From Henckelia pumila (Eukaryota; Streptophyta; Magnoliopsida; Lamiales; Gesneriaceae), in assembly GCF_033568475.1 (NCBI RefSeq), contig NC_133123.1:3596001-3660000 (forward strand): a DNA stretch of 64,000 bases. The letters run 5' to 3'. The position numbers and the translations under genes are program-made. Shown piece by piece: positions 1 to 64,000 of the stretch (position 1 is the first letter of the stretch; each line of letters starts with the position of its first letter). The notes beneath the pieces are model-generated. The model was not told where the DNA came from. It did not search any database and saw only the letters and a list, made by a program, of their open reading frames with translations.

Positions 1-1560
1 CGGATTATTGTCGAGTTTCAGTGATATTTTCGTTGTTCGGGTGTCACTTTTAGTTTATTTGATGTACTGGTATATGTTTTTGGATAATCTGGTCAGTTTT
101 CCTATGATCCCCAGAGTAGTCGATCTCACAAAAGCTTCAAAACTTGTAAATTGATGCATAAATTTTGCAATGCGAGCCTTGGGATGTTCGTCACCCACTT
201 AGATTCTTGATCGAATACTTCACGTTGATGGCGTGATGACCATAAGCTGAACTTTGATTCATATGTTCTGATTTATTTTATCCGTTAATTTTATGGTAAA
301 TCCATTGAATTTCTGTCTAATCCAATTCTACGGTTAGAAATTTTGTGCGATGTTAAGTTTCTCCATATCTATCTTTTGATGTCCCACCATACCCAAATTC
401 CAAACGGGCTCTATCAAATACATAGGTCTACTGGTTGCTTGCTTCTACTATTAGATTAGATTATCTCTGCTGATTAAGCTACTATTATTGTTTGTATTTT
501 CTTTACTGGTCACTTTTATTTTCTCTACCGGCTAAAGCACTTCTTCCACTTCAATCGATGCTTTCACTGCTTTTGATTAAGTTAACCTCTCACGGCTGTA
601 TGTGAATTTTGAGCATGTTTGTTACCGATAGTTAGAGGTGTGATTGAGTTGATCTTGCTTTGGCGGCTCATGCGTGAAGATTAGTGGGGTTCAATTACGG
701 TTTGGTTCAGTTTTAGATGAAAATTCGGGTCAATCCATATTTTATCTATTTACAAAATCTCGAACCCAACCATGAATTATTTTACAATCAAACCATGAAT
801 TTTGATATGGTTTGGTTTCTATTATTAGTTTTGAGTTTTGAGTTTCATAGTAAATTAGTGCATGAGATATTGTAATTTGAAAAAAGTAGCAATTGACACT
901 TGATAACAAGTTGTGTAAAAAGTTGGAGTTTGATCACCATTTCAGAGGTGATTCATATATAGTTTTCATTTGTTAATTATTTCATATTTTATACCTTTGA
1001 TCATGTCCTGTTCTTCAAATTCAATAATATTATAGTCAAATATTTGAAAAACTAAATGACATTTATTTTATCAAATCAAATCTCAAGACTTGTTTGTTTA
1101 GCCTAGTACCAAATCTTCGATGATTACATAACAATTGATAAGCTGGACATGAATGTTTCGTATTTAAATTTTATTTACGCAGTAATACTCGTTGTATATT
1201 TAATATTCATACTCATATTTTATGACTAATAAAAAATTATATGTATAAGTTGATTCATAATATTGTCTTGAAGTCATATGTTTATGTTGAAAATATAATA
1301 TCAGTTTCTTATTTATGTTTTTTGCAACATAGTTTGGAAATAAAAAATCAAGATGATACAAATAAAGAAGTCAAGTCAAATCCAACTTTTACTAAGAATA
1401 CAAGTAAAAACTCAAATCAAAAAATCAAAAAAATGAAGGACGTTCAAATCATCTGTAATGTGAAATATATTTATGTCCTTTAAATTTGTTGATTTGTGTG
1501 AAGAAGAAATTTTATTGGACAATCGGCTAAATAGTCACTTTAATACAAACGGATGGAAAA
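1..1560. other. Unassigned AT-rich sequence
   Basis: I see no convincing exon, RNA gene or element here. The first 700 bases are less AT-rich than what follows and could be intron or UTR of a gene lying to the left, but no reading frame shows a recognisable family. The one reading frame of about 80 codons (from 1241) is low-complexity. Confidence 0.4.
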
Positions 1561-1569
1561 ATTGAGTGA

Positions 1570-2422
1570 AAAAGTTCAATGAAGCAACTAGAAAAAATTA
1601 CGTGTACAAGCAGCTTCGAAACCATTAGGATTCTCGATCTATGGAAAAGGATTGGTTTTTGTTCAAGAAACTTATGCAAATGGAAACTGGAGTTGGTTGG
1701 AATCCTACTAATAATTCTCTTGATGCCTCCAATGAATGGTGAGAGAGAAAACTTAGGGTAAGATTTCTATCTTTTATATATATATATAAATTTTTTTATT
1801 CATTCATTGAATCTTAGCTTGATAATAATATGCTTTATTATTGCAGGAAAATTGAGAGTATGTCAAATTTAGAAACAAAGATTTATCAATTATTTGGTTT
1901 CGATATGATCAATTATTTTATGATGTTGCTGCCAGGGGAGAAAGGACAAGGGCACCAAATCAGAGAAATGTGCATTGCGTTGATGACAATGAAAATATTA
2001 TGAATGAAAATGATAATGTTCCTGATTTTGAAGAGCATGTTGGAATCGATGATGGTGAGAATAATGAGAGTATTGAAATAGAGAATGACGTAAGTTTTGG
2101 AATCAAAAAAACAAGTAATATGAGTAATGACATTGTATTTTCATCTTTGTCTTATCTGAAGAGAAAATTTAATGGAGAATATGGTAAAGAAAGGAAGAAA
2201 ATTTCTAGAGCAGCCTCAATAAAAGAAGATATTCACTTTCTTTTGAAGCATCTGGAAAATAAGAGCACCTCAACCTCTACACCTTCGACGAAGAAAGACA
2301 TTGAATCTGCAATTGTGATATTAAAGAATATTTTTGGAATAGAACATAAAACCGAGCTATTGTGTTATGCTTGCAATTTTTTGAGCAAAAAAAATACGGG
2401 TGATTTTTCTAAATCAACCTGA
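1570..2422 (+). pseudogene. Myb/SANT-like protein of Harbinger element
   Basis: The first piece (to about 1757) reads in pieces as a Myb/SANT-like DNA-binding module of the type found in plant L10-interacting MYB proteins and Harbinger ORF1: YKQLRNH, then KLMQMETGVGWNPT, then SLDASNEW followed by ERKL. It has in-frame stops, for example directly after RNH and after NEW. After a gap that looks like an intron, the frame resumes near 1850 (KFRNKDLSIIWFRYDQLFYD) and runs through an acidic stretch to a C-terminal helix ending at 2422. In the family this protein partners the transposase in binding element ends. Here it is probably dead. An uninterrupted 150-codon piece spans 1970-2422. Confidence 0.65.
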
Positions 2423-2706
2423 TAACGATTGTCGTTTATCATGACTAAAGTATAACCATGACATGAGCAAGAAAAATTATTGACTTTGATAGTGGTTCGT
2501 AACCGTGGTCTAAGGCATTTAGTAATTGAAGTTAAAGATTTGTTTTCTAGTTTTGCGACTTTATTAGTGCTTTTGCTACGTATTTAATATTTTTTGTTTT
2601 TTTATTGTTGTTTGATTGATAAACATGATATAATGTTTTATTGAAGTTAATCAATTTTTTTTTATATCTCATATATGTGTTTTTTCCATGGTTTTTATAG
2701 TTTAAT

Positions 2707-4312
2707 GGAGTCTTGGAATGTTCGACACTGTGCTTTAAATGATTCAAATACATTTTGTGAGGAGGAACAAATTGAAGATGAAGATGGAATTCACGACGAT
2801 GTAGAACGATTGATTATATGCAAAATAACAACACTTAGCATTTTAACATATTTTGAGACTTATATTGATAAAGTTCTATGTCGTACATCTAAGCGAACGA
2901 GTAATAATTCATAGAAGAAGTATGAAATGAGCACATAGTAAGGTTTTATCAAGCATTTCATCTGACAAAACATGTATTATTGGATTTATGTTATGAGTTG
3001 ACCCAAAAGTATGGTCTGATCCCTACTAGGGGAATGTCTATCTACGAGAAAGTAGAGATTTTTTGGATGACTTGTGTTTATAGTACATATAATAGGTTAC
3101 TGCAAGAGATATTTAATCATTCAGGTGAAACCATTTCAAGACATTTTCATAGAGTTCTGAAAGTTGTTGGGAAGCTAGCTGAAGATATAATTAAACCTCA
3201 TCTTGAGTATAATGATGGCAAAGGATACTACATGCCTCAACATCAATGATACAAGCCATTTTTTTTTTTTACGTATGTTATATATTTTTTAAGATCATAA
3301 ACACCACATGTTCATGTATTAAATTTATTTAGTATTTTTAATATACTAAAGTGTTGTTTTTAAATTATTAATAGGATTGCATCGGGACGATTGATGACAC
3401 ACATGTTAAGGCATGATTACCACAAGAAAAAACAATCTCATACATTTGATGCAAAGGTTTTGCCACACAAAATATTATAGCAGTTGAAGACTTTAATATG
3501 TGTTTTACATTTGTCTGGGCTGGATGGGAAGGAGATGCTCACGTAAAATATTTGAAGAAGCTATTCGTAGGCTGAAACTTAATTTTTTAAAGGAAACAAA
3601 TATTACTTGGTTGATGCTGGATATTCACATATGGCAGGATATATGAGTCCATATAAAAGTGAAAATATAAGGTATCATCTTGAAGACTTTCGCCGAGCTA
3701 GGACCTGGCAATTACGTGCACCAAGAAATTTGAAGGATAAATTCAACTTCTATCACTCTTTTTGTAGGAATTGCGTTGAACATACATTTGAAGTTTGGAA
3801 AGCAATATGGGATATTTTGGCTGATATGCCTTATTATTATATTTAGAGGTGAGTTTTCGGTTTATCGTATCAAAAATATCGATATAAAAAAATTCATATC
3901 GGTATCGATACTGAAATTTCGAAATTTTGATATAAAAAAAATCCATATTGATACCGTATAGATACTGAAAAAACATTCCGTATATCAAAAAAATGTCTGT
4001 ATATCGAAAAAATTTCGATACGGTATCCCAAAAATTTGATATTTTGGGTTCGGTATCCCAGCCCTAAATTCATATTGATACGCAAAGAGAAATTGTGCTG
4101 GCAACAATGGTCATTCACAATTATATAAGAAAGCAAAATATTTTAGATGAGGCATTCCGAATAGTTGAGTATGAAAATTATCAACCATCTACTTAACGTA
4201 ATATTTTTACTGCAAACTCTACGCTGGAGAATGAAGATATTCCTGGCAATACATATTGTATGGCAGTGCATGATTCAATTGCTATGAAAATTTCAAGAAG
4301 TTGACGATAATT
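2707..4312 (+). pseudogene. PIF/Harbinger DDE transposase (HARBI1-like)
   Basis: Recognisable blocks appear in order. The helical N-terminal region is at 2980-3249 (RGMSIYEKVEIFWMTC, HSGETISRHFHRVL). The first catalytic Asp is in DCIGTIDDTHVKA near 3375, the second in YYLVDAGYS near 3605-3625, and the catalytic Glu in NCVEHTFEVWK near 3770. The helix FHIDTQREIVLATMVIHNYI follows after 4065. All three DDE residues survive, but they lie in different frames separated by frameshifts and stops. The segment 3846-4070 is foreign, a palindromic repeat that splits the last conserved block. No transposase activity is expected from this copy. Confidence 0.75.
3846..4070. repeat. TCGGTA-type palindromic repeat inside transposase
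   Basis: About 225 bases rich in ATCGATA, TCGGTATC and AATTTCGAAATT blocks interrupt the Harbinger transposase between its catalytic Glu block and the following conserved helix. The right end reads GGTTCGGTATCCCAGCCC, whose complement resembles the left end of the copy at 5343. The two are therefore probably members of one small non-autonomous family in opposite orientation. Confidence 0.6.
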
Positions 4313-4642
4313 TTAATGATAATTTTTTTATGTTTTTAATTAGTTGGTCATGTGTTTGATATTGTCACTTGGTTATTTTCATTAATTTCAAAATATATTC
4401 AATTATTGATTGGTTTATCACTTTGCTTGTTATTAAAAAAAATAAATTAAAAAAAATAAAGTTTTTGTTCTAACTTTTTTAATATTTTTTTCTTAGGATT
4501 TTTTTTAAAAAATGTCCAACGTATTATTGAATAGTATTTAACTACAATTTGTATTTGAAATATTAATGATACATTAAAATTTCAAATTTGTTTCCAGTTT
4601 TTTAAAATTTAAATATAAAATAGATTTATATATAAGTTTAAC

Positions 4643-4814
4643 ATTTATTTATAAAAGTGCAAAACTACTTCGTTTGTTTATATATATAACTATTCACATT
4701 ACATTAAGACCATCTCCAGTGGCACACTATTTATTTATAAAAGTGCAAAACTACTTCGTTTGTTTATATATATAACTATTCACATTACATTAAGATCATC
4801 TCCAGCAGCACACT
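4643..4814. repeat. Two tandem copies of an 86-bp unit
   Basis: Copy 1 (4643-4728) and copy 2 (4729-4814) differ at only a few positions near the end, CCATCTCCAGTGGCACACT against TCATCTCCAGCAGCACACT. The CATCTCCAG phrase is typical of plant Harbinger/Tourist-like or hAT MITE ends, so this may be a duplicated terminus. The flanking 4321-5340 is otherwise AT-rich with no gene seen. Confidence 0.8.
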
Positions 4815-4879
4815 AAAATAGTGTTATGCTGGAAATTAAAGTGGAAATTTGCTCCAAAAGCTTATGGTATTTTTGTGAT

Positions 4880-4919
4880 GTGAACAGTGCAACTCCAATT
4901 TTGGAGTTGAACTGTTCAC
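4880..4919. repeat. Near-perfect 19-bp inverted repeat
   Basis: GTGAACAGTGCAACTCCAA pairs with TTGGAGTTGAACTGTTCAC with one mismatch and almost no loop. It lies just right of the 86-bp duplication and probably belongs to the same MITE-like element. Confidence 0.75.
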
Positions 4920-5342
4920 AACGGTATTCTTGGGTTTCTTTTTATTTTATTTTTTTTGTGATTTTTTTTTCTTTTTTATTATAGTATTTAGAATTTTTCA
5001 TTTAAAAATCTTTAAATGTAGTTACACTTTCATAGACTTGATGTTAGGAGTTTGCTTCATTTTTCTGAATAAATTGATATTTTATTTGTATTTCAAAAAT
5101 GTTAATAATATTTTACTTCAATTAATTTAATTTAGTATTTAAAAATTATACATAATATATAAATTATCAAATATCACTCTTTTTGCTTATCAATTAAATT
5201 GATTATCGAATTTAATTGAATTGATATAATTAATATTTTATGAAAAAACTTACATAGTAAAACGAAATTACAAATTTAAAATAACAAAAATACAGTAATG
5301 TAAATTACATAAAATTAATTAAAACCACAACTAGAATCAAAA

Positions 5343-5556
5343 GTAGGGGTGGTTCGGTACGGTATACCGCATATCGTACCGAATACCACGTATCGTACCG
5401 AAAATTTCGGTACCAAAATTTCCGATACCGATATCGTACCGAAAATTTCGGTATATCGAAATTTTGGTATGACATAAATCTATACCGATACCATACCGAA
5501 TACCGAAATTCGGTACAATATCGGTATGATACCGTGTATACCGAATTTTTTAAACA
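5343..5556. repeat. TCGGTA-type palindromic repeat, second copy
   Basis: It starts at GGGGTGGTTCGGTACGGTAT. It consists almost entirely of CGGTA, TACCG, GATATCG and AATTTCGGTA blocks in both orientations, so it can fold on itself many ways. It matches the style and end sequence of the insert at 3846-4070. No coding capacity. Confidence 0.65.
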
Positions 5557-6079
5557 ATTTTTTATTAAAAAAATATCGATAACGTGAACCCTTACTTATA
5601 TTTACGATCTAGCGATATTAATTGTTTTGCACGATCAATATGCATAAATTATAATACAAAAAAAATTGAAGATATAAACATAGAAATAATAAAGCATTCA
5701 AACTACTACTCACGATATCTTGATCAGAGGTACCACTTGGGTTCATGTATTCAACTTGTTGTATGCATCCATTTAATTTTGAAACTACAATATTCATAGT
5801 TTGTATTCGAGTTTGTAATGACCTTTGGCTTTGTTCGGGCATTGAGTTTGTTTTTCCTGAGTTGTATGTTTCTGCCACACGAGACCAAAGTTGATTTTTG
5901 TTTTGGTTTTATCCAATAATTGGATACCGCGAGATTTCTATATAGACACGACAATGATGTTTATCTTCATCAATTGCATAATTCTCACCACGAGAGGATG
6001 CCATTTGAGATAGAAGAAATTAAAAAGAAATGATATCTTGAAAGGATAATTTTGCACTCCAAGATAACTTATACTTATA

Positions 6080-6415
6080 ACAAAAAGATTTTTGGATTAG
6101 ATGGCAATCCTATGGTATTGATTAAAAGAGAATCTGATGGACAATCTAGATTGTAGGATTAGATTTACTAGATAAGATTATAATTTGACGGTTTAGATTA
6201 AAAAAAAATCTGATTGATGATATAGATTGTATGATTGGATTTTTTGGATAGGATAACAACCCGACGATGTAGATTAAAAGAAAATCTGATGGACGACCTA
6301 GATTGTAGGATTAGATTTCCTAGATAAGATAATAATCCATCGGTTTAGATTAAAAGAAAAATATTATAGATGATCTAGATTGTATTATTTGATTTTCTGG
6401 ATAAACAAAAATCCT
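6080..6415. repeat. Four 76-bp tandem repeats upstream of transposase
   Basis: Units begin with GATTAAAAG-like sequence at 6120, 6196, 6272 and 6348, a constant 76-base period, with a partial unit before the first. Each contains ATCTAGATTGTA-like sequence and a GATTAGATTT-like phrase. The array ends about 50 bases before the transposase start codon at 6462, so it occupies the promoter or subterminal region of the Harbinger element. Subterminal arrays in such elements commonly bind transposase, which is an inference here. Confidence 0.8.
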
Positions 6416-6967
6416 CCTCTATAATGACTGAGCATACACAATAATCATTTATCCAATACCCATGAAAATGAATTTTAATGTTTCCAGCCCTTCATTTCCA
6501 TCTTCCTCTTCTAGTTCATCTAATGGTAATCTTGATGATCTCATAGATAGTTCTGACAAAGAAGAGCAATTGATAGCTCAACAAATTCACAATAACAATC
6601 TTATCCTATCTGAGATTGTAAGAAATCAAAATGCCGATATTACTCATAGTGTCTCAGTTCCTGGTCGTAGAACAATCTATCGTGATCAAGAAAATGTTGC
6701 TCAAAACCTCTTCAACAACTACTTTGCTGAAAATCCAACATATAATGAAGAAATATTTCGTCGACGATTTCGAATGTCTCGAAGTTTATTTATTCGTATT
6801 GTGGATTTTTTTCAAAAACATGATAGTTATTTTGTGCAACAAAGAAATGCAGCTGAGAAACTAGGCTTGACTACACTTCAAAAAGCCACGACCGCATTCC
6901 GGATAGTAGCATATACATTACCAGTAGATGCAACTGATGAGTATATCAAAATTGGTGAGTCTAATGC

Positions 6968-9375
6968 TGTGGGGACCTCGGGTTGCTAATCTCGTCTTAA
7001 GGGCAATTAATTATTCATCACAATTAGTCATACAATTAAAGAATAAACTAAAACCAAGAGCTAATTTTTTTTAAAAAAAATTCATCACCTCGCTCGATCG
7101 GGTAAACTCACCCGATTGAGCGAGTTTAAATCTCCAGCTCTCGGGTCTGCATCATTTTTGGTCTCGCTCGATCGGTCAAATCCTACCGATCGAGCAAGCA
7201 AGAAAATTCAAGTTTCTGTCCAATAAAAACAGGCCTCGCTCGATCGGTGATATTCACCCGATCGAACGGGCTCCTGTTCCAGAAAATGACAGCCATATTT
7301 TCTTGCTGTCAAACCTTGCATCATCAGTCCAAATGTATTCAATATCAACTCAATTCATGGTTTATAAATTCTAAAACAAGCATATCAACATGTATAAAGT
7401 TTCAAGTATCAAATCATGCGTTTAATACATCAATCGAATAACGTAAAAACATGAAACAATAAGCTACACTACGTCTCAAAAGTGAGCTTTTAAATCACAA
7501 GTTTCATGTCAAATTCAATGCTATATAACTACCATTCATCAGCTTAAACCCGAGTCCACACTTGCTAAATCTCGCTCCCGAGCTATCAACGTCATCTCAG
7601 ACTAGCTTCTGCCCCATCTGTTGCAATGCACACATACAAAACAAAGCAACAAATGGATAAACTCCGGTGAGAAATCATTCTCAGTATAAGCGACATATAA
7701 TGCGTTAAATAAATCATATCAACTCTAATCGTAAACGACTCAACAATAGAGTAAATAACGCATATCTCGATTAAGAATTGATTTATATATCATCGTTGCC
7801 ATCAAGATTCGTATCCGATCTTGACATGGATATCCATCTATCGTAGTCGTCTCAGACTAGAAAATAAAATCGCCTCAGATCTTGGCATAGAATCAATTCA
7901 TATCATCATCATATCATAATCATATCGACTCAAAATCAAAGATCCACTACCTGAGATGGATCAACAACATCAAAATCAAATCGAAACATAAACAAGTATG
8001 TGGTTTTGGCGGGACAACTCAAGAATAATCGTTCTTGAGTTTCAAAATCCCTGACTTGCAATGTCGTCATTATACATTCGTATTTCCTCTGTTTTGAACG
8101 CTTCAAATCTGAAACATAGTATCAAAACATTCATATCAAACTTCATTCTATTCAATCATTTCAAAATCGAGTCAAAATCATCAATATATCTTCAATCAAA
8201 ATCATTTCAAACCTCACTTCCTCTTCTTCGGTTCGACTTTGACGTCTTGTGTCATTAGCCTTCAAAAGTAGTCTGATACTAAGAAATAAAATTGCTATAT
8301 CGTCAATAACAGCTAAACCAATATCTCATCTCAATCATAAACTATCAAAACGGTTTCAAATCATTAATCGACGGCGTAGTGATTAAAAATCGGTAACCGA
8401 CGAACTATCGAATTCATTTCCGATTTCGAATACAATTCATATGCAAATTAACCAGCAAAACGTCATCATAATTAGCATACCAGCAGCTAAAATCCTCGAA
8501 TACCAGCTGGAAACCATAACAAGTTCATTCAAGAATCAATCTTCGATTCGGTTTCGCATATATAATCGATAGAAGTTCAAAAACATGGTCGAAACATAAA
8601 ATTCTGATCTCTGCCCATATACTGATTTTGAAAGCTAGTAGAAACATCAAAATACTTACACAAGATCGAAGCCCTCGTCGCAAAGATTTTAGAACACTTT
8701 TCGGAATTAAAATCGAATGATCGGAACAAAAGTCACGACGATTTGAAATTCAAGAAAATCAAAAGAAATGGAAGAACTCGTCTTCATCTGTTCTAAAAAT
8801 TTTGAATCCCATATATGACATAACACGTATCAATTTTGATATATGTACTGAAATCGGATATGTATTGACATAATTGCAATTTAATCCATAAAGTCTTCAT
8901 TAATTGCAATTCAGTTCTCAACCCTCTTTTTAATTCAATTTTAATCCTAAATAATTTAAGAATATTAGAATTTAAATCAAAAATCTAAATATTCCCAAAT
9001 TAAATATACTCGAAGTAAAATTAAATAAGTTCGGATTAAATTACATAATCCCGGCCTTTTGCACTTTAGTCCTCGAAACTTCGATATTCTCAAATCAGTT
9101 CCTGATCGGGTTTCATCTTCAAATTAAATCATATTCATTCTCGAAACTTGGAATTTAATCTTAAATTCCATAAATATTCAAATCGAATATTTAATCTGTT
9201 AAGTTCAGAATTTCCGGAATTTAAATCTTAAAATCCGTAAATTCTCAAATTAAATATTTTCGGCTCGAAAATTAAATTTATAAATTCCATAACTTCTCAA
9301 ATCAATATTTGCCCAAAATATGAAATTTAATTCTCACATCCCATAATTAATAATTTAATATTTTCGGGCCTTACA
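6968..9375 (-). mobile_element. Solo LTR, Gypsy (Tekay-like), 2408 bp
   Basis: The element is bounded by a 5-bp target duplication AATGC at 6963-6967 and 9376-9380 and has TG...CA ends. The 5' end on the minus strand reads TGTAAGGCCCGAAAATATTA, like the TGTAACACCCGG start of the other solo LTR in this window. There is no internal coding region and no second LTR, so it is a solo LTR, a fossil left after recombination. It sits inside the Harbinger transposase exon, directly after the codons for GESNA. It contains short repeats CTCGCTCGATCGG and phrases shared with the LTR-derived block at 43850-45315. Confidence 0.85.
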
Positions 9376-9676
9376 AATGCAACTGAATGTGTAAAAAGAT
9401 TTTGTCGTGCTATTATGGAGATATTTAAAGGGCAATAATTAAGATCGCCTATTGCTAATGATATCACTAGACTACTTCATATTGGTGAGCAACTTGGCTT
9501 CTCAAGAATGTTAGGTAGCCTACATTGTATGCATTGGAGGTAGAAAAATTGTACAACAACATGGGCGGGAGCGGGACAATATGCAAGTCGCAATAGATCT
9601 CCAACAATAATTCTTGAAGTTGTAGCGAACTATGATCTTTGGATTTGACATGCATATTTTGGTATTCCCAGAAAGA

Positions 9677-10093
9677 TGATGAGTTATGACCCAATTTGAC
9701 TTTCTCTCAAGCCCAAGCCCAATGGTTCAATCCATCTGGGTCCCATATTACCCCGATATTTATTTGGACACTTTATCAAGTCCCATAAATTCCTAAAAGC
9801 ACATAAGAGGCTCAAGTCCATGAAACTCTCCGACTATCTATAAATAGCTCAAGTCATCTCATTATTAATGTACGCACTCTATAGTCATATGCTCTAGTTT
9901 TCTAGAACTTTTATTGGGCAAATACTGACTTGAGCGTCGGAGTGTTTTCGCCGGATAACCTTCGGCACCACTCACTTTGCTTTGTGATGCAGATGACAAC
10001 CCACGAAGTTCGATCTTTGGAATAGTTCGAGTATTAATCCGGCTATCTAGATCTTCACAAGTTACCCCGATTTTCTCTAATCGGGTAATATCA
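9677..10093 (+). mobile_element. Short LTR-like insertion (solo LTR or TRIM)
   Basis: About 420 bases interrupt the same transposase gene. They contain a good TATA box (CTATAAATAG near 9838) followed by TTGACTTGAGCGTCGGAG-like text and CCGGATAACCTTCGGCACC, a layout typical of LTR U3/R regions of plant retrotransposons. Ends are approximate because no clear target duplication was found. The family was not assigned. It is a fossil. Confidence 0.55.
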
Positions 10094-10723
10094 ATTTTTT
10101 GCTACATCGCTAGAGGTATTGCTCCCCCGGTGCATTATGTTATTCAAGGAAAAGAATACTATATTGTGTATTATTTATCTGATAATATATACCCAAAATG
10201 ATCAACGTTTGTACAAACAATTCACGATCCGCTCCAAAAAAAAAAATATTTTGCAACAAAACAAGAAGCACGTAGAAAAGATGTTGAACGTGCATTCGGA
10301 GTTCTTCAAAGTCGTTTTGCAATTGTGGCAAACCCAACACGTTTTTGGAGCAAAAATGATTTGCATGATATAATGACTGCATGCATAATAATGCATAATA
10401 TGGTAGTTGAGGATAAACGAAATCTTGATGCACCGATCGAATATGTGACAAAAGTACCAACTCCAGATATTGAAATAGAAGAGAATGAAACTTGTCGATT
10501 TCAGGAATTTATTGGTCGTTATTCCAAAATTAGAAACGCGGAAGCTCATATTACACTTCGAAATGCATTGATTGATCATTTATGGTAAACATTTTTCTAA
10601 TGACATTGAATATGTTTATTATCAGTTGATCTACACGGCAAGAAGAGCTTAAAGAATCATGGCTCGGAGACAATGGACAGCACCCTTGTGCTTGTGCATA
10701 CCAATTACGGAGTACAACTAACT

Positions 10724-13080
10724 TCATTTCTTGTTTGAGTAATCCCGCGGTCCAAATATTGTCGACCCAATTCTCACATTGGTGCTGCCCATCTCAATCT
10801 GCAGGCAAAAAACCAGTATTCGAGTAGCACTTGAGTCAATGATCTAAACTCCAAGCATTAATCAAGTGAACGTCAATATTAAATCACAACTCTTCAACGA
10901 TTGTACAATATAAATATTTGTGCGTCACTCTTGCTATGAATTATAGTTTTAGGTACAGTAACAAATGCATAGCACTATAGATATAGCAAGGCACGAGATC
11001 AAAATGGCTAGGTTTTCAGGCCTACCGCTTGCTCAAAGTCACCAGACATGCCCATAGACAATTCACATTGAGATTCTGAAATTCCCAGTGCCTCGCACAC
11101 TTCAGCTCTGCAGTTCAATAAAGTCTGGTATTGCAAAGCTATTCATAGTCATAATTTTGAATAATCAAAAGGAAAAGTGGCGTAAAGATATAATGAATAA
11201 AACTTTTCCAGCATGAAGCGTTTTGGGCAGATATTAGTCACGAAACTGATCAGAATTAATAAGATAGAATACCAAACTGTAGGTTACAGGCAATTATTAT
11301 TATGGAGATCAGAAGCTTAACAACTAAAATCAGAAACAAAAAGCTATCATAGTGTTGCATGTAGCAGACCTTTGTCTTCATGTAGGAAAAGATCATCCAC
11401 ACAAATTGCTATTTAAGCAAGTTCGTAAAGAAATAATGCCAACATTCTACAAAGTGCCTGTTCTTGTAAAAATTAAATAACTGAGTACCACCTGGAAGTT
11501 CAAGGGGGTTGACGTATAGTCAGGCATCCCTATGGTCATCAATCCCGAAAACTCAAGATTTGGGCAACCTAGCTTGACATGATTCACAAGATCCACACAA
11601 TTTGATGGATTTACACCAGATTTTGCTGCAAAATCCATTTAGTATCATAAACAAGATGCCCAAATTGCTAGGTAGATGTATATGAAAAGCACCCTTGGAG
11701 GATTAAAATATTAAGACTTAACAAATTTATAAAATTGTACTGGGATTCCTAAAATGGGTCAAGTCGTAGCACGTGTGTCCAATTGATCCTCAGACTGGAC
11801 TCATGTCCTGTGTGCTGGTCAAGATGGGTGCAAAATGACTCAAAACAACAGCACATTGTCTAACATGTCTCTAAAGACCAGCTAATTTCCAGATATTACG
11901 TAAAAAAAAATCATGGTTCATTACTCACAAGCTTCTCCGCTGGTGTTCACTTGAACCAAAACCTTTAAAGGCTGCCTTCTAATATCCGAGACTACACGGT
12001 CAAGATTATTGGCAATCTGAAAGCAAAAGAAATCAACTCCTTCATTGTGTTGACAAAACCTCGAGGCTTTAGACCAGAAAGTTTATTATAATTTAGAGCA
12101 TGAATGTTTGCAGGCCAGATTCGTTTTGTGTTATACGGCTATCACAAAAAGATCAGAGACGGAGCATGAAGTGAAAAAAGTCAGGCATCACATATAACAG
12201 CATCCAGTTTCAACAGTTATCATTCTCTTGACTAGAGACATTAGAAGGAAGCTTCAGAAAACATTATCGGAAAAATGATAGTCGAATACACTTCTGTTTA
12301 TATGCTAGCCTTTAAATTGATAGTAAGGACTCTTATTCCTCAACAAGCATGCAAGCAATTCAGGCACTCAACTGTTCTCCCTGTGATTTGTCCCGGATCA
12401 AGATAGCTAATTTTATTCAATGGTTAATCTTGGTTTAATTTGCTTATAGGTGAAGCTTAAATTTTGATAAAGTTTCAACCAAATGCGTGAAGATGGAAAA
12501 TCTTTCAAACCCAAATGCTGGAAGGTACATACTTTAAGTAGTTTTACCTTGTCATTATCAATACCTTCAACCATTGCAAGATTCGGGACTGCAGCTGCGC
12601 ATGATAGAGACAAGAAATAACGATGAATTGTATTTCATATCCCAAAAATTATATCCAATTCTATACTAAAAGGCACAAAAATGCGGAACAATATTGTTTT
12701 TCTCACTTAGCAGCGGTTTCACTTTATTGCTCTGCAAATGCCCGATAAAATGCCACTCAATGTCGTCTGGAAGCTGCAGAAATATCCCACAAAAGAAAAG
12801 GATAGTAAAATTAAAAAGAACCCAAATTTCCAATTGCAATTTCAGGACCTCTAGAAGTCACCTGAGGGGCTTTATCGATAATTTCTTGAACGTAATTTTC
12901 ACCAAAACAGCGGTGGCCGGCGTCATATATTTGTCGGATGAGGGAAACAGGCTTGGTTTTGCCAACAGCCACCACCCTTACGTCATCGGCGCGACGGCCG
13001 CACTTCTCTGCCGACTGACGGACCCGATGGAGCACTGCCCGTAGCGCCATCACGGCTGCACCCTCCGCCGGTGCTGCCAT
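10724..13080 (-). CDS. YggS/PLPBP-family pyridoxal phosphate homeostasis protein
   Basis: Seven exons join in frame to 242 aa: 13080-12862, 12773-12707, 12594-12548, 12016-11929, 11625-11492, 11124-11026 and 10798-10724. The family is a monomeric PLP-binding TIM-barrel protein that buffers vitamin B6 in the cytosol, without known catalysis. The PLP lysine is Lys41 in VAVGKTKP (usually VAVSKTKP). Other family blocks are present: [48 protein letters not shown] and [13 protein letters not shown]. Length matches plant homologues (about 240-250). The first Met gives a short Ala-rich N-terminus with no clear organelle signal. The gene is complete, with stop TGA at 10724-10726. The 3' end lies only about 135 bases from the Harbinger relic. 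Confidence 0.93.
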
Positions 13081-14135
13081 TAGATCCTAACTATGTGTTG
13101 TTCCATGTGCTGTTCATCAAGTGGCTGAAGTCCGAACAACATGTGCCTCAGAGAATACGAGGTTGTAAGTAACACTGGAAAAGAAATCTCCTCCTCTTAT
13201 TTTTTTTTTAAATTCTTAAATATTATATTTTAAAATTATTGATAAAAATATAGGATTAAATTTACTATTACACTAGTTTACACAATATATATGTGAAAAA
13301 AAATCAATTAAATTATGATTATTAAAATTGAATAAATTAAGAATAATATAACAGTAAAAATAAATAATGTGAAATAAAGTAAATTTTTATTATTAATATT
13401 AAATTTTTGAAGTTTTATTACTATTAATTTTGTTAACACCTTGTTTTTTTTTAATAATATAATACTTTTATTTCATATTATTTATCGTATTGTTGCCACG
13501 GTGTTTTAAAAAGCGGCCCTAGGACCGCCTAAGCGCTAGACCTCGATTTTTAGACAGTTGAAGTTTCTGGGAGTTATTATATTAATTGGCTGTCTAGGCC
13601 GCCTAATCGCCGTCTAGACGACGCCTCAAAATCCGCCTAGATTAACCTATAATATTTTATATATTTTTAAATTTTAATTTTTTTTAAAAATTATTTGACA
13701 CGATAACATTGACTGTTCATAATACTTTTAATATCTATCGCTTTTTAGAACATTCACTGTTCATAATACTTTTAATATATTTCAACATTACTTGACACGA
13801 TAGATTATAATGTATATAATTTTGTCATTTGTTGAACTCTTCACAATTAAAATGTTATATTTGAAGACTTGAAGTGACAAGATTACACTTGGATGTGATT
13901 AAATTCAATGTTTAACGACACACGATTTATTTACACTCTACAGCATTAATGATGAAAAAAATGCTTAAATAACAAAATCAAAATATTAAATATATCTTTA
14001 AAAAAAAAATTAAAAAATATCACTTCCTTCAAACAAAATGCCATAGAAAAGAAAAATTTACTGGATGACGCGATTGCAATATGTTATATCCATTAACAAC
14101 AGAGAATGCTAGTGCCTCCAACAACTGCGGCGGAA
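13081..14135. other. AT-rich intergenic with GC-rich CCGCCTAG fragment
   Basis: At 13500-13640 lies a GC-rich fragment with repeated CCGCCTA/CGCCTAG words, beginning GTGTTTTAAAAAGCGGC. It resembles the terminal-repeat element at 63512-63822. A duplicated phrase ACTGTTCATAATACTTTTAA occurs near 13710 and 13757. No gene is seen; the promoter of the PLP protein gene must lie in the right flank of its start at 13080. Confidence 0.5.
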
Positions 14136-15692
14136 CTAGGTAGCGGCTCCAACAGCAGGTGCAGGAGCGGTGATAGTAGCGCCTTGAACGGCAGGTGCGG
14201 GTATCACCGCCGCCGAAATCTGATCTTTAGAACCATGTTTTTTCTCTTCCACTTTATTGAGAAAAAACTTAATCCATGTGTAAACTTCAAGTACCAGCGC
14301 CACCCCGCCCAGTGTTCCCAGCAATCCAACATAAGACCATTTCCAGGCCTTGTTCTCCCCAAAAATCCTGATCCCGTAAAATATATTCACAGATACCACC
14401 GCCAGCAAAGAGTAACCCAAGAAGTGGTGATACATGTTCCAGTACTTGCGATATTCATCCGTCGCCTTGGGCTTTAATTTCAACGAGAACATCTACACAA
14501 TACACATTGCGCATCACTACTTTGTCAGACAATTATTATTATTATTATTTTGTGACGTGGGAATCCGCAACCGCTAGTTTCGGGTGCGCATTGGGTAAAC
14601 CCCGGACTAACGCAATAGCCTGCAAACTACGTTACTCAGCTAAACCATACTAAGCAAGCCCATTAATTAGTTCAACGAGAAATTGTATAGGTTGATTCAT
14701 GTACTCACTTGCATCGTCGCGAAAGTGAAGATGATTATGGCTATATTCCGATGTGTTTGGAAGATGTAGTATTTGGAGTGGTTCCCCAGCCAGAGTCCTA
14801 ACCCCCACCCAATTAGACCTAGCCCGTATCCTGCCATCTGGCAGCTGACGTGCGCCACAAACCACCAGCTCCATTCTTCAGGGAATTTTCTGAAGTACCT
14901 CGCAGCTATCACGCCAATGGGTAAAAATACTCCCCATCCCACAATGTTCAGTATTCCATGAGCCTTCATTAATCAAAACAAACTATTTAATTCAAAAAAA
15001 CACTTCTAGGGACTAGAATCATCATGTGAAAAGAAATTTGTGCTTACAGTTCTTAGCTGGCGGCGGCGATGAGCTGTGTAGCCGATCACTTTATTAGAAA
15101 CCAAATCGATAACCTCAGCGGTGTCGAAATTCTTGATGGACGTAGGATGCATAAGCGGCCCACTTTCAGTTGCGTGCTCCCCGACTTGCCAGACAACATT
15201 AGCCTTCGAACTGTTGTATTCTTTAGGCAAGAAAATGGTGGCCCGGATCACATAATATCCTATATTGACCTTAACGAAGCTGAAGTTTCGCACATCGAGT
15301 CCTATATCTTTAGATGGCAGAAGCTGGCAGCCAATTTTAGTGGCCGCCGTGATGTTGTACTTAAGCGCTTCCAACGTGCCGTCTTGCCGTTTGATGCCGA
15401 TCAATGCTCGAGTCCCGACCATGTGCGGCCCCACCGGATTCAGCCCCCACGCCAGCCACCCTGTCTCGCCGTGCAGCCTCCCCCCGAATGCGATGTCTAA
15501 ACGACGAGACTCGTTGTTGAAATTCCACCCGAATTCGACCTTCAATGTTTTTGTGTTGCAAAACTTTTCAGTGATGTTCATTTGACTAACTTCTGTTAGG
15601 AACTGATCGGTACATATGTGTGCGGATGCCAACAGAGGGGAGACAAATGCTAACACAAAGAGACTAGAGAAAAATGTGTGGGAAAACGACAT
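14136..15692 (-). CDS. Cytochrome b561 and DOMON domain protein
   Basis: Three exons (15692-15048, 14963-14709, 14492-14136) give 418 aa. Residues 1-24 are a signal peptide (MSFSHTFFSSLFVLAF...LLASA). A DOMON domain follows in about residues 45-180 (VEFGWNFNN, GWLAWGLNP, MVGTRALIG). The b561 core in residues 216-400 has five predicted membrane helices. The four likely haem histidines are His217 (AHGILN), His253 (VAHVSC), His286 (THRN) and His322 (YHHFLGY). The family carries electrons across membranes from ascorbate; DOMON fusions are plasma-membrane proteins, often auxin-responsive. The C-terminal tail is Ala/Pro-rich and likely cytosolic. Complete, normal length. It is divergent from the SWAP gene, with 926 bases between start codons. 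Confidence 0.93.
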
Positions 15693-15743
15693 GTTTTAAG
15701 GTTTCCGGTAAGTGGGTCGATATCTTGCCTTAAATGTGTGCCC

Positions 15744-15757
15744 AATATATATAATAC
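15744..15757 (-). promoter_or_regulatory. TATA box of b561/DOMON gene
   Basis: The minus strand reads TATTATATATATTGG about 55-65 bases upstream of the start codon at 15692. It is the only strong TATA in the near upstream region. Confidence 0.55.
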
Positions 15758-16429
15758 GCACAAATATTTTGGTGTGTGATTTAACTTTTCTCTGCCAAAG
15801 TTGTGATTAAGGAGTTAACCTCAAGTTATGGATATGTTCTGTTTCTACTTTCTTTAGTATTCAGTCTTATTTTAGCATGCCCTTTCGAGATGTGCAGTCA
15901 CCATCAAGAAAAAAGCGAATCCCTTCATTGAGGAAGCTCGACTTTATATCATTGAAATTGACATAATAATTAATTTGTTCTCCAACTCAAAAAAAAAAAA
16001 AAATCCCTATATTATATTATCCAATTATCCATTTGTTGCTCAAAATTCAACAGATTAAATTTAAACCCGCTAGATGATTGAAAAATAAAAGAACCATAAA
16101 TTCAATAGTTGAATGACAAAATAGACAAAGAAAAAATTGAGAATATATTACTGAATATATTTTATAGGTTGATAATAATAATAACAATAATATATCCTCC
16201 TTACTTTAAAAAAAAAAAAACAATATATTCTCCTTGGAAAGCAAGTTCCGAGATTAACGAAATATATATATTAGTTAAAGGAACAAATGCATCATCAAGC
16301 AATGAATAGGATCTACTTTTGAAAGTGGAAACAGTATCTGGTGAAGCACGTTGCAGCCAAGAAACACGTTTTGCCTGTTGGACAAACCCAAAGGGACGAA
16401 CAATAATAGTTGTTGGATCCCAAGTTTTC

Positions 16430-16560
16430 GTAATGGGCCTTTACAAGTTCAATAGTTCATCGGCCCACTCTTGGCCCACTTATTGCCCGTCGTTCGTCAT
16501 AATATAACTACTCCATATTCCATTTTCCCCCTTTTTCTTCCTAGGGTTCGGTAGTTCTCT
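16430..16560 (+). promoter_or_regulatory. Site II and telo-box-like promoter motifs
   Basis: Upstream of the SWAP gene are three TGGGCC/GGCCCA words (ATGGGCC near 16433, GGCCCA near 16462 and near 16473) and TAGGGTT near 16543. Site II elements with a telo-box are a known combination in TCP-regulated plant housekeeping promoters. No strong TATA is seen, which fits that class. Confidence 0.5.
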
Positions 16561-16618
16561 ACCACAAATTAATAATCAATCAATAGAGCTCAGACGATTG
16601 GGAAATCTGCAAGCGGAT

Positions 16619-19600
16619 ATGGATTTACAGGTGGTCGGACGCCACGCTCTGCTGTTCGACGATGATGCCACTGCGGATTTCGTTAACTCCAGTGGGGCCC
16701 TTGTCGAGTGGTACTCCCTCCAAATTGACAGATACGACGTCCGGCACCTCCTCTCCGCACCTCCTCCGCCTCGTCGCCGTAATCTAAGTACCGAACATAT
16801 AGTCCCCGAGGACCCGGCTCTTGAATCTCAACTTGATCACGAGCGATATCTCGACCTTCCTTCTCATTCCGATCAACCTGGTATACCATTGTTTTCTACC
16901 ATGATTCTTTTTCTTAATCTTTGATTTACCCTTTTTATGGATTACTGTTTGCTATGTTTTTTTATTACTCTCCAGGGGATGATATGTCTGCTTGTTGACT
17001 TTTTTTGTTATTTATTTGTTATTTATTTCGGGGGTTGGGGATGGGGTGGGACGGAAGGAGACTTTTGGGGGGGATCACAATGAGTATAGGTCAATGAGTA
17101 AAAATGAATTGCATGAGCCTTATATCTCTGATTAGGAAACGGCTTCAGAAAATAAAGCTAGAGACTCCAATCTCTATGTTGAATTGTTTTTGGAATAACA
17201 TATGAGTATAGTTACATAGCCTCACCTAAAAAATGACAAAAGTGTTGGCGATTTGTTATGTGGAGATTGGTGTTATGGCTGCTGCCAAAAATATGTCTGC
17301 TAAAGTGTCTTTACAAACAGGATAGGACGAACAAGGGTGTAATAGCTATCTAGTTTGTGCTGGTACCATACTTCTTTGCTTTATGCTTCCAAATATGCAG
17401 GAAGGTTCTAACTAAGTGCTTTCTGCTTCCGGTTACAAGTAAGTCTTCGGTATTGTCTTTCCTTGTGTCATTCATGGGTAGTTTTAATAATTCAATGTAT
17501 CCTTGTTTTGCTTATTAATGATTTAACGGGACATTTAAATATCATTTTATTGGATTTTCTTCTTTCCAGAGGGAGAGTGTGAAAAGCCATCAAATGGCGG
17601 AGGCTATAATGCTGTTGGCTTCTCTTACGGGGAGAGTGAATATTCTGCCGATCCAAAGAAAGCTGATGCTGAGATGGAATTATCTGGATTTACTCCCCCA
17701 TTTCCCATTCCAGGGACTCTTCTCCAATCCTTGGTAAGCATGCACGCTGGAATCACTAGATTTGTGCATTTCAGATGAGATTAATATTTTGTTAGTAAGT
17801 AAAAACTCAAATCACCCAGTATGGCCAATTGTAATTGCATAAGATGCATTTGTTATCTAAGGTTCACAGTATGAAGTTTTCAGATGCTTGGAGCAAGGAT
17901 GATCTACACTGTGATCTTAGGTTGCCGAACACAGGCACCTTGTTTCCTTTTCATGTCATGACAAAAAGGCCTTGCAGGTGGGATTAGGAAAGTAGTAATT
18001 TTATTTGAGGACTATCAGTTTACTACTTGACGAGGCAAATATTCCCTAATATTATTCTTCTGCTTTGGTTGTTTCGTGATTTATATGTGTCATTGAATTG
18101 ACACTTTGGCATGTGATTTCTCTGTTTTGGCAGTTGTTGATTTGGGTTTCCTGTATTTCTCATTTATAATGGACTTTTCTCTTTTGTGCCTTCGCACTGT
18201 TGCCTCTTTTTTCAGCCTCCTACAGAGAAGGTGCATCAGATAATAGCAAGAACTGCGATGTTTGTCAGCAAACATGGTGGCCAGTCAGAGATTATCCTGC
18301 GGGTGAAACAAGGAGATAATCCAACTTTTGGCTTCTTGATGCCTGACCATCATCTTCATTCTTACTTCAGATTTCTTGTTGAACACCCAGAGCTTTTGCA
18401 GTCTGACCATAGTGGAAAATCTCAAGGCGAGGTGAAAGATGTTTATGGAGAACACCATAATACAAATGGTGTGGGGGGAGCTTTGTCATTACTTGGTTCT
18501 GCATATGGGTCTGGGGAGAACGAGGACGGTGACTGTAATGCAAATACTGAACATGAGCTTTCCCATGATAATAGCAATTCTGTCACTAATTTTGTTTCTC
18601 GTGGTTCAAAGAAGATGGAATTCATTGCAGATGTAGCGAAGGATGTGTTAGTATCTATAAATACAACTCCTTCGATTAAAGATAAGGTTCTCTCAGTGAA
18701 GAAAAATTCTTCGATCTCTGCATCCAAATCTGGAAATATGAAAGGCCCCAAGAAGGATGGCAAATCTGGTTCATTTTCTGCTACGGCAGAGAAGACCAGA
18801 AGTTCTACTTTGGGAATTCCTTCTAAGACTAACGCAATAATTTTAGAGCCTCCACCTGAATTGAAGGGCCTGATTGAAAAGATTGTTGAATGTATTACTA
18901 GAAATGGGAAACAATTTGAGGCAACTCTTATTGAGCAAGACGTAAAGCACGGGAGATTCCCTTTTCTTCTTACATCCAACCAGTATCATTCTTACTATTT
19001 AAAAGTCCTTCAAACTGCTCAAGAGGTATTTTCACTGCACAATCTTTTCACATAAACATCAGTTTGTCCAATTCTTCTGGCTGTGTTGTGTGTGATCAAA
19101 TATCTTGTAATCCACTTAAATTCATCCTTTTCTAGATGAGAAGGCTAATTGGTGCTGTATTATTGCACTCTTAAGTAGAACTTTGCCAATGGCATACCTA
19201 ATAAATGATTGAATGAAACTTATTGAAGAAAAGATCTGAAAAATATTCAAAGAGTTAAAATGATCTTTCTATGAAAATTATCCGTAGGTATTGTAGACAT
19301 TGCCTGATTTCCATTACCGAGCATTTTGAATTTACTATTTAGAACACCTCTAGTCCAACCATATGGGAGAGAACTCAGAGAATCTATAGATTCCTCTTCA
19401 GGAGCTATTCTTCCTTCCCGAATGCAGCACACAACCCTCCACTGTACTGCTCTCTCCAAGTGTTCTTGTTCCCCCCTTCTTCCTTACACCAGCAAGTCTT
19501 TGTTACTCAAATTTGATTGTTTGTGTGGTGGAGGCTGAATCATAGTTGTTTCAAGTATCTAGAGTTATTTAGTTGTATGCGGTGAAGGAGGTTTGGAGAG

Positions 19601-21453
19601 GAAATTTAAGCGGAGCCTGAAGCTTACATGTTCACAAATTTGCATCAATTTCTGGTTGATTCTTTCTATCGCTATTTTCTCACTTGGGAGTGGAGCCTGA
19701 ATGGCTCAATTCTTTGCAATCTTGATGTATAAGGTTTATTATTATGTCGTGATAGTGTGTAGTTATTTTCTGGTTTATAATGTTGACTGACTTGAACATT
19801 ATTTTGCGCCGAACCAATATTTGGGTTTTTCTTTTGTAGTCAAAAACAAATGGCAGGAGTTCTTCTGGTAAGGATGACCTAGTAGGCAGTGGAGACAGAA
19901 AAACCTTTGTACACAAGAAAAATGATTTCTCATCACTGGATTCTGATGTTGGTGACATGCCCCTGGAATCTGACATTAAAGAGAAGTTCAAAATGGTATT
20001 AGGCAAACCAAAGAAAGATGCACAGGAGTCACGATCCAAAGGAACAGAGCAAGAATGTGGTGTCACTGTTGATGCTGCAGCTGCAGCTGCTATTCTTCAG
20101 GCTGCTATTAAAGGTGCCAATAAGTCAAAGAGTATTTGTAACACTCCCCTGAATGCTCAGAGTGATATCAATCACAATGAGGGTAATCGGTCTTCAAGTC
20201 CAAGCAGCCTTCTGTCCTCCCAGACTGAAAATGCTTATTGGAATGGAAGTCAAAAAGTTTTTGCCCTTGCTCCTAAGACAACTTTGAGAACCTTTGTTGA
20301 AGCTTCACGTGATCCTGATCAAGAGGCACAGTTGACTGGGGAGCAGAAGGTGAAAGCTGAGAGGCTGAAGAGGGCTAAAATGTTTGTGACCATGCTGAAA
20401 AGTGGAGCTGTTCCATTAAAAAATCAATCATTGCGTGACTCGTCAGTAGATCCTCCAGGGTCAGGGGCCTCTAAGTCTGCCAATGAGAACGACCTTAATT
20501 GCAAAGAAGGAGAACGTAGTTCTGCTCCTCCGACGGATACTGAAAGGACTGCCACAGTTGAAAATCTTGAGAGAATACATATTGGCGAGGAGCATAGTGA
20601 GCGACTGGCGAGAAGAAGGTATAGATCCAGATCCAGAGGATGTGAGGATAATAATGAAGAAGATCGAGATAAAAAGAGTCATAACAAGGGTTCTTCAAGA
20701 TCAAAATATAGGTCAAGATCTAGAAGACATGATGAGGATGATGAAAATGAAAATGCTGAGGAAACAGATGGGAAGCATTGTTGCAGAAGGAGTCGGTCTC
20801 ATTCCTCCTTTAACGAAAATGATGATGAAGGAGAAGGTAACGAAGAGTGCAGGGACCGTAAGTGCTCTAAATCAAGGCATCACTCTCGCCATTCACAGAA
20901 TGAGGATGATGGGAATGTAGGCGAAGATATAGAAGTAAAGGATCATAAACAGTCTAGGAAGAAGCATCGCTCTCATCATTCTTCCAAAAAGCGACGGCGT
21001 TCATCCAAGAAAATTTCAGACGAAGAAAATGAAAGTGATAGTGGTAGAAGACACCACAGACACTCTCGGAGAAAGCACCGTTCTCAGAGCTCTTCAGGTC
21101 ATGGTAGGGATGAACATAGGCATAGGAATAGGCATTCTTCTGGGGACAAAAAGTATCGGCACCGCCACAAGCTTGATAGCTCTTCAAATGATGAAGATCA
21201 GAATCATACTACCTTGGATAAGAGTGAAAAAGAAACATATGATGAAAGAGACGACTTGGAAGAGGGTGAGATCAGGTCTAAAGTAGCAGAGGGATCTAGA
21301 GGAATTGCCAGTGGTCATGTCAGCCGAGAAACTTCTGTCGGTGCACTGCTTTCCCACGAAAGGGCGAATTCTCAACCCCCTGAAACCTCTTCTGAGGTTC
21401 CAGATTATTTAAGGGCCAAAATTCGTGCAATGTTGATGGCAACTATGTTGTGA
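16619..21453 (+). CDS. SWAP/surp-domain splicing regulator with RS tail
   Basis: Four exons (16619-16880, 17570-17733, 18216-19025, 19840-21453) join in frame to 949 aa. The N-terminus MDLQVVGRHALLFDDDATA and IDRYDVRHLL belong to the DRY_EERY region of suppressor-of-white-apricot proteins. Two surp modules follow: residues 143-204 (VHQIIARTAMFVSKHG) and 353-412 (LIEKIVECITRNGKQFEATL). Residues about 660-860 are an Arg/Ser/His-rich, strongly charged RS-like region, and the C-terminus is YLRAKIRAMLMATML. Family members are nuclear pre-mRNA splicing regulators that bind SF1-type partners through surp domains. The start is the ATG at 16619, since the family begins MDLxVVGRHALLF; the upstream in-frame codons lack an ATG. 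Complete. Confidence 0.93.
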
Positions 21454-22397
21454 GTGTAGAACTTGACATCCTTTAAATTTGGTGAAATATATGAAGATCA
21501 GTGCAAAATATTGCAAAATTGGATGTTGGAAGAATGGATGAATAATCGGATGCACCAAAGTTCACCGCATACTTGTGAGGTGATACGGCTATGCCATCAA
21601 ATCGAGGAAATAAATCTCTCTTCTGCATGCAGGTGAGTTCTTACACAGGATATTGTAGATCTGGAATCGCTTATTTACACGGGATTTTTTTTCCCTGAAC
21701 CCTCTACTGCTGCTCATGATCCTTCTGCTCTCAGGCTCGTGTCAGTTGACTTGCGTGTATTTGTTTATTTGTTTTTTGAAGTAAAGGATGTTTTGCCTGT
21801 AAATTTTGTGACTACAAGTTGATGACATTGAATTGAATGCAATTTTTTGTTTCCGATAATGAGTAATATGTACGACTTTTTATTTTCCATTGGATGTTTG
21901 TTTATCCCTGATACCTTTTTTGTTTGGTTCTACATTTCTTTCTTCATGAATGTTAAATGTTGTCAATCTGTACTTTAAGCTGCTTTGCTCCCGGTTGATT
22001 ATGCGCACACATTTGATTCTTCTCAATTGAATTCACTAAAGAAAGGACGGTTGAAATATTATCTGCAAGGTTGCCTCGGCAAGATTGATTTATTTATTTT
22101 TGGTTTTTATGGTATTTTTAGAAGTTGGTTGTGACGAGAAACCTACCCAGAACTTACAACTTTCTTTAGTTGTTGAAGCTGTCGAACTGAAGTCTGACCA
22201 GAAATTAGTTAGCTCCTTAATTTGGTAAAGAAAGAGAGGAAGCCCACTTGAAAAGGCAGGAATAACAAAAGCACGTGTGAAACCGGTTGCCCTTTTCTTG
22301 CCTTGAGAAAATGTATATAAGTACTCATGTATTAGTTGTGCTAAGATTCAAAAACCAAAAGTAAACAAAGCCGAAAAGAATCCACCCAAGGAAAATC
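21454..22397. other. SWAP 3' UTR and intergenic
   Basis: The first 400 bases are probably 3' UTR, possibly with a UTR intron after ATGCAGGTGAG near 21632. Further right there is a plausible promoter: GCACGTGTG near 22272 and a TATA (TGTATATAAG) near 22313. No known gene follows. Confidence 0.4.
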
Positions 22398-22529
22398 ATG
22401 AAGGGTCATCACCTAAAAAGCTTGACCACACGATCCTGCTTTGATACAAGGATTTTGGTTTTTCAGATCCCACATAAACATTGTTCTCTTGTCTATGTGA
22501 TCTACATCTCATTTCTCGATTTTCTTTGA
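22398..22529 (+). CDS. Possible 43-aa small ORF behind TATA
   Basis: An ATG in fair context lies about 80 bases downstream of TGTATATAAG and a G-box-like GCACGTGTG. It opens a 43-codon frame starting MKGHHLKSLTTRSCF and ending at TGA 22527-22529. I do not recognise the peptide and no splice partner is evident. It could be a non-coding transcript start, a real small peptide or chance. Confidence 0.2.
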   Translation: MKGHHLKSLTTRSCFDTRILVFQIPHKHCSLVYVIYISFLDFL

Positions 22530-24450
22530 GCAACTTGAAACTTCAAAATCTCTGTAAGAAATAAACAAACAAAATTTCAAGTCGTTTTATAAACTCGAGT
22601 AATTTTCGTATTAAATATACCAATTAAGATCTAGAAATGTAACAAAATATGACCTAACATACTGAGGAGTAATAAAAATTCAAAAATCAAAATGTTGTTA
22701 GCATAATCGTTAGCAGTGGGTGATGATGCACCTTTTGATGATTGGCTTTGCTTGAGGATTACACATTCAAAACCTGATTCCTGATTAGTATGAGCGCCTA
22801 CCATTCCATTACTTTAAGCACAAGCCCCATCATTTAACTGTTTGCTTTTTCTGCTGAAAATACTTGGACGGTTGCATTTCTTGAGCTTTTGGGTCTCACA
22901 GAATCTACTTTACATTGTTCCTCTCTTCCTCTCTTATCTTTCCTACTTTATTACATAAACATTCACGCCCCCAACTTTTTTTCTTGTTGCATCTACGTTT
23001 TGTTTGGCATCATTAATTTGGTTACTATAACATTTGATGTATATATTCATACAAGACTGTTATCTATTCATATATAGTAATAAAATTTGGTATGGCATAG
23101 TTCAACCGATGACATTAAATGAACATCTAATTCCAAAGGCTCAATTAAAAGAGAGCAGTCTAAAGAGTAAATAGTTGGCATTAACATGCGTTAGCCAATG
23201 CACCAACTAGCCAGTCGCAGGTGTTATTATCTGTCAAATACTTTCTCATTGGTTCTCATTTATATACTATGTGCTTCCTTTCTTCGCATTAAATACCTAC
23301 CTTTTACGCACATTCCCAAAGTTGAACGAATCAATATTTTGTAACTTATATCCACGATTCCGCCCCATAAATCTCAATTGAAGCAAATATTATTTATTTC
23401 TTTGCATGTTCATGACATAATGAAAATATTATTTTCCAAAATACTCTGTGTATGTGAATGTGCATTGTTCAAACTTCAAAATATTTTAAAATATTTAATG
23501 TCAATTTTAGTTTTACATGTATTGTGCGTGGGGTGTTGGGTGCGGGCAGCTAATTCATTGCTTTACGAGCTAGTAACAAGAACATTGCGTTGCCGGCAAA
23601 CAAAACTTTAATCATCTTGTTTCTCCTCCAATTAGAAAATTTCCCTCCATTGACCAAAAGATATTCAAACCATGTGAAATATCTCTTTTGTCGTGTTTTC
23701 ACATTGTATATATACATGTTCAAGAATTCATTTTTTAAAACCCCCGCCAATTTTATGTACATAGAAAATACTGTTAAGTTGACCTTTAAACAGTATATAT
23801 TCACGGGTAATTGTACCTAAGCTGAATCCGAAACATTTGGATTAAGAATTAGGGCAAAGGAGTGGGAGTGAAGCGCGGCGCCGCAATGTTTTAAAAGCGC
23901 AGCTTGGTGAATAGCGATATTACCGGCAGGCTGTAACACGTGTTCACGTGTCTGTTTTCATGTGGACGGCTTTTATTTCCCAACTTAGCAACGCTCCCCA
24001 CGGCCCAATGTTTGCCAACTCACACCTCTTCATTTTCATTTTCTTTTTATCATTTCTCACACCAAACAAGTATCTCATATATTCTTATGTAGTATAAGTA
24101 TTATTTTATTGATTTTTACATGAGATTCCCATATATTGATGTAGAATGTATGTAGTTGCTTAACATGATAAAATTTTAATGAAGCATGCGAATTTTTGGA
24201 TGAATTTGTAAATAGTTGAACACGGATTTAATAAATAAATGGCTTTTTTAGGTGATTTATTTATGTGTGTGTATGTATGTATAAAGCAAGTTGAAAGTCT
24301 TTGGCCGTCACTCTGAAATACCCAATAAAGATTCTGCGCAAAAAGCCACCAAAACACACACCAAAGGCATAAAGACACGCAATAAATACAACAGCCTATT
24401 ACTATTAATAATCTAACACACACCGAAACACGTCGTGTCCCCACATTTGT
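22530..24450. other. Intergenic, upstream region of MAPKKK
   Basis: AT-rich with no gene seen. Apart from the paired G-boxes at 23937-23952, I noted no structured repeat longer than about 40 bases. Confidence 0.4.
23937..23952 (+). promoter_or_regulatory. Two adjacent G-boxes (ABRE-like)
   Basis: CACGTG occurs at 23937-23942 and 23945-23950, the second as CACGTGTC, a classic ABRE core. They lie about 600 bases upstream of the MAPKKK17/18-like start. In Arabidopsis MAPKKK17 and MAPKKK18 are ABA-induced, so an ABRE pair here fits. The assignment to this gene is inference. Confidence 0.45.
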
Positions 24451-24453
24451 GCA

Positions 24454-24461
24454 ATATATAG
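24454..24461 (+). promoter_or_regulatory. TATA box of MAPKKK gene
   Basis: AATATATAGG lies about 80 bases upstream of the ATG at 24539, a normal distance for a short 5' UTR. Confidence 0.5.
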
Positions 24462-24538
24462 GTTTGCATCACAACACCCATTTTCAAAATCAAGCCCCAT
24501 TCTTTCGATCAAATTTCTCTCCTTTTTTCTCACTTGCC

Positions 24539-25822
24539 ATGGATTGGACGAGGGGTCCCACAATCGGCCGTGGCTCCTCGGCCGCCGTGTATCTCGCCAC
24601 CGCCGCCGGTGGGGAGCTGTTTGCGGTGAAGTCTGTTGATTTCTCTTCTTCTGTGTTGTTGCAAAAAGAGCACCTTTTGGTTTCTCAGCTCTGCTCACCT
24701 TATATAGTTAAATGTTTGGGCTTTGACACCACTTTGGAGAATAATGGACGAGTTTACAATCTTCACTTGGAGTATGTTCCCGGGGGAACGCTTTCTGAGC
24801 AGATTGCGAAGCAGGGGGGTTCGTTGGACGAAGGTTTGATTCGATCCTACGCGCATCAAATGCTGCAGGGGCTGGATTATCTTCACCTGAACGGATTCGT
24901 TCACTGTGATATCAAGGGGAAGAACATTTTGATCGGAGAGAGTGGGCTGAAGATTGCTGATTTCGGGTGTGCGAAGCGGGTCGTGGAATCCGACACTTCT
25001 TCCGAGCAAATGTTCGCCGGAACTCCAGCTTACATGGCGCCGGAGGTTGCTCGGGGAGAAGAGCAAAGTTTTGCGGCAGATATATGGGCCTTTGGGTGTA
25101 CTGTTGTTGAAATGGCCACGGGATTTCATCCTTGGCCTGAGATGAAGGACCCTGCATCGGTCCTTTACAGAATCGCCTCTTCCGGCGACATCCCTGTGTT
25201 CCCGAGCTGGTTTTCCGATGAAGGGAAGGATTTCTTGAGCAAGTGCTTGATCAGGGACTCGAGAAAACGGTGGACTGCGGGTGAGCTTCTGAAGCACGCG
25301 TTTCTTGATGATGTCACAGAGATTTGTGGAGAAAACAGGGAGTTTACGAGGAAATCTCCGACGAGTGTAATGGATCAGAGCTTCTGGGATGAGCTGGAAG
25401 AATCGGGTTCTTCGCGAACTTCAAGTGGTGTAATCGCTTCTTCTTCAGACTCTCCGGCGTATAGGATCAGGGATTTGATTACAGGGAATTTTTCACTGGA
25501 TTTGAATTCACCGGATTGGGGGGAGGACGATGATTGGGTGACGGTGCGGGGCGAGTCCGAAGCTTTGATTGGTGCAGAATATGCCACATTTTCAGGCGTT
25601 GGTGAAGAAGAAATTCAAACGTCGGTCTTCATTGATGATCCATTAATGTTTGATAGTTCTGTTGATGTAATTAGCATAATCGATATTTTTTGTATCAAGA
25701 ATTATCATTTTATTGATATTTTTATTGAAATTCTTTTTGTCATACGGATCAACTTTTCTCGATATCTTTTGGCTCTTTTTCTTTCTTTTTTTAATACAAA
25801 TCATTATGGTAGTCTTCAATAA
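24539..25822 (+). CDS. MAPKKK17/18-like protein kinase, intronless
   Basis: Single exon, 427 aa, start in a strong context (GCCATGG). The kinase domain is residues 1-257: Gly loop IGRGSSAAVY (9-18), Lys31 in FAVKS, catalytic VHCDIKGKN (121-129; HCD instead of HRD, as usual for this plant MEKK subgroup), DFG 141-143, and GTPAYMAPE 161-169. The subgroup phosphorylates MKK3 in ABA and stress signalling. Residues 258-375 are a Ser/acidic tail with GEDDDWVTV, typical of MAPKKK17/18. Odd: residues about 376-427 are a hydrophobic, AT-rich-coded tail (IDIFIEILFVI, RYLLALFLSFF) that I do not know from relatives, which are usually nearer 340-375 aa. A lost stop codon reading into former 3' UTR would explain it. 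Confidence 0.9.
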   Translation: MDWTRGPTIGRGSSAAVYLATAAGGELFAVKSVDFSSSVLLQKEHLLVSQLCSPYIVKCLGFDTTLENNGRVYNLHLEYVPGGTLSEQIAKQGGSLDEGLIRSYAHQMLQGLDYLHLNGFVHCDIKGKNILIGESGLKIADFGCAKRVVESDTSSEQMFAGTPAYMAPEVARGEEQSFAADIWAFGCTVVEMATGFHPWPEMKDPASVLYRIASSGDIPVFPSWFSDEGKDFLSKCLIRDSRKRWTAGELLKHAFLDDVTEICGENREFTRKSPTSVMDQSFWDELEESGSSRTSSGVIASSSDSPAYRIRDLITGNFSLDLNSPDWGEDDDWVTVRGESEALIGAEYATFSGVGEEEIQTSVFIDDPLMFDSSVDVISIIDIFCIKNYHFIDIFIEILFVIRINFSRYLLALFLSFFNTNHYGSLQ

Positions 25823-28170
25823 ATCTACACAACGAGTCGAGTTTCATACCTCAAAATTGTCTTTCAAATTATATCATAATGAGTTTTTGTATCTGATCAT
25901 GTGATATAATGCCTAAATGAATTATGATTAATACGTATTTTTTTGTAAATTAAAAAGTAACTATTAGTAATATATTTGGCAAGTTAATATCTTGAGTTGC
26001 TAACGTCATCCATCACTCCAAGTGACAAAAATTTGAGTAAATTATAAATTAATGTATTATATTTATTACTGGTTACAATAACTGAATTTTAAAATTATTT
26101 ATGGTATGTGATATCAGATATGGATGGATATCACGTCTAATTGGTTCCCGCGACTATGAGAATTAAGGAACTCGTGGTATTATTTGACATTTTAATTCAA
26201 TTCTATCAACTCCCAATTTTTTTTTTAATTAAATCAAGTCCGATCCTTTTGGATGTGACTACCCTCACTACCATTTGTCAAATTAACAATGTAGAAGTTT
26301 TCCCCAAAAGCGAATATGCCCATTCACAAAAGTAACGCTTAATCATCATACTTAAACGGATAATCAAATTTATTTGTTGCTTTGGTCATTATGCGTGACG
26401 TTAATGATATCCAAGTTGGTAGCTGAATTTTATTTTATATCCGATTCCCATCAACTCTAATACAAGTGTCGCAACTCTATGGCATGACTGATTGCAACAA
26501 GAAATCGAGTAAAAAAATGAGTCCACCTCACCATCCATGGGGAATTTTCCAGAACCAGTTCTTCTAATTAAGTCACACATGGCGGGTGGCGGGGGACGAC
26601 ACGGCAGACTATACTAGGTGTGAATGATGATGTAATAACACACGACTTCTTCCAGGTGTGGAGTTGTGTGTAGTTTGTCAAAGTCAACCCCCCGACCCCC
26701 GCCGTGTTCGAACTCTTTGTGTGTGAACATGACAGACTTTGCCCCCAGAGAGACATGCGTCAATGTTCTATTGCCGTGTTAGAAGTCAACCATTTGTTTA
26801 GTTAATTGAGCAATGTGAGATTAGGTCAACAGTACAGCTTTTGGGAGTTGAGACTTTTCCACTTGTCGCGTATGGGCGATGGATATTCGGTGGTTGTTTC
26901 TATGGGATTGTGGCCATTCGAATTAGTTGAGATTTATCGACTTTTAGGTCGCCCGATGCTTTGCTCCAGAAGCAAGAACAACGCTAGAGGCAGGTAGCCT
27001 TTTTTTATTTATTAGTTTTGTTCACGGAAGAAGAGATATTGGCAGCTTTTTGGCTGCCATTTTTATGTTATTACGTGTAATTTGGTTTTATGTTTGTACT
27101 GATTGAATATCTATATGTCATGTGTATGACCAATTAATACTCCACTATAAAAAGAGACAGTGGGTGGTGTAGGACTATAGATTCAATGTGCTTACCTAAA
27201 TCAAGCAAAGATACTTATCCGACGGCCCATTTCAAGGCAAAGCATATATCCCGTGGTGGAATCTGAATTTGAACACTTGCGAATCCTATGCAACTTTCAA
27301 CAAAAGCACAAACACTAGACATCCACCTAGGAATTCAATTCCGCAATGATTTCGCCTCATATTCTATTTGGGTGCGTGTTTGCTGAAATTTGAATCTTTT
27401 TCCTTTCTTGTGTCACAAATATCTTAGGCATGGCCACATGCTTTGATACAGAACCGGGGGGGCTCCGCAATACAACACATGCATGTGCGGCACGCTTTGT
27501 CCCCAGCTACGCTCACAAGCTTATTCACAAAAGGGGAAAATCTTGAAAACAAACATTTAAGATCTGCTATTATTATTATAACAATATGTCGCTACCCAAT
27601 AAAGATTAAACATTCAAGCAACAAAACCTCTCCAGAATAGTAAATTCTGACAGCTGAAGAGCGGACACGCAACAAAATAAGTAAATGTACTGCTTGAAAT
27701 ATGGAAACCTGAAGTTCGGGGATTGATTGCCGTTGTCTCATGCTTTATAGCATGCAATAATAATTTTGACTAAATTTCTAACGCATTCAAATTTCAAGTG
27801 TCCGACCTGCACTATGAATCAGTAAAATCCCCGAGGCTCGAAGGAAAATTAATTCTCGAATGTGAATGGAATTTTAGTCACTTTTAGTTTATCAATTGCT
27901 TGCAAAAAAGTAAACAGCTAGAAGAGCAACTTACGGTGTCAAGTTATGGAGGCAAGTAGAAGAAATAGAACTCGTATAATTGCAAATGAACATGTGAACT
28001 CAGCTAAAATTTCAGGCACACAACAAATAAGTAAACCCTTCCACGGGAGAAATAAGCAACAGATGTTTACAGCATTTTCACAGTACCATTGAATTTCATG
28101 TTTATTCACCAAATAATCCAAACCTTCAACTGTTCCTAACAAGCTAATTGTTAGCTTTCACAATTCGCCT
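25823..28170. other. Intergenic between MAPKKK and BAP31-like gene
   Basis: No gene, RNA or clear mobile element recognised. W-box-like words (AAAGTCAACC near 26680, AGTCAACC near 26783) occur on the plus strand. The reading frames present are short and have no family signature. Confidence 0.4.
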
Positions 28171-30254
28171 TTAGTCATCTTCCTCTGTAATTTTACCCTT
28201 GCCCTTTCCCTGAGTTTGATCCATCTTCTTTACAGCCTCCAAATGTTTGCGCAGCATGCGCACCTCCTTAATGTAGTAATGGATTCTGTCAATCATCAAT
28301 GCCAGGAAGAGCGCAAAACCTGCATTCAGGACCATGAAAGGTTTTTTCAATCATCGTAACATATTTGACACCAAGCAGAATTACAGTAGCATTTTCTGAT
28401 AATAATCAACCACCCTTTATAGAATGCACTCAGGGAACATAGTTTTTAAAATATCACAAGGTCTGCAATTCAAAATAATCAACCACCCTACATAGAATTC
28501 TCCTAGGGAACATAGTTTTTAAAACCACACAAGGTCTGCAAGGCTTAATCCTTGCGCCTCGACACAAGATGAGACTTTGCGCTTCATACCTTAACTGTGA
28601 AACCCCAACTACGGTGAGCTACAAAGGCTAAAGAACCCCTGATGCAAGGATAACAACAATATAATAACAGTCGTTGATTTTTGTTGATAAACAAACGAGT
28701 ATTCGTTTGATTGTCTTTTGATACTCAGTAAGGTACATATTCAACTATATGTAGTGAACTTTTCTTCATGTATTTCAATATTACCACATTAACAATACAT
28801 CGCTTCACTTCAATAATATTGCTTTACATTTTACGCATAGGGTCCACGATATCCACAATGTCAACCATGCACATCAAAGTGCCTTCCACTTCTAATCTAC
28901 CTCAAGATAGATACATGTGAACTAAAATATGGTAACTGGCAATACATAGGATATAAGATCATTTATTTTTTATGGATCACCAAAACAGCACACAATTGTA
29001 ACTGCAGGATAAAGAATTATACAAAAAAAAGTTCTGACATTTTTAAATATATACATAGAGACACCGAGAAAATTACTAGTGTTGAAACCACAGACAGAGT
29101 AAGGAAATTCGTACGAGGAAACATTATGTACAAAGTCGAATTCAGGATAATATATTTCTTGAAAAACATTAAACAAAATAACCCCAAAACAGAAAGAAGA
29201 CCCCTTAATTCTGATTCCGGGCTGTTTCCTTCTGATACCTTTCTATTTAATACTTGTTCAAGAATCAAGATAGATTACGTTCTTTATCCCTCACGATTAA
29301 CAACTTCCTGCCTAATTTATTAATTTAACATCCATTTTTCTTCTTTTTAAATGTTATTTTGTTATTATTTTTAACAATCTCATCGTCTAAACATTTTCTC
29401 TCTAAGTTCATATTTTTACCAGTTGAATTAATTGTCACAATTTTTAAAGATGTTATCTAACGTTATTTTTTCAATTTTAATTTTTAAAGATCATAATTAA
29501 ATATATTTAGAGTAAATTTCGTTACTTTAGTTAATAAATATATTAATTACTTTCATTTAATTCAGAAAAAATAACATTAATAAAAAAGTTATCACTTGAC
29601 TATATGTCTTTAGAGTTATTTCACCAATTTAAAACCGTTTCCTCTATACAGGCAGTCTCTTTTTTCAACTAAAAAACACCACTACTCTAATAGGCATAAA
29701 CAAAAATAAGCAGAGGCAAAACCATTTGCAAGCAGGTATGCATGGTTAACAAATTCTTGACCCAACTTGGGTCGAACAATTCAAATCTTTACATACAATA
29801 ATACGCAAAAGCACCGTTATTGAAAGAAAAATCTCTTTTTTTAAAGTAAAAAATCAATGAGGTTATAACAAGTATCTGGAGGTCAAAGCACAACAATCCC
29901 TATTAAAACTGATACTGCTAGCAAGGACATTACTGACTAAGACGGAAACAGGGACTGATTTACAAATTTACCTAACAGAGATGCTTCGAGAAGGTGAGTG
30001 GCGTAGAGAATCTGTTCAGTCGGATTAGCCGCGGCGCCTTCCTCAGATCGGTTCTGAATTCCGTATATATTAAACAATAACGACGCCATAATCACAAAAA
30101 GAGTAGCTCCGGCAGTGGACGCCACGATCGGCCCTCGCCCCTGCTTCAATCGATCCAGTAACATCAAAAGTGGCTTTCTAAGCGGCGTCCGGAAAAGAAG
30201 CAGCAAAATCACCGCAACTTCGGCGAACACAAGACCATATAGCGGCTGAATCAT
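28171..30254 (-). CDS. BAP29/BAP31-like ER membrane protein
   Basis: Two exons (30254-29972 and 28319-28171) with an intron of about 1.65 kb give 143 aa. The N-terminus MIQPLYGLVFAEVAVILLLL and FRTPLRKPLLMLLDRLKQGR are hallmarks of plant BAP29/31-like endoplasmic reticulum transmembrane proteins. Three hydrophobic segments are visible: residues 4-22, about 45-63, and about 85-107, the last spanning the splice junction (ASLLGFALFLALMID). A charged helical tail (HYYIKEVRMLRKHLEA) ends KITEEDD. The family acts as ER cargo/quality-control adaptors. Plant members are usually about 125-145 aa, so this is complete. There is no canonical C-terminal KKXX motif; Lys residues lie further inside. Confidence 0.9.
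28401..28541. repeat. 73-bp tandem duplication in BAP31-like intron
   Basis: AATAATCAACCACCCT starts at 28401 and again at 28474. Both copies continue through GGGAACATAGTTTTTAAAA and CACAAGGTCTGCAA, with a few differences. Intronic, no coding role seen. Confidence 0.8.
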
Positions 30255-30459
30255 CTTTTTCGCGACAAAGATTCACAGATTTTTTTTGACTGGGGGGAGA
30301 TATTGGGGAGCTTCGGAAATAGGGTTCGGTTTGGAAGGATTGGGGTTTACTGTATATAGTATTTCACTAGTAGAGAGCTGGGGGGACGTGTGTCAATTCA
30401 GTAGACGAAGAAAGGAATCGGAGGAGACGTGGCACCTAGGCCAAACAATTGCTCTTATA

Positions 30460-30710
30460 TTATTATTATTATTTTTAAAAATATACTATATTCGATTTTT
30501 TTAAACAAAGGAAAGCATGACTTGTTTGGTAGTTTTCGATTGTATATAATTTTTTTTAAGCTACCTCTCATGTGAAGCGAATTATTATTATTATTATTTT
30601 AAAAAATATACTATATTCGATTTTTTTTTTTTTAAAAAAGGAAAGCATGACTTGTTTGGTAGTTTTCGATTGTATATAATTTTTTTTAAGCTACCTCTCA
30701 TTTGAAGCGA
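30460..30710. repeat. Tandem duplication of a 120-130 bp unit
   Basis: Copy 1 (about 30460-30580) and copy 2 (about 30581-30710) share GGAAAGCATGACTTGTTTGG, AGTTTTCGATTGTATATAAT and AAGCTACCTCTCAT. They differ mainly in length of ATT and poly-T runs. It lies just upstream of the BAP31-like gene. Confidence 0.85.
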
Positions 30711-31072
30711 TGTTATTGGACGTATTGACGTATAAAAACTTTTTTTTTTTTTTAAATAACAAGAGATTCATCTTATAAAATTAATTGTGAAACAATCTTA
30801 TAAGATTTTTTGTGAATTTTTTAATTACATTGGTGATCGAATTTTTTTTTAACTCACATTCAACTAAATTTTTTTTCGATATTTATGTGATTATCTAGTT
30901 CAAATGAGTTGATTCGGAAATAAATATATATATATATATATACATATATATGAAATAACAATTCTCTTATATTTAAATATAACATGTTTGAATATATTTT
31001 TATTTTGATCTAGGATTATCAATTGTTCTTTTTTTTTTTTAAGGATTATCAATTGTTCTATTAAAACATAAA

Positions 31073-31353
31073 CACTGCTTGGTATGTGTGATGAGATAAG
31101 TAAAGGATTGACAATTAGAGTGATTAAAAAATGAGAAGTAGTGATAAATAATATGGTGGGATAAAATATATGATGTTTGATATGATTTTAACACTATGGA
31201 TTAATTTTGTGTATTAACATGAAATACCCAAAATATCCTCATTGTGTATATAATTACTTAACCTAAATATAATAAACAAACAAATAAATAAATATCAGAA
31301 AATAATAATAATAATAATAACAATAATAATAAACAAATAAATAAATATCATAA

Positions 31354-31388
<35 letters not shown>

Positions 31389-32191
31389 GTTTTTTTTTAA
31401 AAAAATTGATAATTGATTACTGTTCAATAAAAAATGATAAATAATTCTAATAAATTAATGTTAAATATATTGATTATAATAATAACAATAATTGTGAAAA
31501 TAAATTGATAATAATTAGGAAAAGAATAATATCATCGGTAACAACAATAATAGGAATAATTAAAAATTAATAAGAACAAAATATTGATATTAATATTAAA
31601 AATTAATTTTGTTATTTTGAAAATTAATTTTTTATTATACATTAATCATTCTGATAATAATTAACGATATTTATTACATATTAATTATTTTTTAAAATTA
31701 AAATAGTGAATTTGTAATGCGATTGACGAATTTATAATCTTTTATGTTTTTTTAAAATGGGTACATTTTGTTATATATTGTCAAGTAAAATCTCTAATTT
31801 TTTTAAGCTTAAAAAACAAACTATATTTTTGGTCTATAAAAAAAAAATTCGTTGTAATTTATTTGCCGCTTTCTCATTTCAACCTCAAGTTCTTATTCTC
31901 TAAGCATTGTCGGTGGGCTAGGTTTTACTAAATGAGCGAGGAGAAAATATTGGGGAAGAAATGAATGAGGAGAGAGCATTGTGGAGTTAGATCTAAAAAC
32001 CAGTTGTTAATTTAATAAAAAATAAGGGTATTTTAGGTATATAATTATAAAATCTTACTTAATCTTATTTTTTAAAATCAAACCAAACACAATATTATTT
32101 TCAACACAAATTACCAATCTATATCAATCATATCTTTTATCATTCATTTACTAATCATTCAATAATCTCATCTCTTGTACCAAACATTGCC
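31073..32191. mobile_element. MITE-like element with inverted ends
   Basis: The left end CACTGCTTGGTATGTGTGAT continues GAGATAAG. It pairs imperfectly with the complement of the right end (GGCAATGTTTGGTACAAGAG then ATGAGATTA). The interior is AT-rich with an (AAT)n microsatellite at 31302-31388 and no coding capacity. It sits at the same site as the shorter MITE in copy B, so insertion probably predates the duplication, followed by growth or nesting. A further MITE-like tail runs to about 32450. Confidence 0.55.
31302..31388. repeat. (AAT)n microsatellite
   Basis: Runs of AAT with occasional AAC and AAATA breaks, in two blocks, inside the MITE-like element. Confidence 0.9.
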
Positions 32192-33481
32192 TAAAAATGT
32201 ACCTTATTACTTTTTAAAATAAAAAATAAAAAAATGTTCACATAAGGATATAACTGTAAAAACAATTATAATCATGGAAATGCACAAATAATCACGTCTG
32301 TGATGTGTGACAGAGAATCACACACATTGTGTGTACAGTGCGGGCCCGCCCAAATGATGGCCGATGGGATAACTCGTAACACACAAAAATCGAACCAAAC
32401 GCATGATTGTGATGGATTACTAATTAATCCATCCCTTATCCAACAAACCAAAAGAGTGTATTACGTGGTTTGATCGTATATAGTTAATTCAATAATTTTA
32501 TTGGGATTCAAATTTCAAAGTCCAGCTCATTCACTCATATTTTTCAAATTCATCTCCCATATTGATTATTTCACCGGTAAAAGATTGCATTTAAATTTTT
32601 TTTAAAATGAAGAGTCGGTAAACGTAATTTATTTATTTTCATCATTTGCCATTGGGTGAGTGAAATTACTAGTCAACCCTTTTAATTGCTTGAAATTTGG
32701 GATTGATGCCATGAATATGTGTTGGAGGAATTGAAGAAATTCAAAACCACATGCTTTTGCACTTGGTATGGAAGTCGAAAATAAAAATGAATTACAACCA
32801 AATGTATTTTGATGTCTAATAATAAAATTTGAAATAATTTATTTTATAACTGTTAAAAAATATCAAAGCATATTGTAATTGATACGACAAGAAATGGGGA
32901 GTCGGCATAAAAGAAGAGAAATTGACATACAAGAAGAGAAACCAAATATAACTAGACTTATGTGTGGAAGTTAGAAAGAAGTTAGAGAGAGTTAGTAGTT
33001 AGGAAAGTGGTTAGTGAAAATGTATAAATACAACAATACCATGTAACTCATGGGGAATATGAATATGAACAGAATTTTTTCTTCTTCTTCTCTTGATTCT
33101 CTCTGTTATCTTCTCTTTTCTCTCTAGTTCTACTCCTCTCAACTTCTCTACTATTTTCTGGAGGTTGGTGGATCATACATCTTACTATAAAAATTTATTG
33201 TGCGGAAAGTTAAAATATGGAATCAAATAAATTAATGGCAAGAATGTATAAATAATAATCGAAACTGTATTGAGAAAATAAACTAGAAAAATATAGTTCC
33301 AAATTGAGTGGAGTAAATTTTATTTTATATTGCATCTAGACATATCATGCATAGAGAATAATATTATATATCTTCGAATTAATTTTGGAAGAGGTAACTT
33401 AATTTGCCTTCCATACATACGATCCAGTTGATATTACCATGGTAAAATATTGTAAACTGCCATGAGGCGAGAGTTCATTTT

Positions 33482-33970
33482 TCAAGGAAATCCTCCTCCC
33501 AATCCACCACCGGCTCCGCCACCAAACCCGCCACCAGCGCCTCCTCCCAATCCACCTCCACCACCAGCACCTCCTCCAAAACCCCCTCCTCCGCCAGCAC
33601 CTCCACCGAGTCCAGACCCACCACCATAACCTCCTCCAGCACCTCCACCAAATCCAGAACCACCACCTAGCCCTCCACCGCCTCCTCCTCCAAACCCTCC
33701 ACCGCCACCTCCACCAAGCCCACCACCAGCTCCAGCACCACCACCAAAGCCAGCTCCACCCCCATACCCAGTACCCCCGCCTAACCCTCCACCGCCGCCA
33801 CCTCCAAAACCTCCACCTCCACCTCCCCCGAGGCCGCCGCCCAATCCTGGACGGCCAGGGAAGAACGTCTTTTCATCGTCGAATTCGGAAGCACCCTTCA
33901 GATTCCTCGCGGCAGTAGCGGTGCAAAGAAGAGCTCCAAGAACAAGAACAACAAGAAACTTTGAAGCCAT
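33482..33970 (-). CDS. Secreted glycine-rich protein, copy A
   Basis: Single exon, 162 aa from the Met of MASKFLVVLVLGALLCTATA; an in-frame Met 8 codons upstream is less likely because the signal peptide starts at the second. After the signal peptide (about 1-21) come ARNLKGASEFDDEKTFFPGR and then about 115 residues of GGG/GGGF/GGGL repeats with no Cys. This is the layout of plant cell-wall structural glycine-rich proteins exported through the ER. Copy B at 40081-40602 is its paralogue in a segmental duplication. The repeats are cleaner here (pure Gly, Leu, Phe) than in copy B. The opposite-strand Pro-rich frames are a by-product of GGX codons. Confidence 0.85.
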   Translation of the reverse strand: MASKFLVVLVLGALLCTATAARNLKGASEFDDEKTFFPGRPGLGGGLGGGGGGGFGGGGGGGLGGGTGYGGGAGFGGGAGAGGGLGGGGGGGFGGGGGGGLGGGSGFGGGAGGGYGGGSGLGGGAGGGGGFGGGAGGGGGLGGGAGGGFGGGAGGGLGGGFP

Positions 33971-34047
33971 TCTCGAGTAGTGAGGAAATTGCATGAGACT
34001 CAGTCAAGATTCTTATGATGCATGAAACTTGAGAAATGGCAAGGGTG

Positions 34048-34055
34048 ATTATATA
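34048..34055 (-). promoter_or_regulatory. TATA box of glycine-rich gene A
   Basis: The minus strand reads TATATAAT about 80 bases upstream of the ATG at 33970. The same sequence and spacing occur before copy B (near 40695-40702). Confidence 0.6.
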
Positions 34056-34806
34056 GTAATTATAACAAGATCCTTATAATTAATGAAGCATATATAGCGT
34101 TGGCACGATGTCTAATATTGGAGTTAGTATCTTCTCAACAATAACCGCGTTAAGACTGAACAATTCATTACTGCAAATAGCCATTTTTCTTACGTTCATG
34201 AACTCTGCTTAACTGCTTGGTAGACTTTTAACTCAATTATATATGCAGGCATGGCTCCCATTGTGCTGAATTTCAAAGGTATGGTTGAGAGGGTTGATTT
34301 AATATGGTGGGCCTCTTTTTTCTCATCTTCTGCAATATTGTTATTCCAACACAAAATTCATCGGTGGATTTATTTTGACATATTCGATATGGAAATTATA
34401 AGCATGTGTCGTTTAGTATATATAATATATACAAATATATCGTTTGGTAGCATGGATGAGATATACGATAGATGAATAAAAACATTATAAGATGTGGATA
34501 AGCAAGACATATACATGAATAATATGTTGTTTTGTATGTTTTTGATTTTATAGTTAGGATTATTGTGTTTATTTTTTTAATTATTATTGTCAATTTCACG
34601 CAATTTTACTTATATGACACTCATCCTCCACTAGCTAATACCATGAGTTGAGAGGTGTTTGTCTCTTGATTTTTAAGGAACCAGTTGGTTGGACCAATCA
34701 GCGCTCTATGACAAGCCTACATCTAGTGTCATATCGTGTCATGAGATATGATCATTGGATTAACAAAAAAAATGAGAAAAACATGGGATGAATAAAAAAT
34801 TGTGTC

Positions 34807-37442
34807 TGTAACACCCGGAAATTTTAATACGTAAATTCGCATGCATAATTAGGGAAATTAATTATTTAAAAAAAATTTATATTTGGGTTAAATGACATTT
34901 ATATGAATTATATGCATGATTTAAATTTATTTTAGCATTTAACCTGCAATTATGGTATTGTTAGATTTTTAAGGAATTATTGGTTTTGATCGCGTAGACG
35001 GGACCGTGGACGAACGAGATACCAAAATATTTAGCCAAAAATATTTTATGAGTTTTACGAGCCTTAGAATATTATTTTAGGATATTTGTCAAGAAAATTT
35101 TAGTATTTAATTATATATTTATTTAAGGGTTTATTTTTTAGCCAAAATTAGTCTCCTTATTGACTTTTATTAATTTTTAAAATTAGCCTATTTAATAATT
35201 TCGAGATTTGGAGATATCTTATCAGATTATTATTATTATTAGAGAGTTTTAATTATATTTTTAGGTATATTATCTAAATACTATTTATTTTAATTATTAA
35301 CCTATTATTTTTTTTAAAAACTAAAAACCTAAACCTACCCTACACCCCAACCCCATCAGCCGACATCTTCCTTCTCCACCCCATTCTCACGATTCCAGTA
35401 GATTTCAACAGCCTCCATAACCAAAACTTGGAGGTTTTTGGTTTGGTTTAAAGATCCGTTCGTCCCGGACATCGTACACGCATCAAGCATCTTATTTCAA
35501 TCGAAAACTCGGTGAAAGGCATGTCTATTCCTTCGTTTAAACACCATATACGCTACTATGCACGCATGATGGATTTATTTCAGATTTGTATCATGAACTT
35601 TTCGATTTATGCATGTAGGTAAGGTTTTGGAGGTGTGTTGATGATTTGTTCACTCATGGCTCACGTTTTTAATTGCATGGTTCGGTCCAGAGGCTAGGGC
35701 TCGGTCCAGGGGTGTCCTAGGGTGCCTTCGAGTCAAGCATGGTCTGCTGGGTTAGACTGGAATGGGCTAGGGTTGATCTGATGCATGGGTGTTGTTGGGG
35801 GTGACACGGCATGGCTTGGGGAAAGAAGCTATCGGCTTCTGGGTTAGGGACCATGGCTCGGGCTGAGCCATGGTGGGTTAGGACCGCCCAGAAGTGGGCT
35901 ACGTCTGGGCGGCGGCGCTCCGGCCATGGGCGGCCGGAGCCGGCCGGCAGCAGGCCATGAAGGCCTGCTGCACACGGCCGAAAGGAAGAGGGGAAGGGGG
36001 TTCGGGTTTGGGTAGTGGCTGGGGCTGGGCCGGGTCTGGGTGGTCTGGGTTGGGTCAGTAGGGTATAGGGTTGGGTCAGGTAGGTCCGGGTCCGGGCTAG
36101 GTGGGCCGGGCTCGACTATTTTTAATTTTAAAATGTTTAATGTTTTAATTGGTTTTTGGGCCATTTAATTAGAAATAAAATTATTTGGGCTTCCAAATAA
36201 TTTTATTTGGGCTTTTTAAATTATTTTTAAGTTAACCCAATAATTTTATGGGCCCGTGGGCCCATCGGAATTTTTGGGCTAGTCAGTGATTTTATTGGGT
36301 CAGTCTAGGAATTTTTATGAATTAATTAGTTATTGGGCCTAAATATTTTTATTTAAGCCCAATAACATTTAAGTATTTTATTTTAGTAAAAATTATAATT
36401 TTTAAAATTTTTATTAATTAGGGGCTTTAAGTTAAGATTAATGGGCTTAGAGTGAGTGATCAGCAGTCTGGACCAACCCATAAAAATAAACTCAGTTCGG
36501 AATATATATTTAATTATTTTTATGCATGAAGTCTATTTTAAGTAAAAGTATATTTATTATTAAAATTAATTAAATATATATTACGAACATATTTTAAATG
36601 CATGCATACATGAAATATTTTATGATGTGTTTATGATTAAGAATTGAGCATGAAAAATATTTTTATGGAAATTGAAGTGAGGTGACAGCATAGAAGTGGT
36701 TTTACCACTGACACAGAGGTAGTTCTACTACCGGCATAGAAGTGGTTTTACCACTGGCACAGAGGTAGTTTACTACCAGCATAGAGGTGGATTTATCCAC
36801 CGCCACGTACGATGGTTCTTTAGACTGATCAGTCGGCACAGTTATTAGTCACATTCATGGATATGACCATACTCAGTTTTTATGTTATGACATGCTCAAT
36901 TATGTTATGTATGATGAAGAAAGTTATGTTATGTTTATGATTTATGATTCAGCATTTATGTTATGAAAAATGTTTCCATGCATGCATGCTCATGTACATG
37001 TATATGTATTAGTATCTACGTGATGCATTATTTTTAACCTTGTTATAAAGGATTAGACATGTTGAGCCCCTAGGCTCACTACGCTTATATGGTGCAGGTG
37101 AGCATAATGACATTTATGTAGCTCCTACCGGTGGTGAGGACGTATGAGCTCACGGAGCAGTGGACCCCGTGACCGTCGCAGTTATTTAGTCTATTATGAT
37201 GGAATTTTGAAACATGTTTTATTTTATTATTATTCCGCATATGATATTTTTCAGCAGCATTGTTTATCATTTTAAATTGATGCATGAAACATTTTTAAGG
37301 ATTTATTTATTTATTTAATATTTTTCAGGTTATTTAAGAAATATATGTTATTTTTATATACATATATGTATGGGCGTATATATATAGTATTATTTTAAAG
37401 AAAAAAAAGTTTTTTCGCATTTTATTAGTAGTAGGCATTTCA
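34807..37442 (+). mobile_element. Solo LTR, Gypsy (Tekay-like), 2636 bp
   Basis: The element runs from TGTAACACCCGG to GGCATTTCA and has TG...CA ends. It is flanked by a 5-bp target duplication GTGTC at 34802-34806 and 37443-37447. There is no internal region. The start sequence and 2-3 kb length fit plant Tekay-clade Gypsy LTRs. It abuts the end of the eIFiso4G pseudogene. Inside, 36690-36800 holds hairpin-forming tandem repeats and 36130-36440 is dense in TTGGGC/GCCCAA words. A fossil; the long open frame on its minus strand near 35844-36164 is chance. Confidence 0.88.
36690..36805 (+). repeat. Hairpin tandem repeats inside solo LTR
   Basis: Alternating short palindromes GTGGTTTTACCAC and GTAGTTCTACTAC are separated by GGCATAGA and GGCACAGAG linkers, about 2.5 units of 46 bases. 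The last unit is GTGGATTTATCCAC. Each arm pair can form a small stem. Confidence 0.85.
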
Positions 37443-37449
37443 GTGTCTC

Positions 37450-38560
37450 ATCCCTATTTCAACTCAGGATTTGAAAAAGGCAACATACTAGGAGTTTGAG
37501 GAGCGAAATCAACAGTTGGGACCCGTCTGACAGAGCTACCCATACCCAGAGCACGGCCTAACCTACTAGCTTGTGCCTGCCTCTCTTGAGCCGCTGCATC
37601 TCTGTGTAGGGAAAAATGGGGGATATGGACCTGGTTTTGTTTTTAATTCAATAGATAGACCTCGAATAAAAATATTTTATTTTCTCTCTCCTGTTTTTTC
37701 CATTCTTCTTTCCTCTTTTTTTTTTCTTTTTCTTATTTCTTTTTTTTAGACCTAGCAGGCGGTGACCATGCTGGGTCGACCCAACCAGAAGCATGGTCGA
37801 TCTAAGTTGGGTCGACCATGCTTCTTGCTTGGTCGACCCAACTTGGGTCAACCGCTTCGGTCGATCTAGTCGATCGCTTGGGTCGACAAAGCCTGGGAGG
37901 ACCCAAGCCTGGGTCGACCAAGCCGGAGCTTTGACTGAATTAAAAAGTTAAAAGTTCCTTTTATTGAATTGAAAACAAGACCAGACCTCATCAAAATTTT
38001 TTTGGACCTTAAACTTTCCTCCTCTGCTGCCACTTGTTCTTTAATACTAAGATCAATAACATCTTTAAGCATGAACCTTACCCTCAATGACAACTTCATA
38101 TTATTTGACAGCTTAGCCATAATGTCAAAATAGGCATCCATCTGTTCCTTTGCTTTAGGATGATCTATCATCTCACCGATCCTGCTCATCAATTTGCACA
38201 ACGCTTCGATATTTTCCTCATCAGGAGTCTGATCGATACTGACCCAACAACTTATTAATGCACTCATGCATTATTATTCTCGCAGTTAAAAGTTTTTTTC
38301 TTGTACAACTCTCCAATTAGTCATGTAATATTACCCAACATGCGTCTCCTCGATTGGAGTCTCTCCACTTCTCTCTCTTTTGCTGTAAGCATATTTTCAC
38401 CTTCTTCCTCCATTTTAATTATTTGCATCCTCTTCCTCTCTTTCTCCCTTCTCAAATTCTCGCAAAAGGTGGGGTAAGCTTTGTTCAAGATTGATTTTAA
38501 CTGCCTCTGTTTTGCTTCTTCCTCATCAGTGATCTTACCAACCTCATACTTTTTATCAGC
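37450..38560 (-). pseudogene. eIFiso4G pseudogene fragment (MIF4G domain)
   Basis: The minus strand shows, in order, YEVGKITDEEEAKQRQLKSI, AYPTFCENLRREKERKRM, REVERLQSRRRMLGNI, LIGELYKKK, TPDEENIEALCKLMSRIGEM, IDHPKAKEQMDAYFDIMAKL, SNNMKLSLRVRFMLKDVIDL, and, beyond a foreign insert, HRDAAAQERQAQASRLGRAL. These are the MIF4G domain and following linker of the plant translation factor eIF(iso)4G, which bridges cap binding and the 40S subunit. Stops and frameshifts occur, and introns of the parent gene are not seen, so it may be a processed copy. A MITE (about 37616-37995) splits it. The 3' end touches the target site of the solo LTR. Confidence 0.85.
37616..37995. mobile_element. MITE with GGTCGACC cluster, inside pseudogene
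   Basis: The left end GGACCTGGTTTTGTTTTTAA (from 37627) pairs with the complement of the right end, AGGTCTGGTCTTGTTTTCAA (from 37988); both continue TTCAATA. The interior 37750-37925 carries at least six GGTCGACC/GGTCGATC words in CATGC- and CCAA-flanked inverted repeats. It separates the SKKI and HRDAA blocks of the eIFiso4G relic, so it inserted later. Exact edges and target duplication are uncertain. Confidence 0.6.
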
Positions 38561-38763
38561 TTAATTTGTGGATGACGTGCAGTGGAGACCAAAATTTGGA
38601 AGTGATTTTAAGATGTATTTTTTAGCTTTTTTTCTTTAATCAAAATTAGAAATTTTGTTAAAAAAAATTTGAATATGAGATTCGGTTTGTAACTCTTCTC
38701 TTATATTTAAATATAACATGTTGCATATATTTTTATTTTGATCTTGTTCTATTAAAACATAAA

Positions 38764-39158
38764 GGCTCCATTTGGTATCCTTGATAAATACGGGATTGTT
38801 TTACAAGCCCATGTTTGTTTTAATTTTTTAACTTAGATAAGGACCTGGATTGATAGAAAATCACATTAGCATTTTGATAACCCATCCACCTCTTTTTTCA
38901 TGGATTAAATTTATCTCATTGATTACACAAGTCATTTACAAAACTATCCCTTCAAGAATTGATGGGTTTGAGGTAGAAGATTTGGGTGAAAAAAAGGGTA
39001 TTTTGGTCTACCTAAATAATATATATTAACTTATCCACCTTTAAAAACCACACTAAACATAAAAATAAACTATCAATATATACATATTTTTTCTTATCAA
39101 CTACTTATCAATCAATCTTCTAATTCAAGAGTTATCTCATCTTTTATCAAACGGGGCC
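38764..39158. mobile_element. 395-bp MITE in copy B
   Basis: Left end GGCTCCATTTGGTATCCTTG, complement of right end GGCCCCGTTTGATAAAAGAT, an imperfect inverted repeat common in plant MITEs. Flanks are CATAAA and AAAGAGTG, matching the insertion point in copy A. No coding capacity. Confidence 0.65.
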
Positions 39159-40080
39159 AAAGAGTGTATTAGGTGGTTTGATCGTATACAGTTAACATTA
39201 TATTCAATATTTTTATTGGGACACAAAGTCCAGCTCATTCACTCGTATCATCACCCGTATTGATTATTTCAGCAGGAAAAGATTGCATTTTGATTTATTT
39301 TTATTTTTTTAAATCGAGAGTCGGTAAACGTAATTTATTTATTTTCATCATTTGCCATTGGGTGAGTGAAATTACTAGTCAACCTTTTAATTGCTTGAAG
39401 ATTGGGAACGATATCAATGTCATGAATGTGTACGTTGGGAGGAAATAAATTGAAAACCACATGCTTTTGCAATTGGTATCGAAGTCCGGAATAAAAATGA
39501 ATTACACCCAGATGTATTTTGATGTCTAATAATAAAATTTGAAATAATTTATTTTATAACAGTTAAAATATCAAAAACATATTTCAATGGTCATCTACAT
39601 TATGTTTTTTTAAGTTTTACACTTTTACTTGAATATTTTTCTAGTAAAGAAAAATAATTAAATATTTGCTTGTAAATTTATGGATTAAATACATCTTACT
39701 ATATATAATTGAATAGATATTTTATATTAATTAAGATAATGAATTACAAATTGAGTTACAAATTGCATTTGAAATTACAAAATTATCTTTACGCTAGATT
39801 TAGAAAAATTCTTTCAAAAATGCATTTAGAATAGTTTTATAATTTTAAATACACGTTGTAACGCAATGTGTAAACTTCATTGTACATGCATGCATATAGT
39901 AGCATGATCCTTTATTTTATATTGCATCTAGAGATCTCATGCATGGTCGAATAATATATTATCTTAGAATTAATTTTGGAAGAGGTAACTTAATTTGCCT
40001 TCCATACATACGATACGATCCATGCAGTTGATTATGATGGTAAAATATTGTAAGCTGCAAGGAGGCGAGAGTTCATATTT

Positions 40081-40602
40081 TCAAGGAAATCCTCCTCCCA
40101 ATCCACCACCAGCGATTCCAGCTGCCCCAGAACCACCGACTCCTCCTTCAAACCCTTCACCGCCACCTCCATTAAGTCCTGCACCACCAACTCCAAAGCC
40201 ACCTCCAAAGCGGCCACCTCCAGAGCCACCTCCAAAGCCACCTCCAGAGCCACTTCCAAAGCCACCTCCAGAGCCACCTCCAAAGCCAACTCCAATGCCA
40301 CCTCCAGAGCCACTTCCAAAGCGGCCACCTCCAAAGCCACCTCCAGAGCCACCTCCTCCACCAAGTCCACCAACGCCAGCTCCAAAGCCACCTCCAGAGC
40401 CACCTCCTCCACCAACGCCAACTCCAAAGCCAAACCCAGAACCCCCACCTAATCCTCTACCAAGGCCGCCGCCAAATCCTGGACGGCCAGGAAAAAACGT
40501 CTTTTCATTGTCGAATTCGGAAGCACCCTTGAGATTCCTCGCGGCGGTACCCGTGCAAACGAGAGCTCCAACAACAAAAACAACAAGAAACTTTGAAGCC
40601 AT
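40081..40602 (-). CDS. Secreted glycine-rich protein, copy B
   Basis: Single exon, 173 aa, start MASKFLVVFVVGALVCTGTA with a signal peptide of about 21 residues. ARNLKGASEFDNEKTFFPGR follows, then a Gly-rich region of SGGGFG/SGGG units. It is paralogous to 33482-33970. The repeat has diverged: many Ser, Arg and Val residues break the Gly runs (FGGGRFGSGSGGG), and the C-terminus GGGLGGGFP is conserved in both. Likely a cell-wall structural protein. The promoter TATA near 40695-40702 is conserved between copies, so both may be expressed. Confidence 0.85.
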   Translation of the reverse strand: MASKFLVVFVVGALVCTGTAARNLKGASEFDNEKTFFPGRPGFGGGLGRGLGGGSGFGFGVGVGGGGGSGGGFGAGVGGLGGGGGSGGGFGGGRFGSGSGGGIGVGFGGGSGGGFGSGSGGGFGGGSGGGRFGGGFGVGGAGLNGGGGEGFEGGVGGSGAAGIAGGGLGGGFP

Positions 40603-40870
40603 GCTCGAGTACTGAGGAAATTGCATGAGACTCGGTAGTCAAGATAATTAATTCTTGGTGATGCTTGAAACTTGAGAAATATATAGCAAGGGTGATTATA
40701 TAGTAATTACAAGATCGATCCTTATATATAATTAATGAAGAGCAGCGTTGGCACGATATATATATGCATGTCTAATAGTAATATTGGAGTTAGTATCTTC
40801 TCAAAAATAACCACGTAATGACTGAACAATTCATTAATGCAAATCGCCATTTTTCTTACGTCCTGCTTGC

Positions 40871-41057
40871 TTGCTAGACTTTTAACTCAATTATGCATGG
40901 CTCTCATTGTGCTGAATTTCAAAGGTAGCTTGCGAGACTTTTAACTGATCAATTATGCATGGCTCTCATTGTGCTGAATTTCAAACGTAGCTAATAGCTT
41001 GCTATAGGCTTTTAACTCAATTATGCATGGCTCTCTCATTGTGCTGAATTTCAAAGG
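40871..41057. repeat. Three tandem 59-69 bp units upstream of copy B
   Basis: GCTAGACTTTTAAC at 40873, GCGAGACTTTTAAC at 40932 and GCTATAGGCTTTTAAC at 41001 each continue to TATGCATGGCTCTC and GTGCTGAATTTCAAA. Copy A has a single unit at this place, so the expansion followed the duplication. Confidence 0.85.
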
Positions 41058-41669
41058 TAAGGTTGAGAGGGTAGATTTAATACAGTGGGCCTCTTTAATT
41101 TTCCTCATCTTCTGCATTGTTATTCGAACACGAAATTCATCGCTCGATTCTTGTGTTGACCTTTGATATGGAAATTATAAGGTGCATGTGTTCGTGTGTA
41201 TATTCTATACTTAGGCAGTTTTATAGTTTTTAATTATTATTATTATCATTTGGATAACATATTTTGATTTGTCGAGATAATGAATTTAGAAGGTCGATGA
41301 GATATGATAGTTATAATTTACTAAATTATTTATTTTAAGTAAAATTATTAATTGTCTAAATTTCAAAGGTAAGGTTGAGAGGGTAGATTTAATACAGTGG
41401 GCCTCTTTAATTTTCCTCATCTTCTGCATTGTTATTCGAACACGAAATTCATCGCTCGATTCTTGTGTTGACCTTTGATATGGAAATTATAAGGTGCATG
41501 TGTTCGTGTGTATATTCTATACTTAGCCAGTTTTATAGTTTTTTATTATTATTATCATTTGGATAACATATTTTGATTTGTCGAGATAATGAATTTAGAA
41601 GGTCGATGAGATATGATAGTTATAATTTACTAAATTATTTATTTTAAGTAAAATTATTAATTGTCTAAA
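41049..41669. repeat. Recent tandem duplication, 312 + 309 bp
   Basis: Unit 1 (41049-41360) and unit 2 (41361-41669) are almost identical from TTTCAAAGGTAAGGTTGAGA to AATTGTCTAAA. They differ by an AGGCAG/AGCCAG change and a short ATT-run difference. The last 60 bases recur once more at 45317. Confidence 0.9.
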
Positions 41670-42320
41670 TTGATAGGAGGTGGCTCAAATACCCAACAGT
41701 TAATATAGGTGACCTGATCACGAGTCCATGTGTCCGACCATTCACTAACACTTAGGGTGATACGAACATCCTACTACAGGCTATCTTAAGGATAAAACTC
41801 AATATGCTAATGCATGATGCATAAAATCGTGACATAAAATATGCAGATAAAATCATTCCATATAATAAAGTCGTATAAATCATGCAAATATAAAGTTCAT
41901 TCATACTCAATCAGGATATCTCGAACAGTACTTTCGTACCTAAAAAAAACCACTCTAGCTACCCCGGCTCTACTGTCCAAGTCTATAATCATAACATTGC
42001 TCTATGACAAATTATAATATAAAAGCCTTAGGTAAGCCATTAGATACTCCCGAATTATACTAGGGATCTCGGGCTATATATACACGAGTCCGTCGACAGC
42101 CCGCTGATGTCGAGAGTTCTTACTCGGAGCCACTACACTGCTACAACTCCCGTAGCACCTCGCTAAACTCCGACCCTTGTCTAAGAAGGCTAGAAAAGTC
42201 CTAAAACAACTCAAAAACAAAAGAGAGAGGCTATATTTTTTGGTGTGAAAATCTGATTCTTAGATGCCTTATTTATATACGGAGATCGGACGACCCGTGA
42301 TAAGAATCTTTAATGAAAAG
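41670..42320 (-). mobile_element. Probable LTR-retrotransposon fragment
   Basis: Moderately GC-rich text without coding capacity. On the minus strand it has a TATA-like TATATAAATAAG near 42266-42277, followed downstream by GGACTTTTCTAGCC-like text and CCGAGATCCCTAG. The composition resembles an LTR U3/R region. No matching end or target duplication was found, so family and limits are uncertain. A fossil. 42321-42729 is AT-rich with nothing recognised. Confidence 0.35.
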
Positions 42321-42729
42321 CAAACACGATTATAGTTTAAACGTGTCCTCAATTAAATAACAAAAAAAATCAAAAATATTTTTTCCAATCTTTTGATACA
42401 AATAAGTTTAAATATTCACCCCTAGTTTACAATGAAACTAGTAACAAATAAACGCGAAATAAACAATTGAATTCAAAAGGACCTTCAGAAAACTTGTTTC
42501 TGACAATCCACGATGAAGAACAATCGACAAACGCTACAAAGTTATTAAACTTTGATAAGTTTGATTTGAACAAAACTAAAAACTTCAAGTAAAATTCTAA
42601 AAAGAATTTTGGATTGATAACAATCAAAAACTAAATAATTATCAATTATTGAATAATGAATTTATATTACAACTCAAAATAAAAAGATAATGCAAAATAA
42701 TGCAAAAGATATCATAAAAAAGTATCTTA

Positions 42730-43838
42730 GGGGGGTGTATTCAATCCAGAGTTTTAATGACTTTCAGTGACTTTTTAAAATGATAGACTTTTGTGGAGTT
42801 GATGGATTTTTATTAACTTTTATAGAATTTCACGGATTTACAAACAGATTTGCATGGATTCTTTGTAGACTTTTGAAGGACTTTTATAGAGATTTGTAAG
42901 CTTTTCATACAATTACATGAATTTGTATCTTTAATATATCTTATTATTTTTCTTTTTTTTTTCCTTTGAAATAATAATTATTTGACATAAATAATAAATT
43001 TATTTGAAATATTTTTTTAATTTATTGATGAAAATGGATTTCATTTATTTTAAATGTATATATATATATATATATTAACGTAACAAAATTATAAACTAAA
43101 AAAATTGCGATTGTGTAAAGTTATTTTTTTTAAAAAAAAACATATGATAAATTATAAATTATTTTATCAATTATATCATAAAAAATTATTTGTCAATTTT
43201 TATTTTTTATCGTGTATGTTATCAACTAATCAAATATTTAAATTAAATCATATTATAATTTTTTGAATCATATATTATTATCATTAACTATTATAATTAT
43301 TGGTATAAATCATAATTTAAAAAGCACAAAATATTTTGAAAATTTCAAATATTTAAATAATATTTTTTATTTTGATTTTAGAAAAAAGAACAAATATATA
43401 ATTCATTTTGAATATGGGAGAGAGTGAGATAGAGAGGAGATTCATTTTGAATATGAGAGAGAGTGAGATAGAGAGGAGTGAGATAGTGAGGAGTGAAGAA
43501 ATGCGAGAAAGAAAAGGAAATTATGAGAAATCCATCCAAATCTTTGGGTTATACCAAAGACTTTTTTTTACAAAATATAGTTGTACCTTAAGCATTAATG
43601 TTTGTATGTCCATGATTTTCATGGAGTTATTAAAAGTTAATTGACATTTTGAATAACACTAGACTTTTATAGAGTTTTTAAAAGTCCAGGTTGAATACCA
43701 CTTGACTTTTAAAACTCTATAAAAGTCTATTTTGAATACCACTAGACTTCTATAGAGTATATAAAAGTCATGATTGAATACCTCTAAACTTCTAAAATCC
43801 ATAAAAGTCAATAATTCTCCGGATTGAATACACCCCCC
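42730..43838. mobile_element. Tourist-type MITE, 1109 bp, TSD TTA
   Basis: Terminal inverted repeats GGGGGGTGTATTCAATCC at both ends are perfect for 18 bases. They are flanked by TTA at 42727-42729 and 43839-43841, the 3-bp duplication typical of PIF/Harbinger and Tourist elements. Subterminal repeats of GACTTTTATAGAGTTTTAAA type cluster near 43660-43830 and 42755-42905. The interior frame at 43408-43644 is low-complexity (ESEIERS repeats) and not a transposase. It was probably mobilised by a Harbinger transposase in trans. Confidence 0.9.
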
Positions 43839-43849
43839 TTAATAGGCTT

Positions 43850-45315
43850 AGAATACTCAAAAATAGGAAAAATTTAAAAAACTACTCAAAAATTCCCATG
43901 CACATATAACACGCCCAAGTGTGTGAGAGAGATGAACTAGCGCGGGGAACTTGAAAAGTAGCGCGGGTGGGGGACCCCGGGTGCAAATATAAAAAAAAAC
44001 TCTAGGACATTTGGCGACGCGTTAGCCTTACATTTGAAGACGCAAAAACACGTCGTCAATTTTTTTTTTCGAACCCCATGCGCGCCCTCGCTGTTTGGTA
44101 GGCGCAGGGGCGCATGCCCTACGCACCCATCTCCATTTTATTTTTTTTTTGGCCTAAACGTCTGAAATGGCGCCACATCGACACAATAATCAAATTCTAC
44201 AATAAAAAGGGTTTTAAACATCATGAAAACGAGATTAAAATGCAACATGACTCGACAATGGAAAAATACTCGACATTGTCCAAATTACAAGCCCATTAAA
44301 ACAAGCTAAAACCCGGATCTCCACTTCTATTCAATCCCACACACAAAACAAAGCAACAACCGGAAAATCGGTAAGTATAAAAACTTAGTATGTACAACAG
44401 AAGCATATAATCATCAAATATGTCAACTTAAATGCATTTCAAATCGATAAGACACAATCAATGCTATTGAAATTAAATAATGCTTTTCATGAAATGCATG
44501 TTCAAGAATATGCTGGCTTGCAACAATGGGCAACAATCATCGAGGTTAGTATCCGACCCCGACATCAAGATTCGTATCCGATCTCGGTATACGTCAAGAC
44601 CTGCAACAACTAGGAAAAAGCCGAAAAGCACGTTCAAATTGCATCCCTTTGTGGTAACGGCTATTTCGGACCTTTTCTTGCCGCAAGGGTTGAGTCTTTG
44701 AAAACGTTAAAAAAGTATTCAAAAAAAGACCTAACAAGATTAAGTGAATACCTAAAATTCCAAGCTCCTGCTAACCCCACCTAAGACTGAATTCGTATCC
44801 GACCCAACATCAAGGTTCGTATCCGACCTCGACATTAAGATTTGTATCCGATCTCAGCATCAATGCTATCAATTTCGAATAAAGATGACTCAATATGAAT
44901 GAGATAATGCAAAATACATATATCAACATATCTTGCTCTCGCTAATGCTCGTTTCAAAAACCATCTCAATAACATGCATGTAAATCGATTCATGGAAATG
45001 ACATAGCAACAAATATCAAAAATCACCGAGCAACATCAAAATATAATTATGTCATCAATCAAAATACGAGAATCGAATCACATAATCCAAACAATAACAT
45101 GTAACAAGTAAAATGTGTGATTTTTCTCGGGACTCGAGAATTCAACTCATCTCGAGGTTCAATCTTTCCTCGTATGCTCATACATTCAAATCTCAATTTT
45201 CCGAAATGCTCAACTGCAATGCTACACAATACGAGCTCATATAAATTTTTATTTGATCAATTATCAATATTTTCAATACAAAATTAAACTAAACCTCGAT
45301 CGAATTCTCAACAAC
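43850..45315 (-). mobile_element. LTR-derived block related to the 6968 solo LTR
   Basis: It shares ACAAAACAAAGCAACAA and AAGATTCGTATCCGATCT with the solo LTR at 6968-9375, in the same relative order. At 44541-44870 there are four copies of a CGACATCAAGATTCGTATCC-like phrase. Ends were not found. Together with 41670-42729 it forms a block bracketed by copies of a 60-base host sequence. A fossil, family probably Gypsy. Confidence 0.5.
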
Positions 45316-45374
45316 TCTATGATAGTTATAATTTTCTAAATTATATATTTTAAGTAAAATATATTATCAATTTT

Positions 45375-45680
45375 CTAATTTCGTAATTAAATGGTAATAT
45401 CCAGTAATAATTATTTTACAATGCGAAATTAAAATAATTATGTCAAATAAATTAATTGTGTATTAAAAATATGTATTAATAAATATCAATTTATAGACGA
45501 TATTAAAATGCATATTTGATATATAGAGCACACAAGAGTTAAAATAACTTAAATCAAATCAAGTTTTAACCCCAAATAAATGAAAAGAGTATACACATTT
45601 AATTTAATTTGGCATAATTATTTAAATTTCGCATTTTAAAATTGTTATTACTGGATCTTGCCAATTAATTACGAAATTAG
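45375..45680. mobile_element. 306-bp foldback/MITE with about 85-bp inverted arms
   Basis: The left arm starts CTAATTTCGTAATTAA at 45375. Its complement starts at 45680 with CTAATTTCGTAATTAA. Both arms continue through ATCCAGTAATAA and ATGCGAAATT to ATAATTATG. The spacer is AT-rich, with no coding capacity. Confidence 0.8.
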
Positions 45681-45753
45681 CATCGGATCCTTACATGTAT
45701 TTTACAAAAAAAAATAATTAGTTTAACAAAATCGGATCGCCAAGAATCTCAAC

Positions 45754-45756
<3 letters not shown>

Positions 45757-45809
<53 letters not shown>
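45757..45809. repeat. (TA)n microsatellite
   Basis: About 26 uninterrupted TA units. Confidence 0.95.
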
Positions 45810-45813
<4 letters not shown>

Positions 45814-46678
45814 TATGACCTGCTATGTGTGACTAATATTATATGTGTATTTTAAAAATAAAAATATATATTATATGTACATCTTGTAGTGTACATTTGG
45901 TTTATATCTATTTACAATTTCTTTCATTAACTACAAAATTACCCATGATAAGAGTAAGAATAATGCTAGACGTACACCTAAGTGCATATCTTGGTTTACA
46001 CTCTTACTTATTAATTACAAAATTTTTCTTGATAACTAGATATTTATTTCTTATCATGATTAGTTTTGTATTTAATGAGAAAAATGAGAGAAATATTTAA
46101 GTAAGGGTGTAAACCAAAATGAACACTACAAGGTGTACATCTAACATTTTTCAAAAAATAAGCTATAGTTTTGTAATTAATAAGGATAAATATAAATCAA
46201 AGTGTACATCTAGCTAGCATTACTCTTTTAAAAATCCAGAGGAGTGAAATCCCATTTTGAAATAAAACATCTCCTTGATGTTGCAAATTAAACTAAACAC
46301 AAAAACTAATATTAGATCTCATGCACGGTTTAATTTGTGAGACAAATTTCAAATTTAACTGATAAAAAAAATTATTTATCAAAGCATGCAATTCTACCAA
46401 TATAGATTAAATGAAATCATTTTACGATAGAACAATCCATCGAGTTGGTAAAAAAAAAAAACAAATATATTTGCTCAATATATTAACAATCCAAAACAAC
46501 AACAAAAAAAAGAACATTTTATTATCTAATTATTTTCTTAAAAAAAATATTGACCAAGTCCATTTCTTCAAATATCCAAAAAAAATATATATATATATCA
46601 AACTATCCTTCCCTTCCCTATATATCCTCCAAACATTATCCATAAACTACACCAAACAGGTGATCGAACATAAGCGAA

Positions 46679-47088
46679 ATGAATTCCATAACATGCCACT
46701 CTTTACCCCCTTCGTCTCTTCCAAATTGCAGTTACATTCGCCAAAGGAGGATGGTTTTTCAGTCCAAGAAAGCATTCAAGATTCAAGAAAATCGAGCAGG
46801 ATTCTCGTCTTTTAGAACCTGGGCCACAGTTCCTCCTGTTTATATCACCGCTAGTTCGCCGGCTAACAGCGGAAACTTATCGGTCCTGCTTCAGACAAGG
46901 TGTAAGATTGTGATGTTTATAATGTAATAATTTGATCGATTGATTTATCTGTGTAATTTGTTGGCAGCGCCGTGCTTCTGTTTGCTTACTGGATTGCCAA
47001 TTTTGTGGTGCCGGCCTTTATTATGGAAGATTATCGAAGAGATAAGTCAGAAGACAACCAGGATAATAATGATCCATCCCAAGATTAG
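46679..47088 (+). CDS. Small probable plastid membrane protein
   Basis: Two exons (46679-46899, 46968-47088) joined at AG|C give 113 aa. I do not recognise the family with confidence. The first about 45 residues (MNSITCHSLPPSSLPNCSYI then RQRRMVFQSKKAF) are Ser-rich and basic with no early acid, as in chloroplast transit peptides. A conserved-looking segment PPVYITASSPANSGNLSVLL leads into one hydrophobic span, VLLFAYWIANFVVPAFIM, at residues about 75-93. The C-terminus is strongly charged and Asn/Asp-rich, ending NDPSQD. The 68-base intron has good GTGTAAG and GGCAG borders, and a TATATATA-type box lies near 46586-46597. Codon use and a clean splice support a real gene. Confidence 0.65.
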
Positions 47089-47775
47089 GGGATTATATAT
47101 AGCAAGCCAATGCTTAATTTGGGAACGGATGAGGTTGGGCAAATTTTTAGATTATAAACTTGGAAAAATATATTCGCGGATAGCATTGCTTCAGTCGATT
47201 AATTATATTGCAACTTTCCTGTCTGATTTTTTCAATACAAATTTGCCCAGTAATTTCTTCACGAATTATATTCTTAAACAATAGAAAGCCCCTTTACCGA
47301 ACATTGAGATATGAGACTGTGCCTTTAAAGAATATCTAGTACTCAAATCATGTATCTGATAATTAAATTGCAATGAGATTGAACTATACCTTATTTTATC
47401 AATATGAAACTGTGGATTTCGAGGCTTTTGAAGAATTAACAAAATAAGCACGCGGTCCGTACACCAAAATAATAGTTTTTATTTCAAAAAAAATATTCTT
47501 GTGGAATTATTTTAACGTTATTTTCTGTACTATTAATGTGTTAACAACTGGTTTTTAGCTATATTTTCATTTTTATCTCGCTCAATTAAGACTGACAAAA
47601 ATTTTCAAAATCTGGACTTTTTTCGAATCCCCAAAAACCCACCAAAAATTTATCTTCATTAGAATTGTATTATTTTAAAACCAATTTGATCATTTAAAAA
47701 AATATATAAATTTACTTTTAGTATTTTTACATTAAAAAATAAAAATAATTTCGAAAAATAAATTTAAATTTCTAG
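47089..47775. other. Intergenic, 3' flank of small gene
   Basis: AT-rich; the first 200 bases are probably 3' UTR. Nothing else recognised. Confidence 0.4.
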
Positions 47776-47779
47776 TAAT

Positions 47780-49560
47780 TTTCGGGCCTCCTGGTAATAC
47801 TTGGGTGAAGCCCAATACTAACAGCGCAACCCAAAATATTCAGGCCTCCTGGTAATACTTCTCTTTTTGCCTGCTTGTAACAGTTTTCTTGGTCCACCCC
47901 ATTAGTAGGCCCGGCCCATGTGGACCTATTCCAGGATTCGCGGCAAACCAATATTCGGCCTGCTCTGCTGGTAACCGTAACACTTTTGTTGGGCCTTTTG
48001 GTGGATTCATTGCAGCCCAATATTAAGCCTGCTATGATGGTAACACTTATTTTGGGCCTATTTCAAGATTCACCTTAGCCCAATTACAATTCCCTTAGTA
48101 CCTAGCCCAATTCAAGTGGGGCCAGGATTAAATATAGCCCAATTTGCGATACTTACTTCGTTTATTGCCTAGACCAATTCATCTTGGGCCCATCCAGGAT
48201 TCACCGCAGCCCAATACTTCTCTTGACCCTAGGGCATTGAATAATATTCGTAGGCTTAGCCCAATACTGAATTAAGGCCTATTAATGACTAGCACAATTT
48301 AAATTAGGCCTATTCATTCACCGCAGCCCAATTAGTACTTCTTTTAATACTTAGCCCAATTTAAATTGGGTCTATTCATTCACATCAGCCCAATTAGTAC
48401 TTCTTTTAATACTTAGCCCAATTTTAATTGGACCGAATATTAAGTCGGCTCAGTTGATAACACTTATTTTGGGCCTATTTCAATATTCACCTGAGCCCAA
48501 TATGCAATTTGCTTGGTTCCTAGGCCAATTAAAGATGGGCCCAATTAGTACTTTTAATACTTAGACCAATTTAAATTGGGCCTATTCATTCATGATACAT
48601 ACCCTTGCGAACTGATGCCCTTTCTTGAGGAGTGTCTGTTTTACTGCAGCCCAATAAGTACTTCTTTTTAATACTTATCCCAATTTAAATTGGGCCGAAT
48701 ATTAAGTCTGCTCTGTTTGTAACACTTATTTTGGGCCTATTTCAATATTCACCTGAGCCCAATATTCAATTCTCTTAGTGCCTAGCCCAATTAAAGTTGG
48801 GCCTATACCGGTTTAAACGTAGCCCAATAATAATACTTACTTTGTTTATTCCCCAGCCCAATTTAGTTTGCCCACCCCGGATTCATCCCAGCCCAATACC
48901 ATTGGGCTTAGGCATTCAATAATTTTCGTGGGCCTATGCCGGTTTAAACGTAGCCCAATAATAATACTTACTTTGTTTATTCCCCAGCCCAATTTAGTTT
49001 GGCCCACCCAGGATTCATCGCAGCCCAATACCATTGGGCTTAGGCATTCAATAATTTTCGTGGGCTTTGCCCAATACATAATTAAGGCCCATTCTTGCCT
49101 AGCCCGATTTTAATTGGGCCTACTCAGACCAATGGGCTTAACCCAATACTAAATTGTGTGCCTATTCTTGCTTGCCCAATTTGGGCATTTTCCTGGAATA
49201 ACTGCAGCCCGATACTTATTTTGGGCCTAAATATTTAATACTTAGTTTTCTTGGACCTAATCCAATATTTTACTTGGGCCTATTATTCAGTATTTCTTTT
49301 AGGCATATAGCACAATTATACTTGGGCCTTTGGCCGTTAAATACTTTGGGCCTATTGCAGAAGGCAATACCTATTTTTCTATCAGTGCGTAGCCCAATTC
49401 AAGTTGATTCTATTACAGGATTCACCGTTGCCCAATTACTTATTTTGGGCCTAAGCATTCGTTAAGTTTGTATTATTGACCCTAATCCAATATATTTCTG
49501 AGTTCTATTAGTCTAGCACAATCAATTGGGTATAGTGCGCAGCCCAATGTTCTGGCCTGC
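47780..49560. repeat. Degenerate GCCCAA/TTGGGC motif array
   Basis: By hand count about 27 GCCCAA and 17 TTGGGC words lie in 1.78 kb, mostly as AGCCCAAT and ATTGGGCCTA, often facing each other as GCCCAATTTAAATTGGGC. Spacers reuse phrases such as GGATTCACCGCAGCCCAAT, TACTTCTTTTAATACTTAGC and TAACACTTATTTTGGGCCTA in a layered, decayed minisatellite. There is no open frame of note. TGGGCC is also the site II motif bound by TCP factors and AGCCCAAT contains a CCAAT core, so protein binding is conceivable but not shown. The array stops about 25 bases before the tRNA-Phe gene. Confidence 0.85.
48801..49062. repeat. 131-bp tandem duplication within the array
   Basis: GCCTATACCGGTTTAAACGT begins at 48801 and GCCTATGCCGGTTTAAACGT at 48932. 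Both units run to CAATAATTTTCGTGGGC. The near-identity shows the array is still changing by local duplication. Confidence 0.9.
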
Positions 49561-49575
49561 TACTAGCTTTTCTGC

Positions 49576-49579
49576 AAAA
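49576..49579 (-). terminator. Pol III T-run after tRNA-Phe
   Basis: Four T residues on the minus strand, 5 bases beyond the 3' end of the tRNA, a minimal Pol III terminator. Confidence 0.6.
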
Positions 49580-49583
49580 TGGA

Positions 49584-49608
49584 TGCGGTGAGCGTGGATC
49601 GAACACGC

Positions 49609-49651
<43 letters not shown>

Positions 49652-49656
49652 CCCGC
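49584..49656 (-). tRNA. tRNA-Phe (GAA)
   Basis: The minus strand reads GCGGGGATAGCTCAGTTGGG at the 5' end. The anticodon loop is CTGAAGA (anticodon GAA), the T loop GTTCGATCC, and the gene ends TCACCGC plus discriminator A. Length is 73 bases without intron. A-box (TAGCTCAGTTGGG) and B-box (GGTTCGATCC-like, here TGTTCGATCC) are intact. The acceptor stem has one G-A mismatch at pair 5-68, as I recall for plant cytosolic tRNA-Phe. CCA is not encoded, as expected for a nuclear gene. Confidence 0.96.
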
Positions 49657-50835
49657 TTCATGGTTTGGATGTTTCTTAAACCTTTTATATAGCCGTTTTG
49701 TAATTATATTTTGTTTGGCCTAAATTGTCTGGGTCAAGTCAAATCTGTTGTCGAATTTTATCCAAATTCTGAATTTTATTCTGAAATTAAATAAATTTAA
49801 AAATAATATATACGAGTCTTTATATTTACGTATGATCAATTATTAAAAATTTTTTTTGTTCGTTTTGGTTTCATCCATTTTTCTAATTTGTGAAAATGCA
49901 TAATATTGCACTTGTGTTCTAAAGAGATGTTTTTAAAATATTATAGCGAGATAAATTAGCAATTATGAAAAGAGGAACAATTTGTGAAAGTTACAATATC
50001 AAATCTACCAAAATTGTCTCTAATAGGCTGAAACTCAATGTATAGTAAGGTAGTTAAGTGAGGTTTGTTTGGGTTTGGCAGCAGTGATAATGCCAGATTG
50101 TGAGCCTTTTTTTTTTGGTGTTATTAATCTTTGTTGGTTTGGTACGGTATTTTCATTTTAAGAAACTCACTCAATTAGCTATATCTAAGATTTTTTGAAA
50201 GGGGATTGATAAGTGGGAAAATGAACCCTTAGACACTTCTTGTATTAAGGATCCATATTTTAAACTATCCATTTTATTCCCCAAATGCCCTAACCAAAAT
50301 GAAGCGCCTAAATGTTGGTATTGGATGTTAACTTGGACGTAAGTAAGTTCATCATATTCACAAAAATCACATTATTCGTCATATATTACATTTACGTACC
50401 TATCATTTTTTTCACTATTGTTTATTTATTTAGTAATCATTCAATAATTACTACTTTGAGCCAAGTGTTACCTAAGAGATGTCAAATCTCTTGTTCATCC
50501 AAGAGATTGGACAAGGGTCGCATTGGATGTTTCTCCAAGCTCTTTCTTTGTGCCGATTGTGTGGTTTACATATTCAATAAACGAATCACCATCAAACATA
50601 CAAATCACATATTCAATAAACGAACCACCATCAAACATACAAAATATCTTGCATAATAACATCGAGTGGATAAAATTTTATAAAACACCACATAAAAACC
50701 AATACTCAAATTCTTATCAAGTTCAAGATGAAAATCATGTTTCTTAGAAGGATAGAACCGAGACAATACAAAGAATATACAAGTTTATCATAAACAATAG
50801 ATATATACGAATAGAGGCTAAGCTACAAATACTTC
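49657..50835. other. Intergenic with a 39-bp tandem duplication
   Basis: TATTCAATAAACGAATCACC starts at 50571 and a near copy at 50610; both contain ACCATCAAACATACAAA. The last about 100 bases before 50836 are probably the ATG8 3' UTR. No other gene is seen. Confidence 0.5.
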
Positions 50836-52385
<1,550 letters not shown>

Positions 52386-54167
52386 GGCGCCCGGTGTTGA
52401 AGCAACGATCGGCGAAAGAAGATTGGAGAAATAAAGGGGAAAATCAAAATCCCGTTTCAAGGATAGATAGGTTTTCTTGCCTTAAAAACGAGATATTAAA
52501 TATTTAATTGATTCTGACGTATTACCGGATTCATTTTTTGATTTACTATACGTCTTCTTCAATTAAGGAATAAAAATCATAATTTGTGTACATATCTTAT
52601 ATTATCGGATGAAAATCGTTTTCTAAAATCTCCAAAACTCATATTAATTTATGAATTTTAGTTTATCATAACTTCACTCCGTCCCACATTTTTAAACAGT
52701 ATTTCCTATTTAATTGTTTTTTTAGGAACCTATTTAATTGTTTTTAATTACTAATATGTCTATTTAATTATTACAACATTCATTACTTAAAGACGACACG
52801 AAAAATTTCTTGTAAAATCTAAAAAAAGTAATTTATTCAAGTCGAAGGTTCATATTTCATATATGCAAACATCGGTACACAAATCCAATATCGAAAATCG
52901 ACATATACAAAAGAAAACCCATAAGGTATTGTCGAACCAAATCTCCATCCAAGTGATCCAAGTACTACGTGCGACATTAAGAATGTATTATCATATACTA
53001 CAAAAGCTAAAATTTAAGATTAATATCATGATCTCATATTGACTCGAATAACTTGGATATCATAAACCAATTATCCATTGTCTTAATTTCATGTATGATT
53101 GTATTCTTGTTTCTATATTCCAAGGATGGAGCTTGCTGAGGTCGGGGTTCCTCTATGGACATGGTAGTTGGGAGCGTTGTGTTTCTGAAGGTGGCCTTGG
53201 AAAAGAATGCTTCCATTGAAGAGGACAAAGGTTAATTCACAATCCAACTTTTTTCCCTGTGTACCTTTGTTTCCCCGATATATTATGGAAATATAACTAT
53301 TCTAAACTCATGAGAACGATGTTTGCAAAAAATCCATCCAAGACAAAGTTTGGAAATTAAAGTCGAAAATCAGATGATACAGCTAAAAGTTACTCCGAAT
53401 ATTGCTAAATTTATAATGTTTTCGCATCATTGTGACTGTCACTAAATAGGAAATCAACATATATCATAGATCATGATGAGCAACATGGATTCCTATAAAC
53501 AAGGTCTCTGCTCATTAGTACCAATTTATAGTTACACGTAACAGTTCCAGGTGGCTCTAGAAGGAAATGCAATTTCTTTTCTTTCTTGGCAGTGATTATG
53601 TACCTGATTGTACAAAAAGATCAGTAAACTAAGAAGTTCCTGAATGCTGTTATGTACCTGCAGAAACATCATAGCACAAATTAGGAGTTAAAGCAACCTC
53701 AAAACATGAGGTACTCTTGATCAGAGAAAGAGCAGCAGGAGCCGAGGGGAATTAGAATTTGATTGTGAGCCGAGGGAAAAAAAAGGCCTATCTACAAGGT
53801 TTTCACAATAAGACTTGAAGCACAAAAAGTGGGGGAGGGATAATTTTTTTTCCCTCGTTTTTTAGATTCTGTTCACATTAAAAAAGACCATCTGCTTTTC
53901 TATCAAAGAAATAATAACATTTTGTATTGTCTCAAACATTATTGCGGTCGCATCACATTTTAATTCATCTAATGACTTGTCTAAACGGAAGTCGAAACTC
54001 GAAGGTCAATAAACAAATAAAACCAACAACATAAAATTTAGTTATGTGAAATCAGTGAGGTGTAATCCAAGAAGTTTTTAGAGATGAACCTTAGAACAAT
54101 CTGAGGATTTTTTAAGAAGGAATTAAACAGGTAGAATTGAACTCACATGGGGATATTCACCATAGTT
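52386..54167. other. Intergenic, ATG8 promoter and CTR1 3' flank
   Basis: No TATA close to ATG8 is obvious. A 64-codon frame at 53034-53228 (minus) has no recognised motif. 53560-54160 is probably partly the 3' UTR of the CTR1-like gene. Confidence 0.4.
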
Positions 54168-57100
54168 TCACGTGAGTGAAGGTATTTCTGCATGACCCTT
54201 TTGAGTTGTTGGAGGAGACCTAATCGATGTTCTCAAAGATTCCATGATGCTGGAAAAGGAGGGGCGTTTCCAAGGCTCGCTGAGATATTTATGCAAAGTT
54301 AGTTACAAAAGCAACTTAAAAATCAACTTTAGTTCAGATGAAATTCTCTGCTAATTTGAATTGAAGCCAATAGTATGTAGAAATTGATAACAGGTATGTT
54401 CACATGTGAAATCAATAGTGGAAAGGAATCTAAGCAGCAAGAAAGGAAGTGACACCAATTGATAACATATACTACCCCAAAATGCTATTAAATATATTTA
54501 TGGCTGATTCAGAAACAGCATTTATGACAGGTTTGCACGTCAGACAAGGAAATAATTATACCCTCCAAGACGAACACTACACTTCCCAAATAAACCAGAC
54601 GTACAAGTAATTGTACCCACTAAGACGGACATTACACTTCCCAAGTAAACCAGACGTTTCACTCACTTAGCCCAGCAGCTCTCGATTATGGCCGCTATCT
54701 GAGGATTTATGCCCACCGGTATTTCAAGCCTTTTTCCTTTAAAACCAACAGCTGCAACAACCTAGAAGGTTAAGATACAAATTCAATCATGAGTACATAT
54801 AAGTGGGCTCAAGAAAACATCAAAGTTAATGTAAATATAGCGGCAATGCTTCGGAAACTTTGACAGATTAAGGGAATAACCATCGCCAGTAGGAAACTAG
54901 CAAAGGTAAGACTTTCATGTTTTCATTTTTTCCATTATTGTTTTGGAGGGAGAGGTAGAGTGGTAGGCAGGTTGCAGAGGCCATAGCAGGGCATGTCTCT
55001 CCGGCTCCCCACAAATCCATGCAGGATAAAATATACTTCAAAGTTCAAACTGATAGTACATCATCGGCATCATCAGTTTGTATACAGAACATAATTACCA
55101 TCAGATGTTAAAATTTCCCAAAATTAAAGATCAAAGGGTGAATCAGATGCATCTGATGCTACTTCGAGGAACTAATGATATGACTTCTTATTATGGAAAA
55201 TTGCAATTTTAGTCCTATAATTTGTCATGTTTTGGTTTTTAGTCCTGCAACTCGTTAAAAGTATGGTTTTCATCTAGTAACCTGAACTTTTTTTTTTGGT
55301 TTTGGTTCCTTTTTTTGCCTAAAACCACTAAAGTCATCGAATATTGTTTATTTGATACCGATGTTCTTCTACGTGACTCATGTGACAAGAATAAAGCGTA
55401 TATTATACAAATTAAAATTTGGCTAAACAAAAACAAAGAAAAAACGACAAACCTTTTTCCCTCCCATTTTGAGGGATTGAGGATTGTTTTGTTTTATTTT
55501 CCATTTTTTTAAACTAGTAATCAGCACGTGCGATGCACGTGTTGACACTTTGTCTTTATAATATATTTATTTATTATTTTTTACAATTATATTTAGTTGG
55601 ATTTTCACGGCCTCATAATAAAAATCATAAATTTGAATTAGTAATTATGCAAATCAACTTAAATAATACAATAATCATTAACAAATTTTTATAATGTACG
55701 TTTCATATCATTATTGATATTTGAAAATATAATCATTCAAACTAAAATTAATGATAAATAAAAAACATAATCATGAAAGTATTAAACAATTATATTTTCA
55801 GTCATATAACTCGTATGTTTCAAACAAAAATTCATGATACGTAAATAAAATAGTCATCGAATTACTAAGTTATTAATTAGATTTTTCTTAGTTAATGATT
55901 ATTTCAACTCTTTTATCATATTTTATTTTGATATTTTTTTAAATTATTAATTAAAATATAAATAAGAGTACATTTGAGTATTTTCCAACAAAAATAATCG
56001 AAAAAAATAACCAAAATGAAATTATAAATTCAACTATTCAATTTAAAATAAACTGATATCCTAACATCATAAAATTTATTGATAATTCATTCAATAAAAG
56101 TTCTCGTAAATCATCATAATAAATGTTTGTACCATGATTAATTTTATTTTTATTGCCTTAGAATCATGCATAATCTCAAATCTATTAAAGAACACCAAAT
56201 TTAATACACACTATTTTATAATTTAAGACAATTATTGTTGATATAAATGACTTATAATAATTGAATTAAATTAAATTATTATTCAATTGATTAGAAAATA
56301 CTCTCTCCATCCCAATTATATAGATCACATTTATTTTATTTTTATTTTTCCCAAATATATAGACATATATCATATTTGATAATATTTTTTTACACTCGTT
56401 TACTAATATACCCCTATTAACTATATCTTAAAAATTATGAAATCATTTTTTACATTTTTTAAATACAATTATAGGGATAAAATTTGAAGTTCGTACAAAA
56501 TTTGTTTTCTCAATATAAATAAAGAAAATAGCATAAATAAAAAATAAAACTTACGGTATTAATATAAAAAGTTAGATTAAAAATATATATTTATGAAATT
56601 TGTATAATATTAATTAAGCCCTTGATATTTTTATATATTTAAGAAGGAGAAAATTTTTAATAATAATTATACAAATTTAATAAATAATGATTTTATATAT
56701 ATATGAGTTTGATGATTATGATAAAAAGATTTAAATTAATAAATTTGATGGCTTAGTATATTATTTTTTTTATTAATATTAAGTGAACAAATTATATAAT
56801 TGATACTATGGTAATGAGTCTAATTATGACTCATTTCATATTATCTGTTCTGATTATATAGTGTAGTTTTTTTTCACACATATTAAAAAAATCATGGAGA
56901 AAACAAATTTGTAAAGTTTCTATTATTTATACCTTTTAATGTATTCAAAAAATTAATGCACAAGTTTCAAAATATAGTTAATAGGGGTAGAGTGTAAAAA
57001 AAATACTAAAATGGTATATATATATATGCCTATAAATTTGAGACAAAAACAAACAAACAATCATGATCTATATAATTGAGACGAAAATATTATCTAACTT

Positions 57101-60100
57101 GGATGCTTTTCATTTTTAATCACTTTACTTTTATATTTTTATTTAATTTATTTATCTATTTGATTAACTGAAAATCTTTTAAGACATAAACTAAAATTAG
57201 CTTTTCATTTTATATTCTTATATATTTTTATATTCCCTACATTACTAAAATAAAAAGACAAAATTGTTATTTCAAAATGGTAAAACTTTAACCTTTTATT
57301 CACTTATATATGTATATATATGTGTATGTAAATATTAATTAATATCTATAAAATAGATTATACATTTATGACCTTCATTGAATTGCAACTAATGATTCCA
57401 TTAACCCCATTACACAATTCATTTTTTTAATTATTTTACGTAATATAAGGAATATAAAAATATATAATAATATAAAATTAAAAGCTAATTTTATTTTATG
57501 GCTTAATTGAGTTTCAGTTAATCAAATGGATAAATAAATTAAATAAGAATATAAAAGTAAAAGATAAATTTTAGTTTATGACTTTAATTGAGTTTCAATT
57601 AATCAAGTTTGAATAATTATAATTTAATATTTTCTCTTCCTTATCTGTAAAATATCAAGGGTTTAATTTATTTTTTTTAAAAGGTAAACTTGCATTTTAT
57701 TGAGTGATCAATGGTTTAATTTATACTCCTACATTAATTTCGTAAATATATATATATTTTAATACCGTAAATTTTAATTTTTAGCCTTGTTATTTCAAGA
57801 TTTATTTATATTTGATTAAATGCAACTCAATTAAACTCATAAAATAAAAATTATCTTTTAATTTTATATTCTTATCTAATTTATTTATCTATTTGATTAA
57901 CTGGAACTCAATCAAGCCATAAAATAAAATTTTCTTTTAATTTTATTTTCTTATATTATATATTTTTATATTCCTTATATTACATAAAGTGTAAAATAAA
58001 TAAAAAAATTATTTAAAAATGAATTGTGTAATGGAGTTAATGGAAGCATTAGTTGCAATTGAATTAATGTCATAAATGTATAATCTATTTATGGATACTA
58101 ATATTTACATACATATATGTACGTGTGTGTGTAAATATGAATTATTATCATTATTAATTTAGTTTGAATAATTATTATTTAACATTTTCTCCTTCTTATT
58201 TGTAAAAATATCAAGGGTTTAATTTTTTTTAAAGGTAAACTTGCATTTTATAGAGTTATCAAGTGTTTAATTTATACTCCTACATTAATTTTGTAAATAT
58301 ATATATTTTAATACCGTAATTTTTACTTTTTAGCCTTGTTATTTCAAGATTTCTTTATATTTGATTAATTACAACTCAATTAAATTATATTTGATTCATT
58401 GCAACTCAATTAAAGTCATATAAACTAAAATTTATCTTTTACTTTTCTATTCTTATTTGATTTATTTACTATATAAATTTGATTAATTGCAAGGTTTTCG
58501 ACCCTTAAGAATAGTGCGTTGAGGCCTGCCATAAATCATTAATGAAGAAACGGGCGGGCCATATATCCTACACATACACATCTAACGGCCACACACCTAC
58601 ACATGTATTTAATTTCGTGTATTTATTTTTTTCTTAATAGCAAACAAAAATAATAATGATAATTAATGACTAACATATATTTACTTTTATATCCCTTTAT
58701 GTACATGAAGTGTGTTATACATATTTATTTTTAAACCCTTGTACATATGTTGTTGGAGTAGATAAAAGAATGAATAAAAAGGCAAAGTTGTAAATTCACA
58801 ATCGTAAAACTTTGCCCTTTTATTCACTCTTTTAGATAGGTAATAGACTTGTACATATGTTGTTGGAGTAGATAAAAGAATGAATAAAAGGGCAAAGTTT
58901 AAATTCACAATCGTAAAAATTTGCCCTTTTATTCACTCTTTTAGATAGGTAATAGATTAGATAAATTTTAATGTGTAATATAGGTTATTCTTGTCAGTAT
59001 CGATGTCAAATATGCAATATTCGGTGGATTTAGTAGTTTCGGGTAAAAACAGGACCCAAAAAAAATAAACAAACTTTGACAGGTTACAGGACTAAAACAA
59101 AAAACACACTAAAATTGCAATTTCCCCCCTTTTGTATCACTACCTAATGTACAATTTACATCTACTGTTCAAGTATTTCAATTATCAACATTCTTGAAGC
59201 AACAGTTCTACCCCTATCCCCATAAAGTCTGACCCAAATCAGCATAATATTTATCAGACAATAAGTCATAATTATTTTTATAAAAGTCTTATTTGTTCAA
59301 ATAAAGCTAATCACGAACCTGAGCAGGATTTAAGTTACCCCAAGGCTGCTGCAGCGTTGCCAGCTCCCATAGAATTACCCCAAAACTGTACACATCTGAT
59401 TTCTCATTTGATGGTTCATCACGGAGGACTTCAGGTGCCATCCACTCGGGCTACATGAAAAGAAAAGTAATTCGTTATTAGATTGAGTATTGGAAAATGT
59501 CTGAGGAATGATACCATCGCCCAAGAAGAGAGTAAACTTACAGTGCCAGCAGCAGACTTGGATGAAAGAAATGTGTTAGCCTTTAAACGGGAAAGACCAA
59601 AATCACAGACCTGACGAAGACACGACCATGGTTAGGATTCATACAAAATAAGTGAGTGAAGAAATCTTAAAAACAAAGGTACGCCAATTCTGTGAGTTTG
59701 ATAGGAACGAGGACAAATCTTACAAAAGCATATCAACTTATATGATTCTTTAAATAATAAGCAACAAATATACAGGCCCCTAAATAAATAAAATGAAGCA
59801 ACCATATGAGAGGATGGATGTCATGTCATAGATCAACTCCACTAATTCAATAGTGGTTGGAGGAAAAATGAAAATGGAAATGTTTTAACATTTCAAAGCA
59901 TCACAATTGACTTGCTCATATCAGAAGTAAAAATAAATAGTTTTCCTCTTACCTTCACAGTATACTTTCTATCAACTAATAGGTTAGGAGATTTCAAATC
60001 CCGATGAACAATAGGAGGATTGCGTTTATGAAGATAGTTCATCCCCTTTGCCTGTACAATGGTAGAATCCAACAAGCGAAAGTAATTAGAATGTGGGAGA

Positions 60101-63018
60101 CAAGGTCACAGGAGTTTCCACCAACAAAGAATTCACGGTGGAGAGACGTGACATGAGGAGGAAGAGATGAGGGTTCTGTAGGACTTTAGATGCCCTTAGA
60201 AAAGGAGCTAAAGACATACAACATCAAAAGCCATGCCCATCCGACGTCTCTCATCCAACGAATCTCTCGCACCAGTTTTATGCAAAAGTCGATACAGACT
60301 ACCTCTGAAATTTAGGGAGGGGGGCACCGAGTCTGTTAGAACAGAGGATACAAGGCAGTTTAACAAGGATAGTTGACCTTAGAAACTATAAACAAAGTAT
60401 ACCTAGATAAATACTCTGTGACTATGGACAAGTTTGGAGGCTCTGTGACAGCACCCATGAAAAGCACAATATTTGGATGACGCAATCTTTTCATAATTGC
60501 CACCTGAGAAAACAGTCAAGTGAAGCTAAACAAACTACCAGTAAAGAGTATTAAAGTTGATTGAAGGGAAGCAGCACTGAGTCACTTACCTCCTGTAGAA
60601 ATTCCTTGAACCGCTCCCCATGTAAGTCTTGCTCCATGAGAATCTTCACGGCAACATCCTGCAATGTAATCATACAATAGTGCAAAGGGATGAATTTGGA
60701 ATTGCAAAAGAAAAAATTGAAAAATGGACGATTTGTAACATCTTTAAAGAACAATAAGATGGATAACTTACACAACCATTCCAGTCAGCAAGATGAACTG
60801 TACCAAAAGAACCTGTATAATTAAAAATAAATTATCTTATCACATGACCATGGAGAATAAGCATTGCTACTAGTTGTGGAACTACACATGGGATAGAGGT
60901 GAACAATGTTTTTTAACATGGCGTAGACGATACCTGCCCCAATCCTCTCCTTCAGAGCAAGATCACTCCAGCTAATACATATATCTTCGACATCAAAAGA
61001 AACATCGCTTGGTATAGACCAAGTAAGTTGTCTGACATCACCAGATCTTATATCTTTATTTTTATTTACTCTTGGATTCAATAAGGCAACATGTGGTTCA
61101 ACATCCTTATGCTCGATTGGAGGGACAACCTTTAGAGGGACTGAATCTTCGACAATGTTTGTGAAACTCGAAACATCATAAGCATTAGACGGTTCGAAAT
61201 GCCGCTGTTCCTTGCTGCGAACCTTTATCCATGAATTTGTCGGAAATGGTGGCGTATGAGAAATTTCCTCTACCTTGCAAGAGCTGGGCAAGTAGCTCGT
61301 TCTATCCTCATAACTCCTTTCTGATTGTTTAGGATGTATGCAATTGCCGATATCCCCATCAAGAACAGTTCCAGCTGTCAGGAACAATTACATGTCTTTT
61401 AATTCGCAAATTCAAACTAGCAAAACCAATAAGAACAGCACACAGTCAAGGAACCAAAGACAATAAAATATTATGCATGCATATGTCTGCAGGGAGCTTC
61501 TGAACAGAATAGAGGAAATCAAATGAGGAATGTTTTACGAGGAGCAAGACAGCATGAAGACCAAAACTAGGTAAAATTGCAAACATCAAATATTCAGCAT
61601 AAATTTCAACCGAAACCATCGCCCAACAAAGTAATAACATCGCTCAATTTTCTAACAAATAGATTCTAATAATATTTTTTAAATGAAAAAGGTTCAATGG
61701 CAAGGAACCTGAAAGCATTATTTTATGAGATGAAATATCATTTCATAGATAAAAGATTTATTCATTAACTTTGGGAAATTAAGTATAAAATAAATGAAAG
61801 TACAATCAGATTACAGAATCGTTGTCACAGAAAATTCTAAGGTGATATCGAAAAATTTTATTTACCCAAAGGATGCTTTTGACTAAGAAAGCGCAATGAA
61901 AGGTTAGATGATCACCAGAAACAGAGTACTTATGCAGGAAAACTCATCATTAAATACAATCACCTGCCAAAGAATCATCAAGCATGAGATCAAGTGATTG
62001 AAAGTCTGAGAAATACTGCTTTGCCAGCAACTTAAAATCAATCCCGGAATCCAGCTGTCTCAGTCGTGGAAAGTTCAACGGTGAAAAAAATGAGATTGTA
62101 GAAGGGCCATTTAGCAAGGAATTGGGTTCATATAAGCATCCCGGTTTCTCAACCAAATCAATAAGATATTCCCTGTGAAACCAATACATTGTTGTTTAAT
62201 CTAGGAGTTATGCATGCCTCTCTCTGTACATATAAACTAATGTAGACACACCACATTTTTATGAACCGAGAGCAGCATAGAATATTGCAACCTTTAGAGG
62301 TACTCGATTGATGGATTTGAAATAACAGATTTCAAATTTTTTGACTTGTTTGGATGAACAAAATTAATGTGAATTTCAAATCCACTGCGTAACAAGTTAG
62401 ACAGTGTCAATAATCATTGTGGTGGATTTCAAATACTTCCAAAATGGATGTCATGTGAAACACACTTTTCAAATCCATTTCTCCGAACAAATCCATCGAT
62501 CCAAGCACAACCGTAGAGACCATATAACAAAGTAATTCTCATTCAAGTCAAGAATCAAAATACCGAAAAGGTTATGAAATGTTAATCATGTAAGCATTGT
62601 AATCTAAAACTTGAACACAATAGAAAAGATAAAGAAACAGTAAACTAACAAGTTTATAGAATTCTTGCCATCTTGTTTCCAGATTAGCTTTATTTGAAAT
62701 GGTGGCAAACATCTGACATAGTTAACTTGATGATTTGGTTGTCCTAATAACCCCAGATTACAGTACTTCACAACGGAAAACTGTGGCACTGATTAAATAG
62801 ATGCTTTTGGAATGAGACTTTTGTCCATTTTGAACCAGGTAATAATCTTTCGTTATTGTTCTGATATTGAATAAATGACACCCCAGTGATGTCATTTGCA
62901 GAAGTCAGATATACCTTTCAAGCCCAAATCGAACAAGGCATGAAGAAGCATCTTCTCTAGTACAATATTTGCATCCTTTTGCAATCCGGCAAGATAAGCC
63001 AATCGTGTCAGCTAAAAT
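54168..63018 (-). CDS. CTR1: CTR1-like Raf-type protein kinase (3' part)
   Basis: Twelve exons (63018-62915, 62172-61964, 61374-60934, 60812-60772, 60658-60590, 60503-60403, 60304-60220, 60051-59953, 59610-59542, 59450-59319, 54761-54667, 54279-54168) encode the last 518 aa in one frame. The 5' exons lie beyond the right edge. CTR1 is the ER-associated negative regulator of ethylene signalling that phosphorylates EIN2. The EDR1/CTR1 regulatory domain gives [20 protein letters not shown] and [20 protein letters not shown]. The kinase shows [49 protein letters not shown] and [20 protein letters not shown]. It ends [15 protein letters not shown]...SLT, close to CTR1. The 4.6 kb intron (59318-54762) carries a 3.9 kb transposon; splice sites on both sides are intact. 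Confidence 0.94.
56300..57091. mobile_element. Nested MITE with CTCTCTCCATCCCAATTATA ends
   Basis: The left arm CTCTCTCCATCCCAATTATA continues TAGATCA. The right arm is its imperfect complement (TGATCTATATAATTGAGACG). Inner parts also pair: TATACCCCTATTAACTATA on the left against TATAGTTAATAGGGGTA on the right. About 790 bases, non-coding. Confidence 0.7.
57316..58125. repeat. Long inverted repeat (arms about 290-310 bp)
   Basis: The left arm (about 57316-57605) and the complement of the right arm (about 58125-57815) share AGATTATACATTTATGAC, TTGCAACTAATG, CCATTACACAATTCATTTTT, GTAATATAAGGAATATAAAA, TTTTATTTTATGGCTT and CAGTTAATCAAAT in the same order. The spacer (57625-57815) contains TATCAAGGGTTTAATTT and TATACTCCTACATTAATTT and recurs in direct orientation at about 58172-58370. 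It lies inside a transcribed intron, so a long RNA hairpin is possible. Confidence 0.8.
58741..58958. repeat. Two tandem 110-bp hairpin units
   Basis: GTACATATGTTGTTGGAGTA starts at 58741 and 58851. Each unit holds GAATGAATAAAA(A/G)GGCAAAGTT and its complement AACTTTGCCCTTTTATTCAC-type arm around an ACAATCGTAAAA loop. Confidence 0.85.
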
Positions 63019-64000
63019 CTGCCAAAACACAACCATTTTATGTGATGTTCGGAAACCAAATTCTACAGGGATTCATCTTATAGCAAACAACTATTTTAGA
63101 ACGGTATTGTCGATGAGAACATCACATGCCAATGTATGATGAGTAAAGAAAAGAAACAGTAATCACATTCACCAAATTCTAAAGGAAACACTATGAGGTA
63201 GAAGTAGTTACCATACAAAAACATTGTAAAAATCCAAGGAAAAATGATGACGGGGTTGTCTTGTAGCAGATTGTAGTACACAACCCCTTTCAGTCCATTT
63301 CCTACACCTTGGCATGTTATTTTAAAAAATAATTAAGTGTGCATTATCAGATCAATTACTGAAATCTAAAAATTAGGTCGAATGGAGGCCGATGTAGGCA
63401 ATAAAAAAACAATCTAGAATTGTACTGGCACAACTGAGCACTTTTTGATATACCTGTTTATGCTATAATAGCAGTACAACTTACACCTGAAAATGTACCA
63501 GACCTAAATCAATGTTCTAAATGGCGACCGAGGCGGCCATCTACTGCACCGCCTTTGCCTACGGCGGTTGGAGGTCAACGGTGAGCCGGGGTGCGCGAGG
63601 CGGGAGAGGAGGGAAAAAGTCAACAAAATTTTTAAAAACCCTAACTATTAAGTATTTATACATTATATACTTTCTATTCAAAAGAAAAAAACAACTCAAT
63701 CACCCACATTTAATATATGCACATATTGCATGTTTATATATAATTATGTATAAATAATAGTGAAAAAATTCAACCGCCTAGGCAGTAGATAGTCACTAAC
63801 CGCCTACCGCCAATTAAAACACTGATCTAAATGAAAAGAAAACTATACAAAATCATTGGGGCTCTAGATGCTTCATGGAGGTGGCGACGGTGATTGTGAT
63901 TCTACCATTTGTTATTAGCGGGAACTAGCGGGGATGAGCAGCCCTAAAAAATTCAAAATCATTGAAAATACTGAGGATAGATCTCACTTTCAGTTTTAAT
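63019..64000. other. CTR1 intron or upstream sequence
   Basis: No further CTR1 exon is visible to the right edge, so this is probably intron before the first exon in the window. It carries a GC-rich repeat at 63512-63822. Confidence 0.5.
63512..63822. mobile_element. Small GC-ended inverted-repeat element
   Basis: The left end TGTTCTAAATGGCGACCGAG then GCGG, and the complement of the right end TGTTTTAATTGGCGGTAGGC then GG, form an imperfect inverted repeat. Words CCGCCTA and CGGCGG recur inside. A relative lies at 13500-13640. No coding capacity. Confidence 0.55.

What the first reader, a model, noticed from the sequence alone, without database searches (positions are those of the whole stretch)
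47780..49560. Dense GCCCAA/TTGGGC array ending at a tRNA-Phe gene
About 44 copies of one 6-bp word (both strands) in 1.78 kb, alternating as AGCCCAAT ... ATTGGGCCTA, with spacers reused in layers and a fresh 131-bp duplication inside. Chance would give less than one. The word overlaps site II (TGGGCC, TCP factors) and a CCAAT core, so it could act as a binding platform, a boundary next to Pol III transcription, or be a decayed minisatellite. I know of no named plant repeat of this form.
Basis: partly seen in the sequence, partly recalled or inferred. Interest (0 to 1): 0.7.

Follow-up and report, generated by a model that had tools for sequence, protein, structure and literature searches.

The report
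Decayed minisatellite beside tRNA-Phe gene
In a plant chromosome, a worn tandem repeat packed with a short regulatory-looking word sits just behind a transfer-RNA gene, and a shorter core of that word also lies behind most sister copies of the gene in this genome, which may be a new control element or a quirk of a small sample.

Summary
The array is real: 44 exact GCCCAA/TTGGGC words (27 plus, 17 minus) in 47780-49560, against 0.7-2.5 by chance, ending 36 bases from the 3' end of a tRNA-Phe(GAA) gene. The words do not alternate beyond chance. They sit in 17 near-full copies of a ~50-bp three-word module (mean pairwise identity 65%), with 62-, 131- and 262-bp layers and a 51-bp filler. So it is an old, locally grown, decaying complex minisatellite; blastn finds no other copy in the 885-Mb genome. 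Its word grammar is not unique: LTR-like families and an unread array on C3 share it. 40 of 44 words are site II motifs (TGGGCY). Within modules they are better kept than spacers; long-range tests are inconclusive, so selection is not shown. Unexpectedly, the core GCCCA has the lowest p of all 5-mers (near-tied with AAAAA) in the 300 bp 3' of the other seven tRNA-Phe genes: 15 seen, 2.3 expected, 6 of 7 loci; 1 on the 5' side. A word starts at +32 to +49 in five of seven and at +38 here. Fourteen non-Phe tRNA genes show little of this. Best reading: a minisatellite grown from a small site-II cluster of the kind sister genes carry.

The parts
47777..49570 (.). whole array (decayed complex minisatellite); left edge at the AATTTTCGGGCCTCCTGGTAATACTT repeat
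   Evidence: 44 exact words; tandem and direct-repeat families; edges set by eye
47777..47860 (+). left-end duplicated 26-bp piece (47777-47802 and 47835-47860, 92%)
   Evidence: family D16
48077..49534 (+). zone holding 17 near-full copies of the ~50-bp three-word module (AGCCCAAT - ~19 bp - TAGCCCAATT - 4 bp - TTGGGCC)
   Evidence: iterated profile search, 23 rows of which 17 near-full; alignment, mean pairwise identity 0.65
48282..48431 (+). 62-bp tandem, 2.4 copies
   Evidence: TRF, 91% matches
48404..48803 (+). 262-bp-offset duplicate pair (48404-48541 and 48666-48803, 90%)
   Evidence: family D2
48590..48640 (+). 51-bp filler between two modules, identical to part of a longer sequence at C4:117145242 and C2:121829948
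48798..49065 (+). recent 131-bp tandem duplication, 97%
49542..49547 (+). last GCCCAA word of the array, nearest to the tRNA (TGGGC core at +38 in tRNA orientation)
49584..49656 (-). tRNA-Phe(GAA) gene, 66.1 bits, identical to five other copies in the genome; a T4 run starts at the 5th base after its 3' end
50761..52392 (.). segment with a diverged partial duplicate (four pieces, 70-84%) at C1:101090123-101091787, near another tRNA-Phe gene

Best explanation
The array is a complex minisatellite that grew in place, by repeated short tandem duplication and break repair, in the 3' flank of a tRNA-Phe gene. Its seed was most likely a small cluster of site II words (core GCCCA) of the kind that most tRNA-Phe genes in this genome carry about 30-50 bp and further behind the gene. 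Growth is old (modules 65% alike) but has gone on (131-bp copy 97% alike; 51-bp filler unchanged). Shown: repeat structure, layering, no second copy by blastn, core-word excess at sister genes. Inferred: the seed, the repair mechanism, that the gene is functional, and that the words bind TCP-type factors; a binding role is possible but not shown.
For: 17 near-full module copies from an iterated profile, mean pairwise identity 0.65; layered periods 62, 131, 262; self-alignments over hundreds of bases; 51-bp filler. blastn returned no other copy in the genome (the tool scores only best candidates and skips very common words). The module profile gave 21 rows in the array and 3 short ones in two other loci (L044 best, 28 bases, E 0.0012) in 251 kb of held, partly overlapping loci plus the rest of the window. 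At a putative duplicated locus on C1, 9.39 kb around another tRNA-Phe hold 8 words, two of them 38 and 62 bp behind the gene, so the array is a later gain here or a loss there. GCCCA ranks first among 5-mers on the 3' side of the other seven tRNA-Phe genes: 15 vs 2.26, 6 of 7 loci, p 1.90e-8, with AAAAA at 1.92e-8; words start at +39, +49, +39, +36 and +32 in five of seven and at +38 here.
Against: Only seven other tRNA-Phe genes were found to test; L006 has no core word within 300 bp and L011 has its first at +151. Fourteen of 63 listed tRNA matches, none Phe, show 3 words in 2 loci within 120 bp, 1.8 expected, so the pattern is not general. The +30 to +50 zone was chosen after seeing the data. 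The 3' flanks of the sister genes show no clear homology to each other or to the window's flank, so a common seed is not proved. The seed could instead be a word-bearing repeat such as the C3 array with 44-bp steps, whose letters I could not read.
Confidence: 0.6

Rival explanations
1. Passive decayed minisatellite with no function and no link to the tRNA: the gene is a chance neighbour and the words are frequent only because the founding module held three of them. (Shares the origin of the best explanation; differs on the seed and on any role.)
For: The structure follows from duplication and decay. Words intact in both of two long-range copies (11 of 44, 9 of 25, 6 of 14) stay inside the neutral 95% range at matched spacer divergence; a fourth pair, 7 of 27, had no simulation of its own. 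Per-site ratios 0.68 and 0.60 lie inside neutral ranges. No array at the other seven tRNA-Phe genes. Orientation is not ordered.
Against: Word columns are kept at 0.892 vs 0.689 for spacers (Mann-Whitney p 2.8e-4), a gap reached by 0 of 80 and 0 of 54 kept neutral simulations. A third per-site ratio, 0.45, is below the 1-kb neutral range but inside the 318-base one. The aligned copies hold more words (44, 25, 14) than decay from a word-restored start left on average (19.6-31.5, 11.7-19.1, 6.2-9.6). Core-word excess behind sister genes.
Confidence: 0.5
2. A TCP (site II) binding platform kept by selection: many TGGGCY words hold TCP-type factors behind the tRNA gene and tune Pol III output or shield neighbours.
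For: 21 TGGGCC and 27 TGGGCT in the region, both strands; module word conservation; more words than neutral decay left; core word at similar distance behind five of seven sister genes. Site II motifs mark genes of the translation machinery (PMC3022908, passages).
Against: No telo box in the array, the usual partner in ribosomal-protein promoters (0). Position-by-position retention tests inconclusive. No binding or chromatin data. Modules were found by a profile that rests partly on the words, which favours word columns, and the tree simulations were more diverged (mean identity 0.57 and 0.50) than the data (0.65).
Confidence: 0.25
3. Remnant of a transposon or LTR rich in the same word.
For: The triple-word pattern has 447 matches against 2 for the reversed control, many of the listed ones in pairs about 7.5 kb apart as expected of LTRs (listing capped); a similar cluster lies in the window at 36156-36362. 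Two C3 places carry four matches each, three of them at 44-bp steps.
Against: Genome-wide blastn of the array returned none of them; permissive blastn to 35 held loci gave only weak matches (L044 E 0.002, L017 E 0.011 over the array proper). The 30 loci held reach at most 13 words in 1.78 kb, mostly one orientation, against 44 here. No full module hit in held loci.
Confidence: 0.15
4. Subterminal binding-site array of a CACTA-like or hAT-like DNA transposon (many short motifs in both orientations).
For: Many short motifs in both orientations in ~1.8 kb; that such transposon ends look so is recalled, not from a call.
Against: blastn returned no second copy. Terminal repeats, target-site duplications and transposase were not searched for.
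Confidence: 0.03

Closest known systems
Complex (higher-order) minisatellites
   Same: Tandem units of tens of bases, nested periods, old decay with a recent duplication, filler at a likely break
   Different: Units are built from one 6-bp word in both orientations, and the array abuts a tRNA gene; no other copy returned by blastn
Redundant site II (TGGGCY) clusters in plant promoters (PMC3022908, passages)
   Same: Same motif, several copies within short distance
   Different: 48 copies over 1.8 kb, no telo box, lies behind a Pol III gene. A Pol II gene on that side was not searched for beyond ORFs: one search lists one ORF of 130 aa or more (46411-46815) between 40.7 and 60.8 kb
Known plant tRNA-gene flank signals: upstream CAA and TATA, downstream poly(T) (PMC11700998, passages)
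   Same: The gene has a T4 run starting at the 5th base after its 3' end
   Different: A downstream GCCCA core is not among the signals in the passages read; the term GCCCA occurs 0 times in that paper's main text
LTR-like families of this genome with repeated GCCCAAT / TTGGGC words
   Same: Same words, several per kb
   Different: Mostly one orientation in the 30 loci held, and no module hit there

Membership tests
Minisatellite (complex tandem repeat) | Head-to-tail units of ~10-100 bp | tested here: met
   62- and 131-bp tandems; 17 module copies
Minisatellite (complex tandem repeat) | Units homologous beyond the shared word | tested here: met
   54-column consensus, spacer columns 0.689 on average
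Minisatellite (complex tandem repeat) | Length variation between individuals | not testable with these tools
   one genome only
Dispersed transposon or LTR family | Homologous copies elsewhere in the genome | tested here: inconclusive
   blastn of array returned itself, a 51-bp filler and an AT-rich flank match, but the tool scores best candidates only and the letters of the C3 look-alikes were not available
Site II promoter cluster | Two or more TGGGCY motifs close together | tested here: met
   21 TGGGCC and 27 TGGGCT
Site II promoter cluster | Association with telo box | tested here: not met
   0 in the array
Site II promoter cluster | TCP factor binding | not testable with these tools
   no binding data held
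tRNA-Phe 3' word element (proposed) | GCCCA core enriched on the 3' side, not the 5' side | tested here: met
   15 vs 1 within 300 bp in seven other loci, 2.3 expected
tRNA-Phe 3' word element (proposed) | Present behind tRNA genes in general | tested here: not met
   14 of 63 read: 3 words in 2 loci within 120 bp, 1.8 expected; B-box patterns TGGGC 21, GCCCA 13, permuted GTGGC 7; 3 of the 21 and none of the 13 overlap tRNA matches listed
tRNA-Phe 3' word element (proposed) | Conserved in other plants | not testable with these tools
   no other plant genome was on hand

The most novel reading that the evidence does not exclude
tRNA-Phe genes of this plant carry a positioned site II (GCCCA) element about 30-50 bp behind the gene, just past the Pol III terminator, that ties Pol III output of this tRNA to TCP growth control; at this locus the element ran away into a 44-word minisatellite kept under selection for its words.
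Probability: 0.15. Interest if true: 0.8.

Novelty: new variant of a known kind. Interest (0 to 1): 0.42.

Why it matters
The array itself is an unusual but understandable minisatellite. The lead with reach is the excess of a TCP-type core word behind tRNA-Phe genes: plant tRNA genes are described as controlled by internal boxes, upstream CAA/TATA and downstream T runs (PMC11700998, passages). A positioned downstream element would link Pol III genes to the motif that marks ribosomal-protein genes (PMC3022908, passages). It could be tested in any plant genome with TCP binding maps.

Tried and rejected
Strict alternation of the two orientations: rejected. LTR origin: word grammar shared, sequence homology not found at the sensitivity used. 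A general tRNA 3' signal: not supported by 14 sampled genes or by the B-box pattern counts. Promoters of protein genes as the reason for words behind tRNA-Phe: ORFs around the seven loci show no common arrangement by eye (L012 appears to lie inside a GDSL-lipase-like gene, a label recalled; L008's long neighbouring ORF runs away on the 5' side); not tested further. Species identification by assembly size gave nothing certain. Paper searches for tRNA genes with site II/TCP, downstream GCCCA, minisatellites beside tRNA genes, tRNA flanks and LTRs with TGGGCC showed no report of this in their listings; beyond listings I saw only passages of PMC11700998 and PMC3022908.

Dropped or limiting: in the tree simulation 40 of 120 and 66 of 120 simulated sets had no word left in their consensus and were left out, and the simulated sets were more diverged than the data. 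The profile gave 23 rows; 17 near-full ones were used, two of which overlap by 11 bases. Model R1 was built from 12 of the 17 and never searched. Whether any of the 14 sampled tRNA genes is organelle-derived was not checked.

Full report
The observation. The window lies in an 885-Mb plant assembly, G000:C4:3596001-3660000. Between 47780 and 49560 there are 44 exact GCCCAA/TTGGGC words, 27 on the plus and 17 on the minus strand; the rest of the window holds 24. Shuffles of the whole window give a mean of 23.7 per 64 kb, about 0.66 for this length; shuffles of the region itself give 2.5, at most 9 in 1000. Of the 44 words 40 read TGGGCY and 4 TGGGCA. The tRNA-Phe(GAA) gene at 49584-49656 is on the minus strand, 66.1 bits, with a T4 run starting at the 5th base after its 3' end. 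The array is therefore behind the gene, its last word ending 36 bases away. The words do not alternate: 24 orientation switches in 43 steps, 20.9 by shuffling, 20% of shuffles at least as many.

What it is. Direct-repeat and tandem-repeat searches show nested units: 62 bp (48282-48431), 131 bp (48798-49065, 97%), a 262-bp offset pair at 90%, and 13 copies of a 37-base piece at 65% or more. An iterated profile search gave 23 rows, 17 of them near-full copies of a module of about 50 bp with three words, plus, plus, minus. The 17 align with mean pairwise identity 0.65, range 0.39-0.94. Self-alignments run over hundreds of bases at 59-73%. A 51-base stretch at 48590-48640, between two modules, is identical to part of a sequence at C4:117145242 and C2:121829948; those two places are 97% alike over 2.0 kb. 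It looks like filler from break repair (inference). This is the anatomy of an old complex minisatellite that has gone on turning over.

Elsewhere in the genome. blastn of a 541-base part returned only the array; the whole array returned itself, the filler, and an AT-rich flank match. The tool warns that only best candidates are scored and very common words skipped. A permissive blastn to 35 held loci gave mostly AT-rich flank matches, and over the array proper only weak ones (L044, 64%, E 0.002; L017, E 0.011). The module profile gave 21 rows in the array and 3 short ones in L044 and L024 (best 28 bases, E 0.0012) in 251 kb of held loci plus the rest of the window. The word grammar is wider: GCCCAAT..TTGGGCCTA has 34 matches, 5 in the array, control 11; GCCCAAT..GCCCAAT..TTGGGC has 447, control 2, many of the listed ones in pairs about 7.5 kb apart as in LTRs (the listing is capped and did not reach C4); AGCCCAAT..TAGCCCAATT has 39, 5 in the array, control 6, with two C3 places holding four each, three of them at 44-bp steps. 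Those C3 letters could not be read. The 30 loci held reach at most 13 words per 1.78 kb, mostly in one orientation. A six-word cluster of similar look is in the window at 36156-36362.

Are the words under selection? In the module alignment word columns agree with the consensus at 0.892 and spacer columns at 0.689 (21 and 33 columns, p 2.8e-4); neutral simulations on the module tree never reached that gap (0 of 80 and 0 of 54 kept sets; 40 and 66 of 120 were dropped because no word was left; simulated identity 0.57 and 0.50 against 0.65 observed). The modules were found with a profile that leans on the words, so this is biased towards conservation. Two other tests, on long-range copies, are inconclusive. 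Substitution ratios word/spacer are 0.68, 0.60 and 0.45 against neutral means 0.67-0.85; 0.45 is below the 5% points of the 1-kb simulations (0.54-0.67) but not of the 318-base ones (0.31-0.41), and its own length was not simulated. Words intact in both copies are 11 of 44, 9 of 25 and 6 of 14, above the neutral mean at matched spacer divergence but inside its 95% range; a fourth pair, 7 of 27, was not simulated. In the same call the copies hold more words (44, 25, 14 intact in either) than decay from a word-restored start left on average (19.6-31.5, 11.7-19.1, 6.2-9.6), which fits retention, turnover of words, or a denser or younger start. Selection is possible, not shown.

The tRNA side. The genome search found eight tRNA-Phe genes, six identical (the window's among them) and two at 97%. 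None of the other seven has an array: 1-4 GCCCAA in 3 kb. But on their 3' side, within 300 bp, the five-base core GCCCA/TGGGC occurs 0, 4, 2, 3, 3, 2 and 1 times (L006-L012), 15 in all against 2.3 expected; on the 5' side once. It has the lowest Poisson p of the 5-mers on the 3' side (1.90e-8), practically tied with AAAAA (1.92e-8); 6 of 7 loci have it (binomial p 0.0026; within 60 bp 5 of 7, p 2e-5). Words start at +39 (L007), +49 (L008), +39 (L009), +9 and +36 (L010) and +32 (L012); the first is at +151 in L011 and none is in L006; in the window the first is at +38. The +30 to +50 zone was chosen after seeing the data; 5 words against 0.16 expected. The sister 3' flanks show no clear homology to each other or to the window's.

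Is it general? Of 63 scored tRNA matches I read 14, about every third of the first 40 rows: 3 words in 2 loci on the 3' side within 120 bp, both tRNA-Arg(TCT), and 1 on the 5' side, against 1.8 expected per side at the window rate. Phe loci 5 of 7 against 2 of 14 gives Fisher p 0.017. B-box patterns gave TGGGC 21 (control 4), GCCCA 13 (control 5), permuted GTGGC 7 (control 1); 3 of the 21 and none of the 13 overlap tRNA matches, and many of the rest do not look like tRNA genes by eye. The number of tRNA genes with that B box was not counted. So a general signal is not supported, and not excluded at low level.

A duplicated locus. Four pieces of 50761-52392 have 70-84% matches within C1:101090123-101091787, and another tRNA-Phe gene lies 4.7 kb from it, in the opposite relative orientation. 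In 9.39 kb there, 8 words occur, two of them 38 and 62 bp behind the tRNA gene. If the loci are duplicates, the array grew here after the split or was lost there, and the sparse words may be the older state. The orientation difference needs an inversion, so this is inference.

Known signals. PMC3022908 (passages) defines site II as TGGGCY and ties it, with telo boxes, to genes for the translation machinery; the array has no telo box. PMC11700998 (passages) lists upstream TATA and CAA and downstream poly(T) for plant tRNA genes; the term GCCCA occurs 0 times in its main text. That TCP factors bind this core is recalled knowledge and was not tested. The listings showed no report of the pattern described here.

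Verdict. A real, locally grown, decaying minisatellite made largely of site II words. By itself it is a new variant of a known kind. The excess of the core word behind the sister genes is the part worth following, on a sample of seven.

Noticed in passing
window 36156-36362: Second, smaller cluster of six GCCCAA/TTGGGC words; by eye it resembles the word-rich LTR-like loci L045 and L046.
   Followed up: partly
G000:C3:106497890-106499134 and C3:122239428-122240671: Two places with the same layout, each with four AGCCCAAT..TAGCCCAATT matches, three at 44-bp steps: another tandem array with the same word grammar, not readable here.
   Followed up: no
L026 (C2:109595775-109598799), about 1470-1860: A different tandem array (unit in the tens of bases) carrying TTGGGCC about once per unit; similar matched strings occur at several other places.
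   Followed up: no
L106, L107 and C2:164364498: Two tRNA-Arg(TCT) genes, and a third tRNA match with the same 3' end as L107, also have TGGGC within 60 bp behind the gene.
   Followed up: partly
window 33482-34003 and 40081-40638 (minus strand): Two glycine-rich ORFs with similar N-terminal parts by eye, apparently duplicates about 6.6 kb apart.
   Followed up: no
window 45000-46230: Left flank made of several dispersed repeat families (69 matches from 40 of 1169 scored candidates), unlike the right flank.
   Followed up: no
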